This document shows positions 1 to 61,105 of a stretch of DNA of 61,105 bases, piece by piece. The DNA comes from Chitinophagaceae bacterium (GTDB taxonomy: Bacteria > Bacteroidota > Bacteroidia > Chitinophagales > UBA10324): NCBI GenBank assembly GCA_947474435.1, contig CANJII010000020.1, forward strand, positions 1-61,105, written 5' to 3'. The position numbers were made by a program, and so were the translations under genes. The stretch's first letter is position 1; the number at the start of each line of letters is the position of its first letter. The notes under the pieces were generated by a model. It was not told where the DNA came from, made no database searches, and saw only the letters and a list, made by a program, of their open reading frames with translations.

Positions 1-99
1 AAAAGACTGTTAGACATCTACACCTCATCATCCAAAACAGTGGATGCGCTGAGTAAACTGGAATTACCCAGCGGGGTTGAGATAAGCATTAAAGGCTAA
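1..99 (+). CDS. rpsJ: 30S ribosomal protein S10, C-terminal fragment
   Basis: Open from the first base and stopping with TAA at 97-99, this gives the last 32 residues of S10, including the typical stretch [18 protein letters not shown]10 is a small-subunit protein and the usual first gene of the S10 operon, and rplC follows 64 bases downstream in the canonical order. The start and most of the gene lie outside the window. Confidence 0.93.
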
Positions 100-111
100 T
101 TGATAAACCGT

Positions 112-138
112 GGGGTTTTTTTATTTTAAAGAAGCCCC
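112..138 (+). promoter_or_regulatory. Possible RNA hairpin between rpsJ and rplC
   Basis: GGGG at 112-115 followed by a T run can pair with the purine-rich arm ending in CCCC at 135-138. This gives about 11 pairs including two G-U pairs around a 5-base loop. It sits 25 bases before the rplC start. It could be an attenuator or a leader site for a ribosomal protein, but the U-rich arm precedes the loop, so it is not a classic terminator. It may be chance. Confidence 0.25.
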
Positions 139-163
139 GACAAGATAAAAAGAAGTACAACGC

Positions 164-787
164 ATGAAGGGAATATTAGGAAAAAAGGTCGGAATGACCA
201 GCATTTTTGATCAGCAGGGAAAGCAGGTAGCTTGTACGGTTATTGAAGCCGGCCCATGTGTGGTTACCCAGGTGAAGACCGTTGCTATTGACGGCTACAA
301 TGCTTTACAGCTTGGCTTCGATCCGAAGAAAGAAAAATCAACTACTAAACCAATGAAGGGTCACTTCGCGAAAGCGAGCACGGCACCGCTTCGTAAGGTA
401 GTGGAGTTTCGCGATTGCGAGCTCGATAAAAAATTAGGTGATACAGTTACTTCCGAAATCTTCACAGAAGGTGAAGTGGTGAATGTGATTGGTAAAACCA
501 AGGGAAAAGGATTTCAGGGAGTAGTAAAGCGTCATGGTTTTCATGGTGTAGGTGGAAGAACACACGGACAGCACGATCGTAATCGCGCTCCGGGTTCATT
601 GGGTGGTTCATCGTATCCGGCTCGTGTATTCAAAGGAATGCGCATGGGTGGAAGAATGGGTGGCGACCGTGTGAAGGTTCAGAACCTTACAGTAGTGAAA
701 ATATTTGCTGAGCAAAACCTGATTGTTGTTCACGGTAATGTTCCAGGTGCTAAAGGATCATACTTAATAATTGAGAACGCGAAATGA
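164..787 (+). CDS. rplC: 50S ribosomal protein L3
   Basis: L3 of the large subunit, 207 aa, normal length. It starts [15 protein letters not shown], the standard L3 N-terminus, and carries the conserved central loop [11 protein letters not shown] and [12 protein letters not shown], which reaches toward the peptidyl transferase centre, then [16 protein letters not shown]. Second gene of the S10 operon after rpsJ. Its TGA overlaps the rplD ATG by four bases (ATGA), so L3 and L4 are probably translationally coupled. Confidence 0.98.
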
Positions 788-1404
788 AACTCGAAGTATT
801 AAAAACAGACGGTAGCAAAACCGGCCGCACAGTAGAAATCTCTGATGAGATATTCGGAATTGAACCCCATGAGCATGTGATGTGGCTGGCTGTAAAGCAG
901 TACCTCGCTAATCAGCGTCAGGGAACTCACAGCAGCAAAGAAAAATCAGATGTATCGGGTTCTACACGCAAACTGATTAAGCAAAAAGGAACCGGAGGCG
1001 CTCGTAAGGGTAGCATAAAAGCAGGTTTACTTCGTGGTGGTGCAAGAGTATTTGGACCGAAACCACGCGACTACAGTTTCAAAGTTAACGCAAAGGAAAA
1101 AGAATTGGCTCGTCGTTCTGCATTAAGTCAGAAAGCGAAGGAGAATCAGATTTTCGTTATTGAAGATATGAATTTACCTACTCACAGAACTAAGGAAGCT
1201 TTTGCATTACTGAAAAACCTGGGAATGACTGCACGCAAAACTTTGGTTGTAGTGAACGATTCAACTGATAATCTGAAAAGAGCAACCCGCAACATTGCAG
1301 GAATCACTTTAACAACTGCAGGTGGCTTGAATACATACGAAGTGTTGAAAGCAACGAATTTACTTTTTGCTGAAGGCACCATAAAAGCAATGGGTAGTAA
1401 ATAA
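784..1404 (+). CDS. rplD: 50S ribosomal protein L4
   Basis: L4, 206 aa, an early-assembly 23S rRNA binder with a loop lining the exit tunnel. The loop signature [21 protein letters not shown] and [24 protein letters not shown] is intact. The start is fixed by the ATGA overlap with rplC. In E. coli L4 also represses the S10 operon; nothing here shows whether that holds in this organism. Confidence 0.98.
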
Positions 1405-1432
1405 AAATTAACAGCGCACAAAAGAAATAACA

Positions 1433-1729
1433 ATGTCAACAGGAGTTTTAGTAAGGCCGCTGGTCACCGAAAAGAATACCAACCTTGGAACAAAACTGAA
1501 TAAGTATGTTTTCATGGTTACAAACGATGCAAATAAGATTCAGATCAAAACTGCAGTCGAGAAAATGTATGGTGTGAAAGTGGAAGCAATATCTACAGCC
1601 ATCATGCCCGGAAAAAACAAGCAGCGCATGACAAAAACAGGTGTGCTGAAAGGAGTGAAAGGATACAAGAAAAAAGCGATTGTAACACTTGCTAAAGGTG
1701 AAACAATTGATTTCTACGCAAGCGTGTAA
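1433..1729 (+). CDS. rplW: 50S ribosomal protein L23
   Basis: L23, 98 aa, at the exit-tunnel rim, where it is the known docking point for trigger factor and SRP. Seen are the N-terminal VRPLVTEKNTNL and the second half VEKMYGVKVEAIST, then GKNKQRM and KKAIVTLAKGETIDFY. It lies 28 bases after rplD and 30 bases before rplB in the normal operon order. Confidence 0.97.
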   Translation: MSTGVLVRPLVTEKNTNLGTKLNKYVFMVTNDANKIQIKTAVEKMYGVKVEAISTAIMPGKNKQRMTKTGVLKGVKGYKKKAIVTLAKGETIDFYASV

Positions 1730-1759
1730 TTAGCATAACAGGATAAAGAGAAACAGACA

Positions 1760-2584
1760 ATGCCAGTAAAAAAGTTTAACCCCATAACCCCCGGCACCCG
1801 ATTTAAAATCGGTAATGCGTATACTGAAATCACCACCAACAAACCTGAAAAGAGTTTATTGGAAGTGAAACAAAGAACGGGTGGTCGTAATCACACCGGT
1901 AAACGCAGCATGCGTTACATAGGTGGAGGTCACAAACAAATGTATCGTTTGATTGACTGGAAGCGCGACAAGCATGGCGTGGGTTGCACTGTGCAAACAA
2001 TTGAATATGATCCGAACCGTTCAGGATTCATTGCTTTGGTGATGTATGCTGATGGTGAAAGAAGATATATTCTCTCTCCGAACGGATTAAAAGTAGGAGA
2101 CAAATTAATGAGCGGACCTGATGCGCCTCCTGAATTAGGGAACGCGCTTTCATTGAAAGACTTACCACTTGGTACCATTGTACACAATGTGGAATTGCAC
2201 CCTGGTAAAGGTGGAATGTTGGTTCGCAGTGCAGGAGCATCGGCTCAGTTAGCAGCTAAAGAAGATAAGTATGCAGTATTAAAAATGCCTTCAGGTGAAG
2301 TTCGCAAGATTCTTTTAACTTGTATGGCAACAGTAGGAATGGTTTCTAATCCTGATCATAGTTTGGAAGTGAAAGGTAAAGCTGGTGCCAATCGTTGGAA
2401 AGGTATCAAGCCTCGTACCCGTGCCGTTGCGATGAACCCGGTAGATCACCCGATGGGTGGTGGAGAAGGAAAAGCGTCCGGTGGACAGCCAAGATCAAGA
2501 ACCAATGTTTACTCAAGAGGTTTGAAGACAAGAGCTCCAAAGAATCCAAGTAGTAAGTTCATAGTAAGCAGAAGAAAAAAATAA
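1760..2584 (+). CDS. rplB: 50S ribosomal protein L2
   Basis: L2, 274 aa, full length. It binds 23S rRNA near the peptidyl transferase centre and bridges the subunits. Conserved blocks include [19 protein letters not shown] near residue 41 and the C-terminal [19 protein letters not shown], which retains the His equivalent to the functionally important E. coli H229. The end KFIVSRRKK is typical. Between rplW and rpsS. Confidence 0.98.
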
Positions 2585-2615
2585 CCTGTCGAATTAAATA
2601 AAGAAATAAAAAAGC

Positions 2616-2888
2616 ATGGCAAGGTCAGTAAAAAAAGGTCCGTATGTAGATCACAACTTACAAGGTAAGATTGATGTGTTGAATGCGGCAAACAAAAAGA
2701 GTGTGATTAAAACATGGAGTCGTCGCTCAACCATTACTCCTGAGTTTGTTGGTCACACATTCGCAGTTCACAACGGAAATAAATTCATTCCGATCTTCGT
2801 AGGTGAAAACATGGTGGGTCATAAACTCGGTGAGTTTTCTCCGACACGAAACTTCAGAGGTCACTCAACTAAGAAAGTAGATAGTTAA
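2616..2888 (+). CDS. rpsS: 30S ribosomal protein S19
   Basis: S19, 90 aa, a head protein that binds 16S rRNA with S13 and contacts the A-site side. It opens [12 protein letters not shown] and carries [23 protein letters not shown] and the basic C-terminal [10 protein letters not shown]. It lies 31 bases after rplB and 23 before rplV. Confidence 0.98.
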
Positions 2889-2911
2889 TCATAACAGAAT
2901 AAGAAATCACA

Positions 2912-3433
2912 ATGGCACTGGCTAAAGCAATATTGAAAAATGTACCAACATCTCCCCGTAAGATGAGATATGTGGTTGACATGATTCGCGGAGTAGATGT
3001 GGAAAAGGCTTTGAATATTTTGAAGTTCAGTACCAAGCATCCAGCACGCGAAGTGGAGAAACTTCTTCTTTCGGCTACTAATAATTGGAAAGAAAAAAAT
3101 CAGGGATTAAATCCTGAAGACAGTGGATTGTTTGTGAAAGAAGTTTTTGTTGATGGTGGCACTATGTTAAAGCGTTGGTTGCCTGCACCACAAGGTCGTG
3201 CTTACCGCAAACGCAAGCGCTCTAATCATGTTACTTTAATTGTTGACAGTCGTGTTTCACCTCATGTTGAAGAAGTAACTGAAGTAGAAGAAGTAGAACA
3301 ACCAACTGCAGAAGTTGCAGAAGCAGCACCGAAGAAAAAAGCAGCGGCCAAGAAACCTGCAGCAAAAAAGGCGGCAGTGAAAACTGAAGAGAAAGAGAAA
3401 CCGGCAAAGGCAAAAAAGACATCTAAAAAGTAG
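2912..3433 (+). CDS. rplV: 50S ribosomal protein L22 with long Lys/Ala-rich tail
   Basis: L22, 173 aa. Residues 1 to about 112 are the normal L22 fold, including the tunnel hairpin near [21 protein letters not shown]. Beyond it lies a low-complexity tail of about 55 residues: first acidic (Glu/Val-rich), then Lys/Ala-rich repeats such as [15 protein letters not shown]. Standard L22 is about 110 aa, and C-terminal extensions are known in Bacteroidota. The tail is probably disordered and rRNA- or surface-binding (inference). Long open frames on the opposite strand here come from the tail's biased composition. Confidence 0.96.
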
Positions 3434-3456
3434 ATTAATAAAATAGCAATAACTGA

Positions 3457-4233
3457 ATGGGACAAAAAACAAACCCGATTTCTAACAGACTCGGTATCGT
3501 TCGCGGATGGGATTCAAATTGGTTTGGTGGCAGCAAATACGCCGACAAATTAATTGGTGATTACAAAGTTCGCGAATACTTAAAAGCGCGCGTAGCAAAA
3601 GGCGGTCTTTCAAATATCGTTATTGAGCGCACGCTGAATCGTCTGACTGTAACTATTCACACTTCACGCCCTGGTATTATCATAGGGAAAGGTGGAGGAG
3701 AAGTTGACCGCATCAAGGAAGAGTTGAAAGGCTTAACCGGAAAGGAAGTACAAATCAACATCGTGGAGATTCGTCGTCCTGAAATTGATGCCACAGTAGT
3801 TGGTGATTCAATTGCCCGTCAGATTGAAGCTCGTATCAATTACCGTCGCGCCATTAAAATGGCTGTTGCATCGGCAATGAGAATGGGAGCTGAAGGAATA
3901 AAAATCAGGATCGGTGGTCGTTTAGGTGGAGCGGAAATAGCGCGTTCTGAAGAAGTAAAACAAGGTCGTGTTCCATTACATACGCTTCGTGCTGATATTG
4001 ATTACGCAATTGGTGAAGCGTTAACAGTTTATGGTTTAATTGGAATTAAAGTCTGGATTTGTAAGGGAGAAGTTTTCGGTAAGCGTGACTTGAGCCCGAA
4101 TGTTGGACAGAAGACAACAGGCACTGAACAAAAACAAGGTGCAGACAGAAGAGATCGTGATGACAGAGGCGGAAGAGGTGGAGATCGCGGTGGCGACCGT
4201 CGTAACAAACCACGCAGAGACAGAGAATCTTAA
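3457..4233 (+). CDS. rpsC: 30S ribosomal protein S3 with RGG-like tail
   Basis: S3, 258 aa, at the mRNA entry site, where it contributes to helicase activity. It starts [24 protein letters not shown] domain shows [16 protein letters not shown] near residues 70-85, followed by the C-terminal domain with [13 protein letters not shown]. The last ~35 residues form a basic, Gly/Arg/Asp-rich tail ([20 protein letters not shown]), longer than E. coli S3 (233 aa). Between rplV and rplP. Confidence 0.97.
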
Positions 4234-4270
4234 TTAGAAACATTTTTTGAAACGATAATCAGATAACAAA

Positions 4271-4690
4271 ATGTTACAACCGAAAAAGACCAAGTGGCGC
4301 AGACCGCAGAGAGGCAAGATGAAAGGAAACGATCATCGTGGAGCAACTCTGTCTTTTGGTTCGTTTGGATTAAAAGCAATGGATGAAATCTGGCTCACTG
4401 ATAAACAGATTGAAGCTGCCCGTGTTGCTTTAACCCGTCACATGAAGCGTGAAGGACAAGTTTGGATTCGCATTTTTCCTGATAAGGCAAAAACTGCAAA
4501 ACCAGCTGAAGTTCGTATGGGTAAAGGAAAGGGTGGACCTGAAGGATGGGTGGCAGTAGTTAAGCCCGGAAGAATTCTTTTCGAAGCAGAAGGTGTATCA
4601 ATGTTAATTGCCCGTGAAGCAATGATGTTGGCAGCTCAAAAACTTCCGATCAAAACAAAATTCATCATTAGTCGCGAATACAAAGCCTGA
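4271..4690 (+). CDS. rplP: 50S ribosomal protein L16
   Basis: L16, 139 aa, a late-assembly protein near the A-site tRNA elbow. It starts [19 protein letters not shown], with [20 protein letters not shown]-type sequence at residues 77-97 (here [20 protein letters not shown]) containing the modified-loop region of the family. It lies 37 bases after rpsC and 20 before rpmC. Confidence 0.97.
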
Positions 4691-4710
4691 TAAATAAACA
4701 GTAAGCAACA

Positions 4711-4923
4711 ATGGCTAAACAAGTAAAATTAAACCTCCACGAATTGTCAGATGCAGATCTGAAATCGAAACTGGCGGAAGATAAAACAAGATTGCAGCGT
4801 TTGCATTTCAATCATACAGTAACACCTTTGGAAAACCCGATGGTGATGCGTCACCTTCGCAGAGAAATCGCAAGCATGACTCATGAGACTGCAAACCGTG
4901 CTAAGAAATCAACAATTAAATAA
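4711..4923 (+). CDS. rpmC: 50S ribosomal protein L29
   Basis: L29, 70 aa, a two-helix protein at the exit tunnel next to L23. The C-terminal signature NPMVMRHLRREIASM corresponds to the family motif N(P/T)xxxRxxRxxIA. The stop TAA is 9 bases before the rpsQ ATG, consistent with cotranslation. Confidence 0.95.
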   Translation: MAKQVKLNLHELSDADLKSKLAEDKTRLQRLHFNHTVTPLENPMVMRHLRREIASMTHETANRAKKSTIK

Positions 4924-4932
4924 TCCGGAACA

Positions 4933-5190
4933 ATGGAAGATAGGAAATTAAGAAAAACCCGGAATGGGCTTGTAACCAGCAGCAAGATGAATAAAACCAT
5001 TACTGTAAGTGTGGAGCGTAAAGTAATGCACCCGAAGTATGGTAAGTATTTGAAAAAGTCAACCAAGTTTCATGCGCATGACGAAAAGAATGAGTGCGGA
5101 ATAGGTGATACAGTTACAATTGAAGAAACACGCCCTTTGAGCAAAACAAAAAGATGGCGCCTGGTTTCTATCATCGAAAAAGCGAAATAA
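4933..5190 (+). CDS. rpsQ: 30S ribosomal protein S17
   Basis: S17, 85 aa, an OB-fold primary binder of 16S rRNA. Visible are [37 protein letters not shown] and the conserved [20 protein letters not shown] block. Its start follows rpmC by 9 bases. The gap to rplN (67 bases) is the widest after rpsJ-rplC in the cluster; no clear promoter or terminator is visible in it. Confidence 0.97.
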
Positions 5191-5257
5191 AAAAATCTTT
5201 ACTCTCTGCCCTTGGTGGAACGGTGAATAAAACAACAGATTCAAAAGAAGAAAGAAA

Positions 5258-5626
5258 ATGGTACAAACAGAATCAAGATTGAATGTAGCAGATAATAGCG
5301 GAGCAAAAGAAGTGCTCGTTATCCGCATTCTCGGACACGCACACCAGCGTTATGCGAGCATTGGCGATACTGTTGTTGTTACTGTTAAAGATGCAATACC
5401 AGCCGGTGCCGTTAAAAAAGGTACAGTTACAAAAGCCGTAATCGTTCGTGTTAAAAACCGTATTCGCCGCAAGGATGGTTCATACATTCGTTTCGACGAC
5501 AATGCAGTTGTGTTGCTCAACGATTCAAACGAACCTCGCGGAACCCGCATCTTTGGCCCTGTAGCAAGAGAGTTGCGCGAAAAACAATACATGAAAATTA
5601 TTTCATTAGCCCCTGAAGTTTTGTAG
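5258..5626 (+). CDS. rplN: 50S ribosomal protein L14
   Basis: L14, 122 aa, which contributes to intersubunit bridges and binds the silencing factor RsfS. It starts [19 protein letters not shown], the canonical L14 N-terminus, and carries [25 protein letters not shown] and [14 protein letters not shown]. The rplX ATG follows after 3 bases. Confidence 0.98.
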
Positions 5627-5629
5627 AAA

Positions 5630-5980
5630 ATGAAAAGAGATAAATCAAAAACCAAAAGATTCAAGGCGAAGCTGCATATCCGCAAAGGGGATATGGTTAT
5701 TATGCTCGCCGGTGATGATAAAGGAAAAAAAGGTCGTGTGATTGAAGTACTGCCACTTGAAATGCGTGCTTTGGTTGAAGGAGTGAACATTGTTTCGCGC
5801 CACACTAAACCTGATGCTAAAACTCCGAACGGAGGCATCGTAAAGAAGGAAGCTAAAGTGCATATTTCAAATATCGCATTAGTTGATCCTAAAGGTGGAA
5901 CAGCTACCCGCATCGGTCGCAAACGCGAAAACGGTAAGGTAACGCGAGTTGCAAAAAAATCCGGAGTTGAAATCAAATAA
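5630..5980 (+). CDS. rplX: 50S ribosomal protein L24
   Basis: L24, 116 aa, an assembly-initiator protein with an N-terminal KOW motif: [20 protein letters not shown] at about residues 17-36. The stretch [13 protein letters not shown] and [17 protein letters not shown] are typical. It lies between rplN (3-base gap) and rplE (30-base gap). Confidence 0.97.
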
Positions 5981-6010
5981 CAATTCCTAAAAAAAAGAAA
6001 AAAGGAAATC

Positions 6011-6580
6011 ATGGAAGGATATGTTGCCCGTTTAAAAAAGAAGTACAAAGATCAGGTTGTACCTGCAATGATGAAGCAGTTCAGCTATACCAGTGTAATG
6101 CAGGTGCCTAAGATCACTAAGATTGCAATCAACCAGGGCGTTGGTAAAGCTACTTCTGACAAAAAGATGATTGATGTTGCTGTAACCGAAATGACCACCA
6201 TTACCGGTCAGAAAGCGATGGCAACTAAATCAAAGAAAGATATTTCTAATTTCAAATTGAGAGTAGGAGTTGGTGTAGGTGTGAGAGTAACCTTGCGCGG
6301 AGATCGTATGTATGAATTCATGGATCGTCTTTTCTCTGTTGCACTTCCACGAGTTCGTGATTTCAAAGGTGTGAACGAAAAGAGTTTCGACGGAAGAGGA
6401 AATTACACCCTTGGCATTACTGAACAAATCATTTTCCCTGAAATTGATATTGATAAAGTAACGCACATGAACGGAATGGATATCACTTTCGTGACCAGCG
6501 CTAATACAGATGCTGAAGCTTTTGCTCTTTTGAAAGAATTAGGTTTACCATTTAAAAGTTTAAAAACAGAACAGAATTAA
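6011..6580 (+). CDS. rplE: 50S ribosomal protein L5
   Basis: L5, 189 aa, part of the 5S rRNP at the central protuberance. Seen are [17 protein letters not shown], the central [23 protein letters not shown] (L5 motif) and [16 protein letters not shown]. The stop is 1 base before the rpsN ATG, so the two are almost certainly cotranslated. Confidence 0.97.
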
Positions 6581-6581
6581 T

Positions 6582-6851
6582 ATGGCAAAAGAATCAGTAA
6601 AAGCCAGAGAAAGAAAGCGTGAAAGAATGGTGGCTAAGTATGCTGCAAAGCGTGCTGAGTTAAAAGCTTCAGGCGATTTAGTTGGGTTAGATAAACTTCC
6701 AAAAAACTCATCTAAAATCCGCAAGCACAATCGTTGCGCTATCTCGGGTCGTTCACGCGGATACATTCGTCAGTTTGGATTATCGCGCCAGATGTTCCGT
6801 CAGTTAGCACTCTTCGGAAAAATTCCGGGATTGACTAAATCAAGTTGGTAA
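6582..6851 (+). CDS. rpsN: 30S ribosomal protein S14, long zinc-free form
   Basis: S14, 89 aa, the long form. The C-terminal part [19 protein letters not shown] and [18 protein letters not shown] is canonical. Only one Cys is present, so it is the zinc-independent (C-) type without CxxC pairs. It is the last gene of the cluster here: a strong terminator follows 39 bases downstream and rpsH, which normally comes next, is missing. Confidence 0.97.
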
Positions 6852-6890
6852 GAAATCAGTTGTCAGCAATCGGTTGACAGTGTCAGAATA

Positions 6891-6930
6891 AAAAGCCATT
6901 CTCATGTTTGAGAGTGGCTTTTCTTTTTTC
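6891..6930 (+). terminator. Rho-independent terminator after rpsN
   Basis: A 14-bp stem (6891-6904 with 6909-6922, one G-U pair) around a 4-base TGTT loop, followed by CTTTTTTC. This is the strongest terminator-like structure in the window and closes the ribosomal-protein transcript after rpsN. Confidence 0.9.
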
Positions 6931-6991
6931 ATTAATTGTATTGATGTTATATGTTTATGAATTCAATGCTGATATTAAAACTGAATGCTGA

Positions 6992-7435
6992 TTGAAACGG
7001 AAATCGAAACCTGAAAAGTTAGTGAAGCAGCCCAATTATCCGGGAGGTAAAAAGGCTATGGATGAATTCATTCGCACCTGCCTTCAATATCCGGAGGAAG
7101 CAATAAAAAATAAAATTGAAGGAGCAGTGGCTATTGAATACAATGTGGATGTTTTCGGTAAGGTGACGGAAGCTAAAATCAAACATGGTATCGGTTATGG
7201 TTGTGATGAAGAAGCCATTCGGTTAGTGAAGCTGTTGAAATACGAAAAGAAAAAATACCAGGGATTGCATGTGGTGTTTCATAAAACTTTAATAATAAAT
7301 TTTCAGTTGAATTGTGCAGTAGTAAATAATGTAAAGACTGAACATAAAATTAACTATCAAATTATTGAAACAAAGAATCCTTTGTCATCCGGTTCTGTAA
7401 TTTCTTATTCTATTACTCCGGAGAAATTGAAATGA
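6992..7435 (+). CDS. TonB C-terminal-domain protein without membrane anchor
   Basis: 147 aa. Residues about 13-108 match the TonB C-terminal fold: the opening QPNYPGGKKAMDEF, then YPEEA, then IEGAVAIEYNVDVFGKV and CDEEAIRLVKLLKYEKK. TonB proteins pass proton-motive energy to outer-membrane receptors, but the usual N-terminal membrane helix and Pro-rich linker are missing. The TTG start at 6992 directly follows an in-frame TGA (6989-6991); the next start would be ATG at 7058, which would cut into the PGG motif. It may therefore be a soluble relative or the remnant of a longer TonB gene. About 35 extra residues of unknown role follow the domain. Confidence 0.7.
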   Translation: MKRKSKPEKLVKQPNYPGGKKAMDEFIRTCLQYPEEAIKNKIEGAVAIEYNVDVFGKVTEAKIKHGIGYGCDEEAIRLVKLLKYEKKKYQGLHVVFHKTLIINFQLNCAVVNNVKTEHKINYQIIETKNPLSSGSVISYSITPEKLK

Positions 7436-7453
7436 TAAAACAATCAGCATTCA

Positions 7454-7475
7454 AATTATTTTCGTTTTTTGAATT
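7454..7475. repeat. Repeated 21-22 nt motif, copy 1
   Basis: AATTATTTTCGTTTTTTGAATT, found again with one fewer T at 8444-8464 just before the next-but-one gene. It contains TATTTTCG, one base away from the Bacteroidota TAnnTTTG promoter element, so the two copies could be related promoters. The AATT ends are inverted. Confidence 0.4.
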
Positions 7476-7568
7476 CAGATAGGTGAAAGAAGAAATTGGG
7501 TTAATTTGAATGTATTAAAAAGAAAAAATTAATTAATTTAACTAAGCAATTAAATATTTAAGATAAAA

Positions 7569-8378
7569 ATGTTTAAACACTTCATAATTACACGGTTTAA
7601 TTTGCGCACCGTTCATTGGGATAAAACCAAGAATAATGAAGAAGTATTAACAAATGAATGGCAAAAACATAGGTTGCAGGTATTTCGTGAATTTTGTTTT
7701 CCTTCAGTAGTCAATCAGTTGAATCAGAATTTTACCTGGCTGGTATATTTCGATACACTTTCTCCGGATTTTATTATGGATGATATTGACAAAATGAAAT
7801 TGGAATTTAAAAATTTTGTTCCGAAATTTCTGGAGGAAATGGAATTGATAAAGACTGAGGTAAAAACTGACATGATGAACTATTTTGATTCAGATACAAC
7901 GCATGTTATTACTTCAAGACTTGACAGTGATGATGCAATTCGCAAAAATTATGTTTTAGAAATTCAAAAAAGATTTGACAACCAGAATATTTGTGTAGTT
8001 GATCCTGAAATAGGAATTTGTTTACAAACTGATCCGGATTTTTTAATATCAAAATACAGAACAACTTATAGCCCTTTTGTAAGTCTTATTGAAAAGGCAG
8101 AAAATTTCAAAACTGTTTTAAGTAAAAGTCATAATCAATGGCATGAAATAAATTCAGTTGAAAAAATAACTGATACAATTATGTGGATGCAGGTTATTCA
8201 TGGGAAAAATTTATTCAATTCTGTTACAGCGGATGAATTTATTTCCAATAAAAATATTTTAAATGACTTTGGTATTAATACAAATGAATTTAATGCAGGG
8301 ATGATGTATTCTCTTAGAGTATTTTATTTGAATTTAATTCTAAACATAAAAAAATTAATTCGAAGAATAAAAAAGTGA
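7569..8378 (+). CDS. Putative rhamnosyltransferase-like glycosyltransferase
   Basis: 269 aa, soluble except for a C-terminal hydrophobic and basic segment (FYLNLILNIKKLIRRIKK) that may attach it to the inner membrane. The start MFKHFIITRFNLR, the block FTWLVYFDTLSP and the DxD-like RLDSDDAI (Asp119, 121, 122) are the pattern I associate with the putative rhamnosyl transferase family (Rhamno_transf). DxD residues bind the nucleotide-sugar metal ion in GT-A enzymes. It is followed 86 bases later by a polytopic membrane protein, suggesting a small surface-glycan pair. Sugar specificity cannot be read from sequence. Confidence 0.7.
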   Translation: MFKHFIITRFNLRTVHWDKTKNNEEVLTNEWQKHRLQVFREFCFPSVVNQLNQNFTWLVYFDTLSPDFIMDDIDKMKLEFKNFVPKFLEEMELIKTEVKTDMMNYFDSDTTHVITSRLDSDDAIRKNYVLEIQKRFDNQNICVVDPEIGICLQTDPDFLISKYRTTYSPFVSLIEKAENFKTVLSKSHNQWHEINSVEKITDTIMWMQVIHGKNLFNSVTADEFISNKNILNDFGINTNEFNAGMMYSLRVFYLNLILNIKKLIRRIKK

Positions 8379-8443
8379 ATTTAAAGATTTTTGCTTCTGT
8401 CAAATCTGTATAAAGGTCAAAATATAAATTATATCAAGAATCG

Positions 8444-8464
8444 AATTATTTTCGTTTTTGAATT
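8444..8464. repeat. Repeated 21-22 nt motif, copy 2
   Basis: AATTATTTTCGTTTTTGAATT, ending exactly where the ATG of the membrane protein gene begins (8465). Copy 1 is at 7454-7475. If TATTTTCG (8449-8456) is a -7 element, transcription would start almost at the ATG. Confidence 0.4.
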
Positions 8465-9631
8465 ATGGCGATTGAAAACCTTGCAAACATTTATGATCAG
8501 GTAATCAGGCAAATTGAACAATTTACTTCAACGCCTCATTGGAGAGTAAAGTTTGTAATGTCTTTAACAGTACTCTCCCTCGTTTTTGCAACTCCGCAAT
8601 TCGGTGGATACAAAAAAACTTTCAGCGAAATAAAGGGCTGGCAGGCGTTCAATCAACAGAAAGAACATCCTTTCACTCCGCTCAATTTTTCTGGGGGATC
8701 AAATGCAGCAAAGCGAACATTCAGGTTAACAGTGCCGGTGCTTGCAAAGATTTTCCGTCTGAATGATTACGCAGTAATTGTTATAGAATGGTTATTGAAT
8801 ATTTTATTTCTTTTCTTTTCCATTTTATTATTTGAAAAAATAACGAAGGATAAAATACTTGCTTTACTGGGAACTATTGGCTTAACATTTATTTACAACG
8901 GTCACGCAGGCTTTACTGATAACAATGCATGGTTTGATGTGTTTGCCTACTTGTTTTTATTACTGGCGATGTTTTATTCCAATGCATTTCTGATTTTCTT
9001 TTTGATATTTTTTGCAGCGTGGACCGATGAGCGCGCAATTTTCGGGAGCATGTTGGTTTTTTTTTGGTGGAAATTCAATGAAACAAAAGCGTCAGGATTT
9101 TCTTTCCCTTCATTCTTTAAATTTGAAATAGAATCTTCAATGGTAATACTTGCTCTGATGGTTTATTCAATCGGAAGATTTCTGTTGATGAAGTATGGAA
9201 ACTTATCAATTCCATTTAAAGAAGTTGGACTTGATGTTTTGTTTAATTCAACCGGCGCAATTGGACTTGGATTATGGTCAGCGCTTGAAGGTTTTTGGTT
9301 ATTGATTATTGTTTGTTTGATTTTTCTTTTTACTCAAAAAAAATACTCGGTTGCATTTTCTTTAATTGGATTGATGACTTTAATAATGCTTGTTGCTTTT
9401 TCGGTACATGATATTACCAAAAGTGCCGGATATATTTTCCCCGTCATTTTTATAGCGGTTTCAATTCTTGCTGAAAAATTTTCACAAATTGATTTACGGA
9501 AAATTTTATTGTTATGCGCAGCTGTTTGTTTTCTTTTCCCTTCATACTATTATGCATCACACGATCACATTGCGGTTTGGTATAAACCGTTTTTTGTAAA
9601 GGCATTCGAAATTTTTAAAAGCCATATATAA
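8465..9631 (+). CDS. Polytopic membrane protein of unknown function
   Basis: 388 aa with about nine or ten hydrophobic segments spread from residue 30 to 370, so it is an inner-membrane protein. Between the first segments lies a polar stretch (about 50-90) with HPFTPLNFSGG and RTFRLTVPVLAKIF. A conserved-looking loop WTDERAIFGS follows mid-protein. The size and the polar loop between the first two helices recall GT-C-like or glycan-handling membrane proteins, and the upstream gene is a glycosyltransferase, but I do not recognise the family. The start ATG at 8465 abuts the repeated motif ending at 8464. Confidence 0.6.
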   Translation: MAIENLANIYDQVIRQIEQFTSTPHWRVKFVMSLTVLSLVFATPQFGGYKKTFSEIKGWQAFNQQKEHPFTPLNFSGGSNAAKRTFRLTVPVLAKIFRLNDYAVIVIEWLLNILFLFFSILLFEKITKDKILALLGTIGLTFIYNGHAGFTDNNAWFDVFAYLFLLLAMFYSNAFLIFFLIFFAAWTDERAIFGSMLVFFWWKFNETKASGFSFPSFFKFEIESSMVILALMVYSIGRFLLMKYGNLSIPFKEVGLDVLFNSTGAIGLGLWSALEGFWLLIIVCLIFLFTQKKYSVAFSLIGLMTLIMLVAFSVHDITKSAGYIFPVIFIAVSILAEKFSQIDLRKILLLCAAVCFLFPSYYYASHDHIAVWYKPFFVKAFEIFKSHI

Positions 9632-9900
9632 TTCTGTATTTCAAATCAAAATATATTTAACACAAGGGCATTAAACATTCCAACAAAAAAACCATAATTT
9701 TTTTTCACTAGAATATTTCATAACTGTTGCAAGTATCGCAACCTTTTTTATAAATTTAGCTTACTCTATATTTTACCTCGAATTTTTGACTGTTTGCCTA
9801 CAAAAGGTTGCGTTAATAAAAAAGCATATTGCTCTCAGAAAAATATTTTTAGTTTTCCGTTCTAATCCAATTAAGATTTTTAAACTAAACCAAGCACTTC

Positions 9901-12900
9901 ATGAAAAAAAAATCACTCGCGGTAATAATGCTAATTGCATTAATTTCAATTTTCTCTTCGGCTGATGCGCAAAATGCAATTCAGAATTTAATTAAAGGCG
10001 ACAACGGAGTTTCTGCTTCGTTCACACGATTAACTCCCGAACAACAAATTCCATTTACTGTTACAGCAGTAAAATCATTGTTGGGATTAGATGCAAGTTC
10101 TGATTTATCATTAATCAGAAGCGAGCAGGATCAGATCGGTGAAACACATTACCGTTACACCCAGACCTATAATGGAATTCCGGTGGAGAATACCATGTAC
10201 ATCATGAATGTAAAAAACAATCAACTCATTGGAATGAACGGAGATATTGTATTGAATTTCGATCAGCAAATGAATTCGCGTTCAGGTGCATCATTGAATG
10301 AGGGCGATGCTATTAATGCCGCTCTCAATCATGTGAATGCACATTCTTATGCATGGCAGAAACCACAAATGGAACAACAATTAAAAACACAAACCAATAA
10401 TTCAGGTGCAACTTATTATCCATCTTCTTCACTTTGCTGGTATTGTCCGGGTGATTTGATTGAACCAAAAAGTTTAAGACTTTGCTATAAAGTAGATGTG
10501 TATTCAGTTGAGCCATTGAGTCGTGCATATTATTTTGTTGATGCAGAGTCAGGAAAAGTTTTAGGGAAAAAAGAAGTGTTGTGCTTTACTGATGCAACAG
10601 GAACTGCGGCAACTGCATACAGTGGAACACAAACCATTCACAGCGATTTAAGCGGAAGCAGTTATCGCCTTCGCGATTTAACAAAAGGAAATGGAATCAT
10701 CACGCTTACTGCTGCCGGTGCTGATTACACCAATGCAACAGCTAACTGGGCATTGACTGGAACCAATCAATATGCACTTGATGCGCACTATGGAGTTTCT
10801 CAGACTTACGCTTTCTACTTAGCAAACTTTGGAAGAAACAGTGTGGACAATGCTGGTTATGCTTTAACAAGTTATGTGAATGAATCGGCAACAGTTGATA
10901 ATGCTTATTGGGATGGAACCTCCATGCACTTCGGAAATCGTTCTTCAAATGGTGCCGGTATCACTGCGATTGATGTAGATGGTCATGAGTTAACACATGG
11001 TGTTACACAATATACCAGCAATTTGAATTACAGTAATCAATCCGGTGCGATGAATGAAAGTATGAGTGATATTTTCGGAAAGTCAGTTCAGTTCTGGTCG
11101 AAGCCAACTGATGTAAGTTGGTTAATGAGTAATGATATGAATTGGAATATCCGAAACATGGCAAATCCAAATCAATTCGGACAACCTGATACTTATTTAG
11201 GAACTAACTGGTATACCGGCGCAGGCGATAATGGTGGAGTACATACAAATAGCGGTGTAGGCAATTTTATGTTTTATCTTTTAGTAACAGGTGGAAGCGG
11301 AACCAATGATATTGGAAGTGCATACACTGTTACAGGTCTTGGCTTAACAAAAGCAGATGCAATTCTTTATCGTTCTGAAACAGTTTACTTAACGCCTACA
11401 TCACAATATTCAAATTGGAGAACGGCATGTATAAGTGCTGCTACTGATTTGTATGGTGCTTCTTCGAATGAAGTGAATCAGGTGATGAATGCTTGGTTCG
11501 CCGTTGGAATCGGAACTGCAGGTAACACCGGAACTTGCGCTGTACCAACAGGCTTATCTTCATCAGCGATTACAAATACAACTACAACTGTTAGCTGGGG
11601 TGCTGCCTCAGGAGCAGCTTCATATGTTTTACAATATAAAACAGCAGTTTCATCAACATGGACAAATCTTTCAGCAGCAGGAACATCAGCAAATCTTACA
11701 GGATTAACACAAGGAACAACTTACAATTACCAGGTGCAAACAGTTTGTTCAGCGGGAGGTTCTTCAGCATTCAGCACTGCATCTTCTTTCACCACAACAG
11801 GTACTGCACCGATTGTTTATTGCACATCAGTGGGACAAACATTGGATGGAATTACTAATGTAACATTCAACACAATCAACAATACCACATCAGGAACTTC
11901 TGCTGGTTATACTGATTACACTTCTACTCAATCAACAACAGTTAATCAAGGAAGCGCTTATTCTTTATCAGCTAGCTTGAACACCGGAGGTAACTATACC
12001 AATTATGCTAAGGCATGGATTGACTGGAATCACGATGGAACATTCAGCACAACAACTGAAGAATATAATTTAGGAACTGCTGTGAATGTTACAAGTGGGA
12101 TTACTACCCTGTCACCTTTGAGTGTTTCAGTTCCTGGAACTGCAACTGTTGGATCAACCCGTATGCGTGTTTCAACACAATACAATGCCGCACCAACTCC
12201 ATGCAATGCTGCATTTGATGGAGAAGTGGAAGATTATACAGTAGTTGTTGCCACCGGAACAAGTTGTGCAACTCCAGGAGGATTGGTTTCTGGTAGTATT
12301 ACAAATTCAACTGCATTGCTTTCGTGGACTTCAACCGGTGCGGCCACCTATAATCTGAATTGGAAATTGGCTTCCTCAAGTACATGGACAACAGTGTCAG
12401 GATTAACTTCAACTTCGTATTCATTAACAGGATTATCTGCTTGCAATAGTTATAATTTTCAAGTTCAAGGAGTTTGTAGCGGAACGCCAGGATCTTTCAG
12501 TGCTGCTTCATCATTTACTACTACAGGATGCGCAGTTACTTATTGTACTTCATCCGGAACAACAAATACTTATGAATGGATAAATAAAATTGTGATGGGA
12601 AGTATAAATAATACCAGCGGAAAAAATACCGGTGGATACGGAAATTATACTGCGCAAAGTACAAACCTCGCAGGAGGAACGAGCAATACTATCGCAATGA
12701 CTCCCGGATTTTTAAGTACCACTTACACTGAGTACTGGACTGTTTGGATTGATTACAATAAGAACGGTTCTTTTGCTGATGCAGGTGAAAAGGTTGCGAC
12801 TGGAACTACCGCAGGAACTGCCACACTTTCAAAATCATTTACTGTTCCTACTACTGCATTGAACGGTGCAACGCGTATGCGCATTCAAATGAAGTACAGT

Positions 12901-13278
12901 GGTTATACTACAAGTTCTTGCGGAACTTTCACATATGGTGAAGTCGAAGATTACAATGTGAATATTACCGGTAATGCAGCCTTCGGATTTAATGCAATTA
13001 ATACTTCAACACCAACAGAAGCGGTTGAAGGAATTGTGTTGTACCCGAATCCTGCAAAGGATAATTTATCAGTTGAATTTACAAGTGCGGTTGAAGGAAA
13101 TTCATTGGTAAATGTGTTCAACATTGTTGGCCAGAAGGTAATGACTTATTCAGTTTCAGTTATTGATGGTTTAAATACTTCAAGCCTTAATACTTCTGAT
13201 TTAATTAGTGGTATTTATGTTTTTGAAATTGAATTGAACGGAAAAACTACCCGTGAGAAATTTGTGATTTCGAAATAA
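9901..13278 (+). CDS. Secreted M4 (thermolysin-type) metalloprotease with FN3, GEVED and T9SS C-terminal domains
   Basis: 1125 aa. Signal peptide 1-23 (ending SSADAQ). An FTP/propeptide region at about 30-200 includes HYRYTQTYNGIPVEN. The M4 catalytic domain spans about 230-540: zinc motif HELTH at 362-366, third ligand Glu386 in NESMSDIFG, catalytic His448 in GGVHTNSG; the H362-E386 spacing equals that of thermolysin. Then FN3 (~543-632), GEVED domain (GEVEDY at 774), FN3 (~788-877) and GEVED domain (GEVEDY at 1013). A type A T9SS sorting domain starts at YPNP (1048). It is expected to be exported by Sec, crossed by T9SS and released or surface-anchored. A terminator follows, so it is probably monocistronic. 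Confidence 0.95.
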   Translation: MKKKSLAVIMLIALISIFSSADAQNAIQNLIKGDNGVSASFTRLTPEQQIPFTVTAVKSLLGLDASSDLSLIRSEQDQIGETHYRYTQTYNGIPVENTMYIMNVKNNQLIGMNGDIVLNFDQQMNSRSGASLNEGDAINAALNHVNAHSYAWQKPQMEQQLKTQTNNSGATYYPSSSLCWYCPGDLIEPKSLRLCYKVDVYSVEPLSRAYYFVDAESGKVLGKKEVLCFTDATGTAATAYSGTQTIHSDLSGSSYRLRDLTKGNGIITLTAAGADYTNATANWALTGTNQYALDAHYGVSQTYAFYLANFGRNSVDNAGYALTSYVNESATVDNAYWDGTSMHFGNRSSNGAGITAIDVDGHELTHGVTQYTSNLNYSNQSGAMNESMSDIFGKSVQFWSKPTDVSWLMSNDMNWNIRNMANPNQFGQPDTYLGTNWYTGAGDNGGVHTNSGVGNFMFYLLVTGGSGTNDIGSAYTVTGLGLTKADAILYRSETVYLTPTSQYSNWRTACISAATDLYGASSNEVNQVMNAWFAVGIGTAGNTGTCAVPTGLSSSAITNTTTTVSWGAASGAASYVLQYKTAVSSTWTNLSAAGTSANLTGLTQGTTYNYQVQTVCSAGGSSAFSTASSFTTTGTAPIVYCTSVGQTLDGITNVTFNTINNTTSGTSAGYTDYTSTQSTTVNQGSAYSLSASLNTGGNYTNYAKAWIDWNHDGTFSTTTEEYNLGTAVNVTSGITTLSPLSVSVPGTATVGSTRMRVSTQYNAAPTPCNAAFDGEVEDYTVVVATGTSCATPGGLVSGSITNSTALLSWTSTGAATYNLNWKLASSSTWTTVSGLTSTSYSLTGLSACNSYNFQVQGVCSGTPGSFSAASSFTTTGCAVTYCTSSGTTNTYEWINKIVMGSINNTSGKNTGGYGNYTAQSTNLAGGTSNTIAMTPGFLSTTYTEYWTVWIDYNKNGSFADAGEKVATGTTAGTATLSKSFTVPTTALNGATRMRIQMKYSGYTTSSCGTFTYGEVEDYNVNITGNAAFGFNAINTSTPTEAVEGIVLYPNPAKDNLSVEFTSAVEGNSLVNVFNIVGQKVMTYSVSVIDGLNTSSLNTSDLISGIYVFEIELNGKTTREKFVISK

Positions 13279-13325
13279 TATTTTCAATAAAGATTTACCG
13301 AAATCAAAACTCTTTTCGGAACGAG

Positions 13326-13366
13326 GCCCTTCAGCAAATTTGTTGAAGGGCTTTGTTATTTTAATT
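13326..13366 (+). terminator. Terminator after M4 protease gene
   Basis: GCCCTTCA (13326-13333) pairs with TGAAGGGC (13344-13351). The intervening GCAAATTTGT extends the helix, and the structure is followed by a T-rich tract (TTTGTTATTTT). It lies 47 bases after the protease stop codon. Confidence 0.8.
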
Positions 13367-13448
13367 TATTGAACAGAAATTTATTTGCCATAAATCAATC
13401 GCATCTGTTACTCTATCTTGTTATTTTTCGCTTTCAAATATTTCAGCA

Positions 13449-15893
13449 ATGAAAAAAAATCTGTTTTCGCTCTTTACCTTTTCATTAGCCGTTGTTGGTC
13501 TTTTGACAAACAACATAAATTCAATTGCACAAACTCCATCACAAACCATTCGCGGAATTGTGTATGATGCAGAAAGTAATTTTCCATTGACAGGCGCAAC
13601 TGTTTTATTAATGAAGGATAGTTCAATTGTGAAAGGAAGTTATACTGATGAAAACGGAAACTATCGTTTTGATGAAATTGCAGTAGGCAGGTATTTATTG
13701 CACATAACTTATGTCGGATACATTGAAGGATTCGTTCGCGATATAATTCTTTCATCGGGAAAAGAATCGGTGATTGACATTCACCTCGAATCAAGCGCAA
13801 AAAATATCGAAGAGATTGTGGTGAGTGCAAACAAGGTCGGACAAAGCAGTAACGAAATGAGCACCGTGAGCACGCGCACTTTTTCTATTGAAGAAACCAA
13901 TCGGTATGCGGGCAGTCGCGGCGACCCTGCGCGCATGGCGAGCAACTTCGCGGGTGTGCAAGGTGCTGATGATTCGCGCAATGATATTGTGGTGCGCGGC
14001 AATTCACCTTCAGGTGTATTATGGCGATTGGAAGGAGTGGATATTTTCAACCCAAATCATTTTAATATTCCCGGCACTGCGGGCGGACCGGTTTCTATTC
14101 TCAATAATAAAATTTTAGCGAACTCTGATTTTTATACCGGCGCTTTTCCTGCTGAGTTAGGAAACTCCATTGCCGGTGCATTCGATTTAAAATTGCGAAA
14201 CGGAAACAATGAGAAGCACGAGTTCAGCGGACAGTTTGGTTTTCTCGGTACTGAAGTTTTAGCTGAAGGACCTTTCAGCAAAAAATGTAAATCTACTTAC
14301 CTCGTTACTTACCGTTACAGCACGCTCGCTTTATTCAGCGCTCTCGGAATTGAAATCGGAACCGATGCTGTGCCGCATTATCAGGATGGTTCTTTCCGTT
14401 TAAATTTTCCGATGAAAGGAAATGCAAACTTTTCTGTTTTCGGAATTGGAGGGATGAGTAAAGTTGCCATCCTCATCAGTCAACAGAAAAAACCAATCCG
14501 AAATATTTATGGAGAGAACGACCGCGACCAATACTTTGCTTCGCAAATGGGTGTGCTGGGTTTCAGTCTGAATAAATCTTTCAATCAGAATCTGTTTTCG
14601 AAATTCACTTTAATGTACCAAGATGAAAGTCAGAAAGTGCATCACGAACTAGTGTATCGTCATGTTGGTACAGATAGTGTTTTTGTAATTGATAGTATTC
14701 CGCACTTGCTTGGTTATTCATTTGTGCATGATAAAGTTTCTGCAGCGTGGTACTTAACCAACAGAATAAATAACCACCTCTCGTTCAAAACAGGATTCAA
14801 TATTGATACTTACTTTTTTAATTTTCTCGATAGCATCCGCAACATTCATCCAAGCGATACAAATTATTATCAGTTCTACAAGCGATGGGATGCGCACGAA
14901 ATGGCAAACCTCATTCAGCCGTATTTTCAGATTCATTACAAACCGAGCGATGCACTCACCTTTAACATCGGTTTGCATGCCTTGTATTTTTCATTGGGAA
15001 ATGCGCTTTCGCCTGTGGAGCCGCGCATCGGTATGAAGTACGAAATGAAAAACAATCAGTCGCTCAATATCGGTTTAGGAATGCACAGTCAGATTCAGAA
15101 TACTTACTTGTATTTCTACAGTCCCGATTTCAGTAATGGCGTGGCGCACGAATACAATCATGATATGGGATTAACAAAAAGTTATCACGCAGTTATTTCA
15201 TACGACAAACTTTTCGGCAAACATTTATACTTTAAAACTGAAGCATACTACCAATATCTTTTTGATGTGCCTGTTACACTTCGACCTTCTTCTTTTTCGT
15301 TGGTGAATTCGGGTGCGGGCTTCTCACGCTTCTTTCCTGATACATTGAAAAACATTGGCACCGGACAGAATTATGGTTTCGAGTTCACGCTCGAAAAAGG
15401 ATTCAGTAAAAATTATTACTTCCTTGTAACACTCTCCATGTTCGAATCGAATTACAAAGGCAGTGATGGCATTGAGCGCCGAACCGATTTTAACGGACAG
15501 TATGCTGCCAATGGAATTCTGGCGAAAGAATTTGTTTTCAAAAACAAACACGCCCTGCAGTTGAGTACAAAAATCACGGTTGCCGGCGGTCGCTGGTACG
15601 GACCGGTTGACACCGCTGCTTCTGTTTATCAGAAAGACATTGTGTACATTGATTCATCGCGCAACACTTTGCAACTGCCTTCTTACTTCCGCGCCGATTT
15701 AAAAATCAATTACCGCATCAACGGAAAAAAAGTATCGCACGAAATCGGTTTGGATATTGTGAACCTGTTCGACACAAAAAATATTCTCAAACTCACTTAT
15801 GCGCCCGATAATTTCGATGCCACCGCATCACCCATTCGTTACGATTACCAGTTGGGGCGATTACCGCTGTTTTATTACAGGATAGATTTTTAA
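13449..15893 (+). CDS. TonB-dependent receptor with carboxypeptidase-like regulatory domain
   Basis: 814 aa outer-membrane receptor. Signal peptide about 1-28 (NINSIAQ). A CarboxypepD_reg-like beta-sandwich at about 32-120 includes GIVYDAESNFPLTGATVLL. The plug region at about 125-250 includes IEEIVVSANK and DDSRNDIVVRGNSPSGVLWRLEG. The remainder is a beta-barrel ending in aromatic Phe (FYYRIDF). The family imports substrates using TonB energy. No SusD partner is adjacent, so it is not a typical polysaccharide locus, and the ligand is unknown. Convergent with the next gene, with 20 bases between stops. Confidence 0.93.
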   Translation: MKKNLFSLFTFSLAVVGLLTNNINSIAQTPSQTIRGIVYDAESNFPLTGATVLLMKDSSIVKGSYTDENGNYRFDEIAVGRYLLHITYVGYIEGFVRDIILSSGKESVIDIHLESSAKNIEEIVVSANKVGQSSNEMSTVSTRTFSIEETNRYAGSRGDPARMASNFAGVQGADDSRNDIVVRGNSPSGVLWRLEGVDIFNPNHFNIPGTAGGPVSILNNKILANSDFYTGAFPAELGNSIAGAFDLKLRNGNNEKHEFSGQFGFLGTEVLAEGPFSKKCKSTYLVTYRYSTLALFSALGIEIGTDAVPHYQDGSFRLNFPMKGNANFSVFGIGGMSKVAILISQQKKPIRNIYGENDRDQYFASQMGVLGFSLNKSFNQNLFSKFTLMYQDESQKVHHELVYRHVGTDSVFVIDSIPHLLGYSFVHDKVSAAWYLTNRINNHLSFKTGFNIDTYFFNFLDSIRNIHPSDTNYYQFYKRWDAHEMANLIQPYFQIHYKPSDALTFNIGLHALYFSLGNALSPVEPRIGMKYEMKNNQSLNIGLGMHSQIQNTYLYFYSPDFSNGVAHEYNHDMGLTKSYHAVISYDKLFGKHLYFKTEAYYQYLFDVPVTLRPSSFSLVNSGAGFSRFFPDTLKNIGTGQNYGFEFTLEKGFSKNYYFLVTLSMFESNYKGSDGIERRTDFNGQYAANGILAKEFVFKNKHALQLSTKITVAGGRWYGPVDTAASVYQKDIVYIDSSRNTLQLPSYFRADLKINYRINGKKVSHEIGLDIVNLFDTKNILKLTYAPDNFDATASPIRYDYQLGRLPLFYYRIDF

Positions 15894-15913
15894 AAGATTA
15901 ATTAAATCTATTT

Positions 15914-16585
15914 CTAAAAAACTTCTTTCTGATTTAATGTGGTTGATGCATCATTTAATATTGCCTCAAAATCCCGTCTTCCGAAAAACTTATCAGAACT
16001 TGTAAGTTTTGAAAGACCATATTCTGCAAAGCGTTTTGATTTTTTTAGATTTGTTTTTGTTAATGACATAGCAAATACCCAAGCTAATCTTATATCTGTT
16101 GTTGCTAAATTCATTCCTAATAATTTGTCTGATAGAATTGTATAAATATTATCCAAGTCCTTAGGTTCAATTGTTTCAAGATGATTAGGATTGACTTTCA
16201 ATAATTGAACTATAGGTAAAGCGCGTTTTATTATAAGTTCAGTAATTTGGTTCGCTATCTGAATATTCTGGTATTCATTCTCCGAATATTTCCACCAATA
16301 ATCAGATTGTCCATTTGGAGTAATGCGTGTTCGAAATTCACAATTGTAGTATCTTAATTTTTTATAGTCCAGTAATTTGAACCCATCTGTCACTAAGCTT
16401 TTTGGTTGAAATCCAAACTCAACACAGCATTGAGCACCGAATTGACTTGCTTGAATTCCTATTGCAAAAACAAAATTATCTGTGTCCATTAAATAATTAA
16501 ATCCTGAACCTTTGAATCCAAGTTGTTTTAAATTTTCAGAGAGAATCTTTGAAATGCTTTTTTTAAATTCAAGTGTTGAAATCAT
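15914..16585 (-). CDS. DUF4304 domain-containing protein
   Basis: 223 aa, no signal peptide or membrane segment, so probably cytoplasmic. The N-terminal half (EFKKSISKILSENLKQLGFKGSGFNYL, then FVFAIGIQASQFG and CVEFGFQP) matches my recollection of DUF4304, a family of unknown function often found near toxin/immunity or defence genes. Here its neighbours are a receptor and an aminotransferase, which give no hint. A TAGGTTTG promoter-like element lies upstream on the same strand at 16631-16638. Confidence 0.65.
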   Translation of the reverse strand: MISTLEFKKSISKILSENLKQLGFKGSGFNYLMDTDNFVFAIGIQASQFGAQCCVEFGFQPKSLVTDGFKLLDYKKLRYYNCEFRTRITPNGQSDYWWKYSENEYQNIQIANQITELIIKRALPIVQLLKVNPNHLETIEPKDLDNIYTILSDKLLGMNLATTDIRLAWVFAMSLTKTNLKKSKRFAEYGLSKLTSSDKFFGRRDFEAILNDASTTLNQKEVF

Positions 16586-16630
16586 ACTCTAAAGACTTTG
16601 TAATAACGAATTACATTATTTGCTATCGAA

Positions 16631-16638
16631 CAAACCTA
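16631..16638 (-). promoter_or_regulatory. Promoter -7 element candidate for the DUF4304 gene
   Basis: TAGGTTTG on the minus strand fits the Bacteroidota TAnnTTTG consensus, 46 bases before the ATG. No clear TTTG partner is seen at -33, so support is limited to the -7 match. Confidence 0.35.
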
Positions 16639-16841
16639 AAGGTTTAAATGAATATCTTTATTTGAATTCATTTTTTATAACCAATCCTTTCCACTCATTT
16701 ACTTTTTCTAAAAGCCCTGTAAAGAATGGCTTTGGAATTTTCTGTGAGCGCATATTCTTTCCACGATAGTTTTTTTAACAAACCCTTATTGCGAAGCCGC
16801 AGAAAATGTTTTGAAAAATGAACTGATGAAGTTAAAAAAAA

Positions 16842-18071
16842 TTACATCACAGATTTTATTTCAATATTCTTTACATATTTTCCCGGATAAACTTTTAAGG
16901 CTTCATCCAAACAATTAATAGCATTTTGTAAATCTGTTTTATTTAATACATACGCTATGCGAACTTCTTGCTTTCCTTTTCCTGGTGTAGAATAAAATCC
17001 TGTTGCAGGTGCAAGCATCACAGTTTCATTGTTGTATGAAAATGATTCCAATAACCACTGACAGAATTTATCTGAATCATCAATAGGCAATCTTGCAATG
17101 GTATAAAAAGCACCTCCCGGTTTGGGACATGTAACGCCTTCAATTTTATTTAATCCTTCCACCAATAAATTTCTGCGGCTGATATATTCTTTATTGATCG
17201 CTTCAAAATAATTATCAGCAACTTTCAATGCGGCTTCCGAAGCTACTTGACCGAATGTTGGCGGCGATAATCTTGCCTGTGCAAATTTTAACATGGTATT
17301 CCTCAACTCTGTATTCCGTGTAATCACACAACCAACCCGAGCTCCGCACATGCTGAATCTTTTTGAAACTGAATCAACTACTACCACATTTTTTTCCAAC
17401 CCATCTAAATTCAAAACAGAAAAATGTTTCTTGCCATCATAACAAAAATCGCGATACACTTCATCAACAAACAAAAACAAATCATGCTTAATCACTAGGT
17501 CTTTCAACTCTTTTAATTCTTCTTCTGAATACAAATATCCTGTAGGGTTATTCGGATTGCAGATTAAAATTGCTTTGGTATTTGAAGTAATTCTTTTTTC
17601 AAATTCTGAAATCGCAGGCAATGCAAACCCCGTTTCTATCAAGGCAGTAACCGGAACAATTTTAATATCAGCCGCACAGGCAAAGCCATTGTAATTTGCA
17701 TAAAAAGGTTCAGGAATAATTATTTCATCACCGGGATTCATGCAACTCATCATGGCAAACGAAAGTGCTTCGCTCCCTCCGGTTGTAATCATCACCTGCG
17801 AAAAATCAATGTTGATTTTATATTTTGATTTATAATTCTCTGCTAATTTTTTCCGATACGATTCAATGCCTGCACTGTGACTGTATTCCAAAACTTTGAA
17901 ATCAATATTGCGCATAGCTTCAAAAACTTCTTTGGGTGTTTCTATATCAGGCTGGCCAATGTTAAGGTGATACACTTTTTTACCAAGTTTCTTAGCTGCT
18001 TCAGCATAAGGAACCAATTTACGAATTGGTGATGCGGGCATCATTTGCCCTTTATTGGAAATGTTCGGCAT
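16842..18071 (-). CDS. Pyridoxal phosphate-dependent aminotransferase, class I/II
   Basis: 409 aa, fold-type I aminotransferase of the aspartate aminotransferase group. Residues seen: NIGQPDIETP near 36, the carboxylate/PLP block ICNPNNPTGYLYSEEE, VDEVYRDF, and the Schiff-base lysine Lys237 in DSVSKRFSMCG. The exact amino acid substrate is not readable; Asp/Glu or aromatic/branched substrates are all possible. Cytoplasmic. It stands alone between a gene-poor gap and a terminator for the neighbouring DUF1573 gene. Confidence 0.9.
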   Translation of the reverse strand: MPNISNKGQMMPASPIRKLVPYAEAAKKLGKKVYHLNIGQPDIETPKEVFEAMRNIDFKVLEYSHSAGIESYRKKLAENYKSKYKINIDFSQVMITTGGSEALSFAMMSCMNPGDEIIIPEPFYANYNGFACAADIKIVPVTALIETGFALPAISEFEKRITSNTKAILICNPNNPTGYLYSEEELKELKDLVIKHDLFLFVDEVYRDFCYDGKKHFSVLNLDGLEKNVVVVDSVSKRFSMCGARVGCVITRNTELRNTMLKFAQARLSPPTFGQVASEAALKVADNYFEAINKEYISRRNLLVEGLNKIEGVTCPKPGGAFYTIARLPIDDSDKFCQWLLESFSYNNETVMLAPATGFYSTPGKGKQEVRIAYVLNKTDLQNAINCLDEALKVYPGKYVKNIEIKSVM

Positions 18072-18177
18072 GGGTCAAAAGTAAAAACAAGCTTTTAGTT
18101 ATCAGCATTTAGCGATAAGCAAAATTTTTAAATTATAGAATTCAAAAAGTCAAATAATTCCGGCGCTTACATAAAAT

Positions 18178-18212
18178 AAAAAACTCCATCAGATTATCCG
18201 ATGGAGTTTTTT
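18178..18212 (-). terminator. Terminator after DUF1573 gene
   Basis: Near-perfect inverted repeat of AAAAAACTCCATC (18178-18190) and GATGGAGTTTTTT (18200-18212) around a 9-base loop. On the minus strand it ends in a T run, 19 bases past the stop of the DUF1573 gene. It is symmetric and could work in both directions. Confidence 0.85.
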
Positions 18213-18231
18213 ATAAAAATTAATTAAGCTA

Positions 18232-18729
18232 CTACTTAGGTGTAGTTTGCATCATATTAGGTTGTTGCTCAGGAGTTGTTTGTTCAACCGGTGCGGCATC
18301 AACACTTCCTTTAATGTATAACACTTTTGTAGGTGATTTTGCATTAGAGGTAACAGTAATTGATTTGTTAAAGCTACCGGCATGAGCTGCATTGTAAGTA
18401 ACTGAAATCACATCTGATTTACCAGGAAGAATTGGCTCTTTAGGCCACTTTGGTGAAGTGCATCCGCAAGATGTTTGAACATTGGTAATTACGATTGGCT
18501 CTTTACCGGTATTGGTGAAAGTAAAATCGTGAGTTACTGGTTTGTTCTGAGGAATATTGGTGAAATCCCATGTTTCTTCAGAAAATTTGAAGTCACCTGC
18601 ATTTGGGTTGTCAGGAGCCGTAACTGGTGTAGTAACAGGAGTAGTTCCTGTAACAGGAGTTGTTGTTTGTGCGAATGATACACCTGTAACAAAAGCAAGT
18701 GAAATCATGGTTGCGAAAATTCTTTTCAT
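18232..18729 (-). CDS. Secreted DUF1573 domain protein (copy 1)
   Basis: 165 aa. Signal peptide 1-20 (SLAFVTGVSFAQ), a Thr/Pro-rich linker (TTTPVTGTTPVTTPVTAP, ~21-40), then a DUF1573 Ig-like domain from about 47. The hallmark pattern is FKFSEETWDFTNIPQNKPVTHDF, TNTGKEPIVITNVQTSCGCT and PGKSDVISVTYNA. The family is abundant in Bacteroidota, predicted periplasmic or outer-surface, role unknown. A Gln/Pro/Thr-rich tail follows. A paralogue lies 76 bases upstream on the same strand. Confidence 0.9.
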   Translation of the reverse strand: MKRIFATMISLAFVTGVSFAQTTTPVTGTTPVTTPVTAPDNPNAGDFKFSEETWDFTNIPQNKPVTHDFTFTNTGKEPIVITNVQTSCGCTSPKWPKEPILPGKSDVISVTYNAAHAGSFNKSITVTSNAKSPTKVLYIKGSVDAAPVEQTTPEQQPNMMQTTPK

Positions 18730-18805
18730 TTCTTGGATTTTTGAGAGTTTAAATTTATTTATTGGATTATGAAATTTGCAATGATGATGCCAAAAGAAGT
18801 AAATA

Positions 18806-19294
18806 TTAATGAGGATTTAAAGTATTTTTTGAAGAATCAGTATTTATGGTGTTGAATTTTTCATTTAATAGTTCACATTGAATATAAATATCCATTTGCG
18901 GTACAGTTGCATTTGAATAAATGTGCAAGGGTTTCATAATGTGACCATATCCGATATTTGAATTAAATGTTGCCCAAACAGAACCTTCTCCGCCGGGCAT
19001 AATTGGTTCAGTTGTCCACCTGGGAGTAGTGCAACCGCAACCTTTCACCACATCACTGATTACTAAAGGTTTGGTGCCGGTGTTTTTAAATTTAAATTCA
19101 TGTGTAACCGATTCCCCCTGTTTTACATTTCCGAAATCATAAATTTTTTCTTTGAAACTTAAAACGGCGCTATCGTTTTTCGCAGTTACAGTTTGTGCTA
19201 TAGTTGAAAAAAAATTCAGGATTAAAATTCCAAGAAGGAATATAAAGGAGGTGTAAAAATTTTTCAAAGTGGCTAATTTAATCCATGGGCTCAT
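18806..19294 (-). CDS. Secreted DUF1573 domain protein (copy 2)
   Basis: 162 aa from ATG at 19294. The open frame extends further upstream to 19399, but that would run through the promoter region and start of the divergent dehydrogenase gene, so an internal start is chosen; TTG at 19267 directly before KNFYTSFIFLLG is an alternative. A hydrophobic signal segment ends in FFSTIAQ. The DUF1573 domain has YDFGNVKQGESVTHEF, NTGTKPLVISDVVKGCGCT and MPGGEGSVWATFN. It is a diverged paralogue of copy 1, without the Thr/Pro linker. Confidence 0.82.
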   Translation of the reverse strand: MSPWIKLATLKNFYTSFIFLLGILILNFFSTIAQTVTAKNDSAVLSFKEKIYDFGNVKQGESVTHEFKFKNTGTKPLVISDVVKGCGCTTPRWTTEPIMPGGEGSVWATFNSNIGYGHIMKPLHIYSNATVPQMDIYIQCELLNEKFNTINTDSSKNTLNPH

Positions 19295-19340
19295 ACAAAA
19301 GCAAACCTTCATCCAAAACATTTTCAAATTCAATAAACCA

Positions 19341-19370
19341 TTTGTTTCGAACCATTCTTGTTTATTTTTG
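19341..19370 (+). promoter_or_regulatory. Promoter of the E1 dehydrogenase gene
   Basis: TTTG at 19341-19344 and TATTTTTG at 19363-19370, separated by 18 bases, match the Bacteroidota -33/-7 pattern (TTTG ... TAnnTTTG). Transcription would start near 19377, just before the ATG at 19388. This argues against the in-frame upstream start at 19358. Confidence 0.55.
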
Positions 19371-19387
19371 AAGCGATACCTAATCTT

Positions 19388-21811
19388 ATGAAGAAGCAAT
19401 CAGTTCAAGGAACAACAGAGAAAACTTTATCGTTCGGTGATTTCAGAAAAGAAATTCTGGCTGATTATAAACTTGCATCATTAAGCAGGGAAGCAAGTTT
19501 ACTCGGACGGAAGGAGGTGTTAACCGGCAAAGCAAAGTTTGGAATTTTTGGTGATGGAAAAGAAGTTGCTCAAATAGCAATGGCAAAGGTTTTTCAGAAT
19601 GGCGATTTTCGTTCGGGTTATTATCGCGACCAGACTTTTGCTTTATCAACAGGTATAGCCACACTCGAACAATTATTTTCTCAATTGTACGCTGATGATA
19701 ATATCGAACGCGAACCCCATAGTGGTGGCCGAATGATGAATGCGCATTTCGCAACGCGATTAATTGATGAAAACGGCGAATGGAAAAATCATACTGAAAC
19801 AAAAAACACTTCTGCCGATGCCTCACCAACAGCATCTCAAATGCCACGGGCTTTAGGTTTAGCACTTGCATCAAAAATGTATCGCGAGTCACCAACTTTA
19901 AAAAATGAAAATCAGTTTTCGAATAATGGAAACGAAGTCACCTTCGCTACCATTGGCGATTCTTCAACATCAGAAGGTCATTTTTGGGAAACACTTAATG
20001 CAACAGGAGTTTTAAAAGTGCCACTTGCCATTTCAGTTTGGGATGATGGATACGGAATTTCTGTTCCACAGAAATATCAAACTACGAAAGAAAATATTTC
20101 AGAAATAGTAAGCGGTTTTCAAACCGATGAGAACGGAAATGGAATTGATATTTACACAGTCAATGGTTGGGATTATCCTGCTTTGATGGAAACTTATACA
20201 AAAGCAATTGCAAAAACCAGAGCAACACACATTCCTTGTTTAATTCATGTAAAAGAATTGACTCAACCTCAAGGTCACTCCACTTCAGGTTCACACGAAC
20301 GATATAAAACCAAGGATAGATTAGAGTGGGAAAAAGATTTTGACTGCAATAAAAAAATGCGTGAGTGGATTATTAAAACCGCCATTGCTTCTGCTGATGA
20401 ATTGGATGAAATTGAAAACACATCGAAAATGGAGGTGCGTGATGCAGCTCGTCGTGCGTTAAAAGATTTCAATCAGCCATTGAAAGAAGAGCGTGATGAG
20501 TTAGCAATTATTTTGGAAGATGTAGCTTCTCAAAGTGAGTTTCCTGAAATCATTTTGCAGAAAAAAGATGAACTTGTTAAAATGCCGGATGCAATTCGTA
20601 AGGATGCATTGATAGCTGCAAGAGAAGTTTTGTTGTTGACGCGAAATGAAAATTCTTCAGCGCGTCAACAATTGGCCGATTGGAAAAATAATTACCTCGC
20701 TCGTTGTAATCGCATTTACACCTCGCAATTAACAAGCGAATCAAAACATGCAGCTTTAAAAGTTGCTGAAGTAAAACCTGAGTATGAAGAGAATGCGATT
20801 TATGTAAATGGCTTTGAAGTGTTGAATGCCTTTTTTGATTTTGCGCTTGCTAATAATAATCAGTTGATTGCTTTTGGTGAAGATGTTGGTCGCATTGGTG
20901 ATGTGAATCAGGGATTCGCAGGTTTACAGGCAAAGCATGGGGAGCATCGTGTGTTTGATACCGGCATTCGTGAAGCAACTATTATCGGACAAGGAATTGG
21001 TTTGGCTATGCGTGGTCTTCGCCCTATTGCTGAAATTCAATATCTGGATTATTTACTTTATGCGTTGCAACCATTGAGTGATGATTTAGCAACCCTGTTA
21101 TATCGTTCTGCAGGTGGACAAAAGGCACCTCTAATCATTCGCACTCGCGGTCATCGTTTCGAAGGCATCTGGCACACCGGTTCTCCAATCGGAATGATTT
21201 TAAATTCTATTCGCGGAATTAATTTTTGTGTTCCTCGCAACATGACACAAGCAGTTGGATTTTATAACACTCTTCTTCAATCAGATGAGCCTGCATTGGT
21301 TATTGAATGTTTGAATGGTTATCGTTTGAAAGAAAAATTGCCTGCAAACATTGGAGAGTTTACGGTGCCGCTCGGAGTTCCTGATGTAATTCGTGAAGGC
21401 GATGATATTACAATTGTAACTTACGGTTCTTGTTGCCGCATTGCTGAAGAATCTGCTGAGAAAGCTGCATCCGTTGGAATTTCTGTTGAGATAGTTGATG
21501 TGCAAACATTATTACCATTCGATTTGCATCATGGAATTGTGGAGAGCATTAAGAAAACCAATCGTGTTATTTTCTTAGACGAAGATGTGCCCGGTGGTGC
21601 TTCTGCTTACATGATGCAGAAAGTTTTAGAAGAACAAAATGCTTTGCAATACTTAGACAGTTTACCAAAAACAATTACCGCAAAAGAAAATCGCGGCGCA
21701 TATGCCAGCGATGGAAATTATTTCTGTAAACCAAATGCGGAAGATGTGTTTGAAGCGGTGTATGCAATTATGAGAGAGAGTGACCCGAATAGTTTTCCGG
21801 AGATTGGATAA
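19388..21811 (+). CDS. Fused E1 alpha/beta 2-oxoacid (branched-chain type) dehydrogenase
   Basis: 807 aa, thiamine-diphosphate enzyme that decarboxylates 2-oxoacids and transfers the acyl group to E2. The E1 alpha part covers about 1-400 with the TPP motif GDSSTSEG (190-197) to DDG (219-221), and the loop GHSTSGSHERY. The E1 beta part covers about 460-800 with FGEDVGRIGDVNQGF, TGIREATIIGQGIG and ATLLYRSAGG. Alpha and beta are usually separate genes; this single-chain form is common in Bacteroidota. E2 and E3 are not in the window. Branched-chain acids are the likeliest substrate but pyruvate is not excluded. Confidence 0.9.
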   Translation: MKKQSVQGTTEKTLSFGDFRKEILADYKLASLSREASLLGRKEVLTGKAKFGIFGDGKEVAQIAMAKVFQNGDFRSGYYRDQTFALSTGIATLEQLFSQLYADDNIEREPHSGGRMMNAHFATRLIDENGEWKNHTETKNTSADASPTASQMPRALGLALASKMYRESPTLKNENQFSNNGNEVTFATIGDSSTSEGHFWETLNATGVLKVPLAISVWDDGYGISVPQKYQTTKENISEIVSGFQTDENGNGIDIYTVNGWDYPALMETYTKAIAKTRATHIPCLIHVKELTQPQGHSTSGSHERYKTKDRLEWEKDFDCNKKMREWIIKTAIASADELDEIENTSKMEVRDAARRALKDFNQPLKEERDELAIILEDVASQSEFPEIILQKKDELVKMPDAIRKDALIAAREVLLLTRNENSSARQQLADWKNNYLARCNRIYTSQLTSESKHAALKVAEVKPEYEENAIYVNGFEVLNAFFDFALANNNQLIAFGEDVGRIGDVNQGFAGLQAKHGEHRVFDTGIREATIIGQGIGLAMRGLRPIAEIQYLDYLLYALQPLSDDLATLLYRSAGGQKAPLIIRTRGHRFEGIWHTGSPIGMILNSIRGINFCVPRNMTQAVGFYNTLLQSDEPALVIECLNGYRLKEKLPANIGEFTVPLGVPDVIREGDDITIVTYGSCCRIAEESAEKAASVGISVEIVDVQTLLPFDLHHGIVESIKKTNRVIFLDEDVPGGASAYMMQKVLEEQNALQYLDSLPKTITAKENRGAYASDGNYFCKPNAEDVFEAVYAIMRESDPNSFPEIG

Positions 21812-21816
21812 AATAA

Positions 21817-21859
21817 ATTTTACTTACCGAATGGTAACTTACCGAATGGTAAGTAAAAT
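21817..21859. terminator. Bidirectional terminator with tandem 15-bp repeat
   Basis: ATTTTACTTACC (21817-21828) pairs with GGTAAGTAAAAT (21848-21859). The inside consists of two adjacent copies of CTTACCGAATGGTAA (21823-21837 and 21838-21852), each of which can fold into a small hairpin. It lies between the convergent E1 and XRE/S24 genes and could end transcription from both sides. Confidence 0.65.
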
Positions 21860-21893
21860 ATATTATCCCGGTTTTTCCATTAGCTATTTAGCA

Positions 21894-22691
21894 TTATCCC
21901 AGCCGTTGCTTCATGGCTCCCACTTCGTATTCAATTACTGAAATGGATTTTAATAATTCATCACGCGAAGCAGGATACGGGATTTCGTTGCTAATGAAGT
22001 TGCAAAATTTCCACACCTCGCGTACATCTGTCACATTTATTTCATATGGTTTATAAAACTGATTAAGCGAATGCAGAATCATGCGCTTCCGTTTTTTAAT
22101 CTGGTTAATGGCGATCTTAAAAACAATTCCTTCATCACGGGTGAGAATCACATAAGCGCTTCCATCTTTTATCTCGAACCAGTTTTCTAAATATTCTGCA
22201 ATCACATAACTCTTATCGGGTATCGGCAGCATGGAATCTCCGCTGATTTGAAACATGCGATACTTCCGGTCATTGAATAAAATCGGCAACTGAAACGATG
22301 GTAATTTTTTTATGTAATCGGGATCGGCATAACCATTCTTGTAACCGGCTGCTGCTTTCAGATGAACCACTTCAATGTTCTCTTTATTTTTTTCATCAAC
22401 GGTGGTTGCAAGTACACGCAGTTTCGAACCACGGATAAAAGTGTCATTACCTGATTCCATTTCGTCCAGTTTGATTCCTGAAAGTTTCGAAAGATCAACA
22501 CGAATGAGTGTGTCGATAGAAGTTTTATAATAATCAGAAAACAATTGCAAAGCTTCGAGCGTCGGATTCACCACGCTTCCGTTTTCATAACTATTTAAAG
22601 TAGAGCGGCTGAGATTTATTTCGGCTGCTGCTGCTTCCTGTGTTAACCCTTTTCGGTTGCGGAGAAATTTTATGTTGGAGTTGAAATGCAT
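21894..22691 (-). CDS. XRE/S24 LexA-like repressor
   Basis: 265 aa. N-terminal helix-turn-helix (about 8-62) with KGLTQEAAAAEINLSRSTLNSYENG. The C-terminal part is an S24/LexA-type self-cleaving domain: candidate scissile Ala115-Gly116 in KAAAGY, nucleophile Ser153 in ISGDSMLP, general-base Lys192 in VFKIAI. The spacings are close to E. coli LexA (84/85, 119, 156). It is divergent from dinB with 174 bases between, so it most likely represses dinB and itself and is inactivated on DNA damage via RecA (inference). Such XRE-S24 proteins often replace true LexA in Bacteroidota. Confidence 0.9.
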   Translation of the reverse strand: MHFNSNIKFLRNRKGLTQEAAAAEINLSRSTLNSYENGSVVNPTLEALQLFSDYYKTSIDTLIRVDLSKLSGIKLDEMESGNDTFIRGSKLRVLATTVDEKNKENIEVVHLKAAAGYKNGYADPDYIKKLPSFQLPILFNDRKYRMFQISGDSMLPIPDKSYVIAEYLENWFEIKDGSAYVILTRDEGIVFKIAINQIKKRKRMILHSLNQFYKPYEINVTDVREVWKFCNFISNEIPYPASRDELLKSISVIEYEVGAMKQRLG

Positions 22692-22801
22692 TTTTTCTTA
22701 GTTACAAGTTTCGGATTTGTGATTTTGTGTTATTAATTGAGCGTTTTATTTTTTCACTTTTAGTTCTTCACTATTTTTTTCTTTTGTCTATATTACAATC
22801 T

Positions 22802-22809
22802 TATATTTG
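22802..22809 (+). promoter_or_regulatory. Promoter -7 element candidate for dinB
   Basis: TATATTTG matches TAnnTTTG exactly, 57 bases before the dinB ATG. An upstream TTTG exists at 22783-22786 but the spacer is only 15 bases. The predicted start, near 22816, is immediately upstream of the inverted repeat at 22821-22850. Confidence 0.45.
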
Positions 22810-22820
22810 TTTTTATTACA

Positions 22821-22850
22821 GCCAAAAATAATTACTAAATCGTTTTTGGC
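22821..22850. promoter_or_regulatory. Candidate operator (8-bp inverted repeat) upstream of dinB
   Basis: GCCAAAAA (22821-22828) and TTTTTGGC (22843-22850) form a perfect 8-bp inverted repeat with a 14-base spacer, ending 15 bases before the dinB ATG. The size and position, just downstream of a TATATTTG element, suit a dimeric repressor; the divergent XRE/S24 protein is the natural candidate. Confidence 0.5.
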
Positions 22851-22865
22851 AAATTAATTTCTACC

Positions 22866-24068
22866 ATGCTCCTCAATCCTTCGCGCAATATTGTACACAT
22901 GGACCTCGATTCGTTCTTCGTGTCGGTGTCGTGCCTGCAACATCCGGAGTTAAAAAATAAACCCGTACTCATTGGCGGCAGCAGCGACCGCGGCGTGGTG
23001 GCATCGTGCAGTTACGAAGCGCGCAAGTATGGTATTCATTCCGCCATGTCAATGAAACTGGCGCGCCGGCTTTGCCCCGAAGCAGTGGTATTGCGTGGCG
23101 ATTATGAGCAGTACAGTCATTACTCTGAAATGGTAACAGATATTATCCGCGGTGGTGTGCCACTGTATGAGAAGAGTTCGATTGATGAATTTTACATTGA
23201 CCTCACCGGCATGGATAAATTTTTCGGCTGCTATCAATGGGCAACCGAACTACGCAAAAAAATTACACACGAAACCGGATTGCCTATTTCATTTGGTTTA
23301 TCTGAAAACAAAACGGTCAGTAAAGTTGCCACCGGCGAAGCGAAACCAAACGGGCAACTAAAAATTGATTTCGGCAACGAGAAAACTTTTCTGGCTCCGC
23401 TGCGAGTTGAAAAAATTCCGATGATTGGTGAGAAGACCGCGCACCTGCTGCACAGCATGGGCGTGCAAAAAGTTTTAACGCTGCAGCAAATGCCGCGCGA
23501 ACTGTTACAGCGTGTGCTCGGCGACAACGGAATTTCTATCTGGAAAAAAGCAAACGGTATTGATACTTCACCCGTTGAACCTTACAACGAACGCAAGAGC
23601 ATCAGTTCCGAAGAAACTTTTGACAGCGATACCATCGACATCAGTTTTCTGAAAGCCACACTCGTGAGCATGACCGAGAAACTTGCTTACCAGTTACGCA
23701 AGGAAGAAAAACTCACTGCGTGTGTAACAGTGAAACTGCGTTACTCTAATTTCGATACGCATACTGTACAGTTGCGCGTGCCTTACACCAACTGCGACCA
23801 TCACCTGATTCCGCGCGTGAAAGAATTATTTGAAAAACTGTATGAGCGCCGCATGTTAATCCGGTTGATTGGTGTGCGCTTCAGTCATTTAGTGGCAGGA
23901 GGTTACCAGATTAATTTGTTTGAAGATTCTTCGGAGCTGATTCAACTGTATCAGGCAATGGATAAAATGCGCAAGCGGTTCGGCAGCGACAAAGTAAAAC
24001 GCGCCACAGGTGTAGAAATGACGCGAAGAAGTTTTAATCCTTTTAACGGGAAGAAAACAGATGATTGA
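22866..24068 (+). CDS. dinB: DNA polymerase IV (Y-family translesion polymerase)
   Basis: 400 aa, full-length Pol IV. Palm residues: HMDLDSFFVSV with Asp13, and SSIDEFYIDL with Asp107 and Glu108. The fingers block SCSYEARKYGIHSAM, the thumb HhH region VEKIPMIGEKTAHLLHSMG and a little-finger domain follow. It copies past damaged bases at low fidelity. No beta-clamp motif was verified at the C-terminus. GC content is visibly higher than in the flanking genes. Divergent from the LexA-like repressor with a candidate operator between them. Confidence 0.96.
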   Translation: MLLNPSRNIVHMDLDSFFVSVSCLQHPELKNKPVLIGGSSDRGVVASCSYEARKYGIHSAMSMKLARRLCPEAVVLRGDYEQYSHYSEMVTDIIRGGVPLYEKSSIDEFYIDLTGMDKFFGCYQWATELRKKITHETGLPISFGLSENKTVSKVATGEAKPNGQLKIDFGNEKTFLAPLRVEKIPMIGEKTAHLLHSMGVQKVLTLQQMPRELLQRVLGDNGISIWKKANGIDTSPVEPYNERKSISSEETFDSDTIDISFLKATLVSMTEKLAYQLRKEEKLTACVTVKLRYSNFDTHTVQLRVPYTNCDHHLIPRVKELFEKLYERRMLIRLIGVRFSHLVAGGYQINLFEDSSELIQLYQAMDKMRKRFGSDKVKRATGVEMTRRSFNPFNGKKTDD

Positions 24069-24251
24069 AAAAGCTTAAAGCTTTATCACCGCTTCGCTTC
24101 TTTTTCTTTCACAAAACTTAAACATTATTTCAGCAATATCAGTTGGTTTATTCCACTTACTGAAATCAGCATTAGGCATGGCCATTCCGAATTGATGTGT
24201 ATTTTTTATAAAAAATTTCCGAAATGAATTTGATTATAAAATTAAAGTAAA

Positions 24252-24695
24252 TTATTTTTTAAACTTCAATCCTACTTCAGGCAATAATCCCAATTGAATA
24301 CTTACTTCATTCAATTTAAAAGTTCCCAATTTTAATGATAGAGCATATGCAGATGACCTGAATAAAGTTTTAAGAATGATGGTGATAATTTTTTTGCCCT
24401 TGTTTTCTTCCAGAATATTTTTCCGGTCTTCATCTGAAACATCATTTAAAAAATGATAGGTTAAACTGAAAGTCGGTGGCAAACCAAGTGAAGTATTAAT
24501 TTCAATTAATTCAAAACCTGATTTGCTCATGTGTTCGCCCAGGTTGGTTACTTCTTCTAAAATTGCATTAGCCTTTTCCTTGGTTGCATTTTTAAATTCA
24601 TTTATCACTTCAGTTTTATCCATTTGAATAAAGTCGGTCACACCATCCGAAATTTTTTCGAAAGCTTCTTTTGCCTTTTCAAAAATGTTTTCCAT
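24252..24695 (-). CDS. Hypothetical protein
   Basis: 147 aa, not recognised. The first ~75 residues are charged and predicted helical (MENIFEKAKEAFEKISDG, then NEFKNATKEKANAILEEV); the rest is more hydrophobic with an alternating pattern (IITIILKTLFRSSAYALSLKLG). No signal peptide or catalytic motif is seen. It may be cytoplasmic or peripherally membrane bound. Same strand as the DinB-like gene 72 bases upstream, so possibly cotranscribed. Confidence 0.55.
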   Translation of the reverse strand: MENIFEKAKEAFEKISDGVTDFIQMDKTEVINEFKNATKEKANAILEEVTNLGEHMSKSGFELIEINTSLGLPPTFSLTYHFLNDVSDEDRKNILEENKGKKIITIILKTLFRSSAYALSLKLGTFKLNEVSIQLGLLPEVGLKFKK

Positions 24696-24767
24696 TTATT
24701 ATTTTGTTTGAAATTAAATGGTAGTTATAACTTTCACAATTGACCATTGACAATTCACTTTTCTGAC

Positions 24768-25289
24768 TCAATAATGTGTCATTTTATTTTTCTGTTCCAT
24801 GCGGGTGAACTGAATCATATCAGTTGATGGAATAGTTTTAATTCCCGCTTGACGAAAAAGTGTAACCAATTGCCCGCGATGATAAGTGCTGTGATTCATG
24901 CAATGCATAACGGATTCATAAATTTTACTTCGACCATTTTCACCATTCAGCAATTTATATTCAATCATTCTTTCCAGACTTAAAATATTCAGACATGCGG
25001 CCATTTCATCAAACGCTGCACTTGTGTCAAGCAATTGCTTTATTAAACCATCTTTTGATCCCATAAAAAATTTGCTTGGAATGTTTTTCGGTTGCAGTTC
25101 CTGTATGCGCGATAGCCAGATATACTCGGCATCCCATATGTGTAAAAATGTTTTTCTGATTGATTTAAAACTACTGTTTACTTCGGCATCAAAATCAAAA
25201 TCCTCCAGACCAATGGCAACTTCACCCAATTGTTTGTTTGCCCAAACATTGTAAGATGTATAAAGCCGGATGTATTTATTTAATGCCAT
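24768..25289 (-). CDS. DinB/YfiT-superfamily metalloprotein
   Basis: 173 aa, four-helix DinB-type fold, unrelated to polymerase IV. Likely metal ligands are His50 (KTFLHIWDAEYIWL), His133 and His137 (HCMNHSTYHRGQ), the family's His triad. Members are thiol transferases or of unknown function. The end MIQFTRMEQKN is somewhat like the family's usual D(F/L)xxY/F close. Divergent from the Cys/Met PLP enzyme gene. Confidence 0.85.
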   Translation of the reverse strand: MALNKYIRLYTSYNVWANKQLGEVAIGLEDFDFDAEVNSSFKSIRKTFLHIWDAEYIWLSRIQELQPKNIPSKFFMGSKDGLIKQLLDTSAAFDEMAACLNILSLERMIEYKLLNGENGRSKIYESVMHCMNHSTYHRGQLVTLFRQAGIKTIPSTDMIQFTRMEQKNKMTHY

Positions 25290-25372
25290 GGTTTAAATGT
25301 TGAGTAAATTTAAGGTTAAAGTTGCTGACAAAAAAAATTCTGCACATTTGCGCAAGCTTAATTACTCAGTTC

Positions 25373-26611
25373 ATGAAAGAAAAAACAAAGAGAATTTATA
25401 AAGGTTTCGGAAGCACTTGCGTGCACTCGCAGGTTGATTTACATAAGGCAGTGAACACACATACCGAAGCAATTTACCCGACATCAACATTTGCTTACGA
25501 TGATGCAAATGAACTGATGCAGATTTTCAAGGGCGAACGGGAAGGATACATTTATGGTCGCTGGCACAACCCGACTGTTGAAATGGCCGAGAAAAAAATT
25601 GCCGCATTAGAAGCCTGGAACCTGAAAAATGAAAAAGGCGAGCAACTGGAATTGGCATCAAAAGTTTTCAGCAGCGGAATGGGTGCTATCTCGGCTTTGT
25701 TTCTTGCTTGCTTAAAGCCGGGCGATAAGGTTATTACACAAGGTACTTTGTATGGTGGAACTAATGCATTGCTGCATCAGATACTTGAACCAATAAATAT
25801 TGTTCCGGTAATTATTGAATTGAAAAACCTTTCGCTGGTAGAAGATTGTTTGAAGAAGGACTCTTCCATCAAAATGATTTATATCGAAACTCCTTCGAAC
25901 CCAACCATGGATTGTTATGATATTGAAGCACTGAATTCGTTGGCAAAAAAGTATCAGTGCATTTGCGCGGTCGATAACACATTTGCAACACCGTATCTGC
26001 AGCAACCTTTTCAGTACGATGTTGATTTTGTGTTGCACTCCACCACAAAATATCTGAATGGACACGGCACTGCAATTGGAGGAGTTTTGTTGGGAAAGGA
26101 TATTTCGTTCTTCAATAAAAGAATTATTCCGGTTTTAAAACTGATTGGTGCAAACGGAAATCCGTTTGATGCATGGACATTAATTCAGGGAATGAAGACA
26201 TTGGAATTAAGAATGGAACGGCATTGCCTTAACACCATGAAAGTTGCAGAATATTTACAGGGCCATTCTGAAATTGCGCATGTAAATTATTGCGGATTTA
26301 AATCGCATCCTGATTTTGCACTGATTAAAAAGCAAATGAAAAATTATACAGGTATGTTAAGTTTTGAATTGAAAGGCGGATTGAATGCAGGAATAGAAAT
26401 GATGAACAACATTTCATTTTGCACACTAGCCGTTTCGTTGGGAACTGCTGATACCATTATTCAACACCCTGCAAGCATGAGCCATCTGCCGGTTCCGAAA
26501 GAAGAGCGATTGAAGTTTGGAATTACTGATGGATTAATTCGCCTTTCAGTCGGAATTGAAAATGCCGATGATATTATTGCAGATTTAGAACAAGCACTCG
26601 CTAAAAATTAA
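25373..26611 (+). CDS. Cys/Met metabolism PLP-dependent enzyme (methionine gamma-lyase / cystathionine gamma-synthase-like)
   Basis: 412 aa from ATG 25373 (an in-frame TTG at 25322 adds 17 residues of low plausibility). A trans-sulfuration fold with YGRWHNPTVEMAE (Tyr and Arg for cofactor binding from the neighbour subunit), SSGMGAISALFLACLKPGD, ETPSNPTMD and the Schiff-base Lys226 in HSTTKYLNGHG. It acts on Cys, Met or homoserine esters; which of gamma-lyase, gamma-synthase or sulfhydrylase cannot be decided here. Convergent with the S9 peptidase gene, only 2 bases between stops. Confidence 0.88.
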   Translation: MKEKTKRIYKGFGSTCVHSQVDLHKAVNTHTEAIYPTSTFAYDDANELMQIFKGEREGYIYGRWHNPTVEMAEKKIAALEAWNLKNEKGEQLELASKVFSSGMGAISALFLACLKPGDKVITQGTLYGGTNALLHQILEPINIVPVIIELKNLSLVEDCLKKDSSIKMIYIETPSNPTMDCYDIEALNSLAKKYQCICAVDNTFATPYLQQPFQYDVDFVLHSTTKYLNGHGTAIGGVLLGKDISFFNKRIIPVLKLIGANGNPFDAWTLIQGMKTLELRMERHCLNTMKVAEYLQGHSEIAHVNYCGFKSHPDFALIKKQMKNYTGMLSFELKGGLNAGIEMMNNISFCTLAVSLGTADTIIQHPASMSHLPVPKEERLKFGITDGLIRLSVGIENADDIIADLEQALAKN

Positions 26612-26613
26612 AA

Positions 26614-28725
26614 TTATTTATCATCAAATTTCGGATTCAAAGTTTCATCTAACCATCCGAAAAATTCACGCTGCCACAATAAACTGTTTTGTGGTTTCAT
26701 TACCCAATGACCTTCGCTTGGAAAATGCAGAAAGCGACTCTTAATTCCCTTGAGTTGTGCCGCCTGAAATGCTTCTTGTCCTTGATTAAACGGTACGCGA
26801 TAATCGAGATCATTGCTGATAATGTAAATAGGTGTATTCCATTTATCTACAAAGTTGATAGGATTAAATTTTGTATAAGTAACAGGCATTGGTTTGGTCC
26901 AGAAATTTCCACCCATGTCCCAATCAGCAAACCACATTTCTTCTGTTGTTAAATACATGCTTTGCAAATCGAACACTCCATCGTGTGCTATAAAAGTTTT
27001 GAATCGCCCATTGTGAATTCCGGCAAGCATGAAAACCGAATAGCCACCGTAGCTGGCGCCAATACAACCCAGTCTGTTTCTGTCAACAAACGGAAGTTTT
27101 GAAATACTGTCAATGGCTGAAAGGTAATCGTCCATGGCCTGACCGCCCCAATCCTTACTGATATCTTCATTCCATTTCGTACCAAAACCCGGTAGGCCGC
27201 GACGATTTGGTGCAACAATAATGTAATTGTTTGCAGCCATCAACTGAAAATTCCATCGGAAAGAATAGAACTGCGACACTGGCGATTGCGGTCCGCCCTG
27301 GCAGTAAAGCAGGGTTGAATATTTTTTTGTCTCATCAAAGTTGGGTGGATAAATAACCCAAACCAATTCCTGTTTATTATCTGTTGTTTTTACCCAACGC
27401 TTTTCAATTTTTCCCATGGAGAGATTATCATAAACAGATTTATTCACTGTTGTGAGTGCAGTGAATTCTCCTGTAGAAATATTTACTTTAAAAATTTCTG
27501 ACGCATGATTCATGTCGCATCTGCTAACCACTAAAGAAGTTGGTGTAATTCCGAATACAGCGTTCACATCCCAGTCGCCATTCGTTACTTGTCTGAAATT
27601 TTTTGTTGAAATATCAGCAACAACCGTTGGTAATGTGATTTCGAAAATCTGATCGGTTGCCTGAAATGTTTCAGTGAAAAATATTTTTTTTCCGTCGGTA
27701 CTCCAGATAATTGAAGCAACAGTTTCATCCCATTCCCTTGTAAGATCAATGCGCTGGTTACTGGAAAAATCATAAAGCATGATTCTGTTTTTATCAGCTT
27801 CAAAACCATCACGAGCCATACTGAGCCATATAATTTTTGAGCCATCAGGTGATACTACAGGGTTTGTATCATAACCATTTAATCCATCCGTAAAATTTAC
27901 AGTTGCATTATTTGTTAAATCATAACTATAAATATCAGAGTTGGTGCTTAGTGCATATTGCTTTCCTGTTTTCTTTTTACATACATAAAATATTTTTTTT
28001 CCATCACCGCTCCACTGCACATCTTCACCACCACCAAAATGTTGCTGTGGACAATCGTATTTTGTTCCGGCCATAATATCATGTGCATCGGTTCCGATTG
28101 TTCCGGCAGAATAAGTAGCCCAGAAAATGTGAGAGTAACTTCCGTCTTCATAACTATCCCAATGACGATACATTAAATCGTCAAACACTTCTCCATCTGT
28201 TTTTGGTAAGTCAGGATATTTTTCCTGAATAGTTTGGTCGAGTTTAACATCGTGTGCATACAAAAAATGTGTTCCATCGGAAGAAACTTTCCCTACGGAT
28301 ATTCCGCCATCAATTTTTGAAATCTGTTTTGCGTTTTTTCCGTTTGCATCTGCTTCCCACCACTGCCCTTTGTAGATGTATCCGATTTTCCCATTGGAAA
28401 GAAACTGAATTCCGCTTTCGCTGCCGAGCGAATCAGTGATTTGTACTGGAGCAGGATTCGGAACATTGCCCTTCATTTTATCTGATTTGGTAATGGATTC
28501 AATATTCAGTGAATACAAATTCCGCTCGCCTTTGTTTTTTTCCATATCATAATTCGTGATTCCGTAAATAACAGTTTTGCCATCAGGTGAAACTGCTTCG
28601 CCACTGACGCGACCGAGTTTCCAAAGCAATTCGGGGGTCATTACTTGTTTTTGTGCGAATGAAATGTTAATGGTGAATACTACAACAACAAGAAGAGAAA
28701 GGAGATTGAAAATTTTTTTACTCAT
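26614..28725 (-). CDS. Secreted S9 family peptidase (DPP/acylaminoacyl-peptidase type)
   Basis: 703 aa. Signal peptide 1-24 (INISFAQ). A WD/TolB-like beta-propeller runs over about 30-430 (for example PDGKTVIYGITNYDM). An alpha/beta-hydrolase domain covers about 440-700 with nucleophile Ser558 in CIGASYGGYSVF, the Asp block ISNDLDYRVPFNQGQ and His in FPSEGHWVMKP. Substrates are probably peptides in the periplasm. Second S9-family enzyme in the window after the one at 53162-55267, from a different subfamily. Confidence 0.93.
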   Translation of the reverse strand: MSKKIFNLLSLLVVVVFTINISFAQKQVMTPELLWKLGRVSGEAVSPDGKTVIYGITNYDMEKNKGERNLYSLNIESITKSDKMKGNVPNPAPVQITDSLGSESGIQFLSNGKIGYIYKGQWWEADANGKNAKQISKIDGGISVGKVSSDGTHFLYAHDVKLDQTIQEKYPDLPKTDGEVFDDLMYRHWDSYEDGSYSHIFWATYSAGTIGTDAHDIMAGTKYDCPQQHFGGGEDVQWSGDGKKIFYVCKKKTGKQYALSTNSDIYSYDLTNNATVNFTDGLNGYDTNPVVSPDGSKIIWLSMARDGFEADKNRIMLYDFSSNQRIDLTREWDETVASIIWSTDGKKIFFTETFQATDQIFEITLPTVVADISTKNFRQVTNGDWDVNAVFGITPTSLVVSRCDMNHASEIFKVNISTGEFTALTTVNKSVYDNLSMGKIEKRWVKTTDNKQELVWVIYPPNFDETKKYSTLLYCQGGPQSPVSQFYSFRWNFQLMAANNYIIVAPNRRGLPGFGTKWNEDISKDWGGQAMDDYLSAIDSISKLPFVDRNRLGCIGASYGGYSVFMLAGIHNGRFKTFIAHDGVFDLQSMYLTTEEMWFADWDMGGNFWTKPMPVTYTKFNPINFVDKWNTPIYIISNDLDYRVPFNQGQEAFQAAQLKGIKSRFLHFPSEGHWVMKPQNSLLWQREFFGWLDETLNPKFDDK

Positions 28726-28861
28726 TAGTTTATTAATTAAGGGTGACGAAAATAATATTGTGATTCAAATATTTTATTCCAAAAAGAATCCGGAATTTTT
28801 TGTTTAAAATTTATCATATGTATTCAAATCTCATTTTCAAGCAAACATTTTTAGCTTTCAT

Positions 28862-29272
28862 TTGCAAAAAATAATTGATTTGAAAACACTTATATACTTT
28901 TTCGCATTTACGATAATTTCAGTTTTGTTTTTTTCTGCCTGCAAAAAACCAATACCGAATGCCGATTATATTTCTAAAGCAGATTGCTCGGTTTTAGTTG
29001 ATAGTTTAAATACATATAACTTATCCGTTAAACCGATTTTCGATTCTTATTGTGCCTATTCTTCGTGCCATGATGCTAATGCGGCCAAAAAAAAAGTAGT
29101 ACTCGATAATTATTCTGATGCGGTTGCATCGGTAAATAAATTTCCAACAAAATTTTTATGTTCCATTAATCAGGATAAAGGAACCAAGCCAATGCCAAAC
29201 AAATTACCACAGATTCCTGAATCATTGATATTGAAAATTACCTGCTGGATTAAGAGCGGAATGCAGGAATAA
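28862..29272 (+). CDS. Cytochrome-c-like lipoprotein
   Basis: 136 aa from TTG 28862; TTG 28880 gives a tidier signal peptide (six residues shorter). No ATG is available. A hydrophobic segment ends in FFSAC, a lipobox, with Cys27 as the acylation site. A heme-like motif YCAYSSCHD has two cysteines four residues apart before His (CX4CH instead of CX2CH), with KPMPNKLPQIPES (Met as possible axial ligand) further on. This resembles the planctomycete-type cytochrome c family common in Bacteroidota lipoproteins. Heme attachment is unproven. Confidence 0.65.
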   Translation: MQKIIDLKTLIYFFAFTIISVLFFSACKKPIPNADYISKADCSVLVDSLNTYNLSVKPIFDSYCAYSSCHDANAAKKKVVLDNYSDAVASVNKFPTKFLCSINQDKGTKPMPNKLPQIPESLILKITCWIKSGMQE

Positions 29273-29306
29273 TTCTTTTAGATTTTATGATTTATAAAAA
29301 AAAATT

Positions 29307-29921
29307 TTGATTGAAGTGTTTGTAAAAGAAAAAAATCGATGTGCATGGTGCACAAAAGGGAATCATGAAATTTATATTCAGTATCATGATGAAGAATGGG
29401 GAACTCCCTTGTTCGATGACCGGTTATTATTTGAGTTTTTAGTATTGGAAAGTTTTCAGGCAGGATTAAGCTGGCTCACTGTTTTGCGCAAGCGCGAAAA
29501 CTTCAGAAAAGCATTTGCGGATTTTGATGCAGTGAAAGTTTCAAAATTCAATCAGAAGAAGTTTGATTCACTGATGATGGATGCAGGAATTATCCGCAAC
29601 AGAATGAAGATTGAAGCGGCAATAAACAATGCAAAATATTTTCTGAAAATTCAGAAAGAGTTTGGTTCGTTTGCAAAATATGTATGGAGTTTCACCAATG
29701 GAAAAACAATTGTGAACCAATATAAAAACTTAGCCGACTATAAATCAAAAACCGAAGTAAGCGATGCAATGAGTGAAGACATGGGGAAGCGCGGTTTCAA
29801 ATTTCGTGGCTCAACCATTTGTTATGCATTCATGCAGGCAACCGGAATAACTGACGATCATACAGCAGATTGTTTCCGTAAAAAGGAATTGAAGGCACTC
29901 AGAAGGAAAATGAAAATTTAA
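29307..29921 (+). CDS. tag: DNA-3-methyladenine glycosylase I
   Basis: 204 aa. Removes 3-methyladenine from alkylated DNA. Seen are RCAWC (Cys12), Tyr26-His27 in YHDEEWG, the catalytic-region LVLESFQAGLSWLTVLRKRE with Glu equivalent to E. coli Glu38, and the C-terminal DDHTADCF (His and Cys four apart) completing the zinc snap. The start is uncertain: TTG 29307, or GTG 29316, as no ATG is in frame before RCAWC. It lies 34 bases after the lipoprotein gene. Confidence 0.94.
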   Translation: MIEVFVKEKNRCAWCTKGNHEIYIQYHDEEWGTPLFDDRLLFEFLVLESFQAGLSWLTVLRKRENFRKAFADFDAVKVSKFNQKKFDSLMMDAGIIRNRMKIEAAINNAKYFLKIQKEFGSFAKYVWSFTNGKTIVNQYKNLADYKSKTEVSDAMSEDMGKRGFKFRGSTICYAFMQATGITDDHTADCFRKKELKALRRKMKI

Positions 29922-30014
29922 TATTGATTTTTGAAATTATTCACTTCCTCATCTTTAACATTCTGCCTGCACTGATAATTTTAAAGCAGGATGAAATTTA
30001 TACCGGATTTATAA

Positions 30015-30755
30015 TTATATAATCATCAGGTATCTAACCCCTTTTCCGGGAGAAGAAATATATTCAAATGTTCCACCAAGAAGTTTCAATCTTTTTTTAA
30101 TGTTTGATAAGCCCATTCCTTTATTTATCTCTTCTTCATTAAATCCGATACCATCATCAAAAAAATTAATTATTAAAGACAACCCGGAATTATTCATTTC
30201 TATTGATACAACAGCTGCATTACTGTGCTTAATAGAATTATGAATCATTTCTTTTAAAATTCGATAGATATGTGTATTGAATTGTTCATTTTTATGTTCG
30301 GTATATTTATCAAGTAAAAGATTAATTTTTATCCCAGATGTCTTCCCTAAAAACGCGGTGACTTCTAACAATGCCGTTTTTAAACCACCCTTTTCATTCG
30401 TAATATTATTTACATCTCTGATTATTGAGCGAATTATTAAAGCAGATTCAGTCATCGCCTCATTGGCTAATTTTAACGAACCGTGTATTTGATCTATATC
30501 TTTCAAATTTAATAAACTGCTAATCATCAATTTTACAGCTGAAACCTGTGGACCTAATTCATCATGGAGATTTTCTGAAATTCGTTGGCGTTCTGTTTTT
30601 TGAATTTCTTCTGTTAATTTCATTCGTTCAGCTTCATGTTTTAATTGTGAACGATAATTTCTAACTACAATTAAAATCACAAACCCAACCATTAAAAAAA
30701 AAGTAGTAGCTAAAGTGAGAATGGAGAGTAGGATTTGCGTTTCTGAGAATTGCAT
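30015..30755 (-). CDS. Membrane-anchored histidine kinase (NarL-partner type)
   Basis: 246 aa. One transmembrane helix at about 9-32, a coiled-coil-like linker (~34-60), a HisKA_3 dimerisation motif with phospho-accepting His64 in ENLHDELGPQ, and a GHKL ATPase domain with Asn173 (EMIHNSIKHS), DDGIGF (200-205) and GMGLSN (213-218). No extracellular sensor domain, so sensing is probably delegated to the membrane protein encoded just upstream, whose gene overlaps this one by 46 bases. The likely response regulator is divergent at 31998. Confidence 0.92.
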   Translation of the reverse strand: MQFSETQILLSILTLATTFFLMVGFVILIVVRNYRSQLKHEAERMKLTEEIQKTERQRISENLHDELGPQVSAVKLMISSLLNLKDIDQIHGSLKLANEAMTESALIIRSIIRDVNNITNEKGGLKTALLEVTAFLGKTSGIKINLLLDKYTEHKNEQFNTHIYRILKEMIHNSIKHSNAAVVSIEMNNSGLSLIINFFDDGIGFNEEEINKGMGLSNIKKRLKLLGGTFEYISSPGKGVRYLMII

Positions 30756-31375
30756 AGAATTGCTTTAATGAAAATTAAATTGGAAAATATTTCTGTGATT
30801 AATTTTATAACAACTATTTGACTTAATGAACCTCCCAAACTGGTTAATATTATTCCTGAAAAAGTGAAGATGATTACATTAACAGCGTAAAAGAAAAAAA
30901 AAGCAAGTGCAACCCAGAATTTTTCATTTTGAAACAGCGAAATTGTAATATCAGAACTTAATTGCACAAGCAGGGAGCCTGAAAGAAAAACCATAATTAC
31001 TGATTGAAACATTCGGATGTAAAAATTATATTTTTCAAACCCGATAAAAACAAAAGTGGTGTAAGCCCAAAGCAATAAATAAATAAATGCTAAAATCAAA
31101 ATGGATTTTGTCAGCCATTTTGATTTTAACCAGTCAATGAAAATAAATGAGACCAATAGATATTCTATTGGATTATATATGTTATAAATACGGATATTAT
31201 TCAGATGATATTTTGCCAACATCAGGCATACTGATTCAACAAGACAAGATAATAATAAGTAAAAAATTAAAACCCTTATGGTTTTATCTGATTTCTTTAG
31301 TAATAGTAAACCGGTTACTGTAGTTATGAATAAAGAAGCATATGAAAGAATTAAAATAAAACTATTTAAACTCAT
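30710..31375 (-). CDS. Multi-span membrane protein, probable sensor partner of the histidine kinase
   Basis: 221 aa with about six or seven hydrophobic helices, e.g. ILSYASLFITTVTGLLLL and SVIMVFLSGSLLVQL. The start ATG at 31375 is preferred over the in-frame upstream start at 31420 because it gives the classic ATGA overlap with the stop of the small Cys protein; its end overlaps the kinase gene by 46 bases. Unknown family, similar in layout to the small membrane proteins that precede sensor-less kinases in Bacteroidota (recollection, not searched). Confidence 0.75.
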   Translation of the reverse strand: MSLNSFILILSYASLFITTVTGLLLLKKSDKTIRVLIFYLLLSCLVESVCLMLAKYHLNNIRIYNIYNPIEYLLVSFIFIDWLKSKWLTKSILILAFIYLLLWAYTTFVFIGFEKYNFYIRMFQSVIMVFLSGSLLVQLSSDITISLFQNEKFWVALAFFFFYAVNVIIFTFSGIILTSLGGSLSQIVVIKLITEIFSNLIFIKAILCNSQKRKSYSPFSL

Positions 31376-31692
31376 TTCATCAGTGGACTGTTTGTAGAGC
31401 ACATATTTGGGCATGGGCACATATCGTCAATACATATTCCGATAATGTCTTCTCCATCCTCATCAGCTGAAACTAATATTGGCATAATCTGATTTACTCC
31501 ATCAATGTTTTTTATGCCTAAATAAATTCTAAAACCCATTGTTCCATTTTGCCCTATTAGAGCATTAATATTATCAACTCCAACAAAGTAAGCTTTTTTG
31601 TTATTGCGATAATCCGTTCTGAATTGAGAAGTATAACCCGCGGCTTCTGCTGTTGGAATTTGTCTTCCTTCTGATCCGTCAAATGTTGGCAT
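31372..31692 (-). CDS. Small protein with C-terminal four-cysteine cluster
   Basis: 106 aa, no signal peptide or membrane helix. N-terminal DGSEGRQIPTAEAAGYTSQFR, a central YFVGVDNINALIGQNGTMGFRIYLGI-like segment (given here in part: GTMGFRIYLGI), then SADEDGEDIIG and a tail with Cys87, Cys92, Cys94, Cys98 (CIDDMCPCPNMC). I recall similar uncharacterised Bacteroidota proteins, but cannot confirm it. First gene of the operon small protein - membrane protein - kinase, with ATGA overlap. The Cys set could bind metal or form disulfides. Confidence 0.8.
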   Translation of the reverse strand: MPTFDGSEGRQIPTAEAAGYTSQFRTDYRNNKKAYFVGVDNINALIGQNGTMGFRIYLGIKNIDGVNQIMPILVSADEDGEDIIGICIDDMCPCPNMCSTNSPLMK

Positions 31693-31997
31693 GTTGTTTT
31701 GTTTTTGGTTTTATGAAAAAAATTAATTGTGATAAAAAATGGTAAAGGGAAAAATTAAATTTCAGAATCGATTTTTTTAATGAGGGATGTTTTTTTCTTA
31801 ATTATTTTAAAAGTATAAAAGTAAACACAGAAAAACAGGAAGGTATAGTATAATTACGATATGAATTGCAGAAATATTTGTTATGAAATAAAACCGCTTC
31901 CATTAAAATCACTATTGTTGTAGTAAATTGATAATGCGATTTTTTTAATATTACTTTCCGTTGATCAATGATTCTTTTTTTTAATAATTATTTTAAC
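31693..31997. other. Divergent intergenic region of the signalling cluster
   Basis: 305 bases between the small Cys protein (minus) and the response regulator (plus). It is strongly AT-rich. I find no exact TAnnTTTG element on either strand and no convincing palindrome. It must contain both promoters if the genes are transcribed from here. Confidence 0.6.
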
Positions 31998-32663
31998 ATG
32001 AATTCGAATTCAGGAAGAAAACAAAGTAAAGTAATAGTGGCCGATGACCATCCGCTATATTTAAAAGCATTAACTGAAACAATTAAAAAATCTGAATTCG
32101 TATCTCAGGTTGAACAGGCAAAAAACGGAGTTGAAGTTTTAAATTTATTGAAACAATCAAAATACGACTTGGTTTTTCTTGATGTATCAATGCCGGAAAT
32201 GGATGGAGAAGAAGCAGCCTATCAGATTTCACTTAATTACCCTGATGTAAAAATTATAGCCGTCAGTATGCATGAGACTTCAGCCACGATTAAGCAGATG
32301 CATATGGCTGGTTGTAAAAGTTATATTTTGAAAGCAGCCGATGAAAAGGAAATTCTTTTTGCAATTAAAAATGTGATTGCAGGAAAAAATTATTTTAATC
32401 AGTTGGTAACTGAAAAATTATTGCTTAGTAACGAGGAAGAAACAAGTGTGCAGTTTCATTTAAATTTCCGGCTGATGCCTAAAGAAATTAAAATTACAAA
32501 GTTGGTGTGTCAGGGAAAAACAAGTAAAGAAATTGCAGCAGAAATTAATTTATCAATTAGAACTATTGAAAAATACCTGGAATTTATTTACCATAAAACC
32601 GGCACTTCAAACCGAATTGAATTATATAATTTTGCTTTGAAACATCAGATCATTAATATCTGA
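31998..32663 (+). CDS. NarL/FixJ-family response regulator
   Basis: 221 aa from ATG 31998; an upstream in-frame start at 31968 would add a hydrophobic decapeptide and is rejected. Receiver domain about 9-125: acidic Asp16/Asp17 (VADDHP), phospho-acceptor Asp62 (VFLDVSMPEMDG), Lys in YILKAADE. LuxR-type helix-turn-helix about 150-215 with LVCQGKTSKEIAAEINLSIRT. It is divergent from the kinase operon, which supplies the probable partner kinase (HisKA_3 type kinases pair with NarL regulators). Confidence 0.92.
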   Translation: MNSNSGRKQSKVIVADDHPLYLKALTETIKKSEFVSQVEQAKNGVEVLNLLKQSKYDLVFLDVSMPEMDGEEAAYQISLNYPDVKIIAVSMHETSATIKQMHMAGCKSYILKAADEKEILFAIKNVIAGKNYFNQLVTEKLLLSNEEETSVQFHLNFRLMPKEIKITKLVCQGKTSKEIAAEINLSIRTIEKYLEFIYHKTGTSNRIELYNFALKHQIINI

Positions 32664-33017
32664 ATTTCCGGAATTCATTTTTTTGAAACAAGCAGAAATA
32701 AATTGTTTGGTCAGCCATTGAAATTACTTGCAATGGAATTTATTTTCAGTAAACAATATTTTATTTTCTTTTATTGAAAGAGGATTTTCTATTGACTTTG
32801 CTTTCCGTTTATAACAAGGTTCGTTGAACCGATAATGAGTCTTAAAATTGACCGCATAAAATATTTCTTGAAATTTCATATCGTAATTCTACTATACACC
32901 AATGGTATCCATCAATCTATTTTTAGTGGATAGAAAAAATGCATTCAAAAAAAATACCGGAATACTGAAATTTATTCATTCGTATTTTTTTTAAAACCAA
33001 CACGAAATATTTTAACC
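32664..33017. other. Intergenic region upstream of the PLD-like gene
   Basis: 354 bases, AT-rich, no open frame of note. Two small inverted repeats are visible: CCATTG/CAATGG at 32715-32720 and 32731-32736, and GGTTC-GTT-GAACC at 32818-32830. Neither is followed by a T run. Their role is unknown. Confidence 0.6.
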
Positions 33018-34685
33018 ATGCGATACAAAAACGAAAAAAAGGATTTAAAACTTTATGCAGTTGCAGGCACCCAAACTGTATTACTGACTTTTGAAATTGC
33101 AAAATCTAAAATCAACAAAAAAAAATTTCTTGGGTTTGATATAAGCCGTAAAGACAAGAATGGAAAAATAATTTCATTAAATGGCTCAAAACATTTCGCC
33201 TCTCTGTTAATCGACAAAAACATTGAGGATGAAAAAATAAAAAAACGTTCGCTCATTCAATCCTTCTTATGGAAAGATTACTATGCTGATCCGGGGCAAA
33301 CTTATACATACACAATAAAAGCTGTTTGTGGTTCGCCAATAAATAATAAAGCTGCATTTGAGGCGAGCATAAAAGTTAAAACCGAAAAACTGCACGACGG
33401 CAAACATTCAGTTTACTTTAACTACGGAGTAACCGGTTCGCAGGCCTATGCAAAAAATTTTAATAATCAACCGCTCAGTAAATTAGCAGGGAAGAAAAAA
33501 GAAGATGCACTTGCTTTTTTAGGAAGAGAATTGTGGCAGGAAGGATTAATAAAATATCTGCAACAGGCGAAAAATAAAAATCATCAATTGTATTGCGCGT
33601 TTTATGAATTTCAGTATCCTGATTTTCTAAAAGAAATAAAGGCAGCTAAAGACAGAGGAGTGAATGTGCAGATTGTTTACAGTGCAATGCGTGACCAGAA
33701 TGAAAAAAATGTTGCAGCAATAAATGCGGAAGGACTTCAATCTATTTGCCATCCACGAACTATTGCCAATCAGCCGCATAATAAGTTCATGGTGTTTTGC
33801 GAAAATAATATTCCGAAGCAAGTGTGGACCGGTTCAACAAACATTACACAAGCCGGAATATTCGGACAGAGCAATACCGGTCACTGGATAAAGGACGCCG
33901 ACATAGCAAAAAAATATTTATCCTACTGGAATTTATTGAAAGATAATCCAACTATGAAGTCTTTATCTGAGGTTTCAGAAAACCAGCAACCCGATACTGA
34001 TTTAACAAAACTGAAGGATGGTGTGTATTTATTTCTCAGCCCGCGACATTCAGCCACACATTTATCAAACTATGCAAACCTCATTGACAATGCAAAAGAA
34101 ATGGTGTGCATGGTTTTCCCTTTTAACATTGATGATGTATTTAAAAAAGTTTACAGAAAGGATAAAGACTACCTGCGCTTTTTACTTTTTGAAAAGAGTG
34201 CACAGGCACAAAGTGTTAAAAGCAACGACATTGATTTAAAAGTTACGGGTGGTGCCATTTATTCAAGTGAAAAAAATCAGCAATGGGTAAAAGAAGTATC
34301 ATCAAAATCAGTAGCCAAGGCAGGCATACTGTATGTGCACAATAAATTTTTCATTATTGATGCTTTAGGAAAAGATCCGATTGTAGTGAGCGGGTCAGCC
34401 AATTTTAGTAAACCATCCATAACAAGCAATGATGAAAACTCAATGCTGATAAAAGGCGATGTGAGAGTGGCTGATATTTATTTAACAGAATTCAGCCGAA
34501 TGTTCGAACATTTCTGGCCGCGCTATTTAGAAAAATATGGCAACAAGAAAACGAAAACAAAAAAAGGATTTCAAAATCCACTGGATGAAAGCTACACCTG
34601 GTTCAAAGAATATTACAACAAAGCAAAATTCGTGTGCAAAAGAAAAAACATGTTTATGAAAATGCAGGGTGCGAAGCAGGGGTGA
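33018..34685 (+). CDS. Phospholipase D-like (HKD) protein with one altered HKD motif
   Basis: 555 aa, no signal peptide. An N-terminal beta-rich region (~1-125, FN3-like: YADPGQTYTYTIKAVCG) precedes two PLD half-domains. The first motif HNKFMVFC (HxKxxxxC) has Cys where Asp is expected, followed by VWTGSTNIT. The second HNKFFIID (HxKxxxxD) is complete and followed by VVSGSANFS. PLD enzymes hydrolyse phosphodiesters using both histidines, so activity is still possible. The substrate may be nucleic acid or lipid. A Lys-rich C-terminus follows. It could also be a defence nuclease, but no partner genes support that. Confidence 0.85.
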   Translation: MRYKNEKKDLKLYAVAGTQTVLLTFEIAKSKINKKKFLGFDISRKDKNGKIISLNGSKHFASLLIDKNIEDEKIKKRSLIQSFLWKDYYADPGQTYTYTIKAVCGSPINNKAAFEASIKVKTEKLHDGKHSVYFNYGVTGSQAYAKNFNNQPLSKLAGKKKEDALAFLGRELWQEGLIKYLQQAKNKNHQLYCAFYEFQYPDFLKEIKAAKDRGVNVQIVYSAMRDQNEKNVAAINAEGLQSICHPRTIANQPHNKFMVFCENNIPKQVWTGSTNITQAGIFGQSNTGHWIKDADIAKKYLSYWNLLKDNPTMKSLSEVSENQQPDTDLTKLKDGVYLFLSPRHSATHLSNYANLIDNAKEMVCMVFPFNIDDVFKKVYRKDKDYLRFLLFEKSAQAQSVKSNDIDLKVTGGAIYSSEKNQQWVKEVSSKSVAKAGILYVHNKFFIIDALGKDPIVVSGSANFSKPSITSNDENSMLIKGDVRVADIYLTEFSRMFEHFWPRYLEKYGNKKTKTKKGFQNPLDESYTWFKEYYNKAKFVCKRKNMFMKMQGAKQG

Positions 34686-34944
34686 TTTTTTTCAATGACT
34701 TTAAAATAATCTACAGTTAATAATTTAAATAATAAAAACAGGGGATGCCGAAAACCTTTATAATGAGAAAGCGTTAAAAAAAACATAACCAAACAAATTA
34801 TGAAACAACACACAGTAAATCGTTCGATGCAGATTAATAATTCGGAGAACATGCTATAAAAATTCGCAAAGCGTACGCGTAACCCTTAAGACGAAAATTA
34901 AAGAACACAAAATATTATCAATTCACTTTTGACAATTCACCATA

Positions 34945-36054
34945 TTAATTCAACTTATACATTTTCCCCGGCATCACTTTTATTACTCCTTTCAATTCCA
35001 AACCAAGCACTGCCGCTGCAAACTGACTGCTGCTAAATTTCAGTTGCAGCATCAGTTCATCTACATGAATCAATTCTTTTTGCTGAATCAAATCAGCAGC
35101 TAATTGCTCATTCACATCTAACTCAGGAAATAATTGTCGCTGCTTGATTGGTTCATTTTTCTTTTCATCGCTTTGCCAGTTCATGATTTCAACAAACTCA
35201 CCAGCACTTTCAATCAATGCAGCTTTGTTTTGCTTAATTAAATAGTTGCAGCCGGCTGAATAATGATCGCCAATTCTGCCAGGCACTGCAAATACATCTT
35301 TGTTATAACTGCTTGCAATTTCAGCAGTAATTAATGCTCCACCTTTTGCTGCTGATTCCACCACAATGGTTGCTTCGCAAATGCCTGCAACTATTCGGTT
35401 TCGTTCCGGAAAATTTTCTTTTCTGAATTCATCCAGTGTTGAAAATTCGGTAAGCAGGCAACCTTGTTCAATAATTTTTTCGGCAGCGCTTCGGTGTTGT
35501 CCGGGGTAAATGGTGTTTAATGGATGACCAAGCACTGCAATGGTTTTCAATCCATATTTCAAAGCAGCACGATGCGCGGCAATGTCAATTCCAAATGCTA
35601 AGCCGCTAACAATGATTGGATGATAGGCAGCAATTTCCTCAATGAATTTTGTGGTCCATTCTTTTCCATAATCAGTTGCGTTGCGGGTTCCTACCAAAGA
35701 AATAAACCGCCCTTCATTCAAATTCAATTCGCCTTTCTGAAAAAGTAAAATGGGGGAGTCACTCACTTGTTTTAAACCGAGCGGATAATTTTCATCAGTA
35801 TAAAAAACAGTTTGAATTCTATGCTTTCGTATAAATTCAATTTCCTTTTCTTGGATTGTGAAATCTTTATAATTACAAATTGCATCAGCAAGTATGGGCC
35901 CAATACCCGGCACTTTTAATAATTGCGATTTCTTTTTTGAAAAAATATTTTCCACTCCGCTGCAATAACTGATTAATGTTTTTGCAATCACATCTCCCAC
36001 TCCCGAAATGCGTGAAAGTGCAAGTGCATATTTTAATTTTTCATCTGACAGCAT
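34945..36054 (-). CDS. dprA: DNA-processing protein DprA
   Basis: 369 aa. DprA binds incoming single-stranded DNA and loads RecA during transformation. N-terminal HhH-like region about 10-70 (LKVPGIGPILADAI), Rossmann-like core from about 100 with SLVGTRNATDYGKEW, VSGLAFGIDIAAHRAAL, FPERNRIVAGI and VVESAAKGGALITAEIA. The C-terminal winged-helix DML1-like domain spans about 310-369. It stands alone on the minus strand. Its presence suggests, but does not prove, natural competence. Confidence 0.95.
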   Translation of the reverse strand: MLSDEKLKYALALSRISGVGDVIAKTLISYCSGVENIFSKKKSQLLKVPGIGPILADAICNYKDFTIQEKEIEFIRKHRIQTVFYTDENYPLGLKQVSDSPILLFQKGELNLNEGRFISLVGTRNATDYGKEWTTKFIEEIAAYHPIIVSGLAFGIDIAAHRAALKYGLKTIAVLGHPLNTIYPGQHRSAAEKIIEQGCLLTEFSTLDEFRKENFPERNRIVAGICEATIVVESAAKGGALITAEIASSYNKDVFAVPGRIGDHYSAGCNYLIKQNKAALIESAGEFVEIMNWQSDEKKNEPIKQRQLFPELDVNEQLAADLIQQKELIHVDELMLQLKFSSSQFAAAVLGLELKGVIKVMPGKMYKLN

Positions 36055-36166
36055 AAAAATAATTGCGTTAAAAATAATTTCAATTCAGAAACGGAGAAGA
36101 GATTGAATCAAAAAACTTTTTTGCAAACATCAGTTGATTATTTTCGAAGCCACAAGATTTCACTTC

Positions 36167-39100
36167 ATGAAAAAAATAACTTGCTTTTCATTTTTCATTT
36201 TTCACTTTTCATTTTTCAGTTCGGCTCAATCATTTGATGCCAACAGGCCACCCAATGAATTCAGAAGTAAAAGCAATCCATTGTATTGGAAAAATAAAAT
36301 GCCCGATGCAGCCTACTGGCAGCAGGATGTGTATTATAAAATTGATGCAACCATTGATGAAGACTCAGATATAATTTCAGGAAACGAAACGCTGAAGTAC
36401 TGGAACAATTCACCGGACACTTTAACTTATGTGTACTTCCATTTGTATCAGAACATGACATTAAAAGGCGGACCGCAAGCCAACCTTGTAAGGAATAATA
36501 AGGTAAATGAAAAATTCGGGAAGTATGAAGCACAAGGTTTGGGTTGCAAAATGGAAAGTATAAAATCAAATGGTGTTGAGTTAAAAACTGAATGGGATTA
36601 TACATTGGTGAAAGTTTATTTACCAAAAGCATTGTTGCCAAACGACAGTACTTCATTTGATATAATATTTAAAACATACTGGGATAAAGGAAGCGAGCGC
36701 AGACGGTTTAAAGAACTGAATTCGTGGGGCTACTCGCAATACGATGGCGTGCACTGGTATCCGCGCATTTGTGTGTATGACCGCAAGTTTGGCTGGGACA
36801 CCAATCAGCATTTAGGAAAGGAATTTTATGGCGACTTTGGAACTTTTGAAGTGAGTTTGAATTTTGCCAAACATTTTATTGTGGAAGCAACCGGAGCATT
36901 GCAAAATGAAAAAGAGGTGATGCCTGATGACCTGAGAGCTAAACTGGATATAAAAAACTTTTTCAACAAGGCCTGGAATTCTGAACCATCAGTTATTATT
37001 CCTTATGTAAAAGGAGAAAGAAAATTATGGAAGTATTACGCAGAAAATGTGCATGACTTTTCTTTTACTGCTGACCCGACTTATCGCATTGGAGAAACAA
37101 TATGTAAACCCGCAGGATACACCGGAGAAGGAATCAGAATCATCGCCATGTGTCGCGAACCTCATTGTGCAGGATGGAGAACAGTAACACAATTCGGGGC
37201 ATTGGTAGTAAAAACTTATTCAAAAGATTTCGGAATGTATGCATGGCCCAAACTTGTAATATGTGATGCAGAAGATGGAATGGAATACAATATGCTGAAT
37301 TTAGATGGGGGATGGGAACCAAACAATTATGATTTGATTGCACACGAAGCTGGTCATGAATGGTTTTATGGAATGGTGGGAAGCAATGAAACTTACAGAG
37401 CATCATTGGATGAAGGCTTCACACAGTTTATTGAATCGTGGTGCCTGCCGAAGATAACAGGTGATTACATGCCACTCGGATATCAGAAAAAAGGATATTA
37501 CAATCATTTTAAAGATTCATTATTGGTTCGTGATGGCGAAGTGTATCTCGGTTATATGAATGATGCTGTTAAGAATGCGGATGATTTGCTCAATACGCAC
37601 AGCGATATGTTTAATGGAGCGTTGGCACATGGCGGAGGGTACCGTCATGTTTATTTTAAGACTGCTACTATGCTCTGGAATTTGCAATATGTGTTGGGCG
37701 ATTCGTTGTTCAGCAATTCGATGAAACATTATTTCAATCAATGGAAATTCTGTCATCCGTATTTTGAAGATTTTCGGAACAGTATCATACAATACACGCA
37801 TGTTGATTTGAATTGGTTTTTTGATCAGTGGATGGAAACCACAAAAAATATTGATTACAAAGTATGCAGTGTAAAAAAAACAAAGGGCATTCCGGCTATG
37901 TATGACATTACATTCAAACGAAAAGCAAGAATGCAAATGCCAATTGATTTTTCAGTTGAAACAAAGGGTGGCAAAACACAACTCTACACTGTACCGAATA
38001 CCTGGTTTGCAAAATCGTCTGATGCAACTATACTTCCGAAATGGTATGGATGGGATAAATTAAATCCGACTTACACGGCAACCATTGCTTCTTCATCTAA
38101 AATAAAAAATATAACGATTGACCCGAGCAATCGGTTGGCTGATGTTTACATGCCGAACAATAGTTGGAAGTGTTCAACCAAGTGGAAATTTGATTCGCAG
38201 ATTTCAAACCCTAATGACTGGAAGCATTATGTAATAAAATGGCGACCTGATGTTTGGTACAATGCTGTTGATGGAATTAAACCCGGCATGCACTTCGAAG
38301 GAGATTACATGAAATGGCGTCATGTTTTTGATTTGAATGTATGGTGGAATTCAAAATTGCTGCAGCAACAAACTTTTGATTATGGATTATCTGAAAATCA
38401 ATTGAATAATATTTTTCCAGTTTCATTTACATTCGATTATAAAGACAACATTAAACTTTTTCCGAAATATTTTAATTGGTATTTAAGTGGAGGAAACAAT
38501 GAAGGATTAACAAGAGGAAAAATTGGAATGGAAATTTTGACCGGAAAGAATGATGTTTTCAATATTTTCCTTCAAGGAATGAAAAGAAATGCGAATGGAG
38601 AATTTTCATATATAGCAGAATATCAAGATAGCCAGAACAAGTACTTATTATTCGAAGATGAATGGTCGAAAAGTAATTGGAATAACACAGTGAACATTGA
38701 TTGGAAACACAACTTCAATTACATTGGAGGAAGCAGTAGTTTGAAAATGAATTTGAGAAATTCATCACTTTTTAATAGTTACCAAAGAAAAAACGCCGTT
38801 AGTCCACCAAGTCTGGAAACAAATTATTCATGGTTGAATGCTGAACTCATCAATCACAATAAGTTTTGGAAATTTGACATTGATACCCGTGTGTTCGCAC
38901 AATACACAACTGGAACAATTTCTGAAGAAAGTAAATTGTGGTTGAGCGGAAATAATCCTGAAAGAATGATGGATGATAAATTCACTCGCAGTGTCGGATA
39001 CTTTCCTGCTGCGTGGACTCAGTTTGGTTCCGGCATTAATCATTTTCAGGACGGTGGTGGATTAAATTTGCGTGGCTATGCCGGATACCTGGCACCTGAA

Positions 39101-39472
39101 AGTATCAATGGAGAAATTGTTGCTTCATACAAAGGAAACAGCGGGGCTTCTGTTAGTGCTGAAGTTCAGTTCGACCGATTGTTTTCACTAACACCAAAAC
39201 TTACACGAAACTCATTCAAGTTTGAGCCCTATCTTTTTGCCGATGCTGGTTTAATCTCAATAAAAACTAATAAAGATTTTGAATACCTGATGCCGATGCG
39301 TGCTGATGCCGGACTCGGTTGCTTGCTCACGATTAAACGGTTTTTCAAATTAGAAGAAATAAAAGTATTTACCATTCGCGCTGATTTTCCATTCTTTGTT
39401 TCATCGCTTCCATATGAAGATACAAACTACATTGATTTCAGGTGGATGATTGGAATAGGTAAGAGTTTTTAA
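36167..39472 (+). CDS. M1 family metallopeptidase fused to a C-terminal outer-membrane beta-barrel
   Basis: 1101 aa from ATG 36167 (an in-frame upstream start would give an extra 11 residues before the signal peptide). Signal peptide 1-21 (FHFSFFSSAQ). The M1 domain covers about 60-560: zinc motif HEAGH at 393-397, third ligand Glu416 in SLDEGFTQF. A short beta-domain at about 570-640 follows. Residues about 660-1101 alternate like beta-strands and carry LRGY at 968-971 in a Gly-rich turn, resembling the Omp85/TpsB L6 (V/L)RG(F/Y) motif about 130 residues before the end, and end in a terminal Phe (WMIGIGKSF). A peptidase held at the outer membrane is inferred. Confidence 0.85.
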   Translation: MKKITCFSFFIFHFSFFSSAQSFDANRPPNEFRSKSNPLYWKNKMPDAAYWQQDVYYKIDATIDEDSDIISGNETLKYWNNSPDTLTYVYFHLYQNMTLKGGPQANLVRNNKVNEKFGKYEAQGLGCKMESIKSNGVELKTEWDYTLVKVYLPKALLPNDSTSFDIIFKTYWDKGSERRRFKELNSWGYSQYDGVHWYPRICVYDRKFGWDTNQHLGKEFYGDFGTFEVSLNFAKHFIVEATGALQNEKEVMPDDLRAKLDIKNFFNKAWNSEPSVIIPYVKGERKLWKYYAENVHDFSFTADPTYRIGETICKPAGYTGEGIRIIAMCREPHCAGWRTVTQFGALVVKTYSKDFGMYAWPKLVICDAEDGMEYNMLNLDGGWEPNNYDLIAHEAGHEWFYGMVGSNETYRASLDEGFTQFIESWCLPKITGDYMPLGYQKKGYYNHFKDSLLVRDGEVYLGYMNDAVKNADDLLNTHSDMFNGALAHGGGYRHVYFKTATMLWNLQYVLGDSLFSNSMKHYFNQWKFCHPYFEDFRNSIIQYTHVDLNWFFDQWMETTKNIDYKVCSVKKTKGIPAMYDITFKRKARMQMPIDFSVETKGGKTQLYTVPNTWFAKSSDATILPKWYGWDKLNPTYTATIASSSKIKNITIDPSNRLADVYMPNNSWKCSTKWKFDSQISNPNDWKHYVIKWRPDVWYNAVDGIKPGMHFEGDYMKWRHVFDLNVWWNSKLLQQQTFDYGLSENQLNNIFPVSFTFDYKDNIKLFPKYFNWYLSGGNNEGLTRGKIGMEILTGKNDVFNIFLQGMKRNANGEFSYIAEYQDSQNKYLLFEDEWSKSNWNNTVNIDWKHNFNYIGGSSSLKMNLRNSSLFNSYQRKNAVSPPSLETNYSWLNAELINHNKFWKFDIDTRVFAQYTTGTISEESKLWLSGNNPERMMDDKFTRSVGYFPAAWTQFGSGINHFQDGGGLNLRGYAGYLAPESINGEIVASYKGNSGASVSAEVQFDRLFSLTPKLTRNSFKFEPYLFADAGLISIKTNKDFEYLMPMRADAGLGCLLTIKRFFKLEEIKVFTIRADFPFFVSSLPYEDTNYIDFRWMIGIGKSF

Positions 39473-39494
39473 AAAGGAAAATTTTAAAAATCAC

Positions 39495-40727
39495 ATGACA
39501 TTAATCCTTAAGAATATTGCGTTGCATTTTTTTATAGTGAATTTATTTATTATGATTTCTTCAGTTTGTGTTTTTGCTCAATCACCGTTGTTAAATCAAA
39601 CAAATGAACAGGAAGAAAATTATATTTCTTCACCTTCACATTTTAAAAATAACAGCAGGCAGTTTGTTTCAGAATGGTATAACTACGGCCGAACAATTAA
39701 GAATGGAGGAGGCAATTGCCAGTATTATAAAAATTATTTATTCCCGGATTCAACGGTGAAAGCAAATTTCTCAAACGATGTTTCAGGGGTATGGAAGCAT
39801 TCGTATGGTGAAGTATGCGACCCTTCATCGCCAGCCTTAGATAGTAATACACTCATTGGTGCTTTTGCATCCTATACACTTGATTCCATTGCTCTTCAAT
39901 ATAAATATTTTCGTTTTCAAAATCAGGCTCCTGATACATTGGTGTTTCAGATTTATAAAAATGACCGGATAGATTTTTTTGAAAATCCTTTTAACGACTC
40001 AAGAAGCATGGCGCGTGTCAATTACAATTACCTGCTTCGCAAAGGAGATACTTCAAGTTATGAATTCACAGTTTTGCTTAGTAATAATGACACATCAACC
40101 ATAAATCAAAGCACAATGTATCTTCCGGTTGGTCTTAGTATCAATGCAGGACAAAAAGTTGCCGCTGTGGTTACTTACTATCCCGGAAATGCATTTTCAA
40201 TAGGTGATACAATAGATCCGAACATGCAGGCAGTTAACCGTATTAATGCTTTTGCAATTTATGATTTCAAAGACTTTGATAATACTTACAATAAATATTT
40301 TTTTAACAACGGATTACTTGCAACCAACGAGGTGAGATATAATTATGACACTCTGGGATGGAATGGAAAATTTATTCCGGGAACGGCATACAGCAACGGA
40401 TATTATCATTTAGATATGAGTTTCAAACTATCAAGTAATTATGTTGGATTGAATAATTTAATGACAAGCGATATAAAATTTAATTTGTTTCCATCAGTGG
40501 TTTCTGAAAATGAAAATTCAATACTGCAAATTCAAAGCAATAAGAATCAGAATGCAGAAATAAAAATCGTTGATCTTTCCGGTAAAAATATTTATGAATT
40601 CAGCACAGCTCTTCAAACAGGAACTACTAAAATTTCATTGCCTGTTAATTATTTTAATTCAGGGATATACCTCGTTATAGTGAGCGTGAACGGAATGAAG
40701 GGAATCAAAAAGCTGATAAAAATTTAA
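39495..40727 (+). CDS. T9SS cargo protein with type A sorting domain
   Basis: 410 aa. Signal peptide about 1-29 (SSVCVFAQ). The body (~30-325) is not recognised; it is predicted beta-rich and soluble. The C-terminal ~85 residues form a type A T9SS sorting domain: FNLFPSVVSENENSILQIQS, a KIVDLSGKNIYEF strand and the closing SGIYLVIVSVNGMKGIKKL. It lies 22 bases after the M1-barrel gene, so may be cotranscribed with it. Confidence 0.85.
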   Translation: MTLILKNIALHFFIVNLFIMISSVCVFAQSPLLNQTNEQEENYISSPSHFKNNSRQFVSEWYNYGRTIKNGGGNCQYYKNYLFPDSTVKANFSNDVSGVWKHSYGEVCDPSSPALDSNTLIGAFASYTLDSIALQYKYFRFQNQAPDTLVFQIYKNDRIDFFENPFNDSRSMARVNYNYLLRKGDTSSYEFTVLLSNNDTSTINQSTMYLPVGLSINAGQKVAAVVTYYPGNAFSIGDTIDPNMQAVNRINAFAIYDFKDFDNTYNKYFFNNGLLATNEVRYNYDTLGWNGKFIPGTAYSNGYYHLDMSFKLSSNYVGLNNLMTSDIKFNLFPSVVSENENSILQIQSNKNQNAEIKIVDLSGKNIYEFSTALQTGTTKISLPVNYFNSGIYLVIVSVNGMKGIKKLIKI

Positions 40728-40859
40728 TCCTTTATCATAATATAAAAGATGCAGAAACAACTAAGTGCCTGTCGCTGTTTTTTTTGAATAGGTAAGCAAA
40801 ACGAAATCTTCGTATTTGTTGTCAACCTTTTTTTCTACTTTTAGTCAATCAATTTTCAG

Positions 40860-43800
40860 ATGAAGAACATTTTTAAAATAGTATTATTCATCCAGTTCAT
40901 TTTCGCATTTCAGATATCTGCTCATGAAGGGGTTCCTGGTGTTAGTCAGCAACTGCATTTCCGCGAAAACAAAAACCAGTGGGATTCAAGAATAAACTTC
41001 ATCGGATTTTTAAATGGCGGTTGTATTTATTTAGAAAATAACACCATCACTTTTAAATTATTTGACGGCAACGATTTACAAAAACTGCACCCGCGAAAAG
41101 ATCCGGATGTAACACTTCACGGGCATATTTATAAAATGCATTTTATCGATGCTAATCCGAATCCTGTAATTGTAAAAGAATCGCCTTCTCCTGAATACTA
41201 TAATTATTTTATTGGTAACGATCCTTCCAGGTGGGCAAGTGAAGTGAAACAATTTCAATCCATCACTTATTTAAACCTGTATCCGTATATTGATTTTAAA
41301 GTATATGGAATGGGATTGACCATGAAGTATGATTTTATCGTTCATGCCGGAGGAAATGTAAACGATATAAAAATTTCTTATGAAGGAACTGATGAAATGA
41401 ATGTTTCAAACAGTTGTGTTCACATTAAAACTTCGGTCGGAGAAATTATTGAAGCTCCACCATTCTCTTATCAAAAAACAGATTGGAATATAGCGCAGGT
41501 AAAATGCAAGTACGAACTGAACAATAATTTATTGAAATTTAAACTGATAGAAAATTATAATTCGTCAAAAGATTTAATCATTGATCCAACACTTGTATTC
41601 TCAACTTATACAGGTTCAACAGCCGATAACTTTGGATACACAGCAACTTATGACGATGCCGGAAATTTATACATGGGTGGTTATGTAAATACAGTTCAGT
41701 TCGGTGGTGCTTATCCAACAACTGCAGGTGCATTTCAGATAGCCTTTGGAGGCGGCACCAGTACAAGCGGAATTCAGTTCCCGTGCGATATGGGTATTAC
41801 TAAATTCAACGCTACAGGAACCGCCTTAATCTATTCAACATATCTCGGCGGAAACGATAATGAAACACCGCATAGTTTATTCGTTAATACCAACAATCAA
41901 CTTTGTGTTTATGGAAGAACCTATTCACCCAATTTTCCGGTAACAGCAGGAGCTTATGACCCAACATATAATGGTGATGCTGACATGTCAGTAACAGTTT
42001 TTAATTTAAATGGAACTGCCTTAATTGGTTCAACATACATAGGTGGAACCGGAATGGATGGTGTAAATTATGATCCGACAGAATACTTACTTGGCAATCT
42101 GAAATTTAATTATGGTGATGATGCACGGGGCGAAATAATATGTGACCTTGCAAATAATATTTATGTTGGTTCTTGTACCTACTCTTCAAATTTTCCTGTT
42201 ACACCCGGCGCATTTCAAACAGCTTATGGTGGAATGCAGGATGGTTGTGTATTCAAATTGAATGCAAACTGCACAACACTCATTTACTCCTCTTATCTTG
42301 GCGGGAATCAGGATGATGCTTGTTATTCCGTTGCTTTAAAACTGGATAACAGTGTGTATGCAACGGGGGGGACTATGAGTACAAATTTCCCAACTATAGC
42401 CGGCAGTGTGAATACCGTTTACATGGGTGGATTGTTTGATGGTTTTTTATGTCATATTAATCCGTCGGGAACAACTTTATTAAGCTCAACATATTTAGGA
42501 ACACCTGATGCCGACCAATCTTACAATGTAAAATTGGATGAGGCAGAAGATGTTTTTGTTGTAGGATGTTCGGAAGGAGATTTCCCGGTTTCGGCAGGAG
42601 TTTACAGTAATCCGAACAGCGGACAGTTTATTGCTAAACTGGATCCGAATCTTTCAACTATAATTTTATCAACTGTTTTTGGTAATGGGAATGGGCTCAC
42701 CAATATTTCTCCAACCGCTTTTTTAGTTGATACCTGTGGAAATATTTATGTGTGTGGGTGGGGAACAAATCAGGCCGGCACATTTGGTCATGCAACTGAT
42801 ATAACCAATATGCCATTAACAGCAGATGCTTTTCAAAGCACAACTGATGGAACCGATTTTTATATCATCGCTTTCAGTAGTGATGCGCAACAACTTTTGT
42901 ATGGAACTTATTTCGGGGGCAATGGTGGAATAGAACATGTTGATGGTGGCACCAGCCGGTTCGACCGAAGAGGAATAATTTATGAAGCAATTTGTGCTGG
43001 ATGTGGTGGAAACTCTTTGACACCAACTACTCCCGGAGTTTGGAGCAATACAAACAACAGTCTGAACTGCAACGAACTTGGCTTCAAAATGGAACTCGAT
43101 TTATTTGAAGTAACAGCACAGGCACTTGCAAATCCTGCTGCGACAGGGTGTACACCTTTAACTGTTGATTTTGAAAACAACAGTGTAAATGCCACCTGGT
43201 ATTTCTGGGATTTTGGAACGGCCAACGCCGGAGATACCTCACATTTATTTGAACCTACATTTACTTTTACAGTTCCGGGCACCTACACAATTATGCTGAT
43301 TGCTGATAATCCTTCAAGTTGTTTCGGCGCTGATACTGCTTATACAACAGTTATAGTTCTGAATACAAATGTGAATGCAAATTTTAATACAGTTGTAACT
43401 GATTTATGCGATTCAGTAATCGTAAATTTTTCAGGAACAAGTTCAGGGGCATCCACCCAATTCTTCTGGACATTTGGTGATGGGTCAATTGGTACAGGTC
43501 AAAACATTACACATGTATATTACAACGACAGTGTAGGAGTTATAACTTACACCATCACACTTATAATTTATGATTCAACTGCATGCAATCCGGGCGATAC
43601 CGTTTCGCAAACAATAACTGTTTCTCCTAAAGTTGAAGCCGGAATAGGTAATCCCGATTTTATTGGATGTGCGCCACTGTTTTGCAGTTTCTTTTATGTT
43701 GGTCAATCACAAACATCTGTTGTTTGGGATTTTGGTGATGGTACGCCAACTTCAAATTCTCAAAATCCATTGCATACTTATTTAAATCCCGGAGTTTATA

Positions 43801-44396
43801 CTGTAACAGTTATTGGTTTTAATCCTGTTGCCTGTAACCTTACTGATACTGCCACAAGTACTGTTACTGTTTTTCCACCACCACCCGTTCCATCTTTCAC
43901 TGCTTCTCCAACAACAATCATGTTGTTTGAATCAATCGCATTTACCAATTTAACAATAAATGGAATTAATTATTTATGGGATTTTGGCGATGGAATGAAT
44001 TCAACCGAATTCAGCCCCACTCATGCCTACGAAGATGGAGGAGAGTTTACAGTCTGTTTATCAGTAAACACTTCTACTACCTGTCCTGATTCGGTATGTA
44101 AAAAAGTAATTGTTTTATTACCACAGGCAGTTGATGTTCCAAATGCATTCTCACCGAATGGTGATGGATTTAATGATATACTTTATGTACGCGGTCAAGG
44201 AATTACCGATTTTATTTTCAAAGTATTTAATCGATGGGGTGAAAAAGTTTTTGAAACCAATGACCTAAGTATTGGGTGGGATGGAATATATAAAACCAAA
44301 CCACAAGACATGGATGTATATGTATGGGAATTAAATGCAACACTTGAAGATGGTGCCAGAGTGGTGCGTAGTGGAAATGTTTCGTTATTAAGATAA
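40860..44396 (+). CDS. Giant secreted SBBP/PKD protein with gliding-type (T9SS type B) C-terminus
   Basis: 1178 aa. Signal peptide 1-21. An N-terminal DUF7948-like domain (~28-245) with LHFRENKNQWDSRINFIG and SRWASEVKQF precedes SBBP beta-propeller repeats (~245-740) with recurrent SSTYLGG and NFPVT motifs. Four PKD domains (~750-1095) each contain WDFG(D/T) and xHxY-like patterns. The gliding C-terminal domain starts at DVPNAFSPNGDGFNDILYV and includes FNRWGEKVFET. Type B domains need a PorP/SprF-type partner, and one is encoded 8 bases downstream. Probably a surface-exposed adhesin-like structure. Confidence 0.93.
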   Translation: MKNIFKIVLFIQFIFAFQISAHEGVPGVSQQLHFRENKNQWDSRINFIGFLNGGCIYLENNTITFKLFDGNDLQKLHPRKDPDVTLHGHIYKMHFIDANPNPVIVKESPSPEYYNYFIGNDPSRWASEVKQFQSITYLNLYPYIDFKVYGMGLTMKYDFIVHAGGNVNDIKISYEGTDEMNVSNSCVHIKTSVGEIIEAPPFSYQKTDWNIAQVKCKYELNNNLLKFKLIENYNSSKDLIIDPTLVFSTYTGSTADNFGYTATYDDAGNLYMGGYVNTVQFGGAYPTTAGAFQIAFGGGTSTSGIQFPCDMGITKFNATGTALIYSTYLGGNDNETPHSLFVNTNNQLCVYGRTYSPNFPVTAGAYDPTYNGDADMSVTVFNLNGTALIGSTYIGGTGMDGVNYDPTEYLLGNLKFNYGDDARGEIICDLANNIYVGSCTYSSNFPVTPGAFQTAYGGMQDGCVFKLNANCTTLIYSSYLGGNQDDACYSVALKLDNSVYATGGTMSTNFPTIAGSVNTVYMGGLFDGFLCHINPSGTTLLSSTYLGTPDADQSYNVKLDEAEDVFVVGCSEGDFPVSAGVYSNPNSGQFIAKLDPNLSTIILSTVFGNGNGLTNISPTAFLVDTCGNIYVCGWGTNQAGTFGHATDITNMPLTADAFQSTTDGTDFYIIAFSSDAQQLLYGTYFGGNGGIEHVDGGTSRFDRRGIIYEAICAGCGGNSLTPTTPGVWSNTNNSLNCNELGFKMELDLFEVTAQALANPAATGCTPLTVDFENNSVNATWYFWDFGTANAGDTSHLFEPTFTFTVPGTYTIMLIADNPSSCFGADTAYTTVIVLNTNVNANFNTVVTDLCDSVIVNFSGTSSGASTQFFWTFGDGSIGTGQNITHVYYNDSVGVITYTITLIIYDSTACNPGDTVSQTITVSPKVEAGIGNPDFIGCAPLFCSFFYVGQSQTSVVWDFGDGTPTSNSQNPLHTYLNPGVYTVTVIGFNPVACNLTDTATSTVTVFPPPPVPSFTASPTTIMLFESIAFTNLTINGINYLWDFGDGMNSTEFSPTHAYEDGGEFTVCLSVNTSTTCPDSVCKKVIVLLPQAVDVPNAFSPNGDGFNDILYVRGQGITDFIFKVFNRWGEKVFETNDLSIGWDGIYKTKPQDMDVYVWELNATLEDGARVVRSGNVSLLR

Positions 44397-44404
44397 ATGA
44401 ACAA

Positions 44405-45424
44405 ATGAAAATGAAAAATTTTTACCTGTCAGTTTTCCTTTTATTCATGAGTTTAATGCTGAAAGCACAAGACATTCATTTCTCGCAATACTATGCTTCG
44501 CCAATGACTGTTAATCCGGCTTACACCGGCATGTTCAATGGAACTTATCGTGTGGGAGCAAACTATCGCAATCAATGGGCAAGTGTTTCAGTGCCCTATA
44601 AAACTTTTGCAGCTTATGCTGATTACGGATTGCTGCATCGGCCATTTAACCGGTATTTTTTTGGTGCAGGTTTATCAATGGTAAATGATGTGGCAGGTGA
44701 TGGTGATCTTTCTGTGACAAAACTCACTGGCAACGGAGCTTTTCACTATGCAGTTGATGGCGCCAGAAACTATTATCTCTCTATTGGTTTACAGGCATCT
44801 TATATTCAAAAAAAAATTGACTGGAATAAATTGTACTTCGACCGTCAGTGGGACGATGTGAATTTTAACCGTAGTCGCCCGAGTTATGAAGCAGGCTATT
44901 CTCCGGCATTTCATTATTTTGATTTTCAGCTGGGAGCTTTGTATTCGTTTGTTGTGAATGCAAAAGTTGGTGGTTATGTGTCAGCTTCTGTTTCGCATGC
45001 ACCCCGACCTAAAGATTCCTTTTATGGTGCTGAATATAAGTTAGGAGGCAGACCTCAATTAAGTGCCGGAGTAAATGCTGATATTACAAAAGCAATTACA
45101 GTGTATCCAAGTTTCTATTACCAGAATCAAAAGAATGCATCAGAGTTACTGACGGGATTAATGGTTAGTTACAAACTTGCACCCGATGAAGAAGAAAGCA
45201 ATAAAATTTATATGGGAACTTACATTCGTTTAAAGGATGCATGGTATCCGGTTGTGGGATATGAGTTTTCAAGAATCAGAGTATTACTTAATTACGATAT
45301 TAATTATTCAGAACTGCAACCTGCCAGTCAGGGACGGGGTGCTTTAGAAATTTCAATCCAGTACATTGGCAATTTTGGAAAGCCGCCAAAAGGAATTATT
45401 GATATGCCTTGTCCGAGATTTTAA
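44405..45424 (+). CDS. PorP/SprF family type IX secretion protein
   Basis: 339 aa. Signal peptide about 1-22 (FMSLMLKAQ). The start QDIHFSQYYASPMTVNPAYTGMF-like block (DIHFSQYYASPMTVNPAY) is the PorP/SprF hallmark, with NYRNQWASV. The remainder is an outer-membrane barrel. SprF-type proteins bind type B sorting domains and are needed to secrete or anchor the neighbouring cargo. It is in an operon with the SBBP/PKD protein, so it is most likely that protein's dedicated partner. Confidence 0.94.
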   Translation: MKMKNFYLSVFLLFMSLMLKAQDIHFSQYYASPMTVNPAYTGMFNGTYRVGANYRNQWASVSVPYKTFAAYADYGLLHRPFNRYFFGAGLSMVNDVAGDGDLSVTKLTGNGAFHYAVDGARNYYLSIGLQASYIQKKIDWNKLYFDRQWDDVNFNRSRPSYEAGYSPAFHYFDFQLGALYSFVVNAKVGGYVSASVSHAPRPKDSFYGAEYKLGGRPQLSAGVNADITKAITVYPSFYYQNQKNASELLTGLMVSYKLAPDEEESNKIYMGTYIRLKDAWYPVVGYEFSRIRVLLNYDINYSELQPASQGRGALEISIQYIGNFGKPPKGIIDMPCPRF

Positions 45425-45454
45425 ATTGGAAAAATTTGTATTAAAGAATTTCTA

Positions 45455-46690
45455 TTATACTAATTCAAATACTGTAATTTCTGGAGCAATGCCAACTCTG
45501 CCAGGATAAAAAAGAAAACCCAAACCGCGGTTAACATATAATTTTTGATTTTCACTTTCATACAATCCAGCCCATTGTTTATATATCCATTGCGACGGGC
45601 TCCATTTAAATCCCGGAATTTCAAATCCAAACTGAAATCCATGAGTATGTCCGGCAAATGTTGCTGCAATGTCTTTGTAATTAGTAGTAACCTCTGCATT
45701 CCAATGTGATGGATCGTGTGAAAGCAATAATTTCAGTTTAGCATTTTCAGATCCCAGATAGGCTTTTTCTAAATTGCCATATTTCGAAAAGCCATGCAAT
45801 GCTCCCCAGTTTTCAATTCCAATAATTGCTAAATCATTCCCAGGTTCACCAATTCGAATGTGTTCGTTTAATAATAATTTCCATCCGAACTCTTTGTGCA
45901 ATGATTTTAGTTTTTCTAAATTCTCGTGTTTTGCTTCTTCAGTTTTCCATTGATAATAATCGCCATAATCATGATTTCCTAAAATGGAATAAACGCCAAG
46001 GGGTGCTTTTATTGAACTCAAACATTCTTTAAAAGCAAGTGCTTCATCATATCGGTCATTCACTAAATCGCCTGTAAAAAAAACCAAATCAGCTTTTTCA
46101 TCATTCACCATTTTAATGGCGCGCTCAATGGGTGAAGTTGATATAAATGAACCTGTATGTAAATCAGAAATCTGAATGATTTTTTTTCCAACGAAATCAA
46201 CAGGCAACCCAGGCAGTTTTAATTTTATTCGATAGACACGGTAATTAAATCCTGTTTTTACCATTCCATAAACAAAATTCATAAATAAGAAACCGGAAAC
46301 AATTATTCCTGTTTGTGAAATAAATTTTAACCGTGAAATTCCTTCCTTTGTTTTTGTTGAGCTGATAGTTTGCGAAATCCATTTCACTCCCCGAAGCGAA
46401 TCATCAGTTAATAAAAACACACTTATAATTAATTTAGAAAAGAACAAAATAAATATGGAAGCAAATAAATAGGTGCGTAAACCTGAAGGCCAATCGCGCC
46501 ACTCGCTAAGAAAAGCTGATGAGATAATTAAAATTGTTCCAGCACTTAATATCCAGAACAAAAAGTAAAAAAATCGTTTCCAGAAAACTGAAACAGAAGA
46601 CGCCAGCAGGCGCACTGATTGAAAACTATAAATGTCAACGATTAAAATTACAGAAACGAAAATCAGGAAGGGGATTAAACGAGCTTGCAT
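45455..46690 (-). CDS. Membrane-anchored metallophosphoesterase
   Basis: 411 aa from ATG 46690; the reading frame continues upstream to 46765 but the extra residues lack a signal and the internal Met begins a normal membrane helix. Four hydrophobic helices (~5-150) precede the calcineurin-like domain: QISDLHTGS (metal), FFTGDLVNDR, SILGNHDYGDYY, and HTHGFQFG with LLLSHDPSHW. It probably hydrolyses a phosphate ester in the periplasm or at the membrane; the substrate is unknown. Convergent with the PorP/SprF gene, 30 bases apart. Confidence 0.9.
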   Translation of the reverse strand: MQARLIPFLIFVSVILIVDIYSFQSVRLLASSVSVFWKRFFYFLFWILSAGTILIISSAFLSEWRDWPSGLRTYLFASIFILFFSKLIISVFLLTDDSLRGVKWISQTISSTKTKEGISRLKFISQTGIIVSGFLFMNFVYGMVKTGFNYRVYRIKLKLPGLPVDFVGKKIIQISDLHTGSFISTSPIERAIKMVNDEKADLVFFTGDLVNDRYDEALAFKECLSSIKAPLGVYSILGNHDYGDYYQWKTEEAKHENLEKLKSLHKEFGWKLLLNEHIRIGEPGNDLAIIGIENWGALHGFSKYGNLEKAYLGSENAKLKLLLSHDPSHWNAEVTTNYKDIAATFAGHTHGFQFGFEIPGFKWSPSQWIYKQWAGLYESENQKLYVNRGLGFLFYPGRVGIAPEITVFELV

Positions 46691-46794
46691 AATGAACGGT
46701 AAGATTAGGTTGCTGACGATTAATTCTGTTCGATATTTTTTACTTTGACACTTAAAAAATTTCACTCATTTTTGTGAGGCAATTCACGATTTGA

Positions 46795-47016
46795 ATGAAT
46801 AATATAAAACGATTTTTATTGGTTGACAATTATGAAGACCACAGTTCAAAGTATAAAATGATTATTAAAAATTATAATGCTGATGTGAAATTGATAGCGC
46901 TTGAAGATTCAAATGAAGGATTGAAATTTATTGATAAAAAATATACCTGCAATACAATATTTGATCAGAAAAAACTCCAGCCGATAAAATCAGGATATGA
47001 GCAAATTAATAAATAG
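46795..47016 (+). CDS. Truncated response-regulator receiver fragment
   Basis: 73 aa. The start KRFLLVDNYEDHSSKYKMI and ADVKLIALEDSNEGLKFID match the first two strands and helices of a receiver domain. The following TIFDQKKLQPIKSGYEQ seems to correspond to the phosphorylation-site strand and turn but is altered, and the protein stops before the remaining half. It may be a decayed gene or a tiny regulator. It lies 36 bases before an intact single-domain receiver. Confidence 0.5.
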   Translation: MNNIKRFLLVDNYEDHSSKYKMIIKNYNADVKLIALEDSNEGLKFIDKKYTCNTIFDQKKLQPIKSGYEQINK

Positions 47017-47052
47017 AACTTTTTTTTATTAATACAAAACACAAACAACAAT

Positions 47053-47418
47053 ATGAAAGCCTTGATAATTGACGATGACCAAACTTATTTAATTATTATA
47101 GAGGCCCTACTCTCAATGCAGAATGAAACAGTTGATTACCTGCAAATAAATGACCCGGTTAAAGCGCTTGAATTATTACAAACTGAAGATGGAAAATCTT
47201 TTGACAAAATTTTGTTGGATATAAATATGCCATCAATTAATGGATGGGAATTTTTAGATGAGATGAAAAAAATGAATATTCAAAAAAAGGTTTTCATGCT
47301 CACATCGTCAATTGATTTATATGATATGGAACGATCAAGACTGTATCCTAACATTGTAGGATATTATGTTAAACCTATACTTAAAGAACAACTGACTGAT
47401 ATAATTAATTATAAATAA
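47053..47418 (+). CDS. Single-domain response regulator
   Basis: 121 aa, receiver domain alone with no output domain. Asp7/Asp8 (LIIDDDQ), phospho-acceptor Asp56 (ILLDINMPSINGWEF), Thr84/Ser85 (FMLTSSI) and Lys107 (YVKPI) are all in place. CheY-like proteins of this kind act by protein contact or as phosphate carriers in phosphorelays. No kinase is adjacent, so its partner is unknown. A terminator follows at 47570. Confidence 0.9.
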   Translation: MKALIIDDDQTYLIIIEALLSMQNETVDYLQINDPVKALELLQTEDGKSFDKILLDINMPSINGWEFLDEMKKMNIQKKVFMLTSSIDLYDMERSRLYPNIVGYYVKPILKEQLTDIINYK

Positions 47419-47569
47419 TTTTCTTTAAGAAGTTTATTCAAAATTTCAAATCGAATTTTTGGTTGTGTAAAAGCACTGCATTATTTTAATATGCAAAACT
47501 CTTTTTAAAAACTTGTACCTAACACAGTTGATATCAATTTATTTTAATTGTGTGGAATACTTTGCATAA

Positions 47570-47599
47570 AAAAACCGCTCCGTTTTAAGAGCGGTTTTT
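47570..47599. terminator. Bidirectional terminator between receiver gene and lipoprotein pseudogene
   Basis: AAAAACCGCTC (47570-47580) and GAGCGGTTTTT (47589-47599) form a perfect 11-bp stem around an 8-base loop, with T or A runs at both ends. It sits between convergent genes and is symmetric. Confidence 0.85.
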
Positions 47600-47618
47600 A
47601 TTAATGCGATTTATCTTT

Positions 47619-48225
47619 TTAGATTAATTCCCAAATGTATTCGCCATCAGATGTACTGGATGTTGTATTTATTGTGCCTCCTTGCGGAGTATATGAATCG
47701 GTACTGTTTGAAATTATTTTCCAAATCATTTTTTTGCTTCCTAATTCGTCTAAATAATAAGAACCATCAAATGAATTTACATCATATGTAGTTACAGAAA
47801 CGCCAAATCCATCAGTAGTGGTTTCACTGGTTGTTTTTAAAATAATATGATCTTTGTTTTTATCGTCGCCAATTTTCCCTGAAAAATTCCAGGTGCCTTC
47901 AACTACTGTGCGTTCATCATCAGTAACCGTAGTCATTGTATTAGTACCATCTTTATCAAATTATAACTTCATATGAACCTACAACTGAATTATTAGAACC
48001 ACTGCTTGTTGTGGTCCATGTTCCATTTGCATATAAATAAGAACTGGTGAAGGTGGTGCTGCCTGTAGTAAAAGTGTTTGTGAATTTAACAGAGGTTGCT
48101 TTCCATTCACCAACCACTCTTGCTTTTCGACATTTTAATGAAATGAAAGGATCATTTGTTCCTTTTTTGCAACCCTACAAAATGGTTATTGCTGCAATAA
48201 TTACTGAAAAAATTTTTGTTTTCAT
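47619..48225 (-). pseudogene. Broken lipocalin-like lipoprotein gene
   Basis: Read on the minus strand from ATG 48225, the protein begins MKTKIFSVIIAAITIL, then meets TAG at 48175-48177, then continues in the same frame as GCKKGTNDPF; the stop therefore falls inside the lipobox just before GC. The same frame runs on through VVGEWKATSVKF and SYEVII to a stop near 47960, while the rest (DGTNTMTTVTDDERTVVEGTWNFSGKIG to the end YIWELI) is in another frame, so one base has been gained or lost near 47959-47966. Restored, it would be a ~200 aa lipocalin-like lipoprotein. Sequencing error is an alternative. Confidence 0.75.
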
Positions 48226-48299
48226 TTTATTTTAAATTAAGATTGGTTTAATAATGGTGTAATAATAAAAATCAAATATTAAATGAATGTACTAAAATC

Positions 48300-48329
48300 G
48301 AAAGCCACACTTTATTTGGTGTGGCTTTC
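48300..48329 (-). terminator. Terminator after pckA
   Basis: GAAAGCCACAC (48300-48310) pairs perfectly with GTGTGGCTTTC (48319-48329) around an 8-base loop. On the minus strand it lies 28 bases after the pckA stop, followed by GATTTTAG. Confidence 0.75.
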
Positions 48330-48357
48330 ATCCGTAATTATTTTACTTTAATTTTTT

Positions 48358-49971
48358 TTATGCATTTACAGGAATCTTTGGTGCCGCTACTAAAGTTTCA
48401 GGACTGGCAGTTGCAGCAAATTTTTCGAAATTTTTTATAAATTGTTTAGCAAGGTCTGTTGCTTTTTCGTCATAGGCATTTTTATCTGCCCAGGTGTTTC
48501 TTGGATTTAAAACTTCAACAGGTACATTGGGGCAATGGGTCGGATAAGCAATTCCAAAAACAGGATGAATTTCAAAAGGTACTTTATCCAACTCACCATT
48601 TAAAGCTGCAGTTATCATTGCTCTGGTGAAACTCAGTTTCATGCGTTTTCCAACTCCATATGATCCGGCAGTCCAACCAGTATTCACGAGCCACACATTA
48701 ACATTGTATTTTTTCATTCGCTCACCCAACATGTTTGCATAAGTGTTTGGATTGAGTGGAAGAAACGGGGCACCAAAGCAGGTGGAAAAAGTTGTTTTCG
48801 GTTCGGTAATACCGGCTTCAGTTCCTGCAACTTTTGCAGTGTAACCACTCAGAAACCAGTACATGGCTTGTCCCGGAGTCAATTTTGAAATTGGAGGAAG
48901 CACACCAAACGCATCACAGGTCAGAAAGAAAATGTTCTTTGGAATTCCGCCGGTTGATGGTTTAACAGAATTATCAATGTATTCAATGGGATAAGAAACA
49001 CGGGTGTTTTCAGTTAGTTTAATATCACTATAATTTACAGTTCGGGTGCCCGGATAAAATCCAATGTTTTCTAAAATAGATCCGAATTTTATTGCTCTGA
49101 ATATTTCCGGTTCTTTTTCTTCAGTGAGGTCAATGCATTTTGCATAACATCCGCCTTCAAAATTAAATACACCATCATCGCTCCATCCATGTTCATCGTC
49201 ACCAATCAATCCGCGATTCGGGTCTGCGCTTAAAGTTGTTTTACCGGTACCACTTAATCCGAAAAACACAGCAGTATCACCATGTTTTCCAATGTTGGCG
49301 GAACAATGCATGCTCAACACATTGCGCTCTTGTGGCAACCAGTAATTTAATACAGTAAAAATTCCTTTCTTTATTTCTCCGGTGTATCCGGTTCCGCCAA
49401 TGATTATTATTTTACGGGTGAAATTCAATACAGCAAAATTGTGTTGTCGTGTTCCATCAACTTCAGGTACGGCATGAAAACCAGGAGCGTGAATCACTAA
49501 CCAATCAGGTTCAAATGATTTTAATTCTTCTGCACTTGGTCTGATGAACATGTTTCCGGCAAACATTGTGGCCCATGGTAATTCAGAAATAACACGAACA
49601 TTTAAACGATATTGGTCATTGGCACAGGCTCGGGCATCCTTTATAAACACATCTTTTCCACCCATGTAAGCAATTAACTTATCATAAAGAGGTTGAAATT
49701 TTGTTTCGTCATATGAAAGATTCACATCTCCCCAGTGAACAGTGTTTGCGGTCTTTGCATCTTTAACAATGAATTTATCTTTCGGAGCACGGCCGGTAAA
49801 TTCACCCGTTTTAATAGACAATGCCCCAGTGTCAGAAAATTCTCCGAGTTTTAATTGAATTGTTTTTTCCGCGAGTTCTGTTTGCGATAAATTCCAGAAG
49901 GCATTATTCACTTTACTTAATCCGAGTTTGCTAATATCAGCGGCCGGATTTTTTGTACCCGATTCGTTCAT
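48358..49971 (-). CDS. pckA: Phosphoenolpyruvate carboxykinase (ATP)
   Basis: 537 aa. Converts oxaloacetate and ATP to PEP, ADP and CO2 at the entry to gluconeogenesis. Visible are the P-loop GLSGTGKTT (238-246), the metal/nucleotide block GDDEHGWSDDGVFNFEGG, the Arg loop GEFTGRAPKDKF and the C-terminal LVNTGWTAGSYGVGKRM. Length matches the ATP-type family (about 530-540 aa). Cytoplasmic. Transcription likely starts near 49987 from the TATATTTG element at 49994-50001. Confidence 0.97.
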   Translation of the reverse strand: MNESGTKNPAADISKLGLSKVNNAFWNLSQTELAEKTIQLKLGEFSDTGALSIKTGEFTGRAPKDKFIVKDAKTANTVHWGDVNLSYDETKFQPLYDKLIAYMGGKDVFIKDARACANDQYRLNVRVISELPWATMFAGNMFIRPSAEELKSFEPDWLVIHAPGFHAVPEVDGTRQHNFAVLNFTRKIIIIGGTGYTGEIKKGIFTVLNYWLPQERNVLSMHCSANIGKHGDTAVFFGLSGTGKTTLSADPNRGLIGDDEHGWSDDGVFNFEGGCYAKCIDLTEEKEPEIFRAIKFGSILENIGFYPGTRTVNYSDIKLTENTRVSYPIEYIDNSVKPSTGGIPKNIFFLTCDAFGVLPPISKLTPGQAMYWFLSGYTAKVAGTEAGITEPKTTFSTCFGAPFLPLNPNTYANMLGERMKKYNVNVWLVNTGWTAGSYGVGKRMKLSFTRAMITAALNGELDKVPFEIHPVFGIAYPTHCPNVPVEVLNPRNTWADKNAYDEKATDLAKQFIKNFEKFAATASPETLVAAPKIPVNA

Positions 49972-49993
49972 GCAAGTTGTAGTTTGGTTGGGG

Positions 49994-50001
49994 CAAATAT
50001 A
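49994..50001 (-). promoter_or_regulatory. Promoter -7 element candidate for pckA
   Basis: TATATTTG on the minus strand is a perfect TAnnTTTG match, 23 bases upstream of the pckA ATG. No exact TTTG was found at the optimal -33 spacing, so support rests on the -7 box and position. Confidence 0.45.
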
Positions 50002-50075
50002 TGTGCTGATGTTAAATGAATGTTAATTGAAATGTGATTGTTGTCAAGTGTGTTGATAAAGTAAAAACAACCGGT

Positions 50076-51443
50076 TTATTTATTGTTTTCGGAGATCATA
50101 TCGAGATAATGAACCAGCGCTTCCAATACTATAGAAGTTGTTACAACATCACTTCTCCAAACATGTGTATGCCGAATAGTATATCCGCTTGTAAAAAATA
50201 CTCCTCCGGTCCAGAAATTTCCATTGGTATTTTGTTTTGAAGAAGAAATAAGAAAGTGAATTCCGGTTTCAATGGCTTGAATTACTGAATCGGTTTTTAC
50301 TCCTGAATTTAAAAGTGCATTTAAGCACAATGCAGTAACATGAAAATTATTTAGTGGTAATACCGATGACCAGCTACCATTTGTGTTTTGAGCTGCAAGT
50401 ATATCCGGAATGGAACTAACAACAGCCGCCTTTAATTCTGATACCCCTTCATGATAAGCTTCGGAAGCAAAATAATGTAGCGTGAACTCACTTGGATAAT
50501 AAATGCCACAGGTGAAACAATGTTTTTTTGAATTGAGTGCATCAGAAATGAATGAAATTGATTCCTTGTATCCTGCTGTTGTTTGCAATTCATAGGCGTT
50601 TAATACCCGAAGTACATTACAATTAACAACACAATCAAGATCATTATTTCCCATCGGTAAATTCTGTTTATGCCTGAATGGAAAAAATAATCGTAATGGA
50701 TAATAAAAAGATTCCTTGCTCAGCCAGGTAAGGTATGCACCACTCCGATGCACATACCCATAGGTGAGATTGTAGGTTGAAAAACTTCGTCTTACTTTTC
50801 GGGTGTCTCTCCAGGTGCTGTAAAGTGAATCAAGAAACAGGGGGAGTATAATTGTGTCGTTTCTGCTCCATTGTTTTTTAATTTTATTCGAATTTAAATA
50901 TGCCAGATAGCCCAATCCGGTATCATCGGCATCATTGGCAATGTTTGCATATTTATTTAAGAAATTTCCTTTGTATTGATAATTGTTAGGCCTTGTTTGG
51001 TAATATAATTCCGGATTTTTAAAATGCTTTTTCTTTTTCCACCAGGGTGCCGGGGGCAACACATGCCAGAAGGCAAATCCTTTTTCGCGTTCAAAAGATT
51101 TGATATTGCTTAATGATAAATCAAGTGCAGGAATAAGCCGGGCATATTTAGGATGAGTTAAAACTATTTCGGCAAGTATGTTATGAATCATTGCATTGCT
51201 GAAACATTGCGAATCCCATGCTGAATCTCCGCGACTACCTAAGTATAAACTCGTTTCAAGATTGGTGACATAAGCCGGCCATTCACCTTTAAAATATTTT
51301 GTTTCAAAGGTTTCTTTCTGTTGTGTACTAACAAGAAAATTAATAGCGCCATCGATTGAATTACTAATTGAATCGGAAAAAGTTTGAGCAGCAGAGAAAT
51401 TATTAAGATTAAATGATAAATAAAAAATCAGTAGTCGTTTCAT
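50076..51443 (-). CDS. Secreted terpene-cyclase-fold (alpha/alpha-toroid) protein with DxDD and QW motifs
   Basis: 455 aa. Signal peptide about 1-20 (LNNFSAAQ). The body is helical with repeats of the prenyltransferase/squalene-oxidase toroid type. NDADDTGLGYLAYL contains Asp171-x-Asp173-Asp174-Thr175, the pattern of the catalytic acid DxDD of class II terpene cyclases; QNTNGSW (352-358) fits the QxxxGxW QW motif. Real cyclases are cytoplasmic or membrane bound and larger (~630 aa), whereas this is exported and short, so it could be a non-enzymatic toroid or a new cyclase-like enzyme. 12 bases after the FAD oxidoreductase gene, likely one operon. Confidence 0.6.
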   Translation of the reverse strand: MKRLLIFYLSFNLNNFSAAQTFSDSISNSIDGAINFLVSTQQKETFETKYFKGEWPAYVTNLETSLYLGSRGDSAWDSQCFSNAMIHNILAEIVLTHPKYARLIPALDLSLSNIKSFEREKGFAFWHVLPPAPWWKKKKHFKNPELYYQTRPNNYQYKGNFLNKYANIANDADDTGLGYLAYLNSNKIKKQWSRNDTIILPLFLDSLYSTWRDTRKVRRSFSTYNLTYGYVHRSGAYLTWLSKESFYYPLRLFFPFRHKQNLPMGNNDLDCVVNCNVLRVLNAYELQTTAGYKESISFISDALNSKKHCFTCGIYYPSEFTLHYFASEAYHEGVSELKAAVVSSIPDILAAQNTNGSWSSVLPLNNFHVTALCLNALLNSGVKTDSVIQAIETGIHFLISSSKQNTNGNFWTGGVFFTSGYTIRHTHVWRSDVVTTSIVLEALVHYLDMISENNK

Positions 51444-51455
51444 AACACTTTAAAT

Positions 51456-53045
51456 TTATTTCGATAATATTTTCTCAATAATTTTTGAAGCACATTGCTG
51501 ACCATCCATTGCAGCACTCATAATTCCTCCTGCATATCCTGCGCCTTCAGCAATTGGATACAAACCCGAAACTGATACATGCTCATAAGTATTCGGGTTG
51601 CGCGGAATACGAACAGGAGAGGAGGTGCGCGATTCAACAGCAACCACAACTGCATCGTTACTTAAATAGCCATTCATCTTTTTTCCGAAATGTTTAAATC
51701 CTTCGCGCAATCTTGAAGAAATGGAAGATGGAAATAATTCATTCAATGCCCATGATTTAATTCCGGGTTGGTACGAACAATCAGGAACCGTGGAAGATAT
51801 TTTTCCATTCACAAAATCCTGTAATCGTTGAGCAGGTGCAACCTGTGTTTCTCCTCCGGCTAGCCAACAGTCTTTTTCCAGTTGTTGCTGATAATACATG
51901 CCGGCAAGTACGCCGTGTTTTTTTAAATTTTTATAATCATCGGGTTCTATGCTCACTACCATTCCTGAATTTGCATATGGATTATTTCTTTTTGATGGCG
52001 ACCAACCATTCACTACAATTTGATTTTGTTCGGTAGCACAGGGTGCAATGATTCCACCAGGACACATGCAAAACGAATACACGCCTCTGCCTTCCACTTG
52101 TTGCACCAAACTGTAAGCTGCAGCAGGCAAGTGCTCACGAATTTTTTCTACAGCTCGTAAATCGTTGCAGTGATATTGAATTTTATCAATCAACGATTGC
52201 GGGTGTTCCACTCGAACTCCCATTGCAAATGGTTTTGCTTCGAGCGTAACTTTTTTTTGTTGAAGCATAATATAAATATCACGGGCCGAATGCCCGGTGG
52301 CGAGAACCAAATTTTCAGTGGCGAAATTTTTTTCTTCACCCGTCTCTACATCCTTTGTCTTAATACTTTCAACTTTATCTTTTATAATTTCAATATCGGT
52401 TAACAAAGTTTTGAAATGTATTTCGCCTCCATTTTCTAAAATGGTGTTTCTGATTTGTTCAATAATCTTTGGCAATTTATTGGTTCCGATGTGCGGATGA
52501 TTTTCAATCAAAATAGTTTCATCAGCACCATGTTGAACAAACAATTCCAATATTTTTTGTGTATTGCCGCGCTTGTTACTGCGTGTATATAGTTTCCCAT
52601 CGCTGTAAGTTCCGGCACCACCTTCGCCAAAACAGTAATTGCTGTTTGGATTTATGAGTTGTTGTTTGTTAATGTTTGCCACATCGCGCCGGCGGTCTTT
52701 TACATTTTTTCCTCTTTCAATAATGATTGGTTTTATTCCCTCTTCCAATAAACGAAGCGCGGTAAATAATCCTGCCGGCCCTGCACCAATTATCACAACA
52801 CTTTTATTTTTATCAACTTCCTTAAAATGATAGGGAGGAAACCGAAGCCAGCTAAATTCTTCATCAATAAATATTTCGATCTGAAGATTTACTTTGATTG
52901 GATTCCTTCGGGCATCAATTGATTTTTTATTAATCCGGAATCCGGTAATATTTCCTAAGTGTTTTTGACGGCTGACCCTTTCTTCAATAATTTTATTGTT
53001 ATCAGCTTCATGAGGAAGTAACGATAGTTCTAATGTCTTTTTCAT
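51456..53045 (-). CDS. FAD-dependent oxidoreductase of the COG2509 type
   Basis: 529 aa, cytoplasmic, no signal. N-terminal ~75 residues precede the FAD-binding Rossmann motif GAGPAG (87-92) in VVIIGAGPAGLFTALRLLEEG, followed by ERGKNVKDRRRDVANINK and CFGEGGAGTYSDGKLYTR. The C-terminal end GLYPIAEGAGYAGGIMSAAMDG is the family's second FAD contact. This resembles the uncharacterised FAD-dependent dehydrogenase family that includes YtfP/HI0933-like members. The substrate is unknown. The secreted toroid gene follows, giving an intriguing but unproven pairing. Confidence 0.88.
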   Translation of the reverse strand: MKKTLELSLLPHEADNNKIIEERVSRQKHLGNITGFRINKKSIDARRNPIKVNLQIEIFIDEEFSWLRFPPYHFKEVDKNKSVVIIGAGPAGLFTALRLLEEGIKPIIIERGKNVKDRRRDVANINKQQLINPNSNYCFGEGGAGTYSDGKLYTRSNKRGNTQKILELFVQHGADETILIENHPHIGTNKLPKIIEQIRNTILENGGEIHFKTLLTDIEIIKDKVESIKTKDVETGEEKNFATENLVLATGHSARDIYIMLQQKKVTLEAKPFAMGVRVEHPQSLIDKIQYHCNDLRAVEKIREHLPAAAYSLVQQVEGRGVYSFCMCPGGIIAPCATEQNQIVVNGWSPSKRNNPYANSGMVVSIEPDDYKNLKKHGVLAGMYYQQQLEKDCWLAGGETQVAPAQRLQDFVNGKISSTVPDCSYQPGIKSWALNELFPSSISSRLREGFKHFGKKMNGYLSNDAVVVAVESRTSSPVRIPRNPNTYEHVSVSGLYPIAEGAGYAGGIMSAAMDGQQCASKIIEKILSK

Positions 53046-53110
53046 TGAGGAAAGGTTTTATCTTTCAACCGGAGCAAATATGGTTTTATCATAGTTAATA
53101 ATCAAAAAAA

Positions 53111-53138
53111 AGTCCATGCGAAATGAATAGCATGGACT
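53111..53138 (-). terminator. Terminator after prolyl oligopeptidase gene
   Basis: AGTCCATGC (53111-53119) pairs with GCATGGACT (53130-53138) around a 10-base loop. On the minus strand it is followed by a run of seven or eight T, 23 bases after the stop of the peptidase gene. Confidence 0.85.
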
Positions 53139-53161
53139 CTTGAAATTGGTGTATTAACAAG

Positions 53162-55267
53162 TTAATATTTGGGTGTAACTCCCATATTGTAAAACATAAA
53201 CGAATAAATATCACAATCTTCATCAATGGTTTTAGATAATGGTCGGCCGCCCCCATGCCCGGCATTCACATCAATGCGAATTAAAGTTGGTGCTGTTCCT
53301 TTTTGATTGGCTTGCAATTGAGCAGCAAATTTAAAGGAGTGAGCCGGCACCACTCTGTCGTCGTGATCAGCAGTAGTAATCATTGTTGCCGGATAATTAG
53401 CAGGCTTAATGTTATGCAGCGGCGAAAACTTAATCAGGTTTTTAAAATCCTTTTCATTATCGCTGCTGCCATATTCAACAGCCCAGCCCCATCCAACAGT
53501 AAACTTGTGATAACGCAACATATCAAGTACACCAACTCCGGGGAAACAAACTTTAAATAAATCAGGTCGCTGTGTTTGACAAGCACCAACCAGCAATCCG
53601 CCGTTAGAACGACCACTGATAGCCAGTTTAGATGAACTGGTATATTTTTCTTTTATCAGGTATTCTGCAGCGGAAATAAAATCATCAAACACATTTTGTT
53701 TGTTGTCGAGCATTCCGGCTTTGTGCCAGGCCTCGCCATATTCACTGCCCCCACGCAAATTTGCCATAGCATAAACACCACCATTTTCAAGCAACACCAT
53801 TCGGGCAGCATTAAAAGTAGGAGTCAGTGCAATATTAAATCCACCATATCCATAGAGCATTGTTGGATTAGTGCCATCTAATTTTATTCCTTTCTTATTC
53901 ACAATGAACATAGGCACTTTTGTTCCATCCTTGCTCGTATACCAGACTTGTTTTGTTTCATAATCATCCGGATTAAATGTGAGGTCAGGCTTTTTAAATA
54001 ATTTCACTTCACCACTTGCAATATCATAACTGTAAATAGTAGATGGAGAAGTAAATGAGGTTAAAGAAAAAAATAAAATTTTATCGTCTTTCTCACCAGA
54101 GAAACCACTCGCAGTTCCGATGGATGGCAATTCAATTTCGCGCTCCAATATTCCACCACGGGAATATTGATATACATGAGAAGATGCATCTTTCAAATAG
54201 GTACAGAATAATTTTCCACCTGCAACGCTCACCCCTTGCAACAATTCTTTTTTCTCAGGTATAATATCTTTCCAATTGGAAGTATCCGGATTATTAAAAT
54301 CAATTAACACTACTTTTTGATTCGGTGCTTTGAAATTTGTGTGTACAATCAGATAGTTGCCGGTATTATCAAGTATGGTATAATCATAGTCAAAACCGGG
54401 ACACAGCAATTTAAATTCCGCAGAACCAGTTGTTAAATCGCGACCAATAATTTCATTGCCACTTGTACCTTCTGATATATTTATGAATAAAAATTTTCCA
54501 TCATCAGTTACTTCAGCACCATGATATCGTAATGGATTTTTTTCATCAGAATAAATTAATAAATCTTTATCCTGTGTGTCTCCGAGTTTGTGATAATAAA
54601 CATTGTGATTTTTATTGGCGTTTGATAGTTCTTTCCCTGCTTCCGGAATATCATAATGCGAATAATAAAAGCCATCATTTTTCCAAGCGGCGCCGCTAAA
54701 CTTCACCCATTCTAATTTATCGGCGGTTTGAATCTTTGAAGCCACATCCATTACATACATAATTTGCCAGTCGCTGCCAGCATTTGAAACGGTGAATGCC
54801 AGCTTCGCTCTGTTTTGCGAAAAACCGGCAAAGCCTACTGATGCAGTTCCTTCTTTTGAAAGTGTGTTCGGATCAAGAAAAATTTGTTCTTCACCATCAA
54901 TTCCTTTTTTATAATAGTTGATTGATTGATTTTGTAAACCTGAATTCTTCGAGTAGAAATAATATTCTCCGGAACGCGAAGGGGCACTCATCCGCGGGAA
55001 ATTATACAAATCGGTTATGCGCTTTCTTATTTTATCGCGATACGGAATTTTTGCGAGGTAATCGAAAGTGACTTTGTTTTCATCCACTACCCACTCTTTT
55101 GTTTCAGTGCTGTTATCGTCTTCGAGCCAGCGATACGGATCAGCGATTTTTGTTCCGAAATAATTTGTAACGGTGTCGCACTTTTTTGTTTGCGGATAAT
55201 TTAGCTGTGCAAAAAGTGAAACTGAAATGATTGAAAGGAGGAGAGTGATTGAAAGGATTTTTTTCAT
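53162..55267 (-). CDS. Secreted prolyl oligopeptidase (S9A)
   Basis: 701 aa. Signal peptide about 1-20 (SIISVSLFAQ). N-terminal beta-propeller about 70-400, catalytic alpha/beta-hydrolase about 410-701. The nucleophile is Ser554 in ISGRSNGGLLVGA, the family's GxSxGG with Asn. The acid is in ADHDDRVVPAHSFKF and the His in NAGHGGGRPLS. It cleaves short peptides after proline and probably acts in the periplasm. Long plain-frame gene with its own terminator and no partner. Confidence 0.95.
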   Translation of the reverse strand: MKKILSITLLLSIISVSLFAQLNYPQTKKCDTVTNYFGTKIADPYRWLEDDNSTETKEWVVDENKVTFDYLAKIPYRDKIRKRITDLYNFPRMSAPSRSGEYYFYSKNSGLQNQSINYYKKGIDGEEQIFLDPNTLSKEGTASVGFAGFSQNRAKLAFTVSNAGSDWQIMYVMDVASKIQTADKLEWVKFSGAAWKNDGFYYSHYDIPEAGKELSNANKNHNVYYHKLGDTQDKDLLIYSDEKNPLRYHGAEVTDDGKFLFINISEGTSGNEIIGRDLTTGSAEFKLLCPGFDYDYTILDNTGNYLIVHTNFKAPNQKVVLIDFNNPDTSNWKDIIPEKKELLQGVSVAGGKLFCTYLKDASSHVYQYSRGGILEREIELPSIGTASGFSGEKDDKILFFSLTSFTSPSTIYSYDIASGEVKLFKKPDLTFNPDDYETKQVWYTSKDGTKVPMFIVNKKGIKLDGTNPTMLYGYGGFNIALTPTFNAARMVLLENGGVYAMANLRGGSEYGEAWHKAGMLDNKQNVFDDFISAAEYLIKEKYTSSSKLAISGRSNGGLLVGACQTQRPDLFKVCFPGVGVLDMLRYHKFTVGWGWAVEYGSSDNEKDFKNLIKFSPLHNIKPANYPATMITTADHDDRVVPAHSFKFAAQLQANQKGTAPTLIRIDVNAGHGGGRPLSKTIDEDCDIYSFMFYNMGVTPKY

Positions 55268-55432
55268 TTATTTTATTTATTGATGGAAGCGAATGTAAAT
55301 AAAAAGCGATAAGCTAAAACCAATTAAGCTGATTTATAAAAATCAATAAAACCAGCAGTTTGATTGGTGTAAAATTTACGAGCGATAATTTTGCGTTAAT
55401 CTTCAAACCGCTTGCGATGCAAATGGAAAGTG

Positions 55433-56500
55433 TCAGCTTTTTGTAACAGAAAATTTTGATTTCAATTTCAGAAATGGCAGTTCAATTAAATGGTAAGAAA
55501 AAACAGCCATAAAAAAAATGCAAATTATATTGATTGGAAAATGGGTGAGCAGGTTTTCATTGGGATTGAAAAAGAATTGTTGCCATAAATAGATACTATA
55601 AGATAACAAGCCAATGTAATTAACAATTTTATTGTTTAGAATTTTAAACCAAATTCCCTTTGGTCCAAAAACAGAATACATCATAATTGTTGCAATTAAT
55701 AAGTTAGCAATTGTTCCGTGAGTAACCCCAAGCGGAATAAAAATAAAACCCATATTAATTTTAGCTGCCAGCAATGGCCCATATCGAAGAAAGAATAAAA
55801 ACAGAAGAGCAGTTAAAAATAGTTTTAACCAGTGAGCGCTCATTTTTTTTATCACTTCATCTTTATATATCGCAAACAAACAACCAATAGCAATTGCATC
55901 TATTCGTAAAAAAATAGTGAATTCGTTCAACCAGCTGATTGGAAAAAAATATATAAAAACTCTTATAACAGGCACCAGTAAAATTAGTAATAGTGCAAAT
56001 CGTTTTCTGAATATTTTTCCTGAAATAAAAACAAGCGGCCATAATAAATAGAAATGTTCTTCAATACTCAATGACCAGGCATGGCTTGTTAGCCATTCGT
56101 TGTGCCAGTTGAAATACTTGGTATAAGTTATAGCCGTAAGCCAAGAGGAAGCACCAATATGAATGAAATTAAATACCTGAAGAATAAAATAAACCAGTAA
56201 TAAAAAATAATAGGCAGGAAAAATCCGGAGTGTTCGTCTGATGTAAAAAGATTTTAATGAAATTTTATTTTCAACTTCTTCTTCCTGAATCATTAAGGAT
56301 GTGATCAAAAATCCTGAAATAACAAAAAACACATTCACCCCTAACTGACCATCCAGCAAAAACGCCAATAGGGGCATAAGCAATTTGATAGAAGACAAAT
56401 GAGCAAACAAATTATCGCGCATTGTTAAATGGTTGCACAGAACTAATAAAATACTAATGGCCCTTAAACCATTTATGCTGGGGTATTTTAATTTTTTCAT
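55433..56500 (-). CDS. Acyltransferase 3 family membrane protein
   Basis: 355 aa from ATG 56500 (a TTG 15 bases upstream, at 56515, gives five more residues). About ten transmembrane helices. The start PSINGLRAISILLVLCNHL contains the catalytic-type His of the family, and GQLGVNVFFVISGFLIT and FYIRRTLRIFPAYYFLLL are characteristic. Such proteins O-acylate exported sugars of cell-surface polysaccharides. No glycan genes are next to it, so the target is unknown. Confidence 0.92.
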   Translation of the reverse strand: MKKLKYPSINGLRAISILLVLCNHLTMRDNLFAHLSSIKLLMPLLAFLLDGQLGVNVFFVISGFLITSLMIQEEEVENKISLKSFYIRRTLRIFPAYYFLLLVYFILQVFNFIHIGASSWLTAITYTKYFNWHNEWLTSHAWSLSIEEHFYLLWPLVFISGKIFRKRFALLLILLVPVIRVFIYFFPISWLNEFTIFLRIDAIAIGCLFAIYKDEVIKKMSAHWLKLFLTALLFLFFLRYGPLLAAKINMGFIFIPLGVTHGTIANLLIATIMMYSVFGPKGIWFKILNNKIVNYIGLLSYSIYLWQQFFFNPNENLLTHFPINIICIFFMAVFSYHLIELPFLKLKSKFSVTKS

Positions 56501-56672
56501 TAATTTTTTTTGCAAAAAAAACGAATGTAAATAAAATAGTTAAGGCAACGCTAAACAGGAGAGATAGTTGATTTGAAGTTTGCTTCATGCAGCATTTTTA
56601 TAAATAAAGCAGTCATTGATTCAAACAAAAAATTAGTTGGTAACAGATAGTTTTACACTTTTCATAAAATGA

Positions 56673-57230
56673 ATGACTGAATCGGATGGTGAGTTGGTGC
56701 AATTTTCTTTAAAAGGAAATGCACAAGCTCAGAAAAGATTGTATGAATTGTTTGCATCGAAAATGAACGGTGTGTGTTATCGCTATGCCGGGAATGGAGA
56801 AGATGCGCGTGATATTTTACAGGAAGGATTCATCAAGGTTTTTACAAGATTAAAATCATTCAAAGGCGATGGTCCGCTTGAAGCATGGATACGACGAATA
56901 ATGGTAAACACCGCACTCGATTTTATAAAAGCAAGAAGTAAAAATTTGTTTGAAGACGAAGAAAAAATTGATGTGAAAAATCATGCAACCAACCCGGAAG
57001 TGATGAACAAACTGCAATCGGAAGATTTAGTGAATTGTATTTCGAAATTGCCCGAAGGATTTAAAGCCGTTTTTAATTTGTATGCAATTGAAGGTTTCTC
57101 GCACAAGGAAGTAGGAACTATGCTTGGTATAACAGAAAGCACGAGTCGCTCGCAATACACCCGCGCACGAACTAAGCTGGAACAAATCATTCAACTACGA
57201 TTTAAAGTAAAAGAATATGAAAGAGTTTGA
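56673..57230 (+). CDS. ECF-type RNA polymerase sigma factor
   Basis: 185 aa. Region 2 at about 12-85 with YELFASKMNGVCYRY, ARDILQEGFIKVFTRLKSFKG and EAWIRRIMVNTALD. Region 4 at about 115-175 with LPEGFKAVFNLYAIEGFSHKEVGTMLGITESTSRSQYTRAR. Sigma-70 family factor of the extracytoplasmic-function type that reads dedicated promoters. Its last 14 bases overlap the next gene, whose membrane protein is the probable anti-sigma partner. Confidence 0.95.
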   Translation: MTESDGELVQFSLKGNAQAQKRLYELFASKMNGVCYRYAGNGEDARDILQEGFIKVFTRLKSFKGDGPLEAWIRRIMVNTALDFIKARSKNLFEDEEKIDVKNHATNPEVMNKLQSEDLVNCISKLPEGFKAVFNLYAIEGFSHKEVGTMLGITESTSRSQYTRARTKLEQIIQLRFKVKEYERV

Positions 57231-58509
57231 AAAAGATAACTGGGATTTAAAAGCCCGGCAACTCGCAGATGCATTTCAACCGACGCCTGACGCAGCGGTT
57301 TGGTTGAATGTGGAAGCTGCGTTGAAGCCAAAGAAAAATCGCAGAGGAATCTTCTTCTGGTTGTTCAGTTTTGTTGGAGTTGCTGGTGTGGTGTATGGAG
57401 GTGTTACACTTTATCTTTTAAATGCCGGCGACCAATACCAATCGCTTAACAAACAATCAGAAAATTTTAAAGTTGAAACTGTTGTTGCAAATAATAATTC
57501 ATCAGAAGTTGTAAAATCTGTTCCAACTGTTACACAACAAAAGTCAGAACAGGTTGCTGCAATAAAATCAACTACAGAAAATTCTCCTTTAAATATTCAG
57601 GAGCGAAAGATTATTCCTTCAAAAAAACAATCAGAAATATTTGAATTAAAAACAGTAGTAAAGAATAATGAACTGGAAGAAATACTAGATTTCATTGTGA
57701 CTGATGTTGCTGACTTAAATATTATAAAACCGTTAAATCCTTTTGCCTTTTGTGGATTGAATTTTAAAGAAGAGGAATGGCGAACCTTACCTCCGGATAT
57801 AATTCTTAATAAACATTCAGGTAAAAAAAATTCCCGGTGGATGTTGTTTGCTTCCACATCATACATGAAACAACATTCAGTTTTAAAATCAAACGATACA
57901 ATTCAAACTTTTGAAAAACAAAACGCAAATTATTTTGATGGCAGTTTGCATTTGATTTATCAGTTTCCGAAAGCAAAAAACCTGGAGTTGAATTTTGGTT
58001 TAGGATTTTATGAGTTGAATCAGAATTATTCATCTTCTAAAGTAAAAACCATCATGGAGTTCGATACAACTTCTTCTGGAATTCCATTTATAAGCATGGA
58101 TAAGTTTACTGATTTAGCAACTGGAAGTGAATTTTCACGCAATGTCTTTTTTGATTTTGGAAGCGGAATCCCGATTGTTGCCTGCAGAAACATTTGCTGG
58201 AACATTTCCACCGGAATCAGAACTGAATATTTAAGAAAATACTCTTCCACTTCAGGAGCAAGCATTCCTTCTAATTTCGCATTAAATAGTTTATTTAGTT
58301 TAGAAGACATATCTACGAAAGAACAAAACCGATTTTACTTGAAAGCTTTATTAAATACTTCAGTTCGATATTCGTTTTCAAAACATTTCTCTATACAATC
58401 TGGAATCAATTCAAGCTATGCAATTACTGACCGTTATAAAAAATCAAGTACACTTCATCAGCGTGATGTGAATTATGGATTGAATGCAGGGTTGATTTAC
58501 AGATTCTAA
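57217..58509 (+). CDS. Anti-sigma-like protein with C-terminal outer-membrane-barrel-like domain
   Basis: 430 aa. Cytoplasmic N-terminus about 1-45 (DNWDLKARQLADAFQPTP), one transmembrane helix about 46-68 (IFFWLFSFVGVAGVVYGGV), a Ser/Thr/Lys-rich linker (~75-150), then about 200 residues that look beta-barrel or porin-like, with YEL-type strands and a terminal Phe (NAGLIYRF). Its start overlaps the sigma factor gene by 14 bases, so it very likely controls it. No conserved anti-sigma zinc motif (HxxxCxxC) is seen. The layout, inner-membrane helix plus barrel-like domain, is odd. Confidence 0.65.
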   Translation: MKEFEKDNWDLKARQLADAFQPTPDAAVWLNVEAALKPKKNRRGIFFWLFSFVGVAGVVYGGVTLYLLNAGDQYQSLNKQSENFKVETVVANNNSSEVVKSVPTVTQQKSEQVAAIKSTTENSPLNIQERKIIPSKKQSEIFELKTVVKNNELEEILDFIVTDVADLNIIKPLNPFAFCGLNFKEEEWRTLPPDIILNKHSGKKNSRWMLFASTSYMKQHSVLKSNDTIQTFEKQNANYFDGSLHLIYQFPKAKNLELNFGLGFYELNQNYSSSKVKTIMEFDTTSSGIPFISMDKFTDLATGSEFSRNVFFDFGSGIPIVACRNICWNISTGIRTEYLRKYSSTSGASIPSNFALNSLFSLEDISTKEQNRFYLKALLNTSVRYSFSKHFSIQSGINSSYAITDRYKKSSTLHQRDVNYGLNAGLIYRF

Positions 58510-58720
58510 AACATTTTTTACATAAATTACTGAACAAGCTTATTGTAAATTATTCTCTATCAATAATATTATTTCATTAAATTTTAGAATGAAAATTGTT
58601 CAGTTTCTACTGCTAAATGCATGGCATGCATTTATTTAATTCTTAAAGGAATTTGCTAATTGTATTGTTTTTTTTGACTCCAAACTGTTAAAAATATTCA
58701 TTTAACTTTTTTAATATGTA

Positions 58721-58759
58721 TTTGACCGAATAAATCAATATGAAAGACCGATGGTCAAA
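58721..58759. promoter_or_regulatory. Inverted repeat upstream of the second SBBP protein
   Basis: TTTGACC (58721-58727) and GGTCAAA (58753-58759) form a perfect 7-bp inverted repeat with a 25-base spacer, ending 31 bases before the ATG at 58791. It may be a regulatory site or a hairpin in the leader; no match to another site in the window was noticed. Confidence 0.35.
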
Positions 58760-58790
58760 TATTTTCGGCCCCTATTAAAATTTTAATCTC

Positions 58791-61105
58791 ATGAATGGAT
58801 TACTACGCTCAGTACAAACTACTGCTTTTATCGCTTTACTTCTTGCATCGAACTTGTTGTTGGCACAACCATCACAGCTGCAATTAGGAAAAAATTTCAC
58901 TTTAACACTCGGTGATAACAAACAATCATCAACCGATGATCCGAAAATCGAAGGTCTGCTGAATTACTATGAAAAGCAGATTTACTTTACTCAAAACAAT
59001 GGTCAATGGCGACCTGATGTTTTGTTTAAAGCTGATTTTCCGCATGGTCAGGCATTGGCTACCAAGCAAGGAATGATGGTTGGAACCTATAATCAGAATG
59101 ATCAGCAAGCAAATTATGAACGCGGAATTCAGGAAGAAGAAGCAATGCGTGGTGGTCAAACATTTACTGCTCCAAAAGTTAAAATTCATGGTCATGGGTG
59201 GATGATGAAATTCATGAACAGTTCCCTTGACATGAGTATCACCAGCAAGCACCAGCATAATGATTCATTTAATTATTTTATGGGAGGCAATGCTCACACT
59301 AAAGTTGCCAATTATCAGGAAATATGGTACAACAATGTTTATGATTATGTGGATGTTCGTTACTATCCTTCAGAGCAAGGAACTTTAGAATACGATATTG
59401 TTTGCAAACCAGGTTTTAATAAAGGATTGCTTGCAATTCAGTTAGATGGAATTGAAAACATTTCAATCAAAAGCAAAGGCGAATTAGTGTTGCAGACCAG
59501 TGTTGGTGAAATGACTTATCCAGCACCAATTGCTTATCAGCAGATTAATGGAAAAAGAGTATTGGTTGAGGCAGAGTACATTATCACCGGAAAAAATTCT
59601 TTCACATTTAAATTAGGTTATTACGATCCTGCACAAACTTTAATTATTGACCCGATTGCATTGCGTTGGGCTACTTGGGTAACTACTAATTCAGCTGCTG
59701 ATGATCATGGTCATGGTATATGGGTTGATCCTGCTGATGGAGCAATTTATGTAATGGCTCGTTTCACAGGAACAGGATTAATTACTTTAAATGCCTTTGA
59801 TAATAGTGCGAATGGAGGATTGGATATTGTTCTTGGAAAATATTTAGAGCCTGCTGCAATTGGTGGTGCAGGTACCCGTGTATGGCAGACTTACATTGGA
59901 GGTAGTTCAGATGAAAATCCCTATGCACTGGATCAAGGGCCTGATGGAAATTTGTATCTGACAGGTTATACATCAAGTACTGACTTTCCATTATCAGGTG
60001 GAGCTGCATTTGGTGGTGCTTCAGGCATTGATCACAGAAGCGAAATAACCAATAATATTTTTGTAATGAAAGTTAATACTGCAGGTAATTCTATAAAAGC
60101 AGCAGTAATAGGAGGGAATGGTTCTGATAATCCTTTTGATTTACGATTAACAACCGCAGGTGATGTATTGGTTTGTGGAAATACGAACAGTACAAACCTA
60201 TTAACTAAATATCCAGGAAGTGGGGCTGTGAACAGTGCAAGTGGGATCGATGTGCTAATATTTAAACTCAATCAGAATTTAAGCAGCATGATGTGGGTAA
60301 AAAATTATGGAGGAACAAGTGATGATGTGGCCACCATTATGTTGAACAATAAAGTTACAGGTGAAATTTATGTGGGAGGTTATACTGCTTCAACAAATTT
60401 TCCTACTACCATTCCTCGTCAGGGAAGTAAGGTCGGTTCAACAGATGGTTTCGTTCAGAAACTGAATTCATTGGGAGCAACAAAATGGTCGTCGTATTTT
60501 AATGGAGCAAGCAATAAGACAACTCAGATTTTATGTATGGAGTTTGATACTGCCCGTTCGCACTTATACTTTGGAGGTTTAACTGATGGATTGAATGCAA
60601 CCAATACTTCTGCAAACGGAGTTACTTATGACAACACTTATAACAGTGGAACCCGCGACTTTTTTGTTGCTCGCATGGATACTGCGCAAACATGGAATGG
60701 AACAACTTACATCGGAGGTTCATCTGATGAAATAAATATGATGGGTTTAAATGTTGATTTGAATAATGATGTTTACATATTCGGATATTCAAACAGTACT
60801 AACTTCCCAACAACAGGCAATCCGCTTCAAGCAACAAATCTTGGTGGTTACGATAAAGTGTTTTTAAAATTAAAAAATGATTTAAGTGCACTTTATTTCA
60901 GTACTTATTATGGTGGTACAGGTGATGATTATGATCCGGTTGGTGAGCGAGGAATTAAGTTTTCAAATTGCCGTATTTATACCATTGTAACTTCAAAGTC
61001 TAATAATATTCCTTTAACAAATGGAGCATTACTTACAACGAAAACAGGTTCAGTTTACGAGCCAGGATTAGTTGTTTGGGCAAACCCACCTGATTTAACA
61101 AATAA
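58791..61105 (+). CDS. Secreted SBBP/DUF7948-type protein, C-terminus beyond window
   Basis: 771 codons without a stop to the last base, so the gene is cut by the window edge. ATG 58791, signal peptide about 1-24 (SNLLLAQ). A DUF7948-like domain at about 50-290 has YYEKQIYFTQNNGQWRPDV and the closing IIDPIALRWATWV; SBBP-type beta-propeller repeats follow, each with ...GTYLGG-like (for example TYIGGSSDE) and SNSTNFPTT-like elements. It is organised like the 40860-44396 protein, so a T9SS sorting domain may lie beyond the edge. Its function is probably cell-surface. Confidence 0.9.
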   Translation, partial: MNGLLRSVQTTAFIALLLASNLLLAQPSQLQLGKNFTLTLGDNKQSSTDDPKIEGLLNYYEKQIYFTQNNGQWRPDVLFKADFPHGQALATKQGMMVGTYNQNDQQANYERGIQEEEAMRGGQTFTAPKVKIHGHGWMMKFMNSSLDMSITSKHQHNDSFNYFMGGNAHTKVANYQEIWYNNVYDYVDVRYYPSEQGTLEYDIVCKPGFNKGLLAIQLDGIENISIKSKGELVLQTSVGEMTYPAPIAYQQINGKRVLVEAEYIITGKNSFTFKLGYYDPAQTLIIDPIALRWATWVTTNSAADDHGHGIWVDPADGAIYVMARFTGTGLITLNAFDNSANGGLDIVLGKYLEPAAIGGAGTRVWQTYIGGSSDENPYALDQGPDGNLYLTGYTSSTDFPLSGGAAFGGASGIDHRSEITNNIFVMKVNTAGNSIKAAVIGGNGSDNPFDLRLTTAGDVLVCGNTNSTNLLTKYPGSGAVNSASGIDVLIFKLNQNLSSMMWVKNYGGTSDDVATIMLNNKVTGEIYVGGYTASTNFPTTIPRQGSKVGSTDGFVQKLNSLGATKWSSYFNGASNKTTQILCMEFDTARSHLYFGGLTDGLNATNTSANGVTYDNTYNSGTRDFFVARMDTAQTWNGTTYIGGSSDEINMMGLNVDLNNDVYIFGYSNSTNFPTTGNPLQATNLGGYDKVFLKLKNDLSALYFSTYYGGTGDDYDPVGERGIKFSNCRIYTIVTSKSNNIPLTNGALLTTKTGSVYEPGLVVWANPPDLTN

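Follow-up and report, generated by a model that had tools for sequence, protein, structure and literature searches.

The window (i.e., the whole 61,105-nucleotide stretch of DNA analysed here) contains an open frame at positions 36167..39472 of the forward strand (ATG at 36167, stop at 39472), on which the features of its product described below also lie. Its product of 1,101 amino acids is predicted to join an M1 metallopeptidase (about residues 40-660; 36284..38146) to a C-terminal 16-strand Omp85-type barrel (residues 687-1101; 38225..39469). By-eye reading of the sequence places a probable Sec signal peptide at about residues 1-21 (36167..36229), the end of which shows no lipobox Cys, and the AlphaFold2 model has a low-confidence helix at residues 2-16. 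From 80 homologous loci, 70 were kept and aligned with the window protein, to which they are 42-80% identical (71 rows in all); the 10 loci left out (L046, L060, L070, L079, L093, L096, L101, L103, L106, and L108) gave partial or irregular-length matches. The M1 half and the barrel half lie within one open frame in all 70 homologues kept, which speaks against an assembly artefact. The closest named homologue-bearing genomes belong to Bacteroidota and are mostly metagenome assembled; of the nearest five, four carry the label Chitinophagaceae or Chitinophaga, so the window most likely derives from this branch of the phylum.

The N-terminal half is a standard M1 peptidase, as the first-pass annotation had proposed. 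Peptidase_M1 (PF01433) was the only Pfam family found on the window protein (E 4.9e-13; 49.6 bits, the cut-off being 27.7). The zinc-binding motif HEAGH (residues 393-397; 37343..37357) and the third zinc ligand, Glu416 (37412..37414; 19 residues past the second His of HExxH), are intact, and H393, E394, H397, and E416 are each identical in 71 of 71 aligned sequences, as is Y496. The tetrapeptide GMEY (residues 371-374; 37277..37288) is equally conserved (G371 is invariant; M372, E373, and Y374 occur in 71/71) and occupies what we take to be the position of the M1 exopeptidase motif, the usual form of which is GxMEN. The whole-protein AlphaFold2 model, built from the 71-row alignment (mean pLDDT 86; pTM 0.84), was matched by VIA-align to the M1 structure 1z1w (Z 28.5; rmsd 2.9; 463 residues aligned) over model residues 53-767, a range that strays into the first barrel strands. 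VIA-align matches to the two-domain M1 enzyme of D. radiodurans stop at model residues 563-659, and M1 homologues align within residues 24-666 only (best 10 of 25 plasmid records). The strands at residues 564-651 were taken as the M1 beta-sandwich. Other sequence searches with the fusion protein returned an aminopeptidase N model of NCBIfam, which was the only match and a weak one (26 bits; cut-off 591), and no match in PHROGs.

No Pfam family was found in the last 440 residues of the window protein, and searches of PDB sequences gave nothing with either the whole protein or the barrel profile; fold comparison alone gave matches. A separate AlphaFold2 job on residues 660-1101 produced a barrel with a mean pLDDT of 85 and a pTM of 0.84, and the same 16 long strands appear in the full and barrel-only models to within about 1 residue. 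In the numbering of the barrel job (add 659 for the full protein), they span residues 28-40, 44-55, 59-68, 93-102, 110-119, 122-133, 137-148, and 179-193 (strands 1 to 8) and residues 196-207, 227-241, 244-258, 333-342, 358-374, 386-397, 409-419, and 435-438 (strands 9 to 16). This count was made from the DSSP string and excludes four short strand elements (11-16, before the barrel; 318-321 and 324-327, in loop L6; and 380-382, after strand 13), and the fold comparison is the basis for regarding the barrel as closed. Strand 16 is also short in the full model (residues 1094-1097), which, if the model is correct, could leave a weak seam. Foldseek placed TamA first (E 3.8e-8) and BamA third (2.6e-7) among 105 chains at E values up to 0.001; query TM-scores were modest (0.40-0.51) and rmsd values were large (7-13 A) in the 50 matches listed. 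In a VIA-align comparison, which was a second look at the Foldseek list and not a free search, the barrel matched BamA of D. radiodurans (Z 20.9; rmsd 4.4; 302 aligned), BamA of F. johnsoniae (Z 19.3; rmsd 5.2; 307 aligned), FhaC (Z 18.2; rmsd 5.0; 283 aligned), and TamA (Z 17.9; rmsd 5.0; 275 aligned). Among the matches listed, 49 of 50 PDB entries are named BamA/BAM, Sam, TamA, or FhaC, and the title of the remaining entry is uninformative. The reading of the last ~440 residues as an outer-membrane barrel is thus borne out by 16 modelled strands and by similarity to the BamA, TamA, and FhaC folds; the Ig-like or propeller domain that was named as the alternative did not appear. Inside/outside alternation of hydrophobicity failed to separate the barrel strands from 14 M1 strands (2.8 versus 2.4).

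The barrel carries two Omp85 signatures. Strands 11 and 12 are joined by loop L6 (residues 918-991; 38918..39139), which has 74 residues here and 73-80 across the 71 sequences and contains a (V/I)RG(Y/F)-type lid motif, LRGY (residues 968-971; 39068..39079), within GGGLNLRGYAGY. The motif sits 130 residues before the C-terminus, which agrees with the first-pass placement of LRGY in an L6 position. R969 is present in 71/71 sequences, and the motif overall reads [LVIM]R[GA][YFM], with L in 54, V in 9, I in 5, and M in 3 sequences at the first position (i.e., V or I in only 14/71), G in 67 and A in 4 at the third, and Y in 65, F in 4, and M in 2 at the fourth. The second signature, overlooked in the first reading, is FxDxG (FADAG; residues 1024-1028; 39236-39250), which lies on strand 13 of the AlphaFold2 models (residues 1017-1033; 39215..39265) and has F1024, D1026, and G1028 in 71/71 sequences. 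According to PMC4490367 and PMC5422565, Omp85 barrels bear (V/I)RG(Y/F) on L6 and (F/G)xDxG on strand 13, the pair is joined through an Arg-Asp salt bridge, and the strand-13 motif takes the F form in BamA and TamA and the G form in FhaC. The fusion barrel has the F form, as in BamA/TamA, and both superfamily motifs are at the positions given in PMC4490367; F. johnsoniae BamA likewise reads LRGY (PMC12611786). The terminal Phe that had been pointed out in the window protein is shared by 70 of the 71 rows, and the exception (L068) is a row that is one residue short, its next codon being TGG.

Profile comparison also linked the barrel to Omp85 proteins. With hhalign, the barrel family matched a set of 25 Bacteroidota Omp85 proteins at a probability of 93% (P 2.8e-7), in an alignment that pairs LRGY with RGY and FxDAG with FxDAG. 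The controls gave 0.7% (PorP/SprF), 0.3% (reversed), and 1.2% (a FadL-like profile that is thin, being built from no more than five sequences, of which three were hits below the cut-off of PF03349). The probability was 49% against 18 TamA/TamL-like sequences alone, and six BamA-like sequences alone gave no match (0.2%), perhaps because that template profile is thin (Neff 2.2); both labels were assigned on the basis of frame length and the C-terminal residues. The Pfam Omp85 model PF01103 did not match the window protein or any of the 71 barrel sequences when each was scanned singly, and only three weak, unrelated Pfam names were obtained for these barrels (E 0.026 or worse). PF01103 did match fusion orthologues in 2 of 30 genomes below threshold (20.8 and 18.4 bits against 24). 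In the window's own genome, it matched two frames and missed an 835-aa frame with POTRA repeats, which is likely BamA, so the lack of a match to the window protein carries little weight. Pfam detected no POTRA domain in the fusion protein at E values up to 1, and PF07244 (POTRA) was not found at the fusion locus in any of the seven genomes searched; we therefore did not file the fusion in the BamA, TamA/TamL, FhaC, or PlpD subfamilies. Structure prediction, the layout of the motifs, and profile comparison thus all support the proposal that an M1 peptidase is fused to an Omp85-like barrel, and the identification of the gene product as a real Omp85-barrel M1 peptidase of a non-POTRA kind is well supported.

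The barrel profile was detected at E values up to 0.01 in 40 of 60 related genomes, where the frames of G010 and G042 are short or split. Across the phylum, it was detected at E values up to 0.001 in 63 of 296 genomes; some of these hits are weak and partial and fall within frames of about 1,000 residues. Among the 20 loci listed from this phylum-wide search, 18 lie in frames of only 403-459 residues. The 17 separate barrels examined with their flanks (16 flanks) have [LI]RGY in 17/17 and FxDxG in 13/17, and no HExxH occurs within their frames. All 16 flanks contain Nudix-like and GreA-like cluster members, with the families confirmed on one locus. The separate barrel of ~415 residues matched no Pfam family in four examples and no NCBIfam family in two, and separate barrels scored 67% in hhalign against the same 25 Omp85 proteins. 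A further 19 proteins are paralogous M1 fusions of 999-1,096 residues that share the barrel, one of them on contig 27 of the window's genome; their barrels gave hhalign probabilities of 96.5% with the window's family and 76% with the 25 Omp85 proteins. A tree was built from 83 barrels, comprising 25 separate ones, 19 paralogues, 3 others, and a subset of 36 of the 71 fused rows. The separate barrels cluster together in it (support 100/100), beside fused barrels. With the midpoint root on the paralogue side and some branches long, this topology suggests that the separate barrels arose by loss of the peptidase half. All 13 of the family f43 genomes taken have a separate barrel together with an M1 enzyme of 624-690 aa that aligns to the end of the query at residue 659, and the three family f41 genomes that carry a separate barrel have their best M1 match within a longer frame, of 1,013-1,071 aa. 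Only a weak "Rosetta stone" link joins the separate barrel to a separate M1 enzyme, since genomes without the barrel (e.g., G031, G044, and G056) also have such M1 enzymes.

In outer-membrane barrels, the connections between strands are long on the outside and short on the periplasmic side. Sixteen strands place both barrel ends on one side of the membrane, and the connections away from the M1 side average 22.3 residues, compared with 6.1 for the near-side turns (one-sided Mann-Whitney test with 8 far-side loops and 7 near-side turns, P 0.035). The three connections most variable in length (L2, L4, and L7) are all on the far side, where two of the eight loops (L1 and L3, with 3 and 2 residues) are as short as periplasmic turns. 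Because the modelled chain enters strand 1 of 16 from the M1 side and the longer, more variable loops lie opposite, the peptidase is probably on the periplasmic side of the outer membrane. Our preferred reading, to which we assign a probability of roughly three in four, is a zinc M1 peptidase that a POTRA-less 16-strand Omp85 barrel anchors at the membrane's inner face. After Sec export, the barrel would insert into the outer membrane, and the peptidase would hang from its inner face with both barrel ends in the periplasm; the model and strand parity would put the M1 beta-sandwich where other Omp85 proteins carry POTRA domains. LRGY on L6 and FxDxG on strand 13 could form the lid lock that their motifs predict, keeping the barrel closed, and the enzyme may trim peptides imported across the outer membrane or the remnants of failed envelope proteins.

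The periplasmic placement bears on an earlier suggestion that the enzyme is surface tethered or self-exported, i.e., that the M1 domain is exposed at the cell surface or exported through its own barrel like a type Vd autotransporter. Many hydrolases are displayed on the surface in Bacteroidota, and such a location would be in keeping with this habit, but strand parity and loop lengths place the M1 domain in the periplasm, and the invariant lid-lock residues also argue against passage. PlpD, which had been offered as the precedent for export and was once taken as the archetypal type Vd secretion protein, turns the other way: on re-examination, its patatin domain remained periplasmic, as shown by protease access and disulfide bonding, and the argument made there that export would require unfolding without ATP applies to a domain of >600 residues (PMC11116518). 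We therefore regard surface exposure or export as improbable. A different origin for the C-terminal domain, in which a barrel of another outer-membrane family converged on an Omp85-like form, appears highly improbable; it would account for the missing above-cut-off Pfam family for the window barrel, the weak and unrelated names for the 71 barrels, and the lack of PDB sequence matches to the barrel profile, yet it leaves unexplained 16 strands with L6 between strands 11 and 12 and LRGY and FxDxG in order, matches listed in the PDB that all bear Omp85 names apart from one uninformative title, and the negative profile controls.

A further reading is that the barrel does more than anchor. It could be a working insertase, translocase, or conduit, with the M1 domain processing a polypeptide as it passes through, and the invariance of residues in the two Omp85 motifs, the BamA/TamA-type form of FxDxG on strand 13, the short modelled strand 16, and the occurrence of the barrel alone in other Bacteroidota are all compatible with such activity. 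Set against this are the absence of a POTRA domain, the example of PlpD, an Omp85 barrel whose enzyme stays periplasmic, and the paralogous M1 fusions, only 3/19 of which retain the pattern [VILM]RG[YF], so that an anchor alone may suffice there. We consider a working conduit unlikely. A related and still rather unlikely proposal is that barrel and enzyme form a working pair, in which the barrel exchanged POTRA for a protease that it feeds with polypeptides from its lumen or from the strand 1/16 seam, the partner being a separate M1 enzyme where the barrel is separate; if true, the pair would be an outer-membrane quality-control or peptide-uptake protease. Relative to both, the periplasmic anchor remains our preferred interpretation.

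Solved M1 aminopeptidases are, to our knowledge, soluble or anchored by a single helix. The fusion shares the M1 fold and zinc site with tricorn factor F3 (1z1w), ERAP/IRAP, and LTA4H, and differs in having the barrel where M1 aminopeptidases have a C-terminal helical domain and GMEY in place of their usual GxMEN. With BamA, TamA/TamL, and FhaC, it shares the barrel fold, L6, and the lid-lock motifs; these proteins carry POTRA domains, whereas the fusion carries an M1 enzyme and a barrel sequence too distant for the PF01103 cut-off. The closest parallel in arrangement is PlpD/PL-Omp85 (formerly type Vd), in which an N-terminal enzyme and a C-terminal 16-strand Omp85 barrel form one chain and the enzyme lies on the periplasmic side (demonstrated for PlpD, PMC11116518; predicted for the fusion). 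PlpD has a patatin lipase and POTRA, whereas the fusion has a zinc M1 peptidase, no POTRA that could be found, and, with Peptidase_M1 as its sole Pfam domain, no patatin-like domain of the kind that defines PL-Omp85. Heinz and Lithgow described, in the main text of PMC4104836, ten Omp85 subfamilies (including patatin, PF00149, and WD40 types) and accepted alternative non-POTRA N-terminal architectures. Their "Metallo" Omp85 links a metal-enzyme domain to an Omp85 barrel as the fusion does, except that the domain is PF00149 (calcineurin-like phosphoesterase in Pfam) and not an M1 peptidase, and no word starting with "peptidase" occurs in that main text. In PMC12045153 and PMC13067283, the passages that mention "peptidase" concern signal peptidases only. 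An M1-Omp85 fusion is not named in Pfam or NCBIfam, and none appears among the titles and abstract openings listed in a search that covered open-access papers.

Omp85 proteins insert proteins into, or move them across, outer membranes, and enzyme-bearing kinds are few. A widespread, conserved, POTRA-less version with a peptidase adds an architecture that the Pfam Omp85 model misses, and would join PlpD as a second system in which to test whether Omp85 barrels serve as anchors for periplasmic enzymes. Because the same barrel occurs both fused and on its own, its own role can also be asked about. Neighbouring genes were not informative as clues to function, and scans for tRNAs and for promoters and terminators gave nothing of use. 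The gene directly downstream in the window (39495-40727) has a homologue at 6 of the 70 homologue loci, directly downstream in 5 of them; dprA is divergent and adjacent at 7/70, and other neighbour clusters reach 15/70 at most in flanks of up to 6 kb, which were often shorter.

The genome from which the window derives carries another M1 metallopeptidase fusion, on contig 27 (L160:260-3406), whose C-terminal domain is of the same kind as that of the fusion protein in the window. In this second protein, NRGG occupies the position at which LRGY is expected, and the other barrel motif is retained as FVDFG. In the same genome, a frame of 835 aa (contig 34, 18537-19529) has four POTRA matches and is likely to be BamA. 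A search of the genome with the Pfam Omp85 model (PF01103) at an E value of 0.001 did not find this frame.

Two further proteins may represent other types of enzyme-Omp85 fusions. The first is a 1,026-aa protein from contig 167 of the related genome G014 (L161:85-3165), which includes a PD40 propeller (PF07676) and, as noted by eye, an HELVH motif near the N terminus. Its C-terminal part scored 24.2 bits against PF01103 (cut-off, 24 bits) in the profile search of the genome, and PF01103 was absent from the hmmscan results for the protein at an E value of 0.01. This protein may be another Omp85 fusion with a peptidase-like part, in which case it would belong to the "WD40" type. The C terminus of the second protein (L163:2745-5870) is an Omp85 domain (PF01103; E value of 2.5e-9), and the protein is possibly a member of the "Metallo" subfamily, although PF00149 was not among its Pfam matches. 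By eye only, its N-terminal part resembles a phosphoesterase. The naming of PF00149 differs between sources: it is a calcineurin-like phosphoesterase in Pfam, whereas the 2014 survey (PMC4104836) refers to the PF00149 subfamily as a metalloprotease.

In the window, the three genes downstream of the fusion (39495-45424) encode a type IX sorting-domain protein, a DUF7948/PKD/CHU_C protein, and a PorP/SprF protein; comparison of the 70 homologue loci revealed that this gene order recurs mainly in the closest relatives. A protein with two phospholipase D (PLD)-like stretches (PF13091) is encoded at 33018-34685, and no homologue of it was detected among the flanks of the 70 compared loci. At 12 of these loci (e.g., L045), a gene of approximately 322 aa lies immediately upstream of the fusion, with a median gap of 50 bases, and at 13 of the 70 a gene of approximately 284 aa is located approximately 1 kb upstream. 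By eye, these genes are YihY/ribonuclease BN-like and NadC-like, respectively.

At L192 (4027-9226), the separate barrel gene has an acetate kinase gene on one side and Nudix and GreA genes on the other, and a caspase-domain (PF00656) protein is encoded next but one to the barrel gene. A cluster of proteins resembling this caspase-domain protein in size occurs downstream of the separate barrel at 13 of the 16 loci.
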